Of a stretch of 42,401 nucleotides of DNA, positions 1 through 42,401 are shown in pieces. Below the pieces are notes generated by a model. The model had not been told where the DNA came from. It saw only the letters and a list, made by a program, of their open reading frames with translations, and searched no databases. How positions within the stretch are numbered: the stretch's first letter is position 1; the number at the start of each line of letters is the position of its first letter. The stretch is taken from positions 1 through 42,401 of the IMG/VR virus record IMGVR_UViG_3300013117_000046. The stretch is one strand, 5' to 3'. This DNA is from a virus. A program made the position numbers and the translations under genes.

Positions 1-12
1 TACAGTAGCCAT
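1..12 (-). CDS. Start of a gene running off the left edge
   Basis: Only four codons are visible: ATG GCT ACT GTA, read leftward from position 12. A good ribosome binding site (GGAGG, then six bases) lies just upstream at about 19-23. The gene would be the next member of the minus-strand arm after the methyltransferase, separated from it by a copy of the 25-bp palindrome. Nothing can be said about its product. Confidence 0.5.
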
Positions 13-27
13 AGCTAACCTCCATTA

Positions 28-52
28 AGATTGTTTAATTTTTTGACGAACT
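28..52. repeat. 25-bp palindrome, copy 1
   Basis: Copy of the dispersed element: left arm AGATTGTTTAA, T-rich loop, right arm ending CGAACT. It starts exactly at the stop codon of the methyltransferase gene (stop at 52-54) and lies before the next minus-strand gene. One arm base departs from consensus (TTGACG instead of TTAACG type). Confidence 0.85.
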
Positions 53-1395
53 TATTTCATCCCATGTACTTTCACAAGGAAACTATCCTTGTAACCTTTT
101 CCAAGTTCAAACCCAACTGCACTCATTCCTAACCCATGTGCAGCTATCAACCCATTACCTGAGCCAAGGAAAGGAATTAGAATTCTTGAACCTGGAAATG
201 CAAAGGTGTCATAGATGTCTGTCATTAGCTCAGTTGGGCGTTCAGTTTCATGTACTTTCTGATTGGATGGAACTGGAGAATACACAAAGTTATTACTCCT
301 TCCTGCCTTATTGAGGGCCGGTCGACCTTTCCAAGCATAAAAGAACATTTCGTAGGTATTTGCCAGGTGCATCTCCGGACGTTTAGACTGTCCACTAGGC
401 TTCGTCCATATACCGCACATGCGAGTAGTTTCAAATCCTGCATTTCTTATCCCTTCATATATAAGATTAAACCAAGGCTCTGGTGCAAACCAACAGATGA
501 GCCAACTATGATCAGCCATGACTCGATAGCATTCTTTGAATACTTCATTCATGCCTCGCCATTCGCCTTCCAAATCTCCATCCATGTAGGAACTCTTAGA
601 TATCTCGTTGTAGTCAGTAATCTGATACTTTGACACTCCATCTATTTTCTTCGCTTTCGCAATATCGATAGAGTATGGAGGATCTATTTCTACCAAGTGC
701 ATGATGCCATCAGGGATTTCCTTCACACCTTTGAAGAAACTATTGACAATGAAGTGCTTGGATAATTCTTGGAGTGTCTCATTAGTACCTTCCGATTCAA
801 GTTTTTGTGCAATAGTGTGCTTGATCAGAGCTTCGTCAACTTGCTTGAGGACTTTGCTTGCATCACTGGCGGTTTTGCAGTTGTCGAATAGGTCAGGGAA
901 TGCTTCACGAGCTTCGGCTCTTTTAATAGACATAGACACAGCAGCTTTGGAAGCATCTCCAATCAACCCTCCTGTGTCTTCAAGAGACCACCCACTCTGG
1001 TCAGGCCCAGGAGCTTTTACACCATGGAGTTGTTGTTGCATCTCGTGGATGTCCAGAGTTAAGGAATCAAACTCCCAGTATTCCATATCTTTACGGTGGA
1101 AGTTTTCAGACTTCTCTATTACTTTCATTTCAAGCTTGGTTAAATCATCGTCATAGATACGGACTGGGATTACATCCACTTTATTCTTCTGAAGGACAAG
1201 AAACCTACGTTCTCCTGCTAAGAGTTTGTAAGTCCCATCTGGATTTTCTTTAACAGCTAACGGTGAAATTAGGCCACTCTCTTTCATATTAGCTTCGAGT
1301 GAATCTAGATCACCCATCTCCTCACGAGCACGGTCTTCTATGACTATTGTATCTAGTCCTATCATGTCAACTTTACCTACCTGTATATCAGACAT
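52..1395 (-). CDS. ParB-like nuclease domain fused to DNA methyltransferase
   Basis: A two-domain protein of about 447 residues. The N-terminal 90 residues look like a ParB/Srx domain: a segment leading to LLAGERR at about 59-64 matches the GxRR-type core of the family. The C-terminal half is an amino-methyltransferase: catalytic motif DPPY at about 238-241 and the AdoMet-binding motif FLGSGNG near 409-415. The order DPPY before FxGxG is that of beta-class N4-cytosine or N6-adenine enzymes. Such ParB-methylase fusions are known in phages and are usually thought to modify phage DNA. The start is taken at ATG 1395, which has GGGAGGT six bases upstream; a GTG at 1401 is in frame but lies inside the ribosome site. 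It overlaps the upstream small gene. Target base and site cannot be read from sequence. Confidence 0.88.
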   Translation of the reverse strand: MSDIQVGKVDMIGLDTIVIEDRAREEMGDLDSLEANMKESGLISPLAVKENPDGTYKLLAGERRFLVLQKNKVDVIPVRIYDDDLTKLEMKVIEKSENFHRKDMEYWEFDSLTLDIHEMQQQLHGVKAPGPDQSGWSLEDTGGLIGDASKAAVSMSIKRAEAREAFPDLFDNCKTASDASKVLKQVDEALIKHTIAQKLESEGTNETLQELSKHFIVNSFFKGVKEIPDGIMHLVEIDPPYSIDIAKAKKIDGVSKYQITDYNEISKSSYMDGDLEGEWRGMNEVFKECYRVMADHSWLICWFAPEPWFNLIYEGIRNAGFETTRMCGIWTKPSGQSKRPEMHLANTYEMFFYAWKGRPALNKAGRSNNFVYSPVPSNQKVHETERPTELMTDIYDTFAFPGSRILIPFLGSGNGLIAAHGLGMSAVGFELGKGYKDSFLVKVHGMK

Positions 1396-1600
1396 CTCCA
1401 CCTCCCTTTAATATTTTTAGTAGTTCAGCAGCCTGGTTTTGATTAACCTGCGGTGCAGCTTTTGCTTTCTTTCTTGTGGTGGATTTAGTTTTCTTTATAG
1501 GTATGCGACGAGATAAGCGAAGGTTGCGGAGAAGTTCAATTGCCTCGTCGTTTGGCATGTCAGTTATTGACTTGTAGTTGAGATCATCTAAGTTGGCCAT
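1388..1600 (-). CDS. Small basic hypothetical protein
   Basis: A 70-residue protein with a Lys/Arg/Thr-rich middle (about residues 30-50) and a short acidic-to-hydrophobic helix at the end (AAELLKILKGG). I do not recognise it. GGAG lies upstream of ATG 1600. Its start overlaps the stop of the 57-residue gene upstream (TAATG), and its end overlaps the methyltransferase start, so the three are probably translationally coupled. The basic middle could bind nucleic acid, but that is only a guess. Confidence 0.7.
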   Translation of the reverse strand: MANLDDLNYKSITDMPNDEAIELLRNLRLSRRIPIKKTKSTTRKKAKAAPQVNQNQAAELLKILKGGGDV

Positions 1601-1773
1601 TAGGAAGTCTCCTTGGGTTCAGGTACAAAGGTTCCAGGGACTCTTCGTTCCTCTAATTGATAGTCCCAATCAAAGTATATCCATCCTCCTGGTACACGAA
1701 GTATATCATGTCCTGATTTTTTATTCCAGATACTACTATTAAGTTCCACGTCTAACATTTCTTGTATTGTCAT
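1600..1773 (-). CDS. 57-residue hypothetical protein
   Basis: A 57-residue frame from ATG 1773 to TAA 1600-1602. It has a core LRVPGGWIYFDWDY and a C-terminal FVPEP segment. Short phage proteins with an RVPGGW(I/L)Y core are familiar to me, but I cannot give a function. The start overlaps the stop of the upstream gene (ATGA) and a GGAGG lies about 10 bases upstream. It fills what would otherwise be a hole between two genes, which supports it. Confidence 0.75.
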   Translation of the reverse strand: MTIQEMLDVELNSSIWNKKSGHDILRVPGGWIYFDWDYQLEERRVPGTFVPEPKETS

Positions 1774-2018
1774 TTCTTCCCCACCTCCTCTGCTTGTTTC
1801 ATACTAGAGATAACATCTCTAGGTTTCAACTTCCCACTCATCATTACTCCAATAGCTACGCCACCAAACTCGTCAATCATGTCAAGGACATCTTCTAGAA
1901 TTCGGCCAAAGATAGCTTTGCGTAGACCGTAGGTGGCAAGGAGTTTGTTAGCTCGCTGTTGTTGTTCTTCGGTAATCTCGAAGCTAAAACGAGGCTTATA
2001 TTCTCCTGTGTCTGGCAT
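1770..2018 (-). CDS. Hypothetical protein, possibly ribbon-helix-helix-like
   Basis: 82 residues. A short strand-like segment (KPRFSFEITEEQQ, about 8-20) is followed by two helices containing an RKAIFGRILEDVLDMID stretch, which resembles the layout of small ribbon-helix-helix proteins. The resemblance is weak and no function is assigned. ATG 2018 has AAGGAG upstream and lies inside the last codons of the upstream epimerase-like gene (23-bp overlap). Confidence 0.7.
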   Translation of the reverse strand: MPDTGEYKPRFSFEITEEQQQRANKLLATYGLRKAIFGRILEDVLDMIDEFGGVAIGVMMSGKLKPRDVISSMKQAEEVGKK

Positions 2019-3216
2019 TTAGTTCTCCTTCTTTCCATTTTGTAGTTGGTAAGATAACTTCTGGGTTGACTCTCTTTTGGTATGGTAGTAGTTCGGTAAG
2101 TAGTTTGGCTATCTCACTTTGAATGTCTGTGGTAGGTACGTAGCCCAAGTCAAGTAGCTTTTGATGTACTGGGTTATAGTGATGTTGACTTGCCTCAATA
2201 CGAGGGTTCTTCATATACTCAATTCCTGTCTGAAGGCCTAGAGTTTTGGCCTCTTCGTGGACTATGTTTGCCAAGCTGTCGATCGAGTATATATTTTCAA
2301 ACTGATTAAAGGCTCTATACTCACCCTCCTCAGGAGGATTTTCAATAGCTATTGTTAGACATTGGATTGAGTCTTTTAATGGCAGGAAGCCACGTACTTG
2401 ACTGCCTTTGCCGTAGACTGTAAGATTATGCTCTATGATAGCTTGAGCACAGAATCTATTGATAGCTGTACCAAAATACTCATCATAATCAAAGCGGGTC
2501 ATTTCCTCTTCATTCTCTGGATCGTTCAGTCCGAAGACAACACCTTGCATGATGTCAGTTGAGCGTAGGCCCCAGACTTTGCAAGCGAAGATGATGTTAT
2601 GAGTGTCATGGACTTTGGATAGATGGTAGAAAGAACCTGCAGAGCGAGGGAAGGGTAGGCCTTGCATGGGACACTCACATTGCATCTCTTCTATATCTTT
2701 TCTCTCATACCACGCTAGACAACCCTGAGGGATTTCTCCTTCAGGTATATCACAATCAGGCGTCCCATACTCACCCATCGTTCCCAATTTAACCAGATGT
2801 GCATCAGGACATTCTTTCTTCATGGCCCAGAGAAGTTGCAAAGTCCCTATTACATTCTCATATTGAGTCTGGACTGCAAATCCTACATCTCTCATAGACC
2901 ACGGAGCAGATGGTTGCTCAGCTAAGTGGACAATAATGTCTGGCTTGAAAGAGGCTAAGATAGAATTGATAAAATTTGGTGGGACTCCTCCAAGTGTAAG
3001 GTTGACTTGGTCGATGTAGTTTTTGTAATTGGCTTTGAGATAGTAACGTTTGGCTGTTACAGGCATGATAGGTGTTAGAGATTCAGTACCTACTTCATTT
3101 ACTCTTCGTCTGCGTGAAAGATCATCTACTCCAAAGACTTCATGGCCTTTCCTTAGTAGATGGATGGTTAATGGATAGCCAATGTAGCCATCGTTTCCTA
3201 GTATTAATATTCTCAT
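1996..3216 (-). CDS. UDP-sulfoquinovose synthase-like NAD-dependent sugar-nucleotide enzyme
   Basis: A 406-residue extended short-chain dehydrogenase/epimerase. The N-terminal NAD motif GNDGYIG (7-13) and the following VDDLSRRR...GTESLTPI match the pattern of plant and bacterial UDP-sulfoquinovose synthases (SQD1/SqdB) as I remember them. So do LAEQPSAPWSM (98-108), KLGTMGEYGTP (143-153), SFYHLSKVHDTHN (195-207), FGTAINRFC and LTVYGKGSQ.RG. The catalytic Thr146, Glu149, Tyr197 and Lys201 (YxxxK) are all present. SQD1 converts UDP-glucose plus sulfite to UDP-sulfoquinovose. The gene lies between the dCMP deaminase (ATGA overlap) and a small gene. A general sugar epimerase is the alternative, but the SQD1-type motifs run through the whole length. 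The C-terminus carries an extra basic tail. Confidence 0.85.
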   Translation of the reverse strand: MRILILGNDGYIGYPLTIHLLRKGHEVFGVDDLSRRRRVNEVGTESLTPIMPVTAKRYYLKANYKNYIDQVNLTLGGVPPNFINSILASFKPDIIVHLAEQPSAPWSMRDVGFAVQTQYENVIGTLQLLWAMKKECPDAHLVKLGTMGEYGTPDCDIPEGEIPQGCLAWYERKDIEEMQCECPMQGLPFPRSAGSFYHLSKVHDTHNIIFACKVWGLRSTDIMQGVVFGLNDPENEEEMTRFDYDEYFGTAINRFCAQAIIEHNLTVYGKGSQVRGFLPLKDSIQCLTIAIENPPEEGEYRAFNQFENIYSIDSLANIVHEEAKTLGLQTGIEYMKNPRIEASQHHYNPVHQKLLDLGYVPTTDIQSEIAKLLTELLPYQKRVNPEVILPTTKWKEGELNARHRRI

Positions 3217-3845
3217 ATCTCAAACTCCCTTATCTTTATAGATGAATTGTTAATTAGAAATTGTGTATGCTTGTCGTATACTTCTGCTTTGTTGATTACT
3301 ATTTCTACAATACCTGCGTTGATTAGAATGCCAAAGCAATTCTGGCATGGAATAACTGAGTTCATGTAAAGAGTTGTACCTTCAACAGCAACTCCTAACC
3401 TTGCAGCATTTGAGATACAGTTCTGCTCGGCATGTTGGGCAGGACATAGCTCCATGTGGGTTCCTGATTCAAATCCCATCAGTCTGCGGGGACAAGTTTT
3501 GGCTACAACTTCAGGTCGTGTCCACTCTCCTCTCATTGTGCCTAGAACACTGTCCTTCATAAATCTCTCATGTCCACAGTGAGGTGTTCCTCGTGGAGGA
3601 CCGTTGTAGCCTGTTGCTACTATCGAATGATCTCGCACGAGGATAGCACCTATGTTGCGGGAGAGGCAGGAAGATTTGGAGGAGATGGTTTTGCAGATGT
3701 CGTGGAAATAGTTGTCCCATCTTGAATTGTCTGTCTTTTTACTAGGGACTGGTGGTATACAATCCCTTCCACATTCAGAACATCTACCCCGTCCATCTAT
3801 TGTTATCAATTTCCCTGGTGACGGTCTACAGTTTTTACAAGTCAT
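3213..3845 (-). CDS. Deoxycytidylate (dCMP) deaminase with N-terminal zinc ribbon
   Basis: About 210 residues. The deaminase fold shows the zinc ligands HAE (about 138-140) and PCQNC (about 166-170), plus GAILVRD and TGYNGPPRG segments typical of ComEB/phage dCMP deaminases, which supply dUMP for dTTP synthesis. An added N-terminal zinc ribbon is visible as CKNC and CSEC within the first 30 residues. The start is taken at ATG 3845 with GGAGG 11 bases upstream; a TTG at 3863 is also in frame but overlaps that ribosome site. The stop overlaps the start of the sulfoquinovose-synthase-like gene (ATGA). A general cytidine deaminase is less likely because the long HAE-to-PCxxC layout fits dCMP deaminases. 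Confidence 0.9.
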   Translation of the reverse strand: MTCKNCRPSPGKLITIDGRGRCSECGRDCIPPVPSKKTDNSRWDNYFHDICKTISSKSSCLSRNIGAILVRDHSIVATGYNGPPRGTPHCGHERFMKDSVLGTMRGEWTRPEVVAKTCPRRLMGFESGTHMELCPAQHAEQNCISNAARLGVAVEGTTLYMNSVIPCQNCFGILINAGIVEIVINKAEVYDKHTQFLINNSSIKIREFEI

Positions 3846-3890
3846 CTCTTGAATTTCCTCCAAGTTTTAGAAATTGCACAATGTTGTATG

Positions 3891-4226
3891 TTATTCTCCT
3901 CTTGCTTCTCTCACTGAGGCGTAAAGTTTGAGAAGATAATTGATAGCATCGACGAACTTCTCATCCCACTGTGCGAGGGTAGGTTTTTCATCTCCAAGAT
4001 CGTCTCCGAGAAACTCGTCATTGACCATGTCTGAGATTGACTGAAGAGACTTCGCTCCGAGGTCCATTATGGCAACTGGGGTAGATGAGTTGCGAAATAC
4101 AGCTATACGACGAAAGTTTCCGAGTGAGTCCTTTGTGCTGAAGTATTCCTCTTCCTTTTCTTTCCGCTTATCGGCTGCCTTGCGAAGCAGATTATTCTTA
4201 TACTTGTCAAAAGTTTCCTTATTCAT
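3891..4226 (-). CDS. Helical protein resembling DUF1599/nucleotide-modification-associated proteins
   Basis: 111 residues, highly helical: a charged N-terminal helix rich in Lys and Glu, then SLGNFRRIAVF, an AKSLQSISDM helix and a closing DEKFVDAINYLLKLYASV helix. The order NF...AK..SI.DM...D.INYLL resembles small all-alpha phage proteins related to DUF1599/MazG-like families, which sit near nucleotide metabolism genes. Here it lies next to dCMP deaminase, which fits. I rate the family link as tentative. A strong ribosome site (GGAGG) lies upstream, and the start overlaps the previous gene by eight bases. Confidence 0.75.
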   Translation of the reverse strand: MNKETFDKYKNNLLRKAADKRKEKEEEYFSTKDSLGNFRRIAVFRNSSTPVAIMDLGAKSLQSISDMVNDEFLGDDLGDEKPTLAQWDEKFVDAINYLLKLYASVREARGE

Positions 4227-4404
4227 TTATATACCTCCCTTTGTAATAAACCATAGCTTTCCACCCTCTTTTCTTGGAATAGCTAAGGATTTTGTTAATT
4301 GTGAAGTTCTTCATATAGTGAATAATAGGAGCTGCACGCTTACTTCCATTTGGAAGTATTTCAACTCCTGCAACGAACCAAGGTGATGTTATTCTAATTA
4401 GCAT
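4219..4404 (-). CDS. Small conserved-looking phage protein without a ribosome site
   Basis: 61 residues: RITSPWFVAGVE, then APIIHYMKNFTINKILSYSKKRGWKA. I recall short phage proteins of the form RITSPxFVAG...API.YM...Y...RGW, so it is probably a real family member of unknown function. ATG 4404 follows directly on a copy of the 25-bp palindrome, and no Shine-Dalgarno-like sequence is visible upstream. The transcript may therefore start inside or near the repeat, or a later start may be used. Confidence 0.75.
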   Translation of the reverse strand: MLIRITSPWFVAGVEILPNGSKRAAPIIHYMKNFTINKILSYSKKRGWKAMVYYKGRYINE

Positions 4405-4405
4405 A

Positions 4406-4430
4406 AGATTGTTAAATTATTAAACGAACT
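4406..4430. repeat. 25-bp palindrome, copy 2
   Basis: Left arm AGATTGTTAAA, right arm TTAAACGAACT in plus orientation. It lies directly upstream of ATG 4404 on the minus strand. The last stop codon of the remnant frame on its other side (TAA 4420-4422) falls inside it. Confidence 0.9.
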
Positions 4431-4603
4431 GGAGTGCCAGTAAGCGTTTCTCAATTTCATCCTGTTTAATGGTATACTTTATCTGTACTCCCATCTGGCC
4501 CCTGAAGCATAAAGGCTTGCAGGAGTCGCCTCAGGACGTTCCTGAACCTTTGTTATCGGCCAAGCGCAGGAAATCATCCACTGACCTTACTGGCACACTT
4601 GAT
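4420..4603 (-). pseudogene. Remnant reading frame with apparent frame changes
   Basis: No intact frame covers this stretch, yet three successive minus-strand pieces look like protein. They are SSVPVRSVDDFLRLADNK (from about 4605), then FRNVLRRLLQAFMLQGPDG in another frame, then YTIKQDEIEKRLLALQFV ending at TAA 4420-4422. Joining them needs a -1 change near 4547 and a +1 change near 4470. Joining the first piece to the end of the upstream DUF669-like protein needs a +1 change at its stop. The pieces may be a decayed gene, a decayed C-terminal extension, assembly errors, or chance. No frame change of this kind was noticed elsewhere in the window. Confidence 0.35.
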
Positions 4604-5020
4604 TTACTTCCCAGCAACGTATTTAGAGATAGTGTTCTGATCTCCGTATTCGTCACTTTTCTTCACGCCAAGAATGACCCAACCTTCCAGACCGATCAGA
4701 TCATCGACCCAATCAAAAGGCTTGGAATAGTCAAGGTTAAACGCAGCAGCGAATTTGTGGAAGTCGCTCAGGGCGCGAGCAGCCATTTTGGGGCTGAGTT
4801 TGTCTCGGTCCTTCAGGTCCCATAGGAACCCATTGAACTCGAGAACAAGAGGTTCAGCAGGCACATCAAAGACTGGCTGATACCACTGGGCATCGTTCTT
4901 TTCTGAAATACCTTCACGAACTCCGATGATTCTGGCTTTTACCTCAGTTCCCCGAGGTAAGATTTTGGGTTCAGGTGCTTCCGCTATTTCTTTTTCTAAA
5001 TCACTGTAGTCTGTAAGCAT
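4604..5020 (-). CDS. DUF669-like protein, probable single-strand DNA-binding partner of Sak4
   Basis: 138 residues. It starts with an acidic segment and LPRGTEVKARIIGV, followed by strands and a central helix (SDFHKFAAAFNL), and ends LEGWVILGVKKSDEYGDQNTISKYV. This layout matches phage DUF669-type proteins, which are OB-fold-like and usually sit beside recombination ATPases. Here a Sak4-like ATPase lies two genes upstream. In such pairs this protein is thought to bind single-stranded DNA. The start ATG 5020 has GGAGGAG upstream. The C-terminus may once have been longer (see the remnant frame downstream). Confidence 0.65.
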   Translation of the reverse strand: MLTDYSDLEKEIAEAPEPKILPRGTEVKARIIGVREGISEKNDAQWYQPVFDVPAEPLVLEFNGFLWDLKDRDKLSPKMAARALSDFHKFAAAFNLDYSKPFDWVDDLIGLEGWVILGVKKSDEYGDQNTISKYVAGK

Positions 5021-5057
5021 TTTTTATGCTCCTCCTTTGAGAGTTAAAGGTTAATGT

Positions 5058-5324
5058 TTAGACTTCGAGACAATTGATGATGAGTGAGATTGAAGCTGAT
5101 CCTCTTTCAATCGTCTTCCTTATCTGCCTCACTTTGTCAGCTCTTTCTACAAGAACCTCTTCGGGAGCATCTTCGCTCTTTGTCATTGGTTCCTGTCGCA
5201 AGACACACTGTAGCATATCAGCAAGTTGGTCTATCTTGGTTAATAGACCATCGGATGCCTTATGGGCATGTCCCAGTTCTGCCACAAGATGACTCTCCCT
5301 CGAACCTGTGAGTGCTTCCTCCAC
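5058..5324 (-). CDS. Hypothetical helical protein
   Basis: About 89 residues, mostly helical, with an acidic middle (SEDAPEEVLVERADKVRQIRKTIE) and a short hydrophobic end. I do not recognise it. GTG 5324 sits at ideal distance from GGAGG; the ATG at 5330 is only two bases from that site and is less likely to be used. It lies between the DUF669-like gene and the Sak4-like gene, so it is probably co-expressed with recombination functions. A copy of the 25-bp palindrome separates it from Sak4. Confidence 0.65.
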   Translation of the reverse strand: MEEALTGSRESHLVAELGHAHKASDGLLTKIDQLADMLQCVLRQEPMTKSEDAPEEVLVERADKVRQIRKTIERGSASISLIINCLEV

Positions 5325-5347
5325 TTTCATCACCTCCTTTCTTTTTC

Positions 5348-5372
5348 AGATTGTTTAAAAATTGAACAAACT
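5348..5372. repeat. 25-bp palindrome, copy 3
   Basis: Left arm AGATTGTTTAA, right arm TTGAACAAACT. Its right end overlaps the stop codon (5371-5373) of the Sak4-like gene and it lies just before the ribosome site of the next minus-strand gene. Confidence 0.88.
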
Positions 5373-6198
5373 AATCAACTTCCAACTTAGGCTTATCGCT
5401 CCAGTCAAGGCCTATTTTCTTAAGCAGACCTTTAATATCAGGAGGTTCAACTGCATCTAGTTTACCATTAGCTTTGAGTCGAGACCTAGCGACATATTCA
5501 CCTAATGAATCAATCAGCATTTCACGCTTAGGCTCACGGCCCTTTCCATCCTGTCCTGATAAGACATAGATTTCATCGAATAGGAGAGGTATAGTAATGA
5601 CTGCCTGGCCGGTGGTGTAGAATCGATACTTGATGTCTTCATAATTGATCCCAGTTTTGGCGTCTACTCGGACCAGCTTTCTGATTTCCCTCAAGTGACC
5701 GGTCAAGATGAAATCACAAGGGATACGCATCAACTTGTGGATATAGTTAACCATGTGAACCTTTTGAGGATTGTAGTCTCGGCGATGCTTTGGTACTCCA
5801 CCTGCATCTTCTTGACCAGCCAGTTGATAATTCATAACTGCAATTCCCCAAGTGGTAGCACTATCAATGCAATAGGTGCCAAACTTCTCAAAGTATCCTA
5901 TCTGCAGACGAATTTCGGTAGCCTTCATCCACGCAGCGAACTTGTCAGGTGAGAAAGGATCATCTGATTCCCACTGAGTATCGGCTACTACATCACCTGA
6001 GGCGATTAGGTCACGAAGACACTTTGTCCCACCTGGATCGAAGGAATCTACATGAACTGGGAAACGTGCACTTCTCAGCAGAAATGTCTTTCCAGCGTTC
6101 GTTTCCCCAGTTACCAATGCTGAGAAGCGCTTTTGTAAAGGGTCACCTTCATAGTATTCTTTTACTTTCTTTAATTCACTTTTATAATCGTAGGGCAT
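5371..6198 (-). CDS. Sak4-like RecA-family ATPase (single-strand annealing/recombination)
   Basis: 275 residues. Walker A GETNAGKT at 31-38 follows a FSALVTGET strand. FPVHVDSFDPGGTKCL and a later TYCIDSATTWG (about 107-117, Walker B-like) follow. The end of the core contains HLRE and IPLLFDEIYVLSG segments. This is the pattern of phage AAA/RecA-like Sak4 proteins, which promote strand annealing together with a single-strand-binding partner, here probably the DUF669-like protein. The start ATG 6198 has AAGGAG upstream and overlaps the small membrane-protein gene. A P-loop packaging or DnaB-like function is less likely given length and neighbours. Confidence 0.82.
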   Translation of the reverse strand: MPYDYKSELKKVKEYYEGDPLQKRFSALVTGETNAGKTFLLRSARFPVHVDSFDPGGTKCLRDLIASGDVVADTQWESDDPFSPDKFAAWMKATEIRLQIGYFEKFGTYCIDSATTWGIAVMNYQLAGQEDAGGVPKHRRDYNPQKVHMVNYIHKLMRIPCDFILTGHLREIRKLVRVDAKTGINYEDIKYRFYTTGQAVITIPLLFDEIYVLSGQDGKGREPKREMLIDSLGEYVARSRLKANGKLDAVEPPDIKGLLKKIGLDWSDKPKLEVD

Positions 6199-6338
6199 TT
6201 ATGCTCCTTTCCTTCCTCGAAGGTCCATCTTAGAAACATGTAAGAGAGGATTACGCTAGTGCCTCCCATAAAGAGGCCTATTATTAAGCACCATAGTTCT
6301 CTTGGGTTTAGTTCGAAGAAAGACATTATTTCATTCAT
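6171..6338 (-). CDS. Small single-pass membrane protein
   Basis: 55 residues from ATG 6338 to TAA 6171-6173. A hydrophobic segment (about residues 15-37, LWCLIIGLFMGGTSVILSYMF) is followed by a charged tail. GAGGAGG lies five bases upstream and the start abuts the stop of the preceding gene. It overlaps the start of the Sak4-like gene by 28 bases, with the Sak4 ribosome site inside it. Function unknown; small early inner-membrane proteins of phages often act on the host envelope, but nothing here shows that. Confidence 0.65.
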   Translation of the reverse strand: MNEIMSFFELNPRELWCLIIGLFMGGTSVILSYMFLRWTFEEGKEHKCPTIIKVN

Positions 6339-6557
6339 TCAAGCCTCCTCAAATATTTCTTTTTCATCTACTTCAGGACATTTTAAGTGCTCAGAGTCAT
6401 AGATTACTAGTGTATCTTTGAGTAACCATCTCTCAGTCCAGCCTATTTCTTCCACTCTACTACACCGTACACAGCGGAAGGCATAAGTTTCTTTGCAAGG
6501 ACGTAGTACTTGTGATTCCTCAGTTACACACTCAGTACAGGTGGCTATTTGTTTCAT
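6339..6557 (-). CDS. Small zinc-ribbon-like protein
   Basis: 72 residues with paired cysteines CTEC (about 7-10) and CVRC (about 29-32), plus a later single Cys. This is the spacing of a treble-clef/zinc-ribbon knuckle pair. The C-terminal half is acidic. No specific family is recognised. GGAGAG precedes ATG 6557. It lies tightly between DUF4326 and the membrane-protein gene. Confidence 0.7.
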   Translation of the reverse strand: MKQIATCTECVTEESQVLRPCKETYAFRCVRCSRVEEIGWTERWLLKDTLVIYDSEHLKCPEVDEKEIFEEA

Positions 6558-6559
6558 AG

Positions 6560-6868
6560 TTAACTCTCCAGTATATGTTTTATAGTCTCAGCATGACACC
6601 TCTTTGGAGTGCACCAGCAGAATAGTCTAACTTCTTTATATATATCGAGTGCACCTCTTATGCTAGTCAATTCACTTAGGATACTTGGGTCTTTCTTCAG
6701 GATTTGTGTATCTATCCATTCTTTGTACTTGTCACATACTATATCTCTTTGAGATTCATTAGACATTCTGAATGGGTTTCCCAGTGGAGATGCTCTATCG
6801 ACCCTAAAGTCGTAAGGCTCTGAAGGTCTAACATTCCTCATATTCATTATATTTATTACTTGTTCCAT
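6560..6868 (-). CDS. DUF4326 family protein
   Basis: 102 residues. The family pattern is clear: RVDRASPLGNPF near 22-33, then YKEW, and a C-terminal LFCWCTPKRCHAETIKHIL with clustered Cys and His. DUF4326 proteins are common in phages and some bacteria; their role is not established, and the CxC...CH cluster suggests metal binding. The start overlaps the end of the nuclease gene by 13 bases, with AAGGA as ribosome site. Confidence 0.85.
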   Translation of the reverse strand: MEQVINIMNMRNVRPSEPYDFRVDRASPLGNPFRMSNESQRDIVCDKYKEWIDTQILKKDPSILSELTSIRGALDIYKEVRLFCWCTPKRCHAETIKHILES

Positions 6869-7848
6869 TCTAAATCCTTCTTAACTGAAGTTTTCATCTC
6901 CGCAGGGTTCCAGAATTCTACTCGAAACCCTATAGGAGGCTCATAACACTGTTGGAGAGGATTAGGCCATGCAAGACAGAAGTCATGGAAGGCACAGCCG
7001 AAGTAATCTGCACAACTATTGGTATTCATAGGGAAGGCCATTAGCACAGTGTCTTCCTCTTTGCAATGAAATAGTCGATCAGTTTCTCTATCCAAATCAT
7101 CTAATAAATCAACAGTGTTCCATAGCCAGACGTTCATTTGTTCAGGAGTTTTGAATGCAGGTACTCGTTCAAAAGAGATGTGATAGCCTGCAGAGCGATT
7201 CTTACTTCCACGCTTCAAGAATTCGAATGCAGTGCCGCAAAACTCTACTCCCAAGACTTCTTCAATAGGAAACATGCAATAAAGGCAGTGGGTATAGGTG
7301 CCATTCTGAACACTTAGATGAAACTTCTCTCGCCATTGACGACTGAAACGTTTAGCAGACTTATGATCCCAAGAGAAGATTCTACTGTCGGCTTTGCGTC
7401 TCATGATAGAGTCCATTCGGTAGTGGAGGACTCTATTCTCGTCAACAGGTACGGTGCCAGAAATTTCAGTCATCTTTTTTCCATCTAACTCAACCACTTC
7501 ATTTTCCATAAGGTCAGTTTGTCGCTCACTGGAATATTTAATGAGGGCATTGAAGACGTTGGTTGGATCTTTGGGTGTATAGATGGCATCGGTATCTGGA
7601 TGGAATTCTTGACGGTAGTGTTCACTGAAGGCATTGAAGGCACCTTTGATATCTTCGTAGCCGTTGAGAAGTTGGAATTCTCTAGCTTTATGCCAAGCTT
7701 CACCGAAGTATAGATCGTGGGCGGGCTGATCCATTCTCCATCCAAGTATGTGCTCGAAGAAGTACTGCCTAGGGCATTGGAGACGAGTGTCTAGTTTGGA
7801 GGAATCTCGGATTGACCAAGTTGGGTGTTCAGTTATTGGGAAGGTCAT
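6856..7848 (-). CDS. PD-(D/E)XK nuclease with probable 4Fe-4S cysteines (Cas4/AddB/RecB-like)
   Basis: About 330 residues. SSKLDTRLQCPRQYFF at about 17-31 is the helix with the first cysteine of the RecB/Cas4-type family. The catalytic core is YRMDSIM (Asp about 146) and SWDHKSAKR (Asp about 161, Lys about 163). Three further cysteines in a C-terminal NSCADYFGCAFHDFC complete a likely iron-sulfur set. Proteins of this type are exonucleases that cut back DNA ends in recombination or replication, consistent with the Sak4 neighbours. ATG 7848 has GGAGGAG upstream; an earlier in-frame start lies inside the preceding gene's ribosome region. Confidence 0.88.
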   Translation of the reverse strand: MTFPITEHPTWSIRDSSKLDTRLQCPRQYFFEHILGWRMDQPAHDLYFGEAWHKAREFQLLNGYEDIKGAFNAFSEHYRQEFHPDTDAIYTPKDPTNVFNALIKYSSERQTDLMENEVVELDGKKMTEISGTVPVDENRVLHYRMDSIMRRKADSRIFSWDHKSAKRFSRQWREKFHLSVQNGTYTHCLYCMFPIEEVLGVEFCGTAFEFLKRGSKNRSAGYHISFERVPAFKTPEQMNVWLWNTVDLLDDLDRETDRLFHCKEEDTVLMAFPMNTNSCADYFGCAFHDFCLAWPNPLQQCYEPPIGFRVEFWNPAEMKTSVKKDLEWNK

Positions 7849-8083
7849 TTGTCTCCTCCTCACATTTATTAAATAGAAAACTTATAAATCTGTCAAGCAT
7901 AGTCTGTTTTACTATTCTCAGATGAATCCCTTGTCCCCATAAAGGTCTTCTTACTCTTACTACATGCTTAATCCCTGTTTTTTCAAAATCTTTTAGGTTT
8001 ATGGCAAAAGGATCCACTATTAGTATATCGTTTTCCTTATCCATCTTTATTACTTGACAGAAGTTCTTGTAGTCCTTTCTCAC
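7829..8083 (-). CDS. Mini-protein homologous to part of the phage's own portal protein
   Basis: 84 residues from GTG 8083, which overlaps the upstream stop (GTGA) and has AAGGAGG eight bases upstream. Residues 18-57 align without gaps to residues 398-437 of the portal protein encoded at 28710-30656. Shared landmarks are NDxL.VDP, a central N and D.E, and R.RRPxWGxG; I count 16 identities in 40, with most of the rest conservative. The codons differ widely, so this is not a recent duplication. The C-terminus is a hydrophobic helix (MLDRFISFLFN) then an acidic end. I infer an ancient paralogue or a shared small domain. Function unknown; it may bind what that portal segment binds. Confidence 0.75.
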   Translation of the reverse strand: MRKDYKNFCQVIKMDKENDILIVDPFAINLKDFEKTGIKHVVRVRRPLWGQGIHLRIVKQTMLDRFISFLFNKCEEETNDLPNN

Positions 8084-8247
8084 CTCACATCCCTCCTTAG
8101 CAAATGTTGATCTAGGAGTTCCTGTGTCATGCGAATGACTTGTATACATAAACTAAGTATAGGCTCTGATTCTTCCATTCCCTTTATGTCTTGCTCAAAT
8201 ATAAGAGCTTCCCTCCGCCACTTTTTCAAAGTTCTTTCTGTAATCAT
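8080..8247 (-). CDS. 55-residue hypothetical protein
   Basis: Frame from ATG 8247 to TGA 8080-8082, with AAAGGAG upstream. Largely helical and charged: an N-terminal TLKKWRREAL helix, then EPILSLCIQVIRMTQELLDQ. It overlaps the gene on each side (ATGA and GTGA), which marks it as part of a coupled operon. Not recognised. Confidence 0.7.
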   Translation of the reverse strand: MITERTLKKWRREALIFEQDIKGMEESEPILSLCIQVIRMTQELLDQHLLRRDVR

Positions 8248-8381
8248 TCTTTTTCTCCTTTCGTTAATTCATTTATGATTAATTCATCTGTAATCTCTCC
8301 AAAGTATATATATGCTCTAATGGAGAGCAGTCCAGCGATTACACAACTAACTACTGTTACTGTAAGACAAAAGGTTACCAT
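8244..8381 (-). CDS. 45-residue membrane peptide
   Basis: Frame from ATG 8381 to TGA 8244-8246. The first 20 residues are hydrophobic (FCLTVTVVSCVIAGLLSI), followed by a charged tail ending KGEKE; it is probably a single-pass inner-membrane peptide. The ribosome site is weak (GAGAAG). The stop overlaps the next ATG (ATGA), and the start follows closely on the previous stop. Confidence 0.55.
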   Translation of the reverse strand: MVTFCLTVTVVSCVIAGLLSIRAYIYFGEITDELIINELTKGEKE

Positions 8382-8389
8382 TTTCTTCT

Positions 8390-8680
8390 CTAAAATACTA
8401 TATTCCTTTCCAGATATTCTCCTTCCTTAAACAACAAAAGGTTAAGTTTCCTATGCTTCACTGCAAACAAAGCACAGGCTATACTGTTCATTACGTTGAG
8501 AGAACATGGAACTATGTGATCATCTTGTTCCGAATCCTTCATAATAGCAGTGAATAACCTGTGCATGTTGTTTGTGCTATACCGATTCATAGGGCCCTCG
8601 CTAAGGAAAATCAACTCGCCGAACCTCTTAGCGGGTGAGAAGTCATGTGCACTTTTGTTAACTATATAAACTCTAGACAT
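8390..8680 (-). CDS. Conserved-looking phage hypothetical protein
   Basis: About 96 residues, starting MSRVYIVNKSAHDFSPAKRFGE. I recall phage proteins with the same RVYVVNRSxHDFS...GELVFLSEGPMNRY opening, so it belongs to a family of unknown function. ATG 8680 is chosen because GGAG lies nine bases upstream and because family members start there; an in-frame ATG at 8704 would add eight residues. It overlaps the upstream zinc-ribbon gene by eight bases. Confidence 0.75.
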   Translation of the reverse strand: MSRVYIVNKSAHDFSPAKRFGELIFLSEGPMNRYSTNNMHRLFTAIMKDSEQDDHIVPCSLNVMNSIACALFAVKHRKLNLLLFKEGEYLERNIVF

Positions 8681-9044
8681 CTTCTGGGTCTCCAGTAGGT
8701 TCATTTTCAGGGGCTGTATTCTGCATATCTCCTATGTTGTTAAGGAGATTCTCAGGGGCACTCGATGTGGCATCAGATTTGATGAACTCTTTACCTCTTC
8801 TATCCCCTGGTTCTGACATAGCAAGAGGAGATAACGGAGAAAGTTCGTTTAATTTTTGAACGAACTGGTCTTTATCCTCAGGAGGATCAAAGGATGGAAT
8901 GTCAACTGGAGTCAAGTCAAGTTCGGCGATCTCATCTGGACATTCATGGAACTCGACTACGTTAATAACAGCTCCGTATTTAGGCATGGCCTTACGTAGG
9001 ACATTAAGGCGTGTGCCACAGTTGGAACAATAGACTATTTTCAT
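8673..9044 (-). CDS. Zinc-ribbon protein with acidic Pro/Glu-rich tail
   Basis: 123 residues. The N-terminal 35 residues hold YCSNCGTRL and a later HEC, a short zinc-ribbon layout familiar from small phage proteins. The remaining 85 residues are acidic, rich in Pro, Glu and Asp, and probably disordered. A copy of the 25-bp palindrome lies inside the gene and encodes DQFVQKLNELS at about residues 59-69. Strong GGAGG precedes ATG 9044; the start overlaps the HIRAN gene stop. Confidence 0.75.
   Translation of the reverse strand: MKIVYCSNCGTRLNVLRKAMPKYGAVINVVEFHECPDEIAELDLTPVDIPSFDPPEDKDQFVQKLNELSPLSPLAMSEPGDRRGKEFIKSDATSSAPENLLNNIGDMQNTAPENEPTGDPEDV
8842..8866. repeat. 25-bp palindrome, copy 4 (inside a gene)
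   Basis: The fully symmetric B-B form: AGTTCGTTTAA, loop, TTGAACGAACT. It lies inside the coding sequence of the zinc-ribbon protein and reads QFVQKLNEL on the minus strand. Confidence 0.88.
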
Positions 9045-9355
9045 TCTGCTACCTCCTCAATAGTTACCTTGCACTGCTCCCAGGGTTTTCTATCTGGAAA
9101 CAGTTCAGTTATTTTGCAGGTTAAGGGTTTGCCAATAGTAAGCATGGCAGACACTTCGGAACTAAACTTCTTCGGCACATAGCCACACATTGTGACTCCT
9201 TCGGCTCTGTGATCTTCGATCCTGACAGCATTAGGATCGTATTTGTTAGTTGGCTCGGCTGTCAAGACGAAAGTGTCCTCAACTCGTAAGAGATTAAGAA
9301 CTCCATGCATCTGATGATGCTGTACTCCGGCGATGTAGAAGGTTATATTAAACAT
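9041..9355 (-). CDS. Stand-alone HIRAN domain protein
   Basis: 104 residues matching the HIRAN domain: an N-terminal YIAGVQHHQ, then a VLTAEPTNKYDPNAVRIED segment and GYVPKKFS. In larger proteins such as HLTF, HIRAN binds the 3' end of single-stranded DNA; stand-alone forms occur in phages and bacteria and are assumed to recognise damaged or stalled DNA. It lies between a zinc-ribbon gene and the DNA ligase region, fitting DNA metabolism. AAAGGAG precedes ATG 9355. Confidence 0.85.
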   Translation of the reverse strand: MFNITFYIAGVQHHQMHGVLNLLRVEDTFVLTAEPTNKYDPNAVRIEDHRAEGVTMCGYVPKKFSSEVSAMLTIGKPLTCKITELFPDRKPWEQCKVTIEEVAE

Positions 9356-9377
9356 AGCTTTTCTCCTTTCTTTTTAA

Positions 9378-9662
9378 TTATCTTATAAGTCCCCACTTCT
9401 GCAATATTTCATAGTAATGTTCACTCTTATATACTGGACTAGCATTAGCAATAGCAGCCCACATATTCTCAGCGTTCATCCCTAGACATTCACAGTGAGC
9501 TGCAAGGGCTCTTGCGTGAAGCCAGAGCATTTGGATATGAGCAAAGGTGTTAAGTTGTACTTTTGCTTCCTCACCTTGGGCCATCTTCAGTCCGGCATGT
9601 AGAGTTTCAAAGATCTCTGTTCCAGACTGTCCAAATCCCATCTCTTCTTTTTCATCTGTCAT
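9378..9662 (-). CDS. Hypothetical helical protein
   Basis: 94 residues, mostly helical, with an aromatic and His-rich middle (IQMLWLHARALAAHCECLGMNAENMWAAIAN). Not recognised. ATG 9662 has GGAGG at nine bases; a TTG two codons earlier is possible. The start overlaps the 3' end of the DNA ligase gene, so it is probably coupled to it. Confidence 0.7.
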   Translation of the reverse strand: MTDEKEEMGFGQSGTEIFETLHAGLKMAQGEEAKVQLNTFAHIQMLWLHARALAAHCECLGMNAENMWAAIANASPVYKSEHYYEILQKWGLIR

Positions 9663-10506
9663 CTTCAATCACCTCCACATTAAAGGTTCCTTTTGGAATC
9701 TGTTTATTAGTCAGATGTTGATAGTGAACAATGATCTTCTTTCCCGCCAACTCATCTCGAACGGCCCATAGTCTAGACTTATCATCACTGTCAAGCCCTG
9801 CACTAACTGCGAACTCATCACCTTTTTGACTTGAGCAAACGATAGATCCGATGCGACCTTTCGGTATTCCGTCTTTGCTAATCTCTTCCTTCCATCCGAT
9901 GATGTCATAGATATCTTTTTTCTTTGGTTTGAACTTCATCACGTGAATACTTCGCTTCTTTACGTAAGGTGCTTGGAAGTGTCTGACAATTATGCCTTCG
10001 TAGCCAAGCCCTATGATTTTGTCATAGGTACTCTTCACCTCATCTAGATCAGTACACACCCAGAAAGGTGCGACTTGAATCCAAGGATTCATACCTCTTA
10101 AAGCATCTACCAAGATTTGTCTTTTTATTTGTGGCTGATCGTTAATGATGTCAAAGACATGAAATTGTATCTTCCCATGCATAGAATGAATATTGACAGT
10201 GCGTGATGTAATAGAAAGGATTTCTTCAAAAGACATTCCATGACAGTAGAGTTCACCATCTAATTCAGCCCTAAGCTGTAAATCACTTAAGACTCTATTT
10301 AAATGAGGTACGCTGTAAAGGACATTCTCTTCACTTGAAAGCAGAAGATATTCATTACCTTTTGGTCCAGTCTCAAGTGGTACAGCGCGGCATCGAACTC
10401 CGTCATACTTAGGCTGGACAATGTAAGGAGGTTCCCACTTAGCTAAACGTTTCTCTTCAAACGGATAGCATTTCATTATCCCTTTCCAACGCTGCCAATT
10501 ACTCAT
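9652..10506 (-). CDS. ATP-dependent DNA ligase
   Basis: 284 residues. Motif I PKYDGVR gives the adenylated lysine at 33; motif III-like ELDGELY lies at 81-87, motif IV EGIIVR at 170-175 and motif V MKFKPKK at 190-196. The last 80 residues (GRIGSIVCS...AGLDSD...VHYQHLTNKQIPKGTF) form an OB-fold. This is the minimal phage ligase layout: it seals nicks using ATP and would act in replication and recombination on phage DNA. GGAGG precedes ATG 10506, which overlaps the end of the upstream small gene by eight bases. Confidence 0.95.
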   Translation of the reverse strand: MSNWQRWKGIMKCYPFEEKRLAKWEPPYIVQPKYDGVRCRAVPLETGPKGNEYLLLSSEENVLYSVPHLNRVLSDLQLRAELDGELYCHGMSFEEILSITSRTVNIHSMHGKIQFHVFDIINDQPQIKRQILVDALRGMNPWIQVAPFWVCTDLDEVKSTYDKIIGLGYEGIIVRHFQAPYVKKRSIHVMKFKPKKKDIYDIIGWKEEISKDGIPKGRIGSIVCSSQKGDEFAVSAGLDSDDKSRLWAVRDELAGKKIIVHYQHLTNKQIPKGTFNVEVIEDDR

Positions 10507-10699
10507 CAGAAGCCTCCAGCGAGGCTATTCTTTTGTCTAGATCATCAAGAAGTTCTCGGTAGGTTTTTGGGTAGGTGTGAAATTGTCTCTTTGGTAGTTT
10601 TCCAGTCTCTGAATCGTAGACTGAATAATAGCCTCCGTGGCAGGACACAGTGGCATAGTTCCTCGCAAGCTTTGCTAACTTCCTCAGTTTTCTTATCAT
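10499..10699 (-). CDS. Small basic hypothetical protein
   Basis: 66 residues with a very basic N-terminus (IRKLRKLAKLARN), then SCHGGYYSVYDSETGKLPKRQFHTYPKTYREL, and a helical end. Not recognised. It is the first gene after the intrinsic terminator at 10784-10820 in the minus direction. The only evident element between them is a palindrome copy in reverse orientation, so its transcription start is of interest. GAGAGG lies upstream of ATG 10699. Confidence 0.7.
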   Translation of the reverse strand: MIRKLRKLAKLARNYATVSCHGGYYSVYDSETGKLPKRQFHTYPKTYRELLDDLDKRIASLEASDE

Positions 10700-10722
10700 C
10701 TGCTTTTCCTCTCTTTCGTTTT

Positions 10723-10747
10723 AGTTCGTTTAAAAATTTAACAATCT
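10723..10747. repeat. 25-bp palindrome, copy 5 (reverse orientation)
   Basis: AGTTCGTTTAA, loop, TTAACAATCT: the only copy whose A half-site lies on the right. It sits between a minus-strand terminator and the start of the gene at 10699. Confidence 0.9.
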
Positions 10748-10783
10748 TGTCATATTTCTACTACTCTGTACAATTTTAAAGGG

Positions 10784-10820
10784 TTTAAAAAGTGCCCTCA
10801 GCACAATTACCAAGGGCACT
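10784..10820 (-). terminator. Intrinsic terminator after the gene at 10844
   Basis: On the minus strand a perfect 8-bp stem AGTGCCCT/AGGGCACT (10813-10820 with 10791-10798) is followed by a run of five T. It lies 24 bases beyond the stop of the gene at 10844-11236. Confidence 0.8.
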
Positions 10821-10843
10821 CCACACATGAAAGGAGAAAAAAG

Positions 10844-11236
10844 TTAAGCTTTCGCAGCTCTCTTCTGCAGATCGGCCATCATCTTCTGCTGTTCAGCAGG
10901 TGTAGCACTCTGGAACGTGGCCAGGTAAGCCTGAATTGGATCGACCTTAGCACCCTTCTGTGCAACGCCCATCTTGGCTCCGCCGAGACCGGCCTGAATC
11001 TGATCCTGATTCTCACCTTTCTTCAGCCTGGCCCTGACATTTCCTTGGATAGTGACGACCCAGTTTGCATTGGCGTTAGTGGCCACGGCCTCATCACCAA
11101 ATAACTTGATCATCTCTTCCGCCGTTTTACCAGTCTCCACAACGATAGTGGCAGGCCCAAGGCCCTGACTGATAACCTTTCCTTCCGCATCTTTCTTTGC
11201 TGGAATCTGTGCTGTAATACTTAATTTCTCTGGCAT
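10844..11236 (-). CDS. Phage hypothetical protein, probably abundant and early
   Basis: 130 residues. A beta-rich N-terminus (LSITAQIPAKK...GLGPATIVVETG) is followed by NWVVTIQGNVRARLKKG and a helical tail with VDPIQAYLATFQSATPAEQQKMM. I recall phage proteins with this same tail, of unknown function. The gene forms its own transcription unit: a TTGACA promoter at 11282-11311 in front and a strong terminator behind. That arrangement and the high share of Ala and Lys suggest strong expression, perhaps of a DNA-binding protein; this is inference. Confidence 0.75.
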   Translation of the reverse strand: MPEKLSITAQIPAKKDAEGKVISQGLGPATIVVETGKTAEEMIKLFGDEAVATNANANWVVTIQGNVRARLKKGENQDQIQAGLGGAKMGVAQKGAKVDPIQAYLATFQSATPAEQQKMMADLQKRAAKA

Positions 11237-11281
11237 AGTACTAACCTCCTCTTAAATGGGTTTATAAGAAACACTCCAACC

Positions 11282-11311
11282 AATTTACCAGAACTACATA
11301 ATGTTTGTCAA
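11282..11311 (-). promoter_or_regulatory. Sigma70-like promoter for the gene at 11236
   Basis: Minus-strand -35 TTGACA (11306-11311), 18-bp spacer, -10 TAAATT (11282-11287). The 15 bp from 11306 to 11320 are identical to those at the promoter near 15103, including bases upstream of the -35 box. Confidence 0.6.
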
Positions 11312-11351
11312 TACACAATTTGGGGTATTTGCTTCCAGAGATCACCTCCTT

Positions 11352-11546
11352 TCAAGCTAATCTTAGTAATGTTCTTCTTCTCTCTGGCTCAATAGCATCT
11401 ATAACAGCATAGAGCCAGTTAGCTCCTTCCAAAAGTCTGAGTATTTTTCCTTTGGCTCTTCTATTGTTCCAGGCGTCAAAGTACTCGTCTTCATCTCCTA
11501 CTGTCCAAGTTTGACCTCGGTAGGTTGCAAAGTGAAGATCTTTCAT
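11352..11546 (-). CDS. Small hypothetical protein
   Basis: 64 residues: YRGQTWTVGDEDEYFDAWNNRRAKGKILRLLEGANWLYAVIDAIEPERR. It looks like a small beta barrel-like fold but I cannot name the family. The start overlaps the stop of the upstream gene (ATGA-type). Confidence 0.65.
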   Translation of the reverse strand: MKDLHFATYRGQTWTVGDEDEYFDAWNNRRAKGKILRLLEGANWLYAVIDAIEPERRRTLLRLA

Positions 11547-11869
11547 ATTTCTTCCTCCTCCGTTACAGTGTCATCTTCTATACTTACATCTACTCCTAAC
11601 TCTTTTGCAATCTGCAGAACTTGTTCTCTGGTTAAAGTAACTGCAACTTGCTTAGGTTCCTTGCCAGGTGATGGAACTTTGGTTAATTTTTCTTCTTCCG
11701 CAAGTGCTCTGTCAGCTCTTTCAAATTTTTTACTCCATCTCCAGTGTTCAGTTTCGTAGGTCTTGAGAATCTTCCTAATATGCAAAATAGTTTCCCAAAC
11801 TGCTGCACATCTAACTTTGGCATTAGCTCTATCCAATACCAGTTGATCTTTCTCTTCTTTCGTTAGCAT
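11543..11869 (-). CDS. Hypothetical coiled-coil-like protein
   Basis: 108 residues. Helical N-terminal two thirds with many charged residues (TKEEKDQLVLDRANAKVRC...YETEHWRWSKKFERADRALAEEEK), then a Pro-rich hinge, a short helix REQVLQIAKELGVDV and a very acidic end. Not recognised. ATG 11869 is chosen because GAGGAGG lies seven bases upstream; a longer in-frame start would overlap the previous gene more. Confidence 0.7.
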   Translation of the reverse strand: MLTKEEKDQLVLDRANAKVRCAAVWETILHIRKILKTYETEHWRWSKKFERADRALAEEEKLTKVPSPGKEPKQVAVTLTREQVLQIAKELGVDVSIEDDTVTEEEEI

Positions 11870-11870
11870 C

Positions 11871-12077
11871 TTATTCCTCCTCAATAAAAGGTCCAATCAT
11901 TCCTATGACTAGCCAAGATTGTCTAGTTTCTGTTAGTCTCCTTAACTCCCTGTCATAGATTGTTACTGGAGTCAGACCATCTTCTACTATCTTCTTATGC
12001 CCTGCTCTGACTCCTTTTTGGAATGAAGTTTTCTTTATATATTCTAAGAATTCTTCTGGGCTTCTTGGTCTTGCCAT
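11871..12077 (-). CDS. Small hypothetical protein
   Basis: 68 residues, basic: RPRSPEEFLEYIKKTSFQKGVRAGHKKIVEDG, then TIYDRELRRLTETRQSWLVIG. Helical, not recognised. AAAGGA precedes ATG 12077. A palindrome copy separates it from the upstream gene. Confidence 0.65.
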   Translation of the reverse strand: MARPRSPEEFLEYIKKTSFQKGVRAGHKKIVEDGLTPVTIYDRELRRLTETRQSWLVIGMIGPFIEEE

Positions 12078-12092
12078 CTGTGTTCCTTTCTA

Positions 12093-12117
12093 AGATCGTA
12101 AAATTATTGAACGAACT
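12093..12117. repeat. 25-bp palindrome, copy 6
   Basis: Left arm AGATCGTAAAA, right arm TTGAACGAACT. Its right end touches the stop codon of the gene at 12117-12404 and it precedes the ribosome site of the gene at 12077. Confidence 0.87.
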
Positions 12118-12404
12118 TACCTCCACACAAAGTTGTCATTCTCAAGTTGCCAACCAATCTTTGCTACATTGTCAGGATCAATGCCAAAGCATTTAAGCAC
12201 ATCAGCATGAGTGCCTCTTCTAATTGCTCTAACTCCACCGTTGACCAGTTTGACACAAACATACTTTACTTTGCCACTACTTTCTGTGATTCTTCTTGGC
12301 CTCTTGTTGTATTTAATAGTTGGCAACTCATCTTTGAATATTCTTCCTTGATGTCCCAAAGAAGGCCTGACTAGTGTAATATGCTTACCTAGAATAGATA
12401 TCAT
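12117..12404 (-). CDS. Hypothetical protein
   Basis: 95 residues, basic and strand-rich: ISILGKHITLVRPSLGHQGRIF, then KVKYVCVKLVNGGVRAIRRGTHADVLKCFGIDPDNV. Not recognised. Strong GGAGG precedes ATG 12404. Confidence 0.7.
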   Translation of the reverse strand: MISILGKHITLVRPSLGHQGRIFKDELPTIKYNKRPRRITESSGKVKYVCVKLVNGGVRAIRRGTHADVLKCFGIDPDNVAKIGWQLENDNFVWR

Positions 12405-12406
12405 AG

Positions 12407-12634
12407 TTACCTCCTTAAATGCTTTCTTCTTCTCTGAGCTTTCTTAGTTCTTCTTACCTCCCCAGCATGTTTGATCCTACCTTGAACAGTAGGTACACCG
12501 CTATAGCTTGGGCCGCTATACTGTGGAGTGAAACTTCCACCCATCATAGCTCCACTACGTGATGATGTAGGTCTGAAGGCTACGGCCATAGCTCCCATAA
12601 TTTCTAACATAGTCTTATGACTTTGTTTTTGCAT
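12407..12634 (-). CDS. Hypothetical protein with basic C-terminus
   Basis: 75 residues. The middle is Ser/Gly/Tyr-rich (TPQYSGPSYSGVP) and the last 20 residues are strongly basic (KKAQRRRKHLRR). Probably disordered; nucleic-acid contact is possible but not shown. AGGAGAG precedes ATG 12634, which lies inside the end of the SWIM gene (31-bp overlap). Confidence 0.6.
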   Translation of the reverse strand: MQKQSHKTMLEIMGAMAVAFRPTSSRSGAMMGGSFTPQYSGPSYSGVPTVQGRIKHAGEVRRTKKAQRRRKHLRR

Positions 12635-12906
12635 CTTTTGGACTCTCCTTTCATCTCCTCTGCCTCCTCAGCCCACTCAGCCCAAGGCTCAGTGACCGAA
12701 GGCATAGATTTCAACTGTCCAATAACAGTAGGATGCCAACACTTCCTGTGATACTTAGCACCTGGACAGTCACAAATAAAAAGGCCGACGCTCCACTTGA
12801 GTGTATAATAGTGGATGCCGGCCTTCATGACCTGTACTACACGAGTCCTCTCGAGAAGTCTAAACTCGTATAGTATATTCTTATGCTCTGTCGTTAGGAT
12901 CTTCAT
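12604..12906 (-). CDS. Stand-alone SWIM zinc-finger protein
   Basis: 100 residues. The central FICDCPGAKYHRKCWH gives CxC, seven residues, CxH, the SWIM zinc-finger signature; around it are strands (HYYTLKWSVGLF) as in other SWIM domains. SWIM fingers bind DNA or protein partners. The C-terminal third is Glu-rich then basic. Its start overlaps the upstream stop. No catalytic domain is attached. Confidence 0.75.
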   Translation of the reverse strand: MKILTTEHKNILYEFRLLERTRVVQVMKAGIHYYTLKWSVGLFICDCPGAKYHRKCWHPTVIGQLKSMPSVTEPWAEWAEEAEEMKGESKRCKNKVIRLC

Positions 12907-13097
12907 CTAACTGCCTTCAACAGCCAGCCTTTGCAGGTGATCTTATCAGACTCTGTCAATAGATCAATGATTGACTGGTAAGTATCTAGACTCATAACGC
13001 CAGTGAGGAGTGCATACAGATGGCCTGAAGGTATTCCATCTTCTCCTGCTTCCTTGATAACATCATAGATGGTTTCTACTACATCTAAAGGTTTCAT
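12903..13097 (-). CDS. Small winged-helix-like phage protein
   Basis: 64 residues: DVVETIYDVIKEAGEDGIPSGHLYALLTGVMSLDTYQSIIDLLTESDKITCKGWLLKAV. The alternation of helices ending in a short hairpin resembles a winged helix, and I recall phage proteins with the same PSGHLYA core; no function is known to me. GGAGG precedes ATG 13097. Confidence 0.72.
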   Translation of the reverse strand: MKPLDVVETIYDVIKEAGEDGIPSGHLYALLTGVMSLDTYQSIIDLLTESDKITCKGWLLKAVR

Positions 13098-13100
13098 TGT

Positions 13101-13247
13101 CTACCTCCAAACTTGATAACCATAGTATCTGTTAACTGCATTTAGAAATCCTGGGCCACAGGACCATGGAGATGTCCATGCTAGCTCATAGGTCAACTCG
13201 TGCCCAACGGCTAACTCAATCAACTCATACATTCTTAGATAGAACAT
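13101..13247 (-). CDS. 48-residue hypothetical protein
   Basis: Frame from ATG 13247 to TAG 13101-13103 with AAAGGAGG six bases upstream. Aromatic-rich: ELIELAVGHELTYELAWTSPW, then NAVNRYYGYQVW. Four Trp/Tyr-rich stretches and perfect packing between two neighbouring genes support it. Not recognised. Confidence 0.7.
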   Translation of the reverse strand: MFYLRMYELIELAVGHELTYELAWTSPWSCGPGFLNAVNRYYGYQVWR

Positions 13248-13260
13248 CCTCTACCTCCTT

Positions 13261-13422
13261 TCACTGGTTTAGTTCCTGAGTGATTATTGTTTTGAGTGAC
13301 TCTTCCAACCTGTGTACTGCTATTCTAATCAACTTAGAATGAGTCATGCCAAGTGTAATGGTCTGTAATCTGTTAAGAGTTTTCAGAGTTTCTTCATCTA
13401 TCGAGATATTCTTTCGTTCCAT
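13261..13422 (-). CDS. Ribbon-helix-helix (CopG/MetJ-like) DNA-binding protein
   Basis: 53 residues: ERKNISIDEETLKTLNRLQTITLGMTHSKLIRIAVHRLEESL. A short N-terminal strand (KNISID) followed by two helices is the ribbon-helix-helix pattern; dimers of this fold bind short palindromes with the paired strands. ATG 13422 directly follows the upstream stop. This is the clearest candidate in the window for a protein that reads the dispersed 25-bp palindrome, though that link is inference only. Confidence 0.8.
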   Translation of the reverse strand: MERKNISIDEETLKTLNRLQTITLGMTHSKLIRIAVHRLEESLKTIITQELNQ

Positions 13423-13423
13423 A

Positions 13424-13621
13424 CTAGCCCTCACTTTCAAAGTGTGCAACAACCCAGTCCATTAGCCCATCATACTCCCTTGTACTGAGCAGTCCTACAT
13501 CTGCTAAAGCGTTAAGATAACCTTCAGCCCAGTTCTTGCCTTCCAACTTACCGTCTGCAGTTGCACAAACATCCTTGAGTCTTGTTCGTATCTTGATATG
13601 ATTCATTAGTGGTACTGGCAT
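13424..13621 (-). CDS. Hypothetical protein
   Basis: 65 residues with an N-terminal IKIRTRLKDVCATADGKLEGKNWAEGYLNALAD and a helical end. Not recognised. ATG 13621 has GGAGG 11 bases upstream and follows the upstream stop (TAATATG). A GTG at 13633 is in frame but overlaps the ribosome site. Confidence 0.65.
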   Translation of the reverse strand: MPVPLMNHIKIRTRLKDVCATADGKLEGKNWAEGYLNALADVGLLSTREYDGLMDWVVAHFESEG

Positions 13622-13622
13622 A

Positions 13623-13799
13623 TTAGTCCTCACCTCCTTCCATCCAAACTACCTCCTTAGCTTCGACATACCCATCTTCACAGAAGTCACAATCCTCATA
13701 GCTTCCTGGATGACATCTATTCGCCATACACTCATCGTATGACAGCCACCTCCTTGGGTTACCTCTGCATTGTGGGCACAGTACGAGTTCTTGTTCCAT
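13623..13799 (-). CDS. 58-residue protein with several zinc-binding cysteine pairs
   Basis: Frame from ATG 13799 to TAA 13623-13625. Eight residues in, CPQC begins; CMANRC and CDFC follow, with one His between. The set resembles a DnaJ-type or rubredoxin-like zinc ribbon. A longer frame on the same strand covers the same bases, but its protein looks random, while this one has regular cysteine spacing and a ribosome site, so I choose this one. Confidence 0.7.
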   Translation of the reverse strand: MEQELVLCPQCRGNPRRWLSYDECMANRCHPGSYEDCDFCEDGYVEAKEVVWMEGGED

Positions 13800-13803
13800 A
13801 TCT

Positions 13804-13932
13804 CTATCTCCATATGTGACAGAAGAATAGATAGAACATACTTATATGCTTGCAATTTAAACATCTATCAAGTAAATACATAGCGTCCTCGACTCTTACT
13901 TTACGTCCACAACAGTCACAATAGATATACAT
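13804..13932 (-). CDS. 42-residue zinc-knuckle protein
   Basis: From ATG 13932 (GGAGGT seven bases upstream) to TAG 13804. It starts MYIYCDCCGRKVRVEDA and has CLNC at about 24-27, giving a CxxC pair set. The C-terminus is aromatic (MFYLFFCHIW). A longer in-frame extension exists but it runs through the next gene upstream. Function unknown. Confidence 0.6.
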   Translation of the reverse strand: MYIYCDCCGRKVRVEDAMYLLDRCLNCKHISMFYLFFCHIWR

Positions 13933-13937
13933 GGCCT

Positions 13938-14051
13938 CTACCTCCTTTTTATATCCTCCAGACATGGAGCACAGATTTGTTCCGTTCTTGGATGATTGAG
14001 ATACCATCCAACTGACGGTGTCCAATACTTCCCACATTCTTTACATATCAT
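13938..14051 (-). CDS. 37-residue zinc-knuckle protein
   Basis: From ATG 14051 (GGAGGTG nine bases upstream) to TAG 13938. CKEC at 3-6 and CAPC at about 27-30 form a minimal zinc ribbon around a WTPSVGWYLNHP segment. It is the first gene behind the promoter at 14103-14131. Function unknown. Confidence 0.65.
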   Translation of the reverse strand: MICKECGKYWTPSVGWYLNHPRTEQICAPCLEDIKRR

Positions 14052-14102
14052 CTAAAATCACCTCCTTTCAATTCGATTCTCACCAACAAAACAACACGGC
14101 CC

Positions 14103-14131
14103 AGTATACCATAACATGATACATATGTCAA
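14103..14131 (-). promoter_or_regulatory. Strong sigma70-like promoter
   Basis: Minus-strand TTGACA (14126-14131), 17-bp spacer, TATACT (14103-14108). It would drive the zinc-knuckle gene at 14051 and the small genes after it. Confidence 0.75.
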
Positions 14132-14181
14132 TAAGGTTCCGATGATTATTTTACCCTCTTTGCAATTACAGTATTGACTCA

Positions 14182-14206
14182 AGATCATTCAATTTTTAAA
14201 CGAACT
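14182..14206. repeat. 25-bp palindrome, copy 7
   Basis: Left arm AGATCATTCAA, right arm TTAAACGAACT. It lies one base beyond the stop codon of the gene at 14208-14876, upstream of the promoter at 14103-14131 on the minus strand. Confidence 0.9.
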
Positions 14207-14207
14207 A

Positions 14208-14876
14208 TTAAACTACTCCACCTTTCAAATCTTCAACATCAACCTCTTTATTCAGTTCTTTCAGTGTCTCTCTATCCTTCTCTTCTAACTCAATAGCCTT
14301 CTGATTCAACTCTTCTTCAGTCAACTTCCTAGCTCTATCATCACCAGGATGATCAACTAACTGTCCACTCTCCTTTGCTGCTTCAACAGCTTTTTCTTTA
14401 TCTTCTACTCCCTCTTTCTTAGCGTCAGCTATAGCCTTTTCAAGTATCTTTGTCCCTTCTACTACATCAGGCCTAATGCCTCTTGTCTTCAGCGGCACTA
14501 CACTATTTATATTGTGTACTGTATTGTACTGTCTGTCAGCATAACTCTGTGGATCAACACCTTCAAACCTCAAGTTTTCCATTGACACAGCATTGCTGAT
14601 CTTCTTCAAGCTTCTTCTCTTCAATCCAGGTTGATAAAGTCTTCTCTCTTCCAGATGTCTATGAGCAGCTGCGACGGTATCTATCTCCACCGGTAGCATA
14701 TCATTAGCATTTAGCACTTCCCTCAACATATCTACACTCCAGCTTAACAACTGACTCATTGACCTAATATCTATCCCACATGCTACCCAGTACATATCCA
14801 ACTCAGCCAGTGTAACTATACTCACCCTCCCTTGCACCGGAACACTGCTCTCTACCTTCATCTCATCTCTATTCAT
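14208..14876 (-). CDS. Hypothetical protein with helical N-terminus and acidic coiled C-terminus
   Basis: 222 residues from ATG 14876 (GGAGGTG seven bases upstream). The N-terminal part has a helix-turn-helix-like stretch (LAELDMYWVACGIDIRSMSQLLSWSV). The middle is basic (PGLKRRSLKK), and from about residue 130 it is highly charged and probably coiled or disordered (KAIADAKKEGVEDKEKAVEAA, EELNQKAIELEEKDRETLKEL). Not recognised. A longer in-frame start at 14960 runs into the structured leader and has no ribosome site. It is driven by the promoter at 15080-15108 after a roughly 190-base leader. Confidence 0.7.
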   Translation of the reverse strand: MNRDEMKVESSVPVQGRVSIVTLAELDMYWVACGIDIRSMSQLLSWSVDMLREVLNANDMLPVEIDTVAAAHRHLEERRLYQPGLKRRSLKKISNAVSMENLRFEGVDPQSYADRQYNTVHNINSVVPLKTRGIRPDVVEGTKILEKAIADAKKEGVEDKEKAVEAAKESGQLVDHPGDDRARKLTEEELNQKAIELEEKDRETLKELNKEVDVEDLKGGVV

Positions 14877-14963
14877 TCTAACACCTCCATAATTGTATTT
14901 TGTATGAATGTAGTAATGTTTATTCGTGTGCGTAACCCGAGGCGAGTCTCCATCATACATGCC

Positions 14964-15020
14964 TACAGTATAATGTATATATATATATCATACATTATAT
15001 TATTCTATATGTATACTGTA
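14964..15020 (-). promoter_or_regulatory. Nested inverted repeats in an A/T-rich leader
   Basis: An outer perfect 9-bp pair (TACAGTATA at 14964-14972 with 15012-15020) encloses an inner, partly overlapping 10-bp pair (TATAATGTAT at 14969-14978 with 14990-14999). The RNA leader of the gene at 14876 could switch between the two pairings. Confidence 0.5.
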
Positions 15021-15079
15021 TATTGTATGAAATATACTCGCCTGTCATGTAGCACACATATAACATTCATACACCATAC

Positions 15080-15108
15080 ATCATACACATACTACCCTAC
15101 AATGTCAA
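15080..15108 (-). promoter_or_regulatory. Strong sigma70-like promoter
   Basis: Minus-strand TTGACA (15103-15108), 17-bp spacer, TATGAT (15080-15085). The 15 bases 15103-15117 recur exactly at 11306-11320. Confidence 0.78.
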
Positions 15109-15172
15109 TACACAATTCAGTACATTTCCCTCCACTATGTCATTTCCCCTCTTATTAACATAGATGATAGAC

Positions 15173-15206
15173 AAAAAAAAGAGGACATAGATTTCTCTAT
15201 ATCCCC
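15173..15206 (-). terminator. Intrinsic terminator of the first early gene
   Basis: On the minus strand an 11-bp stem with two G-T pairs (15196-15206 with 15181-15191) closes on a GAAA tetraloop and is followed by eight T (15173-15180). It lies 40 bases beyond the stop at 15247. Confidence 0.88.
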
Positions 15207-15246
15207 TTTGCTCTTTCGTGAATGTTCTAGATGTCGGTTTAGTAAC

Positions 15247-15636
15247 TTAACTTTCTGGAATTACCTCTGGATTGTCAATCGCCTTAGTTGCCAATTCTAG
15301 AGCTTTATCCTCTGGTAATCCAGCTTGTCTAAATGCCTGGATTAATTCATCTATCTTTTCTTCTCTGGTTTTGACCTTGACACCAGGCGCTGTAAAATCC
15401 ACATTTACAACTTGTCGATTTTTCCATGTGTCAAATTTTGACCGTCCAGGACCGTTTTGCCAAGAAATCCGAGTAGATGAACATGCCTTGGTAAATACAT
15501 CTTTCAATGGCACGTCATTGAAATGAATTCTAAGGGTTACTTGTTTCTTATCGGTTGAATCTGCATCTGGCTTGAATGAAGCGTCAATGTCAAACGTCAA
15601 TCCACTAACGGTATGGTCCATATTCTTAATTATCAT
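15247..15636 (-). CDS. First early gene; hypothetical protein with UBA-like end
   Basis: 129 residues. The first 90 are strand-rich (VSGLTFDIDASFKP, QVTLRIHFNDVPLKDVF, DTWKNRQVVNVDFTAPGVKVK). The last 40 form a compact three-helix segment (EEKIDELIQAFRQAGLPEDKALELATKAI) that resembles a UBA-like fold. No family recognised. It is the first gene transcribed leftward, alone between its own promoter (15736-15763) and a strong terminator, so it is probably expressed early and strongly; a host-takeover role is possible but not shown. GGAG precedes ATG 15636. Confidence 0.75.
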   Translation of the reverse strand: MIIKNMDHTVSGLTFDIDASFKPDADSTDKKQVTLRIHFNDVPLKDVFTKACSSTRISWQNGPGRSKFDTWKNRQVVNVDFTAPGVKVKTREEKIDELIQAFRQAGLPEDKALELATKAIDNPEVIPES

Positions 15637-15735
15637 AGTATACTCCTTTCATGAGTAATGTATGACATTCAAGAACATTCACATTATTTAATTGTCAATG
15701 AGCAATGATGAAATGCCACTTTCATCGTTATTTTC

Positions 15736-15763
15736 ATCATACCTAATCCGTGGAATATGTCAA
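15736..15763 (-). promoter_or_regulatory. Leftward early promoter
   Basis: Minus-strand TTGACA (15758-15763), 16-bp spacer, TATGAT (15736-15741), about 100 bases before ATG 15636. Confidence 0.75.
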
Positions 15764-15883
15764 GGTTTATTTTATTTAATCAATCGAAAGGCGAAGGGGA
15801 AGATTGACCCAAATAGAGGCTGGGTTGACTATCTCACATTTTATTTATAGTTTTGCAAATTGTACATTTTAGGACATTGTTGA

Positions 15884-15908
15884 AGATCGTTTCAAAATTA
15901 AACGAACT
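15884..15908. repeat. 25-bp palindrome, copy 8
   Basis: Left arm AGATCGTTTCA, right arm TTAAACGAACT, followed by GG as at several other copies. It lies in the divergent control region just before the late genes. Confidence 0.9.
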
Positions 15909-15911
15909 GGT

Positions 15912-15939
15912 TGTAGAGGTAGGAATGTAGAGGTAGGAA
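15912..15939 (+). repeat. Perfect tandem 14-bp duplication
   Basis: TGTAGAGGTAGGAA occurs twice in direct succession. Each unit carries a weak ribosome-site-like AGGTAGGA, and the second lies just before the in-frame ATG at 15944. Confidence 0.85.
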
Positions 15940-15956
15940 ATGGATGGGAAAATACG

Positions 15957-15986
15957 TTGACATTTGGCACGTAGAAGTGTTATGGT
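15957..15986 (+). promoter_or_regulatory. Possible rightward promoter
   Basis: TTGACA (15957-15962), 18-bp spacer, TATGGT (15981-15986). If used, transcription starts at about 15993, and the terminase small subunit must start at ATG 16007, not at the upstream in-frame ATGs. Confidence 0.45.
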
Positions 15987-16006
15987 ATATAATGGAGATT
16001 GAGAAT

Positions 16007-16582
16007 ATGGCCGAGGGTAAAGTACAGCATAGAGAAGGTCTTTATGGGTTTGAGTTTCTGGAAGAAGACGGCAGACGTGTGCCTGCCGACGAAAGGAAAA
16101 CGCCCGAGATCAAGGCCCTCTGGCAGCGGAACCATGAGATAATTAATCTGAGTATTAAAGGCTACAAAGGCACCGAGATAGCTGAAATTCTCAACATTCA
16201 TCCTCAGACTGTCAGCAATACATTGAATAGTGAGCTTGGCAAGAGAAAAATATCTGACATTACATATGAGAAGGATATAGAAGTTAAGAAAACCATTGAG
16301 AAAGTCAGAATCTTATCCAACAAAGCACTTGAAACTTACCACGAATTCTTCGACGATGAAGGTAATGAACTATCCCTTAAAGACAAACGTGAAGGAGCAA
16401 AGGACTTCTTAAACGACATGAGTGGTTTGCGAGCTCCTACAAAAATCCAAAGTCATTCCGTCCACACTACTTTAACTGCTGAAGAATTAGAAGGATTTAA
16501 AAAACGAGGGATGGAAGCTATGAAAGAAAGTGGAATGATAGTTGAGATAGAACCTGAAGAGAAAAATGACAGAGTGGATTAA
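16007..16582 (+). CDS. Terminase small subunit (probable)
   Basis: About 191 residues. A helix-turn-helix lies at about 40-70 (HEIINLSIKGYKGTEIAEILNIHPQTVSNTL), followed by a long charged helical region and a C-terminal LTAEELEGFKKRGMEAM segment. This is the layout of phage small terminase subunits, which bind the packaging site and hand DNA to the large subunit. ATG 16007 has GGAG nine bases upstream. The frame is open to ATG 15992 and ATG 15944, the latter with AGGTAGG upstream. The large subunit lies 9.5 kb away at 26085, with a lysis/glycan/fibre block in between. Confidence 0.72.
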   Translation: MAEGKVQHREGLYGFEFLEEDGRRVPADERKTPEIKALWQRNHEIINLSIKGYKGTEIAEILNIHPQTVSNTLNSELGKRKISDITYEKDIEVKKTIEKVRILSNKALETYHEFFDDEGNELSLKDKREGAKDFLNDMSGLRAPTKIQSHSVHTTLTAEELEGFKKRGMEAMKESGMIVEIEPEEKNDRVD

Positions 16583-16847
16583 ACAAGGAGTTCTAGGTGA
16601 GCTTAATGTTCAGATGAGAAAGTGCCACGGTAGGTTGGTTAGATACTACAAAGACAACGGGAGAGATTTCTATGTCACTTCAAGACGAGAAGGTAATCAT
16701 TCTGCTGGCTCGCTTCATCCTGATGGTGGGGCAGAAGATTTTAGTGGCCAGGGAGTCCCAGTCGAAGAAATTAAAATTGTCTGTGGCAAAGACTTCGATG
16801 TTGTTGACGAAGGGACTCACATTCACTATGAGTACGATCCTAAGTAA
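16566..16847 (+). CDS. M15-type (VanY/VanX-like fold) zinc peptidase, probable endolysin
   Basis: 93 residues. The zinc motif SLHPDGGAEDF gives His51 and Asp58 seven apart, and THIHYEYDP gives His85/His87 near the end. GRDFYVTSRREGNHS precedes the first motif as in M15/hedgehog-fold peptidases. Members cut peptide links in peptidoglycan. It is short for an M15 enzyme but has all the ligands. It overlaps the terminase gene by 17 bases and is followed by a lipoprotein and a holin-like gene, which supports a lysis role. A virion maturation or other zinc-binding role is possible. Confidence 0.72.
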   Translation: MTEWIKQGVLGELNVQMRKCHGRLVRYYKDNGRDFYVTSRREGNHSAGSLHPDGGAEDFSGQGVPVEEIKIVCGKDFDVVDEGTHIHYEYDPK

Positions 16848-16859
16848 AAGGAGAAAGAA

Positions 16860-17201
16860 ATGAAGAGAATAAGAATTTTACTGGCACTTTCTGTTATATT
16901 ACTTCTAGCCGCATGTGCCTATAATGCTCAAGTTGCCCAAGATGCTTATGATACTCTGGAAGAGGCAAAGGTTGCCTATGATATGTCCTTAAAAATCTCC
17001 GCTGAGCTTTGCAAGTTAGGGTTCATCAGTGATGGTGACAAAGAGGAAATAATCAAGGTTATGAAAGTCTACCACGATGCTCATAATGCTTCAGTTATCC
17101 TCTTGGGTGAATATGGAAAGTTTTCCATTCCTCAACTTGACGCCATAAAAGTCAAACAACCTGAAACTTATTTCGAGGAGAAAGATGATAAGATTGATTA
17201 A
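16860..17201 (+). CDS. Lipoprotein in lysis cassette (possible spanin subunit)
   Basis: 113 residues. A basic start (MKRIR), hydrophobic core and lipobox LLAAC with Cys20 form a bacterial lipoprotein signal. The mature part is helical (AQVAQDAYDTLEEAKVAYDMSLKISAEL) with no clear domain. AAGGAG precedes ATG 16860. Its place between an M15-type peptidase and a holin-like protein suggests an outer-membrane lysis factor like an o-spanin, but no matching inner-membrane spanin is evident and the protein is longer than typical Rz1, so this is tentative. Confidence 0.75.
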   Translation: MKRIRILLALSVILLLAACAYNAQVAQDAYDTLEEAKVAYDMSLKISAELCKLGFISDGDKEEIIKVMKVYHDAHNASVILLGEYGKFSIPQLDAIKVKQPETYFEEKDDKID

Positions 17202-17373
17202 ACAGATGGTTAGGCCCTTCATAGCAGTCTCATTTGTGTTAGTTACATTGGTCCTGTTTGTGATGGGTAAGATTCCCGCAGAAGCCATTTTACAAACTAC
17301 AGGGATCATAGTTGGCTTCTATTTTGGTGAGCGAGCAGCCCTCAAGAAAACTGACACCACAGAAACTGAATGA
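17185..17373 (+). CDS. Holin-like small membrane protein
   Basis: 62 residues with two hydrophobic segments (about 12-27, FIAVSFVLVTLVLFVM, and about 34-47, AILQTTGIIVGFYFG) linked by a short turn. A charged C-terminus follows. The pattern fits a two-segment holin, which would form lesions in the inner membrane for the nearby peptidase. It overlaps the lipoprotein gene by 17 bases and the next glycosyltransferase gene by ATGA. Small membrane proteins of other function cannot be excluded. Confidence 0.65.
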   Translation: MIRLIKQMVRPFIAVSFVLVTLVLFVMGKIPAEAILQTTGIIVGFYFGERAALKKTDTTETE

Positions 17374-18377
17374 TTCCCAAAGTCTCTGTAATAATATCTA
17401 ACCGCAACGATATTGCGATGCTAGTCGTCACAATTCGTTCTTGTATAGAGGAACTCAGGCCACTTGGCAAAGGCCTCGGTGAGATTATCATAGTTGACAA
17501 TTCCGACCCTGCAGCATATAAACTGCTAGGAAGTGCCTTACCAGTTGGATATTGCAGAGACAAATTACTAAAAGTCTATCGTCAAGACTTTCCATGTCTG
17601 TTTAGTGCTAGAGAAACTGCAGCTGAGAAAGCCTCTGGTGAATACATCTTCTGTGTAGACTCTCATATGTTAATCGGGAGGGATTGCATAGTAGATTTGG
17701 CAAGCTTTATGGATGAACATAGGAAGGATAAATCCTTAGCCTTCGCCCACGCTCCAATCTCCTGGGCTCACCACCATGAAAGATACGCTAAACATGACAG
17801 AGATATAAGTGAGAATGAATTAGGAAATTGGAACATTGCTTATCCTTATAGACGAACCATCACTTGGAAGGGAATGCCTTGGATGTGTCGTCGAGAGTGG
17901 TTTTTAGATCGAGATAAAGGCTTAGGAGGCTACGGAGCCCTTTCAGATCACAAAGTTAGCTGGGGCGGAGGCGACATGCACATTGGAGTCAAGCCCTGGC
18001 TTCTTGGATTTAAAAATTGGGCAGTGCCTACTAACCCTTGCATTCACATAGGGCCTTTTCCTAAAACTGACCAAGGAAAGAATCCTAATGTTACAAAAGT
18101 GTCAAACTTTCGATCTAAAGACAAATATCGAGTTTATGGAGAAAGTGGACAATTCCCTCATACATTTGGTTTCTTAGTTTCCTGTTATATTCTCGGTGGA
18201 GAGTCAATGATGAAGCGGAACAAAGAAGCTATCACAAAACGTTTTGGTAACTTTATAAATGTCGACAAGTGGTGGCAGAAAGCTATGGAAGTTGGTCATA
18301 GTGAAAAACAATGGCTTGATAAACGAAAAGTCATGTCATTTGGAGAACTACTTAAAACGAAGCCTTGGGATAACTAG
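17370..18377 (+). CDS. GT-A fold glycosyltransferase (family 2-like)
   Basis: 335 residues. The N-terminus KVSVIISNRND with later EIIIVDN (about 38-44), an AAEKASGEYIFCVDSHM segment (DSH at about 97-99 in the DxD position), and an acceptor-side region with WKGMPWMCRREWF and a GGGD segment are typical of GT-A enzymes. No membrane segment is seen. It would move a sugar from a nucleotide donor to a glycan, perhaps host surface polysaccharide or a virion protein. It is coupled to the holin-like gene (ATGA) and is followed with no gap by a sulfotransferase gene. Confidence 0.85.
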   Translation: MIPKVSVIISNRNDIAMLVVTIRSCIEELRPLGKGLGEIIIVDNSDPAAYKLLGSALPVGYCRDKLLKVYRQDFPCLFSARETAAEKASGEYIFCVDSHMLIGRDCIVDLASFMDEHRKDKSLAFAHAPISWAHHHERYAKHDRDISENELGNWNIAYPYRRTITWKGMPWMCRREWFLDRDKGLGGYGALSDHKVSWGGGDMHIGVKPWLLGFKNWAVPTNPCIHIGPFPKTDQGKNPNVTKVSNFRSKDKYRVYGESGQFPHTFGFLVSCYILGGESMMKRNKEAITKRFGNFINVDKWWQKAMEVGHSEKQWLDKRKVMSFGELLKTKPWDN

Positions 18378-18968
18378 ATGGCCGTACAGATAGACAGAGC
18401 TATATGCCTTCATATTCCTAAAACAGGAGGTACCTTTGTCAGAAATTACTTCAAGGAAACAGGTATGAGTCACGGAGTTAAGGCATTGGAAGAAAGAGCC
18501 CACATGAACGCTTATCTCCTGCGTGAGACTATAGGTCACACAGAAGATCTAATATTCTGCTTCGTTCGACATCCTTTAACATGGTACAGATCATATTGGA
18601 CAAGTAAGCAGCAAATACCTGATAGAAGAGGCGGACCTCTGGATGAGATAGTCGATGAATCCTGGGAAACATTCATAGAGACAGTGATAAATAAGTATCC
18701 TAGATACCTAGAAGGTTTTTACGAAGGATACACTGAAATCTGCAGATTCATTGGAAAGCAGGAGAACCTCAGAGATAATCTGGACACTGTTCTCAGATTC
18801 CTAAGAATTCCTTACAACAGGGAATACTTGTTCAAGAGAGTCCCTGATAATGTGGTTCCTTCCAAAGTGAAGTACACCATGCTGCAGGCTATGGCTATCA
18901 TGGATCATGAGAAGAATATCATTAAGAAATACAATTACAACTATATACCTACAGAGGCGATAAATTGA
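18378..18968 (+). CDS. PAPS-dependent sulfotransferase
   Basis: 196 residues. LHIPKTGGTF at 11-20 is the 5'-phosphosulfate loop and FVRHPLTWYRS at 62-72 is the 3'-phosphate-binding motif of carbohydrate-type sulfotransferases. A C-terminal helical region (LDTVLRFLRIP) follows. It would transfer sulfate from PAPS to a sugar hydroxyl. The start follows directly on the stop of the glycosyltransferase gene, and the stop overlaps the TTG start of the radical SAM fusion, so the three are made together. The substrate is unknown. Confidence 0.85.
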   Translation: MAVQIDRAICLHIPKTGGTFVRNYFKETGMSHGVKALEERAHMNAYLLRETIGHTEDLIFCFVRHPLTWYRSYWTSKQQIPDRRGGPLDEIVDESWETFIETVINKYPRYLEGFYEGYTEICRFIGKQENLRDNLDTVLRFLRIPYNREYLFKRVPDNVVPSKVKYTMLQAMAIMDHEKNIIKKYNYNYIPTEAIN

Positions 18969-21844
18969 GAACGATAATAGTAGCACTATATCCCTACAAA
19001 GGTCAAGGTCTTGACTCTTGGATAGATCACGGAGCAGGTATGACCTACATTGCAGCTAAGAATGATGACTGTGATGTGGAATTCCTAGATATGAAGTCTT
19101 TGGCTAACGATGCTGAGTTGAAGGAAAAACTTAAGGGTTATGACTTGATAGCTTTCGGACTGAAGAGTTCTTACTATGCCATAGGTATGAAGGTGGTGAA
19201 GTTTGCCAAAGAACAAGGTTCCAAGGTCTTAGTTGGTGGCTATCATGCTACTGCAGCACCTGGCGAACTCCTCTCCAACTCTGACATAGACTACGTCTTC
19301 CACGGGGAAAGTGAACTAACTTTCCCAGAATTTCTCAAAGATCCTTCAAAATTTAAACGATCTATCATAGGCAAAAAGCCACCTAACCTTGACCTTCTTC
19401 CCTTCGTCGACAGAGACATCTACCGTGAGCCACTAGAAAATTGCCTAAACTGGTGGCATGGTGGAAAACTGTCAAAGATGACTACTGTAATGGCAGCTCG
19501 TGGATGTCCTTACAAATGTGCCTTCTGCCAGCCCCTAGAAGACAACCACTTTGGCAAAAAGCTCCGACGTAGAAGTGTTGATAGCATAATAGCTGAACTC
19601 AGACGACTTAAAGAACTCTACCATCCAGACTGTCTAATGATCCATGATGACACTTTCCTCATTCAGCCTAAATGGATAGAGGAGTTCATCGAAAAGTATC
19701 CTGAAATCGGACTTCCATTCTGGGCTGCAGCTCGTGCGGACGGAATCTGTGAGCATCCAGGTTTGGTCAAGAAACTAGTCGATGTGGGTTGGGAACTCAT
19801 TTCCGTAGGCTACGAATCCGGCAGTCAACGAATCCTCGACATTCTAAAGAAAGGTACCACAGTAGAACAAAACTACGAATCTACCAAGATAATCAGATCT
19901 ACCAGAGCCAAAATCTACGCCAACTACATAACTGGATTACCTTGGGAAACTAAATGGGACATCCAGGAAACTGCAAAAATGGCTGACATTATAGCAGCAG
20001 AAATGCCTTCATGGGCCTATTTTACTCCCTATCCGGGCTGTGAACTTGGCGAGGAACTCATCAAAAGAGGTTGGTCATTACTGAACAGAGAAACCTATGA
20101 CCGCTGTCCTTCCGGAGAAAAAGTCAAACATGTTGACTATGACTACATAAAGAAAGTCCGAGGAGGCTTCCGTGAGGAGACTTATCCAGAATTCTGCGAC
20201 ATCATTATTCCCTCTTACAACAACGAACACTATACGATAGGATGTTTAGAGTCTATCAAGAAGAACACTAAACCTGGAACCTATCGGGTTATCTGGGTAG
20301 ATAACGGCTCAGAATTCCCTAAAAAGGTCGACAAAGTAATCTCCGACATGGATCATGTTAGTATTAAACTTCCCACAAATGAAGGCTTTGTAGGAGCTAC
20401 GAATAGAGGCTTCGAAATCTCCAACGCTCCTAATGTTTGTCTCCTGAACAACGACACTGAGGTTCCAAACAGGTGGTTAGAGAAACTAATCACTGTTTTA
20501 CAAGGTTCTGAAGACATGGGAATTGTAGGTCCTTTAACTGGCTACGGAGAAGGCCTGAAGATGGACTCCCATCACAGTCTATCTCTTCACTCAACTCTGC
20601 TTCCGACTGCAGCTACTACCTGGGACCTAGATAAGATTAATTCTAAACTTGAGCTGGGATTCAGTGGCAGAACATACTCGATGTCATTTGTAGGATTCTT
20701 CTGTGGCGTTATCAAAAGGGAAGTGATTGACAAGGTGGGTTATCTGGACACTAACTACAAAATGGGTATGTGGGATGATGTAGATTACAATAGAGCCGCT
20801 CAAGAAGCTGGATACAGGACTGAATTGGTTATAGATACCTGCATCCTACATCATGGGAGGGCTACATTTAAGGAGATTGAGAAGAAAGAAAACTTCAATG
20901 TAAACAAGTTACTAGCACTGAACAAAGGTTACCTTGACACAAAATGGAGAAAAATCTACGCTGACAGAGGACTGCAGCCTGTCGTGGACTTCGACAAAAC
21001 CTTCGTAATCTCTCGAGCAATCTATACTCGTATGGGAGAGAAATCAGCTATAGGTGTATTGACTGAGGACCGACTATCCCTAATGCAAAGATATTTCATA
21101 GATAGCTTAGGCAATCAAACAGATTCAGACTTCACTGTCTACCTTATTGTAGGTAAGTACGAAAATGATGTGACAAAGAGAATTGAAGACTTGAATTGGG
21201 ACAAGGTCAATGTGCAGTTCATCTACACTGATGGTGATTTGTCAGAATGGAGAAATACTGTACTAAGAACAGAGAATTGGGGAAGAGAACAAGACGAAGG
21301 TTCTCCAGAATCTATCGTACGTAAGTACGGCCATCCCCAAGCTAACATCATGGCCAGACTAGACACAGATGATTGGGTAGCTCCTGGATGGATAGCTCAC
21401 ATGAAACATATGGCAGTGACTAAGCCAGAATCTCACTTCCTCATTAATTATCAAGTCACTGGCCAAGGTTTAGACGGTCGTCTATATCAATTTTCTATGT
21501 CTCACAATCATGGCAGGACAAGCCCATTCATAGCCTTGGTACAAAAGAAACCACCTCGAATTAGTCCCTATATGGACGCCCACCTGAAGATGGGTACTAA
21601 GTTTTCGACAGTTTACACCGTACCTCCTTTGTACACCTTCATGGTTGTTCATGAAGGTAATAGAAGTAACAGGTTCTATCCTTTAGACATATACTTTGAA
21701 GATGTGGAACTTGATAAGGTAGTTAAAGAGTTGAAAGTCCCTAAGAGGAAAAAGTCTAAGCGTAGGGTAGTAGCATCTACTACCAAAGGATCAGATTGGC
21801 GAGCTAGGATTGCCCAAGGTGAGGCAAGAAATGAGACCGTTTAA
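18965..21844 (+). CDS. Radical SAM + glycosyltransferase + rhamnosyltransferase-like three-module fusion
   Basis: 959 residues from a TTG start (GAGG seven bases upstream) that overlaps the sulfotransferase stop. Residues about 1-130 look like the Rossmann-type B12-binding domain seen before radical SAM cores, with GGYHATAAP, but without the DxHxxG cobalamin motif. ARGCPYKCAFC gives the 4Fe-4S cysteines 181, 185 and 188, and the barrel runs to about 370. A family 2 glycosyltransferase follows from about 410 (CDIIIPSYNN, IWVDNGS, LLNNDTEVP). From about 680 a third module (AIYTRMGEKSA...TEDRLSLMQRYFIDSL, IMARLDTDDW near 795) resembles putative rhamnosyltransferases. I know no characterised protein with this order. 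It may modify and transfer sugars on a surface glycan. Two palindrome copies lie in it. Confidence 0.88.
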   Translation: MRTIIVALYPYKGQGLDSWIDHGAGMTYIAAKNDDCDVEFLDMKSLANDAELKEKLKGYDLIAFGLKSSYYAIGMKVVKFAKEQGSKVLVGGYHATAAPGELLSNSDIDYVFHGESELTFPEFLKDPSKFKRSIIGKKPPNLDLLPFVDRDIYREPLENCLNWWHGGKLSKMTTVMAARGCPYKCAFCQPLEDNHFGKKLRRRSVDSIIAELRRLKELYHPDCLMIHDDTFLIQPKWIEEFIEKYPEIGLPFWAAARADGICEHPGLVKKLVDVGWELISVGYESGSQRILDILKKGTTVEQNYESTKIIRSTRAKIYANYITGLPWETKWDIQETAKMADIIAAEMPSWAYFTPYPGCELGEELIKRGWSLLNRETYDRCPSGEKVKHVDYDYIKKVRGGFREETYPEFCDIIIPSYNNEHYTIGCLESIKKNTKPGTYRVIWVDNGSEFPKKVDKVISDMDHVSIKLPTNEGFVGATNRGFEISNAPNVCLLNNDTEVPNRWLEKLITVLQGSEDMGIVGPLTGYGEGLKMDSHHSLSLHSTLLPTAATTWDLDKINSKLELGFSGRTYSMSFVGFFCGVIKREVIDKVGYLDTNYKMGMWDDVDYNRAAQEAGYRTELVIDTCILHHGRATFKEIEKKENFNVNKLLALNKGYLDTKWRKIYADRGLQPVVDFDKTFVISRAIYTRMGEKSAIGVLTEDRLSLMQRYFIDSLGNQTDSDFTVYLIVGKYENDVTKRIEDLNWDKVNVQFIYTDGDLSEWRNTVLRTENWGREQDEGSPESIVRKYGHPQANIMARLDTDDWVAPGWIAHMKHMAVTKPESHFLINYQVTGQGLDGRLYQFSMSHNHGRTSPFIALVQKKPPRISPYMDAHLKMGTKFSTVYTVPPLYTFMVVHEGNRSNRFYPLDIYFEDVELDKVVKELKVPKRKKSKRRVVASTTKGSDWRARIAQGEARNETV
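19339..19363. repeat. 25-bp palindrome, copy 15 (inside the radical SAM gene)
   Basis: Left arm AGATCCTTCAA, right arm TTAAACGATCT, so both ends are the A half-site. It is coding (DPSKFKRS) and has more arm differences than other copies, so chance similarity cannot be excluded. Confidence 0.55.
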
Positions 21845-21858
21845 TTATTATATGAACT
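21834..21858. repeat. 25-bp palindrome, copy 14 (degenerate)
   Basis: AGACCGTTTAA at the left and ATATGAACT at the right. The stop codon TAA of the fusion gene lies inside it and the ribosome site of the next gene follows, the usual position for this element. Confidence 0.65.
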
Positions 21859-21871
21859 ATTGGAGGAAGAG

Positions 21872-22216
21872 ATGATAAGATTAACAACCACTTTATCAGG
21901 AATAGCAGAAAGTACATTGACTATAGACTGCGACGATGTGGTCCGGAACTTTACAAATTTAGAGCTGAACAGTTCCAGAGGCAATCGTCCTATTCAATGT
22001 CTAATAACTGTCGAGGGGAATGCCATAAGATTCGGTATTGGATCTAATCCTACTCAGGGAGCAGATGGCTCTGGGGCTGCTGGACATGTTCTCTACGCAG
22101 GTCAAAGTATCTTACTAGACAACTCTGTCAGTATCAGCAACTTCAGGTTCTTAAACCATACAAATCTACAAAACGCTTTCATCCAGGTCACTATGTTCTA
22201 TGCACCTGGACAATAG
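21872..22216 (+). CDS. Small beta-rich, probably structural protein
   Basis: 114 residues, Ser/Thr/Asn-rich and strand-like throughout (TLTIDCDDVVRNFTNLELNSS, QCLITVEGNAIRFGIG, GHVLYAGQSILLDN, AFIQVTMFYAPG). This jelly-roll-like pattern is common in small virion decoration or fibre-linked proteins. ATG 21872 has GGAGG five bases upstream; the frame is open to TTG 21860. It directly precedes the tail fibre gene. Confidence 0.7.
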   Translation: MIRLTTTLSGIAESTLTIDCDDVVRNFTNLELNSSRGNRPIQCLITVEGNAIRFGIGSNPTQGADGSGAAGHVLYAGQSILLDNSVSISNFRFLNHTNLQNAFIQVTMFYAPGQ

Positions 22217-22225
22217 GAGGGAGTT

Positions 22226-23344
22226 ATGAAAGAATTTCTATCTGCTTTATTGATTGTACTTGTAGCCATTCTCATAATGGCTCCGAATCCAATAGGCCCT
22301 GTGCCTCCAGACAACACTCCGTACAATGCAGGTACTTGGAACGGCAATCAGAGGGCTGCCACGAAGAATGCTATAAGGGATCAACTGGAAGCCATGGCTG
22401 CAGTTGCAGCTCCGACGAATGCTTCCTATATTACTCAGATAGCTGAAGCAAATCTCACGAATGAACAGGCTATGGGTGCTCTAGGGACTGGAGCTGTCTG
22501 GAATACTACAACTACTGGCGTTCAGAGTATTTCGGCTGCCCTAACATCAATAGGCAATCTAACTGAGACTAATGGTGGGCTATTGTACGGTACTGCTGAT
22601 AACACCTATGCTTGGCTTGCAGCAGGTGCAACAACTGAAATACTCGTTGGTGGAGGTGCTGCTGCTCCTGTTTGGACTACTGCAACTGGCTCAGGCGCCC
22701 CTGTTAGAGCAACTGATCCGACTTTTGCTAACAAAGTTATGATAAATACTGCTACGACTACTTATCAGCTAAATGTTGGAGGTCATATATATCCAGTCGA
22801 TAGCCATGTTCTATTTACTACCGGCAGGGGAGTGCTCGATGCTAGTTCTGCTACGTATGGTCTCAAACCAAGGAATGGGTCTAATGAAGTAGAGATTTTA
22901 ACTAACAATACTTCAGCTGTAACTGTCGATAATGCCCAAGTAATGACTATCACATCTTTCGCTGGTTCAGGTGATGTAACTACAAACGCTGCGAAGGAAA
23001 TGATAGATACTTCCGACAGGCGTTTGAAGAAACACTTGGGTTATCTTGAAGATGGTGCTTTAGACAAAGTGATGAAGTTTAGACCTGTTTACTTTGCCTA
23101 TCTTTCTGATTTGGCAAAAGTAGGTAAGAAGAGTGGCAAGAAGAGAATTACAAAGAGGCAGGCCAGAACCCTCGGATTCTACGCTCAGGACGTCCGACCT
23201 ATTCAGCCGGAAGCTGCCCCTTACAATAAAAAGGAAGACAAGTGGGGCTTTAATAGCCGTGCCATGCTTGCGGTCATGGCTAAAGCAATTCAGGAACTTA
23301 ACGCTAAAGTTGCTGAACTTGAGAAGGACAGGAGGGGGAGATGA
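22226..23344 (+). CDS. Tail fibre with C-terminal S74 self-cleaving chaperone and N-terminal signal-like segment
   Basis: 372 residues. Near 265 SDRRLKKHLG matches the conserved start of the peptidase S74/intramolecular chaperone domain (Ser-Lys dyad), followed by LGFYAQDVRPIQPEA and a final helix (VMAKAIQELNAKVAELEKD), as in other fibres and endosialidases. This domain trimerises the fibre and then cuts itself off. The middle is Ala/Gly/Thr-rich with fibre-like repeats (GNLTETNGGLLYG). Unusually, the first 25 residues (KEFLSALLIVLVAILIMAPNP) look like a Sec signal or membrane anchor. The stop overlaps the next gene (ATGA). Confidence 0.85.
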   Translation: MKEFLSALLIVLVAILIMAPNPIGPVPPDNTPYNAGTWNGNQRAATKNAIRDQLEAMAAVAAPTNASYITQIAEANLTNEQAMGALGTGAVWNTTTTGVQSISAALTSIGNLTETNGGLLYGTADNTYAWLAAGATTEILVGGGAAAPVWTTATGSGAPVRATDPTFANKVMINTATTTYQLNVGGHIYPVDSHVLFTTGRGVLDASSATYGLKPRNGSNEVEILTNNTSAVTVDNAQVMTITSFAGSGDVTTNAAKEMIDTSDRRLKKHLGYLEDGALDKVMKFRPVYFAYLSDLAKVGKKSGKKRITKRQARTLGFYAQDVRPIQPEAAPYNKKEDKWGFNSRAMLAVMAKAIQELNAKVAELEKDRRGR

Positions 23345-26082
23345 AAAAGATTATCTTAGCTGCTTTACTGACTGTTTTAGTAACGGCTGTGGTGGCTCTT
23401 GCAGACTTCTTTCCAGATGTAATTGTAACCAGTCCAAACGGTATCTGGACTGATACAAGGGCTTACTCATCTATTGATGCTGCACTTACAGCTATCGGAA
23501 CTAATGTCAGAGATGTGTACATTGTGAGGGAGGAGGCAACTACTAATCTCACTATCCTTAGCAATGTCAATCTGAACTTCATTTCCAGAGGTTCCATAGC
23601 TAATACAGGTCAACTTACTATACAGACTAAGAATATCAACGCACACAATCGTCAGATATTCACTGGAGTTGGCAATATAGATTTTGCAGCTGGAACCATT
23701 CTCAAGACTAGATACTTCTCCAACGTTGAAACAGCCTTTGCTCTAACTGCAAATGACACAGTGACTCTCATAGTATCCCAACCACAGAATATCACAGCAA
23801 ACTATTCGCCTGGTAACAATGTAACTCTTAAATGGAATTCTCCAGGTAACATACTAACAGTCAACGCTGGAATTACTGTTGGTAACTTAAAGAAAATAGA
23901 AGCTGGAAATTACCAGATCTTTGCAGGTTCTGGCGATCTCGATTTCCTTGATGGGGCTGTTCTTAGCCTTAGTTGGTTCAATAGACTACGTACTATAGTC
24001 ACTTGGGCTGGTACTGATGAGGTAAATTTAGTAGTTACAGAGTCAGCAGCTGTCACTTTTGACAATACTATTCCTGCTACTATGTCTTTATTTATCTATA
24101 AAGGGTCTATCCTCACTGTATCTGCAGGCAGAACTCTCACTATCAATGGTGCTTACTCGGCCGGACTTTATCAAACTTTTAATGGTTCAGGTGATGTAGA
24201 GTTCGGCTTGGAGTCTGTTTTATCTATATACCCTGTCTGGTGGGGATTCAGTACATCTACTTCAGATGTAGTTAATGCTGCAGCTATTATGTCTGCTATA
24301 GATTCCCTTCCCACTGATAGGGGAGGTGACATACAGATGCACGGTGGAACTTTTTCTGTTGATGCAGATGTTATTGATATATCTACTCTTGAAAATGTTA
24401 CACTGCGAGGGGTAGGCTCAGCTAGAGGCTATGGCCCTAATGATGCAGCTACTAGACTAAATTTCACAGCTGGAACTGTTGGCATAAATGCCTATACTGC
24501 AGCAGTTCCTAATACCTGTAGTTATAATATACTCAAAGATTTTTCTTTGGCAGGTCAGGGAGTTTTAGCTAATGGTATTAAAGTATCTGGTACAGCTAAT
24601 GCTATTAGGGATGTCACTGTTACTGGCTGCACTGAAGCCGGCTTTTGGGTGATCCAGGCTAACAATATGCTTGTTCTTGAGGGTATTACTGCCTATAATA
24701 ATAATGGCGGTACTGGTTATGGGCTATTCTTACAGCGTGTCACAGTATCAAATACTCCTGTTAGTATCCTTGATAGCACCTTTGAGTCAAATACTGTAGG
24801 TATTCGTATGGAGTCTTTGATGGGAGCCTATCTTAGAAATTTGGTTATCGAAAGCAATTCTGATAGTGGTCTGGAAATATGGAAACCTGACGGTGGGACT
24901 GTAGGTTATCTTCAGCTTGACAGCCTTTGGTTTGAAGATAATGGTGATATAGCTACTGAGTCAGCTATAACAATGACGTCTCAGACTTTGAGTACTACGG
25001 ATGCTCCTAGATTTATTACGTTTACCAATTCTCGGATTTCAGCCGGTAGTAACAGATATATGACACTGGACAACTCTGTAGCAATAAAGTTTGAGCATAC
25101 TAACTTCGTAGGTGGGGATGCTACTACTTTTGTCTTTATCGATGCAGATGTTACACCTGCAACAGATAACATCTCTGAAAATGCCCATACTTTAATTACT
25201 GGAGTTATGGTTCAGTTAACTACAACTGGGACCTTACCTGCCGGACTGGCTCTATTAACTGACTACTATGTTATTAGAATTGATGATAATAATTTTAAGT
25301 TGGCATCCTCAGCGGCAAATGCTGCTGCTGGTATTCCTGTGGACATTACAGCCGCTGCTGGAGGCGGGAATCATACACTTTTAACTGTACCTTTTGTAAT
25401 AGATAATACTTGGGGAATAGGAACTGCCTTCATTGATTGTGATGTGATTACTGGAACAACTGTCATAGGTGGTCGTGGAACTATGATCAGGAGAATGCTG
25501 CAGACTACAGATGGTGGGTGGGAGTATTATCAGACTCATATACGTGTACAAGGTAACAGCAATGATGGTACGACTGACAGTCTGTCAACATTTAGCAGAA
25601 GTGGAGCAGAGCGAATTTCTTTAACTACAGCAGGTGAGGTATTCTTAGGCGACACTACTGACATGGGTGCTCTTACTCATGGATCAAATGCGATCTTGAT
25701 GCATAATGGCTCTATTCCAATAAACTTTACAAACGCAGCTGGACTTTATGCAAAGGATATTGCTGCATCTGGTGAGTTATTCGGAGTTGGTGAAGATGGT
25801 ATTGAGACGCAGCTAACTTCTCACGCCAAGGATGCACCTGAGTGGATGTATGATCCAGATATTGACAAAATGGCTCCAAGGATTGTTAGGGAAGCAGATC
25901 ACGCTAAAGGTATAGTCAGATTCACCAACTACACTCGGGAGGCTAGACTTCTTGAATTGTTGATGAGTGGTAAGACTCTTCCTTCAAATTCCTTAAAAAG
26001 AACAGTTCTCTCTGAAGAATCTTTTGAAGAATATAACTCCAGAATGGGCCTATCTGGAGACGAGGCAATGAAGATTCACTAA
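23341..26082 (+). CDS. Beta-helix tail spike or depolymerase with Sec-type signal peptide
   Basis: 913 residues. The N-terminus has a basic start, a hydrophobic core and an ALA-D end at about 20-22, a classical signal peptide. The body has many short strands with repeated SGDVEF/GNIDF turns (about 100-300), then a pectate-lyase-like right-handed beta helix (about 310-560: GGDIQMHGGTFSVDADVIDIS, NGIKVSGTANAIRDVTVTGC, GLFLQRVTVSNTPVSIL). A domain with TGTLPAGLALLTDYYVIR near 630 follows. Such spikes bind or cut host surface polysaccharide. No catalytic residues can be assigned. The signal peptide is odd for a virion protein. Confidence 0.82.
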   Translation: MKKIILAALLTVLVTAVVALADFFPDVIVTSPNGIWTDTRAYSSIDAALTAIGTNVRDVYIVREEATTNLTILSNVNLNFISRGSIANTGQLTIQTKNINAHNRQIFTGVGNIDFAAGTILKTRYFSNVETAFALTANDTVTLIVSQPQNITANYSPGNNVTLKWNSPGNILTVNAGITVGNLKKIEAGNYQIFAGSGDLDFLDGAVLSLSWFNRLRTIVTWAGTDEVNLVVTESAAVTFDNTIPATMSLFIYKGSILTVSAGRTLTINGAYSAGLYQTFNGSGDVEFGLESVLSIYPVWWGFSTSTSDVVNAAAIMSAIDSLPTDRGGDIQMHGGTFSVDADVIDISTLENVTLRGVGSARGYGPNDAATRLNFTAGTVGINAYTAAVPNTCSYNILKDFSLAGQGVLANGIKVSGTANAIRDVTVTGCTEAGFWVIQANNMLVLEGITAYNNNGGTGYGLFLQRVTVSNTPVSILDSTFESNTVGIRMESLMGAYLRNLVIESNSDSGLEIWKPDGGTVGYLQLDSLWFEDNGDIATESAITMTSQTLSTTDAPRFITFTNSRISAGSNRYMTLDNSVAIKFEHTNFVGGDATTFVFIDADVTPATDNISENAHTLITGVMVQLTTTGTLPAGLALLTDYYVIRIDDNNFKLASSAANAAAGIPVDITAAAGGGNHTLLTVPFVIDNTWGIGTAFIDCDVITGTTVIGGRGTMIRRMLQTTDGGWEYYQTHIRVQGNSNDGTTDSLSTFSRSGAERISLTTAGEVFLGDTTDMGALTHGSNAILMHNGSIPINFTNAAGLYAKDIAASGELFGVGEDGIETQLTSHAKDAPEWMYDPDIDKMAPRIVREADHAKGIVRFTNYTREARLLELLMSGKTLPSNSLKRTVLSEESFEEYNSRMGLSGDEAMKIH

Positions 26083-26084
26083 AT

Positions 26085-27626
26085 ATGGACAAAGAACTTG
26101 AACAAATACTAACTCAATGTAGCATTTCAACAAGAGCTACTGCGAAGACTTTCTTCCCTGAGAGGTTTAACTTACCTTTTGCTGAATCAGTTCATGGACC
26201 TATCTTTGATCTCATAGATGGACCTTCGCAAAAGGTAGCTATTGCAGCACCTCGTGGATGGGGAAAGACAAGTCTTGTGGCTCTTGCATTAATGGCCAGG
26301 TGGATTCTATTCCGTCATACAGGGTTCATCTGTTACATTAATAAGAGTCATGATGCTGCATCGTTACAGACTGAGAACCTACGCCGTGAGCTAGTTACCA
26401 ATAGAGAGATCAGAGCTTTTTTTGGAGACTTTAAACAACGAGATGTTAAGAATTCTGAATTCGATGAAGTATTTAGCAAAAAAGCCTGGGTCGCTTACGA
26501 TACCCTTGTATGGCCCCGAGGAGCTGGACAACAGGTTCGTGGAGTGCTATTCAAGAACGATCGACCTGGGCTCATTGTAATAGATGACTTAGAAGACCCT
26601 GATAAAATAGAAAATGATGATATTCGTAAGGGATGGTTTGAGTGGCTTTATGCAGATGTAATTAAAGCTATTCCACGAATAGGTAAGCAAGTTGAGACTT
26701 GGAAGATAGTGTATATTGACACCTTAAAACATGAAGACTCAGTACTTCAAAAACTTCTTGACTCATCTGAGTGGGACTCAGTTCGTCTCGAAGCTTGTGA
26801 TGATAACTTTGAATCAACAGCTCCTCATTTTATGTCTAATAAAGATATTCAGAAGGAATGGCAAGATCATGTAGATGCGGGACAAACTGATGTATTCTTT
26901 CGTGAGTTGCGTAACTTGCCTATTTCGACCAAAGATTCGGCATTTCAACAGAGTTATTTTAGATATTACAATCTACCTCCTGAACGTCCTGCAACTGAGA
27001 ATGATCTTAAAAAACTTGATGTTGAAGTTCAACAAGACAAGAATATTGAAACTGTTGTCATTTTAGATCCTGCAAAAACTGTCAAGATTCACTCTGCTGA
27101 AAGTGCCATCTTAGGAATCGGAGTTGATCTTGCCAGTGCTAAACTTTACTTTAGAGATGCTATTTCAGAAAAAATGTATCCTGATGAAATCTACGATGCC
27201 CTCTTCAGCATGGGTCAGATGTTAGGAGCAAAAGTACTAGGGATTGAAGAAACTTCCCTCAATGAGTTTATCAAGCAGCCTATTAAAAATGAGATGTTTC
27301 GCCGAGGATCGTTTTTTGAACTTGTTTGGTTAAAGCCTAGAGGAGGAGAGAAGAAGGCACTTAGAATAAAAGAACTTGTTCCATACTATAGAGGAGGCTA
27401 CATCTATCACAATGCTTCCTGTGCCGTTATTAAGAAACTAGAACAACAACTTCTAATGTTCCCTCGTTCAAAACTTTGGGACTTAATGGATTGTGCAGCT
27501 TACATAATACAGATGTTGGAACTAGGTGAAAGGTACTTTTCACCGTCAGAAAATCCAGAAGATGTTGAAGCTGAGTATAAAGACCTTGATTATGATAAAC
27601 CTGTTGAGGACTGGAGGTTTGTATGA
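26085..27626 (+). CDS. terL: Terminase large subunit
   Basis: 513 residues. Walker A-like APRGWGKTS at 55-63, Walker B LIVIDDLED at about 164-172, and a C-terminal nuclease with VVILDPAKT (about 325), a GIEE segment and a final DLMDCAAYIIQ (about 466) with acidic residues for metal binding. This is the motor-nuclease that cuts and packages DNA through the portal. It follows the spike gene after two bases, and its stop overlaps the next small gene (ATGA). It is distant from the small subunit, which is unusual. Confidence 0.93.
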   Translation: MDKELEQILTQCSISTRATAKTFFPERFNLPFAESVHGPIFDLIDGPSQKVAIAAPRGWGKTSLVALALMARWILFRHTGFICYINKSHDAASLQTENLRRELVTNREIRAFFGDFKQRDVKNSEFDEVFSKKAWVAYDTLVWPRGAGQQVRGVLFKNDRPGLIVIDDLEDPDKIENDDIRKGWFEWLYADVIKAIPRIGKQVETWKIVYIDTLKHEDSVLQKLLDSSEWDSVRLEACDDNFESTAPHFMSNKDIQKEWQDHVDAGQTDVFFRELRNLPISTKDSAFQQSYFRYYNLPPERPATENDLKKLDVEVQQDKNIETVVILDPAKTVKIHSAESAILGIGVDLASAKLYFRDAISEKMYPDEIYDALFSMGQMLGAKVLGIEETSLNEFIKQPIKNEMFRRGSFFELVWLKPRGGEKKALRIKELVPYYRGGYIYHNASCAVIKKLEQQLLMFPRSKLWDLMDCAAYIIQMLELGERYFSPSENPEDVEAEYKDLDYDKPVEDWRFV

Positions 27627-27802
27627 ATAACCTTACTTGTCAAGAACATTCTGGAATACTTAAAAGTATTACTACATTGGAGGATGATGTGAGTAAACTT
27701 TGGGAAAAGTGGGATGGGATTCAGAAGTTATTAATTGGAACTCTTGCATCAACAGCTTTGAGTTTAATGGGGATTATCTTTCTTTTGCTTAGACTTAAAT
27801 AA
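27623..27802 (+). CDS. Small membrane protein resembling XhlA/holin-associated proteins
   Basis: 59 residues from ATG 27623 (ATGA overlap with the large terminase) to TAA 27800-27802. A helical N-terminal part (GILKSITTLEDDVSKLWEKWDGIQKLLIG) is followed by one transmembrane segment (LASTALSLMGIIFLLL) and a basic end. This layout matches XhlA-type proteins, which help holins. It may be a second lysis-membrane gene or a virion membrane protein. Confidence 0.6.
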   Translation: MNNLTCQEHSGILKSITTLEDDVSKLWEKWDGIQKLLIGTLASTALSLMGIIFLLLRLK

Positions 27803-27805
27803 TTA

Positions 27806-27830
27806 AGATCGTTTAATAATAAAACAAACT
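27806..27830. repeat. 25-bp palindrome, copy 9
   Basis: Left arm AGATCGTTTAA, right arm AAAACAAACT, followed without any gap by ATG 27831. It lies three bases after the stop of the preceding gene. Confidence 0.88.
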
Positions 27831-28700
27831 ATGGCAACTAAATCAATCAGAATAGGTTCATTAGAAGACATCAATCAGTACGACGATGCTGATTTTCCTA
27901 TATCTATCCAAGTGGATGGACCTATATCTATAGGTCCAGCTGGAGCTCCTACTAATCCTAATGAAGCTGTTAGGTTGGCTGACGTTGCTACTCCAGGAAC
28001 TGCCATATCATCGGGCGCAGTTATCGCTGATCATGCTATTGTTAGGGGGGATGGTGGAGGTAGAGCAGTTCAAGACAGTGGTCTGATACTTGATGACAGT
28101 GACAATCTGACGAAGGCAGGTGATCTGGAGCTCGACTGTGGAGCTAACAATACATGGAAGTTAGTGCAGACTGTTTACGATGACTGGTATTTCGAAATAG
28201 CCCCTAAAACAACTGGAGCTGGCAAGCCTTCACTGGCGAATTTCTCTGGCAACATCAATCAGTACCAGATGGCAGTGAATGATATATCTGAATTAAGACC
28301 TGTTGAATTGGCTCATAAATGGAAGGAAGCTACTCAAATAGAACTTCATGTACATTGGGCGACTAATGGTCTTGATGGAACAAATAGGGGTGTAAAGTGG
28401 GAGATTGACTATACCTGGGCTAATATGTTAGCAGCTGGGGGAACAACTGCATTTGCAGCTGCTACAACAGTTTCAGTAGAAACTCAAATACCTGCAAATA
28501 CTCCCGACAAAACTAACATGTTCACATCTGTAACTTCATTTACTCCAGTAGGTGGAAAAATAGGGGCCAATTTGCTTATGAGTCTGAAACGCATAGCATC
28601 TGTTACAGACCCAGCCCCTTCAAATGATCCTTGGATATTTATGGCAGGTGTGCACTACCAAATAGATACTATGGGCAGTAGACAAATTACAACTAAGTAG
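27831..28700 (+). CDS. Virion protein with fibre-like N-terminus, no ribosome site
   Basis: 289 residues. The N-terminal third contains the motif AIVRGDGGGRAVQDSGLILDDS seen in many fibre or head-fibre proteins. The C-terminal two thirds are strand-rich, with ELAHKWKEATQIELHVHW and VKWEIDYTWANM, a pattern I recall from phage structural proteins beside portal genes. It is probably a decoration or receptor-related protein. ATG 27831 touches a palindrome copy and no ribosome site is visible, so the start or the mode of translation is uncertain. Confidence 0.7.
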   Translation: MATKSIRIGSLEDINQYDDADFPISIQVDGPISIGPAGAPTNPNEAVRLADVATPGTAISSGAVIADHAIVRGDGGGRAVQDSGLILDDSDNLTKAGDLELDCGANNTWKLVQTVYDDWYFEIAPKTTGAGKPSLANFSGNINQYQMAVNDISELRPVELAHKWKEATQIELHVHWATNGLDGTNRGVKWEIDYTWANMLAAGGTTAFAAATTVSVETQIPANTPDKTNMFTSVTSFTPVGGKIGANLLMSLKRIASVTDPAPSNDPWIFMAGVHYQIDTMGSRQITTK

Positions 28701-28709
28701 AGGTAACAA

Positions 28710-30656
28710 ATGCCTTATATTGTTAAAGGAGAGCCTGATTCTTGGAAGACTGATATTTATAGTCAGAAGACATTTGACTATGAATATCCTGATGGTCTTG
28801 ACCTAAAGCCAGATAGTGACTTTCATAAGAAGTTAAGAAGTAAAATCTGGCAGAGGGCTAGTGAAGCACGACATGAGATTTCTAAGCGTTTTCCTTCTTG
28901 GAGAGAGATAGATAGGACATTAACAACTTATATCTCTCTAAAAGATAAAGAAGAAACACTTAAGAAAAAAGACCATACCAAGCCTGTTTCAATAGTCTTT
29001 CCATACAGCTACTCAATGCTTGAGGCATTATTAACCTATCTAACAATGGCTTTCTTCCAAGATCCTATGTTCCAATATGAAGGTGTAGAAGATGATGATA
29101 CTACAGGTGCGATGTTAATGGAGTTGATTATCCGTCTACACTGTATCAAGAACAAAGTCCCTCTTGCAGTCCACACTGTCTTGCGTGATGCTCTTAGTTA
29201 TGGTGTAGGGGTTGCAATCCCTGGATGGAGATCTCTTTATGGCAAGAAACCTGTTAGATCAACTATAACTACAGAATCAGAGATTGGAATTCAGACAACT
29301 GGAGAGATCGAAATGATTGATTCCCTTTTGTTTGAAGGAAATGACCTAAGCAACATCGATCCTTACATGTGGCTGCCTGATCCATCAGTGGCAAGTTCAG
29401 ATATTCAAAGTGGCGAATTCAACGGATGGGTAGATCGTGACAACTACATGAATATCTTAAGTGAAGAAAATTTACCTAATTCAACATTATTCAATGTTAA
29501 ATATCTAAAACTCAGAAAAGACAAACGTTCTACATTAGCTCTTGATCAAAGTGATCGTCAAACTCGACACGGTGGGTCAACTGATCTTCACAGAAGTATG
29601 ACAAACACAGTGAATCCGGTAGATGTAATAAAGATGTATGTCAACCTGATTCCAAAAGAATGGGGGCTCTCAGATGCCGAATATCCTGAGAAATGGTACT
29701 TTGAACTTGCAGCAGATGATGTTATAATAGCTTGTGAGAAAGCGACTCATAACCACGGTCAGTATCCAATGAGTGTTGCTTCACCTGAATATGACGGCTA
29801 TTCAATAACTCCTATTGGTAGGATGGAAATCCTCTATGGCTTGCAGCATACGTTGGACTTCTTATTCAACTCCCACATCTCCAACGTTCGTAAAGCAATT
29901 AACGATATGCTGGTTGTTGACCCTTATTTAGTCAACATAGCTGATCTCGAGGACCCTCAACCAGGCAAATTGATTAGACTCAGACGTCCTGCTTGGGGCC
30001 GTGGGGTTGATAAGGTTGTCCAACAGCTGCAAGTAAATGACATTACAAGGCTTAACATAGCCGATAGTGCCTACATAACTCAGTGGATGGATAGAATTTC
30101 AGGTGCTGACCAGTCCATGCAAGGATCACTTAGACAAGGAGGTCCTGAGAGATTAACCAAGTCTGAATTCCAAGGTACACGTGGCAGTGCTGTTAGCCGA
30201 CTTCAGCGAATTTCTATGCTAATCGGTATGCAGTTTATGCAAGACACTGGTACTCAATTTGCTGTTCATACACAGCAGTATATGTCACAAGATACCTATG
30301 TTAGAATAGTCGGAAGACATGCTGATCAATTAAAAGAGATGTTTGGTAAGAAAAGTGCTCCAGTAAGTCCTTTTGAATTAGCAATTAACTATGACCTTAT
30401 TGTAAGGGATGGTTCAATCCCTGGAGGAAACTTTTCCGAAGCATGGCTTGAGATGTTTAAGACTATAGGAACTGTACCTGAATTAAGAGGTGAGTTTGAC
30501 ATAGTTCGAATCTTTATGTATATTGCTCAGCAACTTGGAGCGAAGAATGTAGAGGATTTTAAGAAGAAAACGGATCAGATTCAATCTCAGGTTCTGCCAG
30601 ATGAAGAGGTCTTGAATCAGGTTGACAAAGGCAACATGATACCTTTAGGAGCTTAA
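28710..30656 (+). CDS. Portal protein
   Basis: 648 residues, placed after the large terminase and before the scaffold and capsid genes. It has the usual portal features: an N-terminal helical region with the motif KPVSIVFPYSYSMLEALLTYL, a long middle with NDMLVVDPYLVN and RLRRPAWGRG (398-433), and a C-terminal SEFQGTRGSAVSRLQRISMLIGMQFMQD helix set like the stem and crown helices of podovirus portals. The portal ring is the door for DNA packaging and ejection. Residues 398-437 have a small paralogue at 7829-8083. AGAGG precedes the start. Confidence 0.85.
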   Translation: MPYIVKGEPDSWKTDIYSQKTFDYEYPDGLDLKPDSDFHKKLRSKIWQRASEARHEISKRFPSWREIDRTLTTYISLKDKEETLKKKDHTKPVSIVFPYSYSMLEALLTYLTMAFFQDPMFQYEGVEDDDTTGAMLMELIIRLHCIKNKVPLAVHTVLRDALSYGVGVAIPGWRSLYGKKPVRSTITTESEIGIQTTGEIEMIDSLLFEGNDLSNIDPYMWLPDPSVASSDIQSGEFNGWVDRDNYMNILSEENLPNSTLFNVKYLKLRKDKRSTLALDQSDRQTRHGGSTDLHRSMTNTVNPVDVIKMYVNLIPKEWGLSDAEYPEKWYFELAADDVIIACEKATHNHGQYPMSVASPEYDGYSITPIGRMEILYGLQHTLDFLFNSHISNVRKAINDMLVVDPYLVNIADLEDPQPGKLIRLRRPAWGRGVDKVVQQLQVNDITRLNIADSAYITQWMDRISGADQSMQGSLRQGGPERLTKSEFQGTRGSAVSRLQRISMLIGMQFMQDTGTQFAVHTQQYMSQDTYVRIVGRHADQLKEMFGKKSAPVSPFELAINYDLIVRDGSIPGGNFSEAWLEMFKTIGTVPELRGEFDIVRIFMYIAQQLGAKNVEDFKKKTDQIQSQVLPDEEVLNQVDKGNMIPLGA

Positions 30657-30657
30657 A

Positions 30658-30954
30658 ATGAAAGAAGTAGAAGTATATGCAACTAGGGATCAGATAGAAA
30701 CTTTCCAAGGCTCTGTCTTATGGGCTGATATGATTCGTGAGCTTGAAGCATGGAAAACTGGATTTGAAATGGAAGCAGATTCAATAGTAGATGATGCAGC
30801 CAAAGAAAATCCTTCAACTGCCTCAGTCCTGCTCCATCTAGGAGACATTAACGGAAGAAAAAAAGCTGTTGATTATTTAATGAGTTTACCAGATATATTC
30901 TTACAAATTCTGGAGGATAAGAAAAATGCCATTAGACGTGAACAAGCCGACTGA
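30658..30954 (+). CDS. Hypothetical helical protein after portal
   Basis: 98 residues, almost all helical and acidic (RDQIETFQGSVLWADMIRELEAW, ASVLLHLGDINGRKKAVDYLMSL). I recall short proteins of this kind after portal genes in podovirus-like phages; role unknown. It starts one base after the portal stop and overlaps the next gene by 29 bases. Confidence 0.7.
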   Translation: MKEVEVYATRDQIETFQGSVLWADMIRELEAWKTGFEMEADSIVDDAAKENPSTASVLLHLGDINGRKKAVDYLMSLPDIFLQILEDKKNAIRREQAD

Positions 30955-31387
30955 TCAAGAATTAGTTGCTGAATTACCTTCTTACATTAGAGAAGACCGA
31001 GTAGCTATTAATGCTGTCTCTGGAGCGGGTAATGTAGGTACAACTGATCTAACAGTTGCTGCCGGAACCACTTCCTTAGTTGTAGGTACAGACCTTGGAG
31101 TATATGGTCTTGAGATAGTTAAAATCACTGGTGGTGCTGCAGTTACTCTTCTGACAATCACTGGTGGGACAGAAGGGCAGGCCAAGATTTTTATATTCCA
31201 AGATGCTCTCATTACCTTAACAGATGGAGCAAAGGCTGATGGAAAGTTTTATCTTAACCAACTACCTGCACTGTCAAACTTTAGCCCTCAACAGGACGAT
31301 GTCCTAGTCCTTGCAAATATCGGAGGAGATGGTGCGTCAGTGCATGGATATTGGAAGGAGCTATACAGAACCATTTCTGTTAAATAG
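30926..31387 (+). CDS. Putative virion structural protein
   Basis: 153 residues, strand-rich with many Gly, Thr and Val (GAGNVGTTDLTVAAGTTSLVVG, GLEIVKITGGAAVTLLTITGG, IFIFQDALITLTDG). This resembles beta-sandwich decoration proteins found by portal and capsid genes. GGAGG-like AGGATAAG lies upstream. No family recognised. Confidence 0.65.
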   Translation: MPLDVNKPTDQELVAELPSYIREDRVAINAVSGAGNVGTTDLTVAAGTTSLVVGTDLGVYGLEIVKITGGAAVTLLTITGGTEGQAKIFIFQDALITLTDGAKADGKFYLNQLPALSNFSPQQDDVLVLANIGGDGASVHGYWKELYRTISVK

Positions 31388-31390
31388 CCA

Positions 31391-31415
31391 AGATTGTTAA
31401 ATTTTTAAACAAACT
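31391..31415. repeat. 25-bp palindrome, copy 10
   Basis: Left arm AGATTGTTAAA, right arm TTAAACAAACT, four bases after a stop and before the GGAGG of the scaffold-like gene. Confidence 0.9.
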
Positions 31416-31428
31416 GGGAGGTTAGCAA

Positions 31429-32265
31429 ATGTTTGAAGAACTAGAGAAAGAACTAGAGAAAGAAGTAGGCCTTATGAACGAATCTTTTGAAGCGGACATT
31501 TCAACGGAAGCTCCAGGCACTGAAAGCCCTGGGACTGCTGTACCTGGAACGGATGCACCAGGTACTGAATCCCCAGGTACTGAGACACCTAGTACAGAGG
31601 CTCCATCTACAGAATCCCCTGGGACTGAAGCACCTACAACTGAGGTGCCTGCAGAGGATGAAAGGGATGTAACCATAAGGGAATTGCGTGAGAAACTTGC
31701 GTTGAAGGAAGAAGGGCCAAAGACAAGTGCTCCATCAACTTCAGCCCCAACGACTGAGGTGCCCTTAACCTTTGAGGAACAAGATTTTCTCAAGGACCTT
31801 GATCTCGATGACCTTACTAGTGATCCTAAGGAATTTAACAAGTTGCTGAACGCCCTTTATCAAAAAGCTGTAACTGACACTCAGAGAGGGTTAGGTGAGG
31901 GAGTCTTGCGTTCAATTCCTGACATCGTAAGAGCAAATGTGACTGCAATCAACACTTTGAAAGAAGCAAGTGATGAGTTCTATGCAGATAACAAGGACCT
32001 TAAACCGTTTAAAAAGGTTGTAGCCGCTGTATTTGAAGAATTTGCATCTGATAATCCTGAAAAGAAATACAGCGAAATACTTGCAGATGTAGGCCCTGAG
32101 GTAAGAACTCGCCTTGAGCTTCATCGTAAGGCTACAAATAAGAAAAAAGAAGCCCCTCCTAACTTACACCGCAGAAAAGGTAAATCTGGAGGCCCGAGGG
32201 AAGAACCAGAAACTACTCCTCTCGTCGATGAACTGGACGAGATGAATAAAACTTTAGGGAGGTAA
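31429..32265 (+). CDS. Probable scaffolding protein with PGTE-type repeats
   Basis: 278 residues, strongly acidic, located two genes before the capsid gene, as scaffolds are. Residues about 24-65 are a low-complexity run of PGT/PST plus E, D or S units, and a second short run (SAPSTSAPTTEVP) lies near 100. The rest is helical with a LTFEEQDFLKDLDLDDLTSDPKEF helix and a C-terminal basic region (HRKATNKKKEAPPNLHRRKGK), where scaffolds usually contact coat protein. GGAGG precedes ATG 31429. Sequence alone cannot prove the role. Confidence 0.7.
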   Translation: MFEELEKELEKEVGLMNESFEADISTEAPGTESPGTAVPGTDAPGTESPGTETPSTEAPSTESPGTEAPTTEVPAEDERDVTIRELREKLALKEEGPKTSAPSTSAPTTEVPLTFEEQDFLKDLDLDDLTSDPKEFNKLLNALYQKAVTDTQRGLGEGVLRSIPDIVRANVTAINTLKEASDEFYADNKDLKPFKKVVAAVFEEFASDNPEKKYSEILADVGPEVRTRLELHRKATNKKKEAPPNLHRRKGKSGGPREEPETTPLVDELDEMNKTLGR

Positions 32266-32273
32266 CTTAAATT

Positions 32274-32711
32274 ATGTCACTTGAAGACAGAGCTGCACAA
32301 CATGATAAGGAAATAGTTGATAAGTATCATAATCCGAACGCTGACTATGATATGACCACTTACGACTACGTCCTTCGTCCTAGCGCTGATGGTGATACAG
32401 GGCCAATCGTAATAACTTTGCCCCCTGTGTCAATGGCCAAAGGCAGATGGTATAGCATTATAGTACGTAATGCAGACCCAGTAAATACTATCACCGTCAG
32501 AGATTTTCCTGGTCCTGGAGGAGCCATAGGTGATTCCGAATGCTGGCTTGGCGATATAGTGATGAATGGCAAGTGTGACCGCCTTCTTCTATATAGCGAC
32601 GGTCTTGCTTGGATACCTGCTGGTCCTGTAGGTGAATGGCCTGGTGCTGTTACTACAGCGCCTCCTGGGACAGCTACTCCGACAACAGCCGCTCCTACAA
32701 CTTCACCGTAG
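32274..32711 (+). CDS. Putative head decoration protein with Thr/Pro-rich tail
   Basis: 145 residues. A compact strand-rich body (IVITLPPVSMAKGRWYSIIVRN, TITVRDFPGPGGAIG, DRLLLYSDGLAWIPAG) ends in TTAPPGTATPTTAAPTTSP. It lies between scaffold and capsid genes. Such bodies are common in phage head-binding proteins. The Thr/Pro tail resembles the repeat run in the preceding scaffold-like protein. GGGAGGT precedes the start. Confidence 0.68.
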   Translation: MSLEDRAAQHDKEIVDKYHNPNADYDMTTYDYVLRPSADGDTGPIVITLPPVSMAKGRWYSIIVRNADPVNTITVRDFPGPGGAIGDSECWLGDIVMNGKCDRLLLYSDGLAWIPAGPVGEWPGAVTTAPPGTATPTTAAPTTSP

Positions 32712-32737
32712 GAATAACTTTTAATCTTTAACCAAAT

Positions 32738-32762
32738 AGATCATTTAATTTTTAAACGATCT
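32738..32762. repeat. 25-bp palindrome, copy 11 (A-A form)
   Basis: Left arm AGATCATTTAA, right arm TTAAACGATCT: perfectly symmetric ends of the A type. It lies between the decoration gene and the capsid gene. Confidence 0.9.
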
Positions 32763-32784
32763 TAACTATAGGAGGTAATCAATT

Positions 32785-34080
32785 ATGTTTCTTGGAATGA
32801 GAGGCGATGGTGACTGGGTAGCTAACCAGAGGCCTTTAAACTGGAGAGAACAGATCTTATATCTCTACCCTAATGGTATGGCTCCATTGACCGCTATATT
32901 GTCAATGATGAGTTCTGAGTCTGTGGACGATCCAGAGTACAACTGGTGGACGCAGGAACAGAGCTCAGTGATGGGTGCTGTGGCTGGGGTGTTCACTTTA
33001 CCTGACTTGTCAGTAGCATACGCAGGTGGTGGAGTGGCTGGAGATATGGTCTATATTCAAATAACTACGCTTCTGGCAAATCGAATTCGCCAGGGGCATC
33101 AAATCCTTTTACGTGACACTTCGGATTGGCGAGTCGATGTTGTCGGTAAGGTTACTGTCGTAGCCAGAGGCGCTGTGAACTCTGTAGTTGGGGTTATGCT
33201 CCTTGAAAACGATGACAATTCCCCTGCCAACGACCTAACCGACTGTGACACCTTCAAGATCATCGGTAACATCAACCCTGAGGGTGGCGAAATGCCTGAT
33301 GCGATAGCTCTGAATCCAGAGAAGGTGTACAATTACACCCAGATCTTCCGTACACCTCTGTCAATCACTCGAACTGCCAGAAAAACCCGCCTTCGTACTG
33401 GCAACCAATATCAGAAGGCTAAATCCGAAGCTCTGGAAATGCATTCCTGGGAAATGGAACTTGCGTTCCTCTGGGGAATTCGGACTGAGAACACTGGCGA
33501 TAATGGGAAGCCTGAGCGAACCACTTTGGGTGTTATCAACTTCATCCGGATGCTCGCAGCGGCTAATTGTGACGACTATACGTTAAACGCTGCCTATGCC
33601 GGACAGACCTGGGCAGCAGGTGGTGAAGTCTGGTTCAAAGCTATGCTTGAGCAAATCTTCCGCTTCGGAGCAAATGAAAAACTTTGCCTTTGCGGTTCTG
33701 GATTTCTACTCGGCATCGATGCACTGGCCATGACTGGTGGGCAGATTAACCTGCAGCCGGCCCAGAAAACTTACGGTATGCAGATCCTTACGTGGATTAC
33801 TCCCTTTGGGACTATCCATATGAAGACCCATCCATTATTCTCTTTTGACGCTACCACTCGCAACATGGGTATTATCCTTGAGCCTAAGGAAATGACTTAT
33901 AAATACATAGATGATACAGCATTCTATGGCGAGACTACCTCAAAGAGTCATTCCGAGGGGTATGGACAGCGGAGGGTTGATGGAACCAATGAGGAGTACC
34001 TCACTGAGTGTGGTCTTGAGTTTGGCCTGCCACAGAAGTGTGCAGTGCTCAACGGAGTTGGCCTAAACAATAACTTGTAG
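32785..34080 (+). CDS. Major capsid protein, SU10/DUF5309-like
   Basis: 431 residues. The start (GMRGDGDWVANQRPLNWREQILYLYPNGMAPLTAILSMM) matches my memory of the DUF5309/SU10-type capsid family, as do the later TPLSITRTARKTRLRTGNQYQ and HSWEMELAFLWG segments and the C-terminal IHMKTHPLF and MGIILEP strands. It is the HK97-fold shell protein in that family. Good ribosome site (AGGAGGT) before ATG 32785. Codons here include more C-ending forms than in neighbours, as expected for a strongly expressed gene. Confidence 0.85.
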   Translation: MFLGMRGDGDWVANQRPLNWREQILYLYPNGMAPLTAILSMMSSESVDDPEYNWWTQEQSSVMGAVAGVFTLPDLSVAYAGGGVAGDMVYIQITTLLANRIRQGHQILLRDTSDWRVDVVGKVTVVARGAVNSVVGVMLLENDDNSPANDLTDCDTFKIIGNINPEGGEMPDAIALNPEKVYNYTQIFRTPLSITRTARKTRLRTGNQYQKAKSEALEMHSWEMELAFLWGIRTENTGDNGKPERTTLGVINFIRMLAAANCDDYTLNAAYAGQTWAAGGEVWFKAMLEQIFRFGANEKLCLCGSGFLLGIDALAMTGGQINLQPAQKTYGMQILTWITPFGTIHMKTHPLFSFDATTRNMGIILEPKEMTYKYIDDTAFYGETTSKSHSEGYGQRRVDGTNEEYLTECGLEFGLPQKCAVLNGVGLNNNL

Positions 34081-34104
34081 AGCTAACCTCCACTAGGCCA
34101 ATAC

Positions 34105-34164
34105 AACGATCTGGGGGGAGTAGTCCTCCAATGTGAGCGGCTTGGTAATTCCGCCCAGATCGTT
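34105..34164 (+). promoter_or_regulatory. Large inverted repeat with two inner hairpins after the capsid gene
   Basis: A perfect 11-bp pair AACGATCTGGG (34105-34115) with 34154-34164 encloses two smaller hairpins, GGAG/CTCC (34117-34129) and GCGG/CCGC (34137-34154). As RNA it could form a three-way junction. Its right arm shares bases with palindrome copy 12. No T run follows, so it is not a typical terminator. Confidence 0.55.
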
Positions 34165-34181
34165 TAATCATTAAACAAACT
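34157..34181. repeat. 25-bp palindrome, copy 12
   Basis: Left arm AGATCGTTTAA, right arm TTAAACAAACT, followed by GG and the start of the adaptor gene ten bases on. Confidence 0.9.
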
Positions 34182-34190
34182 GGTGGTGAA

Positions 34191-34916
34191 ATGAATCTAC
34201 TACAGATGAGAACAAAGTTTAGAGAGCTCTCAGGTCGGTTTGATCTAGTCAATGCTGACTTCAGCGATAATGGTGCTGACTTCTATATCAATGCAGGTAG
34301 GAAGTATCTTGATCGTTTAGATGAAACACAGAAGTCATGGGCATCTTGTTTTCGCTTGATGAAGGCAGGGACCTTTAGTGTCTCAGTTCCTCATTGTAGA
34401 GCTATTAAAGAAGTCTGGGTAGCCAATGGTGATGTTGGTAGATGGCAGCTCGAGAAGCATAGTCTTCAAGACTTAATTGAGGGATATTTGACAGGTCTGC
34501 CAAGCTCACGCACCACTGGCACTCCACTCTATTACTCACCTTGCCTCACACGCTATATTCCAGAAGATGCAACAGTTGAGGACATCGAAGCTTTCATTGG
34601 GTTTGTAGAGGTTCCATCTGGAGACGCCCACGGATATAACTCAATCCTTGTCAATGTCCCAACTGATTTACAACTTATGGTTGACATCAGAGGACTATTC
34701 TACTCCCATGAATTGACAGAAGACACCGACACTAACTATTGGTCCTCACAGCATCCAATGCTTCTTTACATGGCAGCTATGAGGTATGTAGAAGTCACTA
34801 GTAGAAACACTCAAGGTGTTAAAGACTGGAGTAGTGCAATAGCTATTGACATGCAGCAGTTAGGCTTTGACCTCGTTGAAGAATTAATTTCTGAAGTAAG
34901 TCAAATAAAGGATTAA
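34191..34916 (+). CDS. Head-tail adaptor protein
   Basis: 241 residues. The N-terminal helical part (LQMRTKFRELSGRFDL...DFYINAGRKYLDRL) and the C-terminal QHPMLLYMAAMRYVEVTSRNTQGVKDWSSAI match podovirus adaptor proteins that attach below the portal (P22 gp4/T7 gp11 role). It lies directly after the capsid gene and before tail genes, as expected. GGTGG is a weak ribosome site. Confidence 0.72.
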   Translation: MNLLQMRTKFRELSGRFDLVNADFSDNGADFYINAGRKYLDRLDETQKSWASCFRLMKAGTFSVSVPHCRAIKEVWVANGDVGRWQLEKHSLQDLIEGYLTGLPSSRTTGTPLYYSPCLTRYIPEDATVEDIEAFIGFVEVPSGDAHGYNSILVNVPTDLQLMVDIRGLFYSHELTEDTDTNYWSSQHPMLLYMAAMRYVEVTSRNTQGVKDWSSAIAIDMQQLGFDLVEELISEVSQIKD

Positions 34917-34920
34917 GAAA

Positions 34921-35430
34921 ATGAAACAACCTCTTTTTATCAAGAATTCTCCAATAGATGAAAAGCGTATAGCTTTTATTGAAAGAATAGTTGCACGCCT
35001 AGCTCGTCGAACGAGGGTGAAAGCTAAGGCTATGATAACTCCTTACCCTATCTCAAATGCTATACGAGGGGAAGACGTCAAAGGACCTGTCCTCTGCTAC
35101 ATGTTTCCTTGTGCAGGAAAGATTACTAAAGGTCTAATTGATATAAGGAAGAAGCTTAGGGAAGGTGCACTAGTTGAAATTGATGTAAGAAATTCTGCAC
35201 ATGGAGTTTCTAAATCTTATACCATGAACAGAGATACATTTCTCTGTGAACCTCAGATAGAGGTTGACTCGGGAGATCAGTTAGTTGTTACTGTTATTCC
35301 CAATAATAGAGATGATAAGATAGAAGAAATTTGGACTTCATTTCTTTGGGTTCCTTCTGTGAAAGACATTGAGGTAAAGAGTTTCCTAATCGACGAGCTT
35401 GAAAATGATCTCATTGAAGAAGAAAACTAG
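34921..35430 (+). CDS. Hypothetical virion protein
   Basis: 169 residues. A basic N-terminal helix (ARLARRTRVKAKA), then strands typical of a beta-sandwich (GPVLCYMFPCAGKITKGLIDIRKKLREGALVEIDVRN, PQIEVDSGDQLVVTVIPN). The ending is very acidic (DELENDLIEEEN). Not recognised. It starts four bases after the adaptor gene stop. Confidence 0.65.
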   Translation: MKQPLFIKNSPIDEKRIAFIERIVARLARRTRVKAKAMITPYPISNAIRGEDVKGPVLCYMFPCAGKITKGLIDIRKKLREGALVEIDVRNSAHGVSKSYTMNRDTFLCEPQIEVDSGDQLVVTVIPNNRDDKIEEIWTSFLWVPSVKDIEVKSFLIDELENDLIEEEN

Positions 35431-35442
35431 GAGGTGACCATC

Positions 35443-35625
35443 ATGCCTTGCATCTCAGTTGGAGGTGGAAAATACAGACTTGGACAAAAAGGAGCAGTCT
35501 ATAAATCTAAAGCTGCTTGAGAGCGATCTTATAGAGCTTACCGTGCCCGTAAGCATTCAAAACACCACTCAGCAGAAGACGGACAATTCCTTGAAGAAAG
35601 AAGGAGAAGGTTTAGAGTAACATGA
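35443..35625 (+). pseudogene. Small tail-region gene with in-frame TGA
   Basis: A frame opens at ATG 35443 with a strong GGAGGTGA upstream, reads PCISVGGGKYRLGQKGAVYKSKAA, meets TGA at 35518-35520, and continues without frame change as ERSYRAYRARKHSKHHSAEDG to TGA 35623-35625, which overlaps the next gene start (ATGA). Phage proteins of this type (YKSKxxAERAYRAY) read through this point with an ordinary residue. The intact frame beyond the TGA and the coupled end argue that the full length was a gene recently or is still read through. It could be a nonsense mutation, a sequencing error or recoding; TGA clearly acts as a stop elsewhere. Confidence 0.65.
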
Positions 35626-37013
35626 GAGAGTTTGAGCTAATCATAGATGAAGCATTTAAGAATGGCTTAAGTCCTGAGGAAACAGTTCCTTTTAATTCTC
35701 AGTTATTGTGGGAATGTCTCGGGTTTAGATGTGGAAAGCTAGGACTTGAGGCATATGTTGCAGGTGAGAATCCTCTGCCTGTTGCAGTTGACATACACTA
35801 CACCTGGCCCTTTCCTCAGTTTATAATGGGCGAAAGGTATAACTTTTTAATAGTCCGTGATTCAACTGTTAATTTTGAAGATGTAGTGTACTTGGTCTCA
35901 GATGACATGGCAACTGTGACTCACATCTTCTCAGTAGATGTACTAACATTTGGTCAAGGTACCTTGATGGAAGTTGCAGACTTTGGTGAGTATGCCTTCA
36001 TGACCAATGGAGTTATAATGATCTATTGGGATACAACTATTGATGACTGGACTGAGGTGATAGCCCATGCAAATATCCCTATGATGAGAACTATTTGCAA
36101 CTTTAAAGGTCAGGCTGTTGGAGGCAATATAGTTAGTGCATGGTATGACTGTGACGACACCTTCTATGTATGGTCTCAGATTGGTGAGATAAGCTTCACA
36201 CCTGAAGAAGACAACGAAGCCGGTTACAGACGTTGCCCTTATGGCGGAGTTGTATATCATGTTAGGAAATTAGGGGATGCAGTAGTTGGTTATTCATCTA
36301 AGGGAATTACTCTATTGACTCCAGTCGGTGATCCTGTATCTACACTTGGATTCAAGGAACTTAGCAATATAGGTCTTGTTAACAAAGGTGCAATGAATGG
36401 AGATGAGTTCAGACAAGTCTATGTTGGAGAAGATTTAATTGTCAGAGGAATTACTAAAGAAGGTATTAAGGAATTTGGCTACCAACACTTAATGGAGGGT
36501 CTTAACAGTGAAGATATCATTGTGGGATTTAATAAATCTAATGGTGACTTCTACATTGGTAATAGTTCTAAGACATACTTGTTATCGCCTAATGGTATGA
36601 CAGAAATTCAGCAACATCCTTCTGCTGTGTGGAAGACAGATGCTAATGAAGTGTCTATGCTACCTGAAACAGAAGATGCTCACCTTCCACTAATAATCAC
36701 CGAAGTCTTCAACATGGGATATAGTGGAAAGAAGACTATCGCTACTATTGAAACAGATGCTGTGTTAGCTACTGATCCAGGAGCTGGAATTGACTGGGCT
36801 GATAACTCAGTAACATTCACATCTGAAAATTACAAACCTATGAATAACCAAGGGGTTACATCTATAGATGGCTCTGGAGATTTTTTTAGATTTAGATTAA
36901 GATTCTCAGACATATTTGACACTTTTAGAATTAGTTACATGAAGGTTCGATACAAGATGACAGACTTAAGAGCAATTAGAGGCGTCTATGCACCGCCTTT
37001 GAGAGGACAGTAA
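35622..37013 (+). CDS. Tail protein, probable beta-propeller nozzle/hub
   Basis: 463 residues, almost entirely strands in repeating blades with aromatic pairs (FLIVRDSTVNFEDVVYLVSDD, YAFMTNGVIMIYWDTTIDDW, AVVGYSSKGITLLTPVGD, DFYIGNSSKTYLLSPNG). Position after the adaptor and the length fit the tail nozzle proteins of podoviruses (P22 gp10/T7 gp12 role). I see no specific signature residues, so the call rests on fold-like pattern and gene order. ATG overlaps the preceding stop; the stop overlaps the next ATG. Confidence 0.65.
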   Translation: MREFELIIDEAFKNGLSPEETVPFNSQLLWECLGFRCGKLGLEAYVAGENPLPVAVDIHYTWPFPQFIMGERYNFLIVRDSTVNFEDVVYLVSDDMATVTHIFSVDVLTFGQGTLMEVADFGEYAFMTNGVIMIYWDTTIDDWTEVIAHANIPMMRTICNFKGQAVGGNIVSAWYDCDDTFYVWSQIGEISFTPEEDNEAGYRRCPYGGVVYHVRKLGDAVVGYSSKGITLLTPVGDPVSTLGFKELSNIGLVNKGAMNGDEFRQVYVGEDLIVRGITKEGIKEFGYQHLMEGLNSEDIIVGFNKSNGDFYIGNSSKTYLLSPNGMTEIQQHPSAVWKTDANEVSMLPETEDAHLPLIITEVFNMGYSGKKTIATIETDAVLATDPGAGIDWADNSVTFTSENYKPMNNQGVTSIDGSGDFFRFRLRFSDIFDTFRISYMKVRYKMTDLRAIRGVYAPPLRGQ

Positions 37014-37492
37014 TGTTAATAAAGATGCTGCCAGAGCAGATTTCAAAATTCTGGGACGTTATTAAGTATGGTGTAGAACAATCTTTACCACCAATCGCTG
37101 GAGAACATCCAGATAAGATAAACAGGATCTTGTCAGCAGCTTTGAGTGGCTCAGTTGATGTCTGGGCGTCTTATGTAAAGGACGACGGTAACAGAATACT
37201 TGAGGGGATAGTCTTAACGAGAATTCTGTATGATGGGGTTAGTGGAACAAAGAACTTATTAATCTACACTGTATATGGATATAATGCAGTTGATGATGAG
37301 AGTTATATGAAGATTTTCACTACTCTAGTCAAGTATGCAAAAGCAAAAGGATGCCTTCAACTGGTCGGCTACACAACCTTGTCTTATTTGGCAGATATAT
37401 GTAAAGAATTTGGAGCTGACACTAGCTATACATTTGTATCCTTTGACATTAATCAGATCGTTGAAAAATTGAACGAACTTAACGGAGGTTAA
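37013..37492 (+). CDS. GNAT-like acetyltransferase fold protein of the tail region
   Basis: 159 residues. KMLPEQISKFWDVIKYGVEQSLPP at the start and strands NRILEGIVLTRIL, TKNLLIYTVYGYN, then a helix (YMKIFTTLVKYAKAKGCLQLVGY) suggest a GNAT-like fold. Such proteins occur in the tail region of many podovirus-like phages with unknown role; the acetyl-CoA loop is not obvious. The C-terminus (NQIVEKLNELNGG) is encoded by a palindrome copy. Confidence 0.6.
   Translation: MLIKMLPEQISKFWDVIKYGVEQSLPPIAGEHPDKINRILSAALSGSVDVWASYVKDDGNRILEGIVLTRILYDGVSGTKNLLIYTVYGYNAVDDESYMKIFTTLVKYAKAKGCLQLVGYTTLSYLADICKEFGADTSYTFVSFDINQIVEKLNELNGG
37455..37479. repeat. 25-bp palindrome, copy 13 (inside 3' end of a gene)
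   Basis: Left arm AGATCGTTGAA, right arm TTGAACGAACT. It encodes IVEKLNEL at the end of the GNAT-like gene, in the same phase as copy 4 encodes FVQKLNEL. Confidence 0.88.
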
Positions 37493-37493
37493 G

Positions 37494-38759
37494 ATGGGAG
37501 GTTCAGGAGGGGGCGGAGGAAGTGGTAAGATTGGCTACCCTGCGTATGTAGAGACAGCTCATAATGATTGGCTAGACAATACAGGTGCTGATACAATGAC
37601 TGACTCAATGGTAGATCTCATGGATGCTGCACATGGGAACTCACCTTGGGCAGCGTTGTCAGCTTATGATCCAGATGCTGACATCACTGCATGGGAAGCT
37701 GCAATTACTGCATTTGCAGCTATCTTGGCAGGCATTACTGATACAACTGACTGGGCTGCATTATTTACACAGTCTGCTACGTCTATTGGTGCAGCGACTG
37801 CATTGGTAGTGGCTGATACAGTAGTAGCTGATGCTGTGGCTGTAGGTGACTTAGTGGTGGCTGATGAAGTAGTTGCTGACATTGCAGATACTACAGACGT
37901 ACCTGGAATAACTGAAGCAGTAATAGTTGCAGATGTAGCTGCTTTTGCAAATCAACTGGATGATGAAATACTTACCAAAGTCCTTCCTCGATTTAGGCGT
38001 GGGATGCAAGATATCAATGCAGTTGTTTCGTCAGCTTTTCCTATTGGGCAGTCAATTATTGAAAGCTTCCGTGATCGAGAAGTAGCGAAGCATAACTCTG
38101 CTATAAGACTAAGTGCATCAGCAAAGAATGCAGACATTGGACTTGATAATGAGAGACTTCATCTAGAAGTCAGGAAAGTAAATGTGAATAAGGATATTCA
38201 GATTGGCACAGCTAATTTAGGGAAAGATGTAAATGTTGGTGGGGCTAATCTGACAAAAGATGTAGATATTAGCAGAGCTAACCTGACAAAGAACGTAAGT
38301 ATTGGTGAAGCTAATTTGAAAAAGGATGTACAAGTAGGTGACATCACAGTTAAGACAGATGCTGAGTATGAAAGGATGTATTTAGAAGGTTCATCGCAGA
38401 TGCTTCGTCTAATGCTTCAGCGGATATCTTGGCAAGAAGGCTACATGAGAACTGTTATTGAAGGTAAGAGAATTAAGGTGGTAGCAAAGAAAGAACAGAC
38501 TGACATGGATGCAAGTATAGACGAAAAGGATGCTGTATGGGACCTTAGCGTATACCAGTATGGAGCTAACTTGATAGGTGCTCCAGGTGGTGCAGTAGTC
38601 CAGCCACGCATACCTTCAGCTACCCAGTCTGCAATAGGTGGAGCAATGAGTGGAGCTGTAGCTGGGGCAATGATAGCTGGAGCATCACAGGGAGCAATCG
38701 CAGGTCCTACTGGTGCAATATTGGGTGGATTGTTAGGTGCTGCATCTGCATTTTTATAG
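37494..38759 (+). CDS. Probable ejection/internal virion protein with internal repeats and glycine zipper
   Basis: 421 residues. Starts with a Gly run, then an Ala/Val/Asp-rich stretch with repeated VVAD units (about 105-145). A helical region follows, then a 12-residue repeat occurring about four times (about 220-275: KDVNVGGANLTK, KDVDISRANLTK, KNVSIGEANLKK). The C-terminal 60 residues are a glycine-zipper-like membrane segment (GGAMSGAVAGAMIAGAS, GPTGAILGGLLGAA). Such ends occur in podovirus ejection proteins that insert in the host membrane. It starts one base after the previous stop with GGAGG upstream. Confidence 0.65.
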   Translation: MGGSGGGGGSGKIGYPAYVETAHNDWLDNTGADTMTDSMVDLMDAAHGNSPWAALSAYDPDADITAWEAAITAFAAILAGITDTTDWAALFTQSATSIGAATALVVADTVVADAVAVGDLVVADEVVADIADTTDVPGITEAVIVADVAAFANQLDDEILTKVLPRFRRGMQDINAVVSSAFPIGQSIIESFRDREVAKHNSAIRLSASAKNADIGLDNERLHLEVRKVNVNKDIQIGTANLGKDVNVGGANLTKDVDISRANLTKNVSIGEANLKKDVQVGDITVKTDAEYERMYLEGSSQMLRLMLQRISWQEGYMRTVIEGKRIKVVAKKEQTDMDASIDEKDAVWDLSVYQYGANLIGAPGGAVVQPRIPSATQSAIGGAMSGAVAGAMIAGASQGAIAGPTGAILGGLLGAASAFL

Positions 38760-38768
38760 GAGGTAATT

Positions 38769-40025
38769 ATGGCTATTTTTGAAAATCCAGAGTTAGGCAT
38801 TACAGCAGGGACTCCTGGCCAGGGAGGGCTTAGTAAACTTTTTGAGAATAAACTATTCCTGCAGATGTTGGCAGGTGCTGGGCAAGATATTTCGGCAGGC
38901 AGAGCAATAGGCCCTAGTCTTAGCAAAGTAACTCAGCAAAATATAGCTACTCAAAACTACGCTAAACTCTTGAAGAAGATTCTTAGTGGAGAGATAGAGG
39001 GTGGTAAGATGACTATGAGTGATGTAGGAATGAAGATTGACATTCCTAAATCTGCATTGTCTCTCGAAGGTGATCCTTCTCTTAAAGGAATTGCTGGACA
39101 GCAGGAGGCGGAAACACCCCACGATCGTGCAATTATAGGATCAAAACTACCAGGTGGATCAGGGATTGATTGGGCTCAGGTGGGGAATCCCTTTGGTGCG
39201 GTAAACCCTTCCGCTAGTCCTCTAGGTAACCTTTCAGGCGCTGACCTAGCAGGGCTGACTCCGCAAGACATCTCTCAAGTGCTACAATTTAAGTTTACAC
39301 AGGAACAGTTTGGGCAGAAGAAGATTAGTGATATGATAGACCTGATTTACAAGAGTACCTTGGCTAAAGAATCTCTTGCCAGAACTGAGAAGCTCGGACG
39401 TCCTGAGGCGACTAAACCTGTTGACAAACCTTATCCAATAAGACTTCACACAACAGGGGAAGAATTAACCCTCCGTGAGTGGAATCTTCTACCTAGAGCT
39501 GACAAGGAATACTCAGCTTATGTTCATACAGTTGGAGAAGGTGGGAGGGTTATGTCTAAGGAGGAGTTTGAAGCCCTTGATCCTACAGAGCGTGAACAAT
39601 TTCTAAGAGCCCTTCTGAAAGACTCTGATTTGGAAGCCGGGTACACAAGAATCTTTGGCCCTAAGACTGTCACCAAAACACCCACTCCAATGAACTGGAC
39701 TACTGCTACTCGGGAATTGCAGAAGAGGTATGGTAAGTTAGATCCAACTGGCATGTGGGTTGTTACTGATGAGCTTCAGCTCAGACATCGGAAAGCTCAG
39801 GAATTTTTAGATCAGTTTAGACAGGAGAAGATGCATCCTCTCACCGCTGTCAATGAGGCTGAGAAAAGAGCTAATGCATGGCAGGAAAAGATTGAATCTA
39901 GATACTTTCAGCTTTTGGAAGCGGCAGGAAGGATCAAGGATGAGGTGAGACGTCAGAGAGAGATAGATAAAATTAAAAATTCTTACCACGCTCAGTATAA
40001 ATATATTCCTTCTAGAGGACAATAA
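38769..40025 (+). CDS. Hypothetical virion/ejection protein
   Basis: 418 residues. N-terminus KLFENKLFLQMLAGAGQDISAGRAIGPSLSKVTQQNIATQNY resembles the start of phage tail-end or ejection proteins. The C-terminal 150 residues are charged and helical (LDQFRQEKMHPLTAVNEAEKRANAWQEKIESR, AGRIKDEVRRQREIDK). No enzyme motif found. AGGAGG precedes ATG 38769 and the next gene follows with no gap. Confidence 0.62.
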   Translation: MAIFENPELGITAGTPGQGGLSKLFENKLFLQMLAGAGQDISAGRAIGPSLSKVTQQNIATQNYAKLLKKILSGEIEGGKMTMSDVGMKIDIPKSALSLEGDPSLKGIAGQQEAETPHDRAIIGSKLPGGSGIDWAQVGNPFGAVNPSASPLGNLSGADLAGLTPQDISQVLQFKFTQEQFGQKKISDMIDLIYKSTLAKESLARTEKLGRPEATKPVDKPYPIRLHTTGEELTLREWNLLPRADKEYSAYVHTVGEGGRVMSKEEFEALDPTEREQFLRALLKDSDLEAGYTRIFGPKTVTKTPTPMNWTTATRELQKRYGKLDPTGMWVVTDELQLRHRKAQEFLDQFRQEKMHPLTAVNEAEKRANAWQEKIESRYFQLLEAAGRIKDEVRRQREIDKIKNSYHAQYKYIPSRGQ

Positions 40026-42401
40026 ATGACACAGTTCATAATGTCACATGGTATAGAGAAGGGGATGCAAAAGTTCAAGCGTCCCCAACTCCATCAGCCT
40101 CAGTACCAGCTCCTCCCTGATGTAATAGATTTTGAGTCTGACGAAGAGATTGATTCAATAGACTTTGAATCTGCAGAGTCAGAGGGAATAGACTTTGAGT
40201 CTAGCGAACCAATAATGTATGAAGAGTCTATTGAGAAACCTGTTGAGGAAGATAGAGAAAGTATCTACGAAGGTCTAATCAAGCCTACATTAAAGGCTAT
40301 GGTGAAAGTGCCTGTGTCGATAGCTGGCAGTCTAGCGTTGCTTCCAACAGCTGGAATCGCTGCATTGGGTGAACTACTTCCTCAGGAAGTAGAGCTATCT
40401 GATGAAGATAGACTTGAGATGCTAGACCGTATGAACAAGGGATTGCCAGTAGACCTTCCAAAATTTACAAGTGGCGGGACACTAGATGATGCTATGGATA
40501 CTTTTGAAAAGGTCTTGAGTATTCCTGGTAAGCTCATAACTACTCCTGAAGAGGCTAAGGCTGTAGAGAATATATCTCTAGCAATGAAACCTATTGAGAT
40601 GGCTGGTGAAGGGTGGAGATTGATAGGTGAATCTATCAATGAAGGGTTGGTTAAGCTAGGTCTTGAGCCTACATACCTAGAGCCACTGCTGGCTACTTAC
40701 GGCGAAGCATCTGCAGTGTTTGCAATTCCAGGGGTTATTGAAATCTTACGTAATTCTCCTACTTGGAGAGTTGGAGATATTCCTAGGAATAGGGCATTGG
40801 TAGTCCAGAGTGTTGCGGAGGCATATAAGAGAAATCCTAATATGACCAGGGAACAATTGCTAAGGATGGTCAACAGTGAAGAGTGGGTAGCTGAAGCAAT
40901 CAAGGCAAGGTCTATAACTGAGGACTATGCCAGAGTGAAGACATTTGCAGAGGCGAAGAGTAGAGAGGCCAAGATTGAATCTACTCTGGAGACCAGAAAT
41001 GCAAGTCCTCCTAAGGTGGATAGATCTGTCAAGCCAGTTGACGTGGCACCTGTTGCTACATTTACTAGTAAGAAAGGAAATTATTATGAGAAGGTAGGGG
41101 ATATCTGGTATGATAACAAAGGGAATGAAGTTACCAATAGGTTTGTCATAGAAGCAGCTGAGAAGAAGATGGAAGTAGTTGGAGAGGAGGCTCCTACAGC
41201 TGAATTCCTAGGATATCAAGAAACTCTAGATCAGCCTTACGCTTTGTATAATATCAAGGGAGGCATCCACGATAGGAGTACAGTATCAGCTGAGAAATTG
41301 CAGGAGCTGGGGATTGAAGTCCCAGAGACCCCTGCTGTTCCAGAGGTTAAGGTTGAGGGTAAGGTCGGGAAGAGGGTAATTGATCTTGTTAGAGAAAGAA
41401 TAAAGAGAAGAAAGCCTCTGCTAGAGCCTGGGGAGGAGATAAGTATTGACGCTGTAGAGTTAGATGAGTATACTTTTGGCTCCGTAAAAGGTGAGCTTAA
41501 TTTCCTTGGAGACCCAGCTAAATTAGATCTTGATGTTACTAGGCCTTGGATAGAAAAAATAATGGATAGGGCCAAAGATAGTAGTGACGTAACGGATCGG
41601 CAGTATCTGGATTTAATGGCTGAGGCTAGGAAGTATGGGGCAGAACCTGAACCGAGAATAGGAATACCTGAACCTATCACAGGACCTAAGGAAGTCCCAT
41701 ATGAAGGTACTATAGCAACTGAAGCCAAGGAACTTTTTGATGCACTAGATCTTGATCCTAAATACAAAAGGATGAGGAGCTTCAGAGTGATAGAACATAC
41801 TGTAGAGCCTGGAGAACCTATAAATATTCCTGCAACCTGGCATGATGCAGTGTTTAGAAATACAGTTGCAAGACAGCCAGATGGAACATTGGAAGTCGGA
41901 AGAGGTGGAAGTTATGATACTATATTTATGGAAGGTCATGTTGCAGGAGCTAAGAAAGGTTCCATCCCACCTGGAAGTGTTCTCTATGTCCTAGACTTAG
42001 GAGGCGAAGGTACAGTTGCTCAGACTAGAACCTTAAGAATTTATAGGGCTAAGCCTGAAACTGGGAAGATAAAAGGGCCTAGTGAGACTAAGGCTTTACC
42101 TGAGCCTACCCAATTCAGAATAACCGACCCAGAAGTCACCACAGCCAACCTTGAAAAACTTCCTCCTTATGAAGAAATAGACAATGTAGACACTCTCACA
42201 AACAGAGTCGAAGCCGAGGTTAATGCCTGGCTAGATGGAAATGACACTGTTAATATTGAAGGCATTAGAAACTTGGTAGGTGACCTGGCTGAGAATGTGA
42301 GTAGGTGGGCAGCTGGAGATGAAGTTCCTCAAGGGATATTTTCAGATATGACATTTGCCGAGTTGGAGAACTATGGTGAGTATCTGAGGAATTTGGATAA
42401 G
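40026..42401 (+). CDS. Large ejection-type protein, cut by the window end
   Basis: An open frame of at least 792 codons from ATG 40026, directly after the previous stop, with no stop to the window edge. Residues about 35-60 hold three copies of IDFES in an acidic context. A hydrophobic stretch follows (about 98-118, VPVSIAGSLALLPTAGIAALGEL). Later segments are charged and modular, with a YYEKVGDIWYDNKG hairpin near 350 and a strand-rich part with SVLYVLDLGGEG near 650. I cannot assign an enzyme. Length and position fit the giant virion proteins ejected into the host by podoviruses. Confidence 0.75.
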   Translation, partial: MTQFIMSHGIEKGMQKFKRPQLHQPQYQLLPDVIDFESDEEIDSIDFESAESEGIDFESSEPIMYEESIEKPVEEDRESIYEGLIKPTLKAMVKVPVSIAGSLALLPTAGIAALGELLPQEVELSDEDRLEMLDRMNKGLPVDLPKFTSGGTLDDAMDTFEKVLSIPGKLITTPEEAKAVENISLAMKPIEMAGEGWRLIGESINEGLVKLGLEPTYLEPLLATYGEASAVFAIPGVIEILRNSPTWRVGDIPRNRALVVQSVAEAYKRNPNMTREQLLRMVNSEEWVAEAIKARSITEDYARVKTFAEAKSREAKIESTLETRNASPPKVDRSVKPVDVAPVATFTSKKGNYYEKVGDIWYDNKGNEVTNRFVIEAAEKKMEVVGEEAPTAEFLGYQETLDQPYALYNIKGGIHDRSTVSAEKLQELGIEVPETPAVPEVKVEGKVGKRVIDLVRERIKRRKPLLEPGEEISIDAVELDEYTFGSVKGELNFLGDPAKLDLDVTRPWIEKIMDRAKDSSDVTDRQYLDLMAEARKYGAEPEPRIGIPEPITGPKEVPYEGTIATEAKELFDALDLDPKYKRMRSFRVIEHTVEPGEPINIPATWHDAVFRNTVARQPDGTLEVGRGGSYDTIFMEGHVAGAKKGSIPPGSVLYVLDLGGEGTVAQTRTLRIYRAKPETGKIKGPSETKALPEPTQFRITDPEVTTANLEKLPPYEEIDNVDTLTNRVEAEVNAWLDGNDTVNIEGIRNLVGDLAENVSRWAAGDEVPQGIFSDMTFAELENYGEYLRNLDK

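Follow-up and report, generated by a model that had tools for sequence, protein, structure and literature searches.

A UDP-sulfoquinovose synthase-like gene as apparent cargo in the replication cassette of a lineage of uncultured bacterial viruses, and its co-occurrence with a glycosyltransferase

The window, meaning the whole stretch of DNA analysed here, is a 42,401-base IMG/VR virus record with SU10-type portal, major capsid and terminase genes, in which no terminal repeat of at least 15 bases was seen. Its replication cassette, encoded on the minus strand, contains a gene resembling SQD1, the UDP-sulfoquinovose synthase of Arabidopsis, among the following features:

52-1401, minus strand: ParB-like domain fused to an N6/N4 DNA methylase, a member of the cassette
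1770-2018, minus strand: 82-aa gene with no assigned function, directly downstream of the SQD1-like gene ("plus1")
1996-3216, minus strand: SQD1-like gene (UDP-sulfoquinovose synthase family), 406 aa, ATG start, proline at SQD1 position 101
3213-3863, minus strand: dCMP-deaminase-like gene, directly upstream of the SQD1-like gene (PF00383, 1.7e-19; phrog_174, 4.5e-29)
5371-6198, minus strand: Sak4-like ATPase of the replication cassette (phrog_124, 4.9e-11)

The SQD1-like gene is confirmed as real. Its open reading frame has no internal stop, its start ATG overlaps the stop of the dCMP-deaminase-like gene by 4 nt (ATGA), and its 3' end overlaps the small gene at 1770-2018. It is under purifying selection in close viral relatives, with dN/dS values of 0.064-0.128 (16 of the 17 compared pairs, those that differ; dS is saturated in several pairs). 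A chimeric contig including host DNA was rejected: relatives share the cassette, and host DNA is an unlikely source given the SU10-type portal, the capsid and the terminase on the same 42.4-kb record.

Judged by sequence match, predicted fold and phylogeny, the phage gene belongs to the SQD1/SqdB/Agl3 family and not to the ordinary epimerases. Among solved structures, SQD1 (PDB 1qrr, 1i24) gives the best sequence match (phmmer, 5.5e-105, the next match being at 6.6e-09), which spans residues 2-396 of the 406 in the phage protein, with KLGTMGEYGTP at residues 143-153 and GSFYHLSKVHD at residues 194-204; this bears out the full-length SQD1/SqdB pattern with both motifs described in the initial annotation. 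The predicted structure (pLDDT 85.3, built on 26 aligned sequences) likewise retrieves 1qrr as the top fold (6.5e-48, TM 0.89/0.92, 45% identity), followed by a UDP-glucose 4-epimerase (5.6e-21, TM 0.64/0.82). Against the NCBIfam model for UDP-sulfoquinovose synthase (NF041015), the protein scores 468.8 bits, below the cut-off of 575, but a cyanobacterial protein with arginine at position 101 (L150:5012-6151) also falls short, at 475.3, and the cut-off therefore does not exclude the phage protein.

In a rooted tree of 60 rows, the family formed by SQD1, the archaeal proteins and the viral proteins is split from two ordinary epimerases with a support of 98/99, the root consisting of two long outgroup branches (these two epimerase rows only). 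The gene thus falls with the SQD1 family rather than among ordinary epimerases, the placement against which the initial annotation had proposed to check it. An ordinary nucleotide-sugar epimerase of the GalE type is rejected by the sequence match, the fold match and the rooted tree alike. Within the family, the fork setting the archaeal group apart is supported at 81/81. SQD1 is nested within the rows with proline at position 101 (Pro-type), and the archaeal rows with arginine (Arg-type, Agl3-like) are basal to these, so that the phage group has an Arg-type group on either side.

The residue comparison relies on 80 viral contigs plus the window protein (81 rows). Met146, Gly147, Glu148, Tyr149, Ser180, Tyr182, His183 and Lys186 (SQD1 numbering) are invariant in all 81 rows, and position 145 is threonine in 71 and serine in 10. 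Position 101, which is residue 102 of the window protein, is proline in every one of these rows, the window included; among 80 close cellular relatives it is proline in 70, arginine in nine (cyanobacteria among them) and alanine in one, whereas SQD1 and nearly all archaeal Agl3-like rows shown carry arginine. In Agl3 of Sulfolobus acidocaldarius, replacing the corresponding arginine (in HFAEQRSAP) by alanine gave an inactive enzyme, according to the accessible part of the report (PMC4388408). In this alignment, every catalytic residue that can be placed is kept except the Agl3-essential arginine. The catalytic residues announced in the initial annotation are therefore present as regards Thr/Ser145, Tyr182, Lys186 and the MGEY motif, but not every mutation-tested residue is kept, because that arginine is proline in the phage protein.

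In IMG/VR, a profile scan detected an encoded SQD1-like relative on 118 contigs, the best 80 of which, together with the window, constitute the viral rows analysed; a tblastn search of 50,697 named phage records found none. Sixty of the 81 viral rows form a single virus-only group (SH-aLRT 96). In the rooted 60-row tree, the window protein lies in a virus-only clade at 100/98, the other viral rows being intermixed with cellular ones. On this sampling, the gene is a trait of a lineage of uncultured bacterial viruses.

Some relatives show unusual architectures. One (L006:3859-4857) has a 333-aa in-frame, intein-like insert, beginning with cysteine and ending with asparagine followed by threonine, within the active-site motif (KLGTMGEYG|TP). 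The insert matches LAGLIDADG_3 at 2.3e-07 and a solved intein weakly (E 0.069), its block motifs having been judged by eye; no paper pairing UDP-sulfoquinovose with an intein was found in the open-licence PMC literature. In two others (L078:7284-9176 and L135:2920-7179), the SQD1-like domain ends longer open reading frames (631 and 1420 aa), which are possible fusions.

The genomic setting agrees with the SQD1-type gene in a DNA-metabolism arm that was initially proposed. Across 59 viral-clade loci, the neighbours include the Sak4-like ATPase (51 loci), a 140-aa gene (50), the downstream 82-aa gene (42), the deaminase (41), a PD-(D/E)XK nuclease (39), the ParB-methylase fusion (37), a UDG-PolA polymerase (32) and a primase (26), all of these counts being lower bounds because some of the loci are short contigs. 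In one cassette member (L032:11027-13540), a family A DNA polymerase is joined to a uracil-DNA glycosylase domain. A scan with Sak4 returned 80 loci, 42 of which have at least 6 kb downstream; the SQD1-like gene is present in 19 of these and absent from 23. The deaminase is retained in 19 of the 23 loci lacking the gene, and in 13 of those 19 the next gene follows within 39 bp. On a cassette tree of 53 rows, 10 changes of state are counted for the gene, and supported branches force at least six of them. Such presence or absence at one site, with repeated changes of state, points to cargo at a fixed site and not to a core replication gene: as read from these loci, the SQD1-like gene is removable cargo in the replication cassette, and the site is empty in many sister viruses. 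In some relatives, the slot is held by other small genes (L241:3522-4121 and L266:12515-12976, whose reading frames look by eye like a methyltransferase and an HNH protein).

A second sugar-related locus lies in the terminase region of the window:

17370-18377, plus strand: family-2 glycosyltransferase, 335 aa, between the small and large terminase genes (PF00535, 4.5e-11)
18965-21844, plus strand: 959-aa fusion protein with B12-binding, radical SAM and glycosyltransferase domains, neighbour of the 335-aa glycosyltransferase
26085-27626, plus strand: large terminase, used as lineage marker (phrog_38, 1.2e-57)

Variable sugar and tail genes lie near the 335-aa glycosyltransferase, which had no match among named phages and whose predicted structure (pLDDT 51.5) was too poor for a fold search. 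The 959-aa fusion is not tied to the SQD1-like gene, relatives of it being also found in records lacking that gene (L399, L405). The reading frame at 18378-18968 was considered as a sulfotransferase (IPKTGGT and FVRHP by eye), but this is not claimed because PF00685 (Sulfotransfer_1) is matched only at E 0.058; no useful solved-structure match was obtained either.

In an initial tally, the 335-aa glycosyltransferase was found in 19 of 22 records with the SQD1-like gene versus one of 13 without it; the 13 showed no SQD1-like gene at any other place, and the three exceptions among the 22 lack the terminase region. Where both sites are visible, the glycosyltransferase is present in 19/19 records with the gene versus 2/10 without it (Fisher 1.05e-5, the records being related). 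The two exceptions, G232 and G239, lack the SQD1-like gene yet keep the glycosyltransferase, and the SQD1 site of G239 is empty. These counts drop G234, G236 and G238, which have no terminase match, and count G227 and G235, which look identical in the cassette tree, once. Also left out are G241-G245 (neither gene; cassette unchecked) and G240, in which the glycosyltransferase is present but 32 kb of sequence show no SQD1-like gene (cassette unchecked), and whose inclusion would bring the records lacking the gene to 3/11. A terminase scan for more complete genomes returned 80 loci with few new long records. After correction for kinship, four supported independent pairs are available, of which 3.3 agree and none is opposed (p 0.25, in a comparison that cannot reach 0.05), and the co-occurrence is only suggestive. 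The idea, raised in the initial annotation, that the enzyme might feed phage glycosyltransferases has thereby gained a plausible partner through gene co-occurrence, at that suggestive strength.

The nearest named kin is Desulfofustis phage LS06-2018-MD01 (OP947158; terminase 46%, capsid 51%), in which six cassette genes are matched; none of the SQD1-like gene, the 335-aa glycosyltransferase and the deaminase matches anything there. The host of that phage was assigned through CRISPR spacers, as given in the accessible part of its description (PMC10370329). As a pointer to the host of the present virus, this kinship is a weak hint. Desulfofustis-type hosts produce sulfite. When 57 genomes from the phylum drawn around G003 were searched with the terminase, in a run without a positive control, nothing was matched.

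Compared with known systems, the phage protein shares with SQD1 a full-length match, the catalytic T-Y-K residues and the MGEYGTP motif, but differs by Arg101 to Pro, Phe97 to Leu and Asp267 to Pro, and the plant enzyme serves sulfolipid. Agl3, represented in the alignment by the archaeal Arg-type rows, belongs to the same family, shares all but one of its mutation-essential residues with the phage protein (arginine in HFAEQRSAP versus proline) and serves the S-layer glycan and not lipid, according to the available portion of PMC4388408. The initial annotation knew of no phage version, but a Mu-like virus from the Cariaco Basin with a putative UDP-sulfoquinovose synthase had been reported in 2020 (PMC7785012). 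That report, compared here by description only, concerns one virus whose SQD1-type gene is proposed to act on host N-glycosylation, and its available text reports no lineage, cassette or partner glycosyltransferase. It is the sole virus report found in the open-licence PMC literature, as far as its accessible texts go, and no description of a phage system combining an SQD1-like enzyme with a glycosyltransferase was found there; in the accessible part of another phage paper (PMC11806900), sulfoquinovose appears only in a reference.

The explanation that we prefer, and hold tentatively, is that the gene encodes a UDP-sulfoquinovose-synthase-type enzyme making a nucleotide sugar that is used via the phage's own 335-aa glycosyltransferase. 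UDP-glucose, the presumed substrate, would be oxidized at C4 in an NAD-dependent manner, loss of water would then give a 5,6-ene, and a nucleophile, most likely sulfite, would be added at C6. This nucleotide sugar would be made from the cargo slot of the phage replication operon, and the glycosyltransferase of the terminase/tail-fibre region would use it, probably to decorate either a protein of the virion or the surface of the host. The wider proposal is that of a widespread phage lineage with a two-gene sulfoglycan system, in which a UDP-sulfoquinovose synthase, probably fed by the sulfite of a sulfur-respiring host (sulfate-reducing or otherwise sulfur-cycling), and a glycosyltransferase would equip the virion, or the surface of the infected cell, with a sulfonated sugar; taken as a whole, it is speculative and rather unlikely.

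The main competitor, somewhat improbable but to be taken seriously, holds that the proline-101 subfamily, the phage enzyme included, keeps the dehydration of SQD1 and then either adds an alternative nucleophile or goes no further than the 5,6-ene or 4-keto sugar, which would supply a different nucleotide sugar to the same glycosyltransferase. The distribution of proline at position 101 (81/81 viral and 70/80 close cellular rows, versus arginine in SQD1, 9/80 cellular and nearly all archaeal Agl3-like rows shown) argues for it, as do the SqdX-like genes (E < 1e-20) found near four of nine Arg-type versus none of 70 Pro-type cellular genes, and the formation of the 5,6-ene by Agl3 without sulfite, as described in the accessible parts of PMC4388408 and PMC8987622. 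Against this, the remaining catalytic residues are all common to both types, the tree places the Pro type between two groups of the Arg type, two Pro-type cellular proteins score above the NF041015 cut-off, and at looser clustering (1e-5) a GT4 relative appears near three Pro-type loci.

The other alternatives are less probable still. That the plant SQD1 product is the donor of the SQDG head group is established, and speaks for a phage enzyme that would alter host sulfolipid (SQDG) via host SqdX/SqdD-like enzymes, in line with the membrane-lipid rewiring once suggested for this gene. Such a role is not supported and appears very unlikely: no SqdX-like gene is found in the window (best E 1.2) or in the searched viral loci and flanks, and for the Pro type, to which the phage enzyme belongs, 70/70 cellular loci have no adjacent SqdX-like gene at E < 1e-20. 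The constant place in a conserved replication cassette and the 4-nt overlap with the deaminase gene would suit a sugar nucleotide serving phage DNA modification or nucleotide metabolism, but the gene is dispensable, being absent from 23/42 cassette loci (with tight closure in 13/19 of those keeping the deaminase), it varies with a terminase-region gene, and the scanned window proteins (a subset of the window's reading frames) included none recognised as base-hydroxylating, all of which leaves this option with a low probability. Gain and loss at one site could also reflect an accessory host gene acquired by chance, with no phage function; a dN/dS of about 0.1, a diverse virus-only clade with a conserved site, and the intein-like insert that interrupts one relative's active-site motif in frame make this the least credible of the explanations.

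Many bacteria and some archaea have proteins with proline at position 101, and these may be called UDP-sulfoquinovose synthase by model alone. If the phage enzyme makes UDP-sulfoquinovose, the role of this large branch of the SQD1 family would be settled too, and sulfonated sugars would be a product not only of plants, cyanobacteria and some archaea but also of phages, which would have a dedicated transferase. It would then offer a testable case of a phage converting a host sulfur intermediate into its own surface chemistry.

Follow-up and report, generated by a model that had tools for sequence, protein, structure and literature searches.

A recurrent phage fusion protein with predicted radical SAM and glycosyltransferase modules in an apparently swappable sugar-tailoring island

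The DNA analysed here (the window) is a 42,401-base virus record from IMG/VR. Its phage nature is indicated by its origin as a viral contig and by genes for a large terminase, a portal and a major head protein downstream of the gene under discussion. That gene (18965..21844; plus strand, as are its modules and the neighbouring genes described next) encodes a 959-residue fusion protein from a TTG start, without an internal stop. The TTG overlaps the stop codon of the preceding gene (TTGA), a GAGG lies a few bases 5' of it, and residue 1 aligns with an ATG-encoded start in most relatives. The preceding gene (18378..18968) encodes a sulfotransferase-like protein, recognised by eye from the motif HIPKTGGT and by a weak match to Pfam Sulfotransfer_1 (E 0.058), whose family is found in seven loci. 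Before it lies a separate GT2 glycosyltransferase (17370..18377; PF00535, 4.5e-11), with family members in eight loci. On the other side of the fusion is a tail fibre (22226..23344; PHROG tail fibre, 1e-13) with a C-terminal Peptidase_S74 chaperone domain (Pfam, 4.9e-9), followed by a tailspike-like protein (23341..26082), assigned from alignments, a structural model and hydropathy.

Four Pfam domains are found in the fusion protein, each above its gathering score. An AlphaFold model built from 26 sequences (mean pLDDT 80.7) consists of three folded modules, with a weak linker at residues 669-676, and hydropathy revealed no transmembrane stretch. The initial annotation, made from the sequence alone, had described a single 959-residue frame with three modules and recommended structure prediction; both the intact frame and the predicted folds bear it out.

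Module 1 (18965..20164, residues 1-400) comprises a B12-binding-like Rossmann domain and a radical SAM core, delineated by Pfam, NCBIfam, AlphaFold, VIA-align and invariant residues. B12-binding (PF02310) matches residues 23-123 (8.7e-9, 35.7 bits against a gathering score of 32.1) and Radical_SAM (PF04055) matches residues 178-339 (4.7e-15, above gathering). The cluster motif CPYKCAFC occupies residues 181-188, and its Cx3Cx2C cysteines, C181, C185 and C188, are invariant in 19 aligned sequences, in agreement with the earlier assignment of a B12-type radical SAM enzyme with CxxxCxxC at this position. Its membership of the radical SAM superfamily is clear from domain matches and fold, the domain preceding the core is B12-binding-like, and cobalamin binding itself is predicted.

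The fold of module 1 matches known radical SAM members with Z of about 25-30. VIA-align superimposed residues 1-408 on AprD4, the 1,2-diol dehydratase of apramycin biosynthesis (PDB 6FD2), over 386 residues (Z 30.4, rmsd 3.1, 18% identity); MgmA scored nearly the same (Z 29.3), with OxsB and CysS next. The N-terminal Rossmann domain aligned from residue 1 onward with MgmA, OxsB and TsrM. Among solved structures, AprD4 comes first both in a single-sequence search (2.1e-16) and by fold. A sequence profile of the viral family gives MgmA a marginally higher score than AprD4, which makes the two almost equal. AprD4 shares the arrangement of a B12-like N-terminal domain and a radical SAM core, but it is a stand-alone bacterial enzyme, and its aligned cysteine stretch reads CPYPCRFYC as opposed to the Cx3Cx2C of the fusion. 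The best NCBIfam model within the window is HpnJ (TIGR03471), which matches 19 of the 19 members scanned; its 115.1 bits, however, amount to a fifth of the curated cut-off of 577.6, placing the module outside the HpnJ family, as do 58.6 bits against a cut-off of 500 for the AprD4 family (NF033070). Since the module falls below the curated cut-off of every characterised radical SAM family in NCBIfam, its reaction is not fixed by these matches, and among relatives at a similar distance are MgmA and ApyD, whose substrates are proteins or peptides.

Module 2 (20180..20956, about residues 406-664) is a GT2-family glycosyltransferase of the GT-A type, supported by Pfam, alignment and fold comparison. 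Glycos_transf_2 (PF00535) matches residues 413-591 (4.2e-21, 76 bits against a gathering score of 23.3), in line with the predicted start at about residue 410. Its motifs are LNNDT and GMWDDVDY, and in alignment A5 the NxDT (N91-N92-D93-T94) and DDxD (D200-D201-x-D203) residues are invariant. The nearest folds are polypeptide GalNAc transferases (ppGalNAc-T, Z about 22), within a ppGalNAc-T/PcManGT range of about 20-22; the GT-A fold is generic, so that this similarity leaves the function unfixed and says little about the acceptor.

Module 3 (21002..21681, about residues 680-905) is a rhamnosyltransferase-like GT-A module, defined by Pfam, alignment A6 and an alignment with chondroitin polymerase K4CP. 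Rhamno_transf (PF11316) matches residues 701-903 (5.8e-7, 29.6 bits against a gathering score of 23), as anticipated for a module starting at about 680. The LDTDDW motif noted earlier is present, but at about residues 799-804 rather than near 795, and its DxDD residues (D121, D123 and D124 in A6) are invariant. The "rhamnosyl" label holds as a Pfam match, but the sugar is predicted by no more than the Pfam name. A search for sequence relatives of module 3 in the PDB found none. Modules 2 and 3 together resemble K4CP, which, like heparosan synthase 2, carries two GT-A domains per chain (Foldseek 1.1e-17; VIA-align 395 residues, Z 19.8, rmsd 8.2). The alignment spans both GT domains at 14% identity, with the placing of the two domains poorly defined in the fusion model, and the VIA-align rows span residues 1-863. 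K4CP differs in having no radical SAM part.

Searches for the same domain order, as the initial annotation had advised, retrieved five other distinct IMG/VR contigs with full-length homologues (L002, L003 with its near copy L006, L004, L016 and L017), from different metagenomes and 54-70% identical over 949-959 residues. In each of the three modules, pN is 0.15-0.38 with synonymous sites near saturation, so that all three are maintained by purifying selection.

Pattern scans of 2.9 million viral contigs and about 85,000 species genomes yielded 20 distinct relatives of the radical SAM module besides the window, with the near copies L003/L006 and L010/L011 each counted once. The scans catch close relatives only, and all such counts are therefore lower bounds. 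The 21 members fall into four layouts: radical SAM-GT2-GT (6), radical SAM-GT2 without module 3 (10; nine contigs and L074), separate GT2 and radical SAM genes (4; L008, L009, L010/L011 and L024) and a reversed GT2-radical SAM fusion (1; L012). Where the radical SAM gene is separate, a GT2 gene of the same subfamily is found upstream, sometimes with intervening genes (L008 and L009, and as fragments in both L010 and L024); L011 starts too late to reveal it. A search with GT2 alone gave 18 matches, all 18 on contigs already known to carry the radical SAM module. Module 3, by comparison, is also found without radical SAM, fused to other glycosyltransferases (L013-L015, L036, L042 and the cut-off L038). 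In a tree of the radical SAM module, the viral set sits on its own long branch (100/99), separate from the cellular and SF3 outgroups. A single clade (95/88), nested among fused forms, holds both the split and the reversed ones; the rooting is weak because of the long outgroup branches. By the Rosetta-stone argument, the occurrence of the same partners as two kinds of fusion, as neighbouring separate genes and as a reversed fusion, along with the exclusive partnership with one GT2 subfamily, supports a functional link between the radical SAM module and glycosyl transfer. Since some relatives lack module 3, the addition of two sugars would not be essential to the system.

No close cellular relative of the fusion was found among the approximately 85,000 species genomes apart from a single phage-like contig in a metagenome-assembled genome (MAG). 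This sole species-genome match, L025 (JAHFMX010000007.1), is 46 kb long and was assigned to a MAG of 1.2 Mb from a phylum with small genomes; in this MAG its gene is the only B12-binding match. The binning gives a weak hint of a host, or is possibly an error. Apart from that MAG, 145 genomes of the same phylum gave only distant homologues (at most 34% identity, mostly frames of 430-560 aa), and a bacterial origin of the fusion was dismissed on the results of the two scans. Cultured phages gave only distant single-module matches, such as the radical SAM protein of Streptomyces phage SF3 (24% identity), which has no glycosyltransferase annotated within 8 kb. A search of the PDB, NCBIfam, PHROGs and the literature found no characterised fusion of this kind, upholding the earlier statement that none was known in a phage. 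The fusion is thus recurrent, virus-specific within reach of these scans and uncharacterised, a new combination of known kinds of module.

In relatives that share the terminase, portal and major head protein of the window (head protein 72-83% identical where present), the usual gene order is a small HTH protein, a variable sugar-tailoring set, the fusion, the tailspike-like gene, large terminase and portal. Among the variable genes are a GT2, two P-loop sulfotransferase-like families with the motifs HIPKTGGT and GPQRSGTR, for which Pfam support is weak or absent and no sequence relative was found in the PDB, and, in some relatives, a methyltransferase. The tailspike-like protein has a conserved β-rich N-terminal part and a hypervariable C-terminal part, and its gene directly follows the fusion in most relatives; in the window, the S74 tail fibre gene is situated in between. 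Members of its family were found in L003, L004, L005, L013, L014, L018, L019, L022, L025, L036, L038 and L042. A Foldseek search with its N-terminal model gave no significant PDB match, and several of the non-significant matches are tailspikes. The tailoring genes differ between phages whose major head proteins are alike. From gene order, the fusion gene appears to be part of a swappable sugar-tailoring island beside the structural genes and the hypervariable tailspike-like gene. Virion genes are also near the separate radical SAM genes of unrelated phages: a minor head protein that comes next in L008 and lies a few genes further downstream in L024, a major head protein in L010, and terminase and portal in L009. 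At the island position in L036 (2249-4483), a relative without the radical SAM module, genes resembling hexapeptide acyltransferases and sugar aminotransferases were recognised by eye, along with one weakly similar to the methyltransferase family.

The fusion protein is read, with about even confidence, as a soluble cytoplasmic enzyme of the phage for the assembly and tailoring of glycans, with a virion component as its most likely acceptor. In the proposed mechanism, in which the catalytic activity, the sugar as substrate of the radical step, the order of steps and the acceptor are all presumed, the two GT-A modules would build a short glycan by adding two successive sugars to the acceptor. 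One of those sugars would be edited through hydrogen abstraction by the tethered radical SAM module, which would cleave SAM. The edit might be a deoxygenation or dehydration, as with AprD4, a rearrangement, as with HpnJ, or a C-methylation. With the separate GT2, the sulfotransferase-like protein and, in relatives, the methyltransferase, the result would be a phage-specific decorated glycan, most likely on a part of the virion, for example the tail spike or fibre encoded next door. A virion protein as acceptor is inferred mainly from the gene neighbourhood, which alone is no proof. A similar role is known from mycobacteriophages such as Che8, where virion proteins are reported to be glycosylated by glycosyltransferases of the phage itself (PMC11256854, citing Freeman et al. 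2023). The passage cited mentions no radical SAM enzyme, and the acceptor was demonstrated there, whereas here it is predicted from genes.

The editing of a sugar is supported by the invariance of the catalytic motifs of the three modules and the purifying selection on all of them, and also by the fact that both the nearest solved radical SAM structure and the best NCBIfam model represent enzymes that act on sugars. AprD4 dehydrates and deoxygenates the pseudodisaccharide paromamine (PMC5461906), and HpnJ takes BHT-glucosamine as its substrate following the step of the glycosyltransferase HpnI (PMC12583986). The HpnJ/HpnI pair of the hopanoid cyclitol ether pathway likewise combines a radical SAM enzyme with a glycosyltransferase acting on glucosamine, but the two are separate genes with a lipid-linked substrate, and the pathway requires a deacetylase, HpnK, of which no counterpart was seen with the fusion. 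Since HpnJ works after glycosyl transfer and AprD4 on a finished pseudodisaccharide, the radical step may follow sugar transfer, with the radical SAM module acting last rather than first. The initial annotation had proposed radical modification of a sugar or lipid carrier, followed by the addition of two sugars. Radical editing of a sugar combined with two transfers remains the most economical reading and has comparative support; the reaction order does not agree with these precedents, and the lipid carrier is unsupported by the present data.

A host surface glycan as acceptor is the serious rival, possible even if on balance rather unlikely. The island would then act, on the cytoplasmic face, on a host precursor of O-antigen or capsule, and the radical SAM module would edit this host glycan, so that superinfection is blocked or the receptor is masked. 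Conversion of the O-antigen by phages is well established, and viruses with O-antigen and glycosyltransferase genes have been reported (PMC9723712). The hypervariability of the adjoining tailspike-like gene and the differing tailoring sets of phages with similar major head proteins would suit such a role, as would a nucleotide-sugar epimerase gene at 1996-3216. However, of 16 related records, most of them fragments, only 2 gave an epimerase-family match above the cut-off; the fusion, the GT2 and the sulfotransferase-like protein all lack a transmembrane segment; and proximity to virion genes recurs in several unrelated phages. Conversion of the GtrA type was dismissed, as no GtrA-type flippase (PF04138) is encoded in the record, itself possibly a fragment.

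Modification of a protein is unlikely, though MgmA and ApyD, modifiers of proteins or peptides, are among the nearest models and structures, and the closest folds of the GT2 module by Z are polypeptide GalNAc transferases. The radical SAM module would alter a side chain, for example by C-methylation of a virion protein, and the glycosyltransferases would glycosylate the same protein. Against this, the top matches by fold and NCBIfam score, AprD4 and HpnJ respectively, are the sugar-acting ones, and a GalNAc transferase likeness counts for little in so generic a fold. Glycosyltransferases and some radical SAM enzymes participate in phage DNA hypermodification, and the window encodes a dCMP-deaminase-like protein and a protein that joins a ParB-like nuclease part to a DNA methyltransferase part (52-1401, minus strand). 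Synthesis of a glycosylated base in the phage DNA is nevertheless highly improbable, since the glycosyltransferases match glycan- and protein-directed GT-A enzymes and the fusion gene lies among structural, not replication, genes; the reading was dismissed because the record gave no match to a thymidylate synthase or an enzyme of the hydroxymethylase type. A refuting outcome named in the initial annotation, genes joined by an assembly error, is, like an artefact of gene prediction, conceivable in principle from the four relatives with separate genes, but the independent full-length homologues, with their low pN at near-saturated synonymous sites, contradict it and leave it practically no weight.

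The radical SAM enzymes that carry a B12-like domain are numerous, and many have no assigned substrate. The fusions, splits and reversed fusion with a single GT2 subfamily point to a glycan as the substrate here, and the fusion offers a compact, expressible system in which this could be tested. The data suggest that phages produce sugars edited by chemical means, with which they probably decorate either their own particles or the surface of the host. If so, radical chemistry joins the means by which phages make sugars, and unusual sugars on virions or host surfaces could emerge. In one uncultured phage group, an apparently swappable glycan-tailoring island is found next to the tailspike gene.

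Beyond module 3, a disordered linker (residues 913-945, pLDDT below 50) leads to a C-terminal tail (together 21704..21841) that ends in a short helix (945-958) with the sequence SDWRARI. The pattern W..[RK][IML] occurs within the last 45 residues of 13 of 17 fused or glycosyltransferase proteins of the phage group, compared to 5 of 427 other ORFs (Fisher p 6e-18, which overstates independence, as the 17 proteins share ancestry). It is present whichever catalytic module stands before it in the differently composed fusions. As a guess, the tail could be a docking tag. Tentatively, the fusion might be a one-polypeptide assembly line that places a radical-edited glycan on the tail spike or other virion proteins, perhaps tethered by this tail.

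The tailspike-like protein has a conserved N-terminus resembling a Sec signal peptide (for example, MKKIILAALLTVLVTAVVALADFFP), and it is unusual for a virion protein of a phage to carry a signal for export. The S74 tail fibre also begins with a strongly hydrophobic, signal-like sequence (MKEFLSALLIVLVAILIMAPNPIG). Upstream of the island's GT2 gene, a 113-aa protein (16860-17201) has a lipobox-like start, LLLAACAYN, and may be a phage-encoded lipoprotein.
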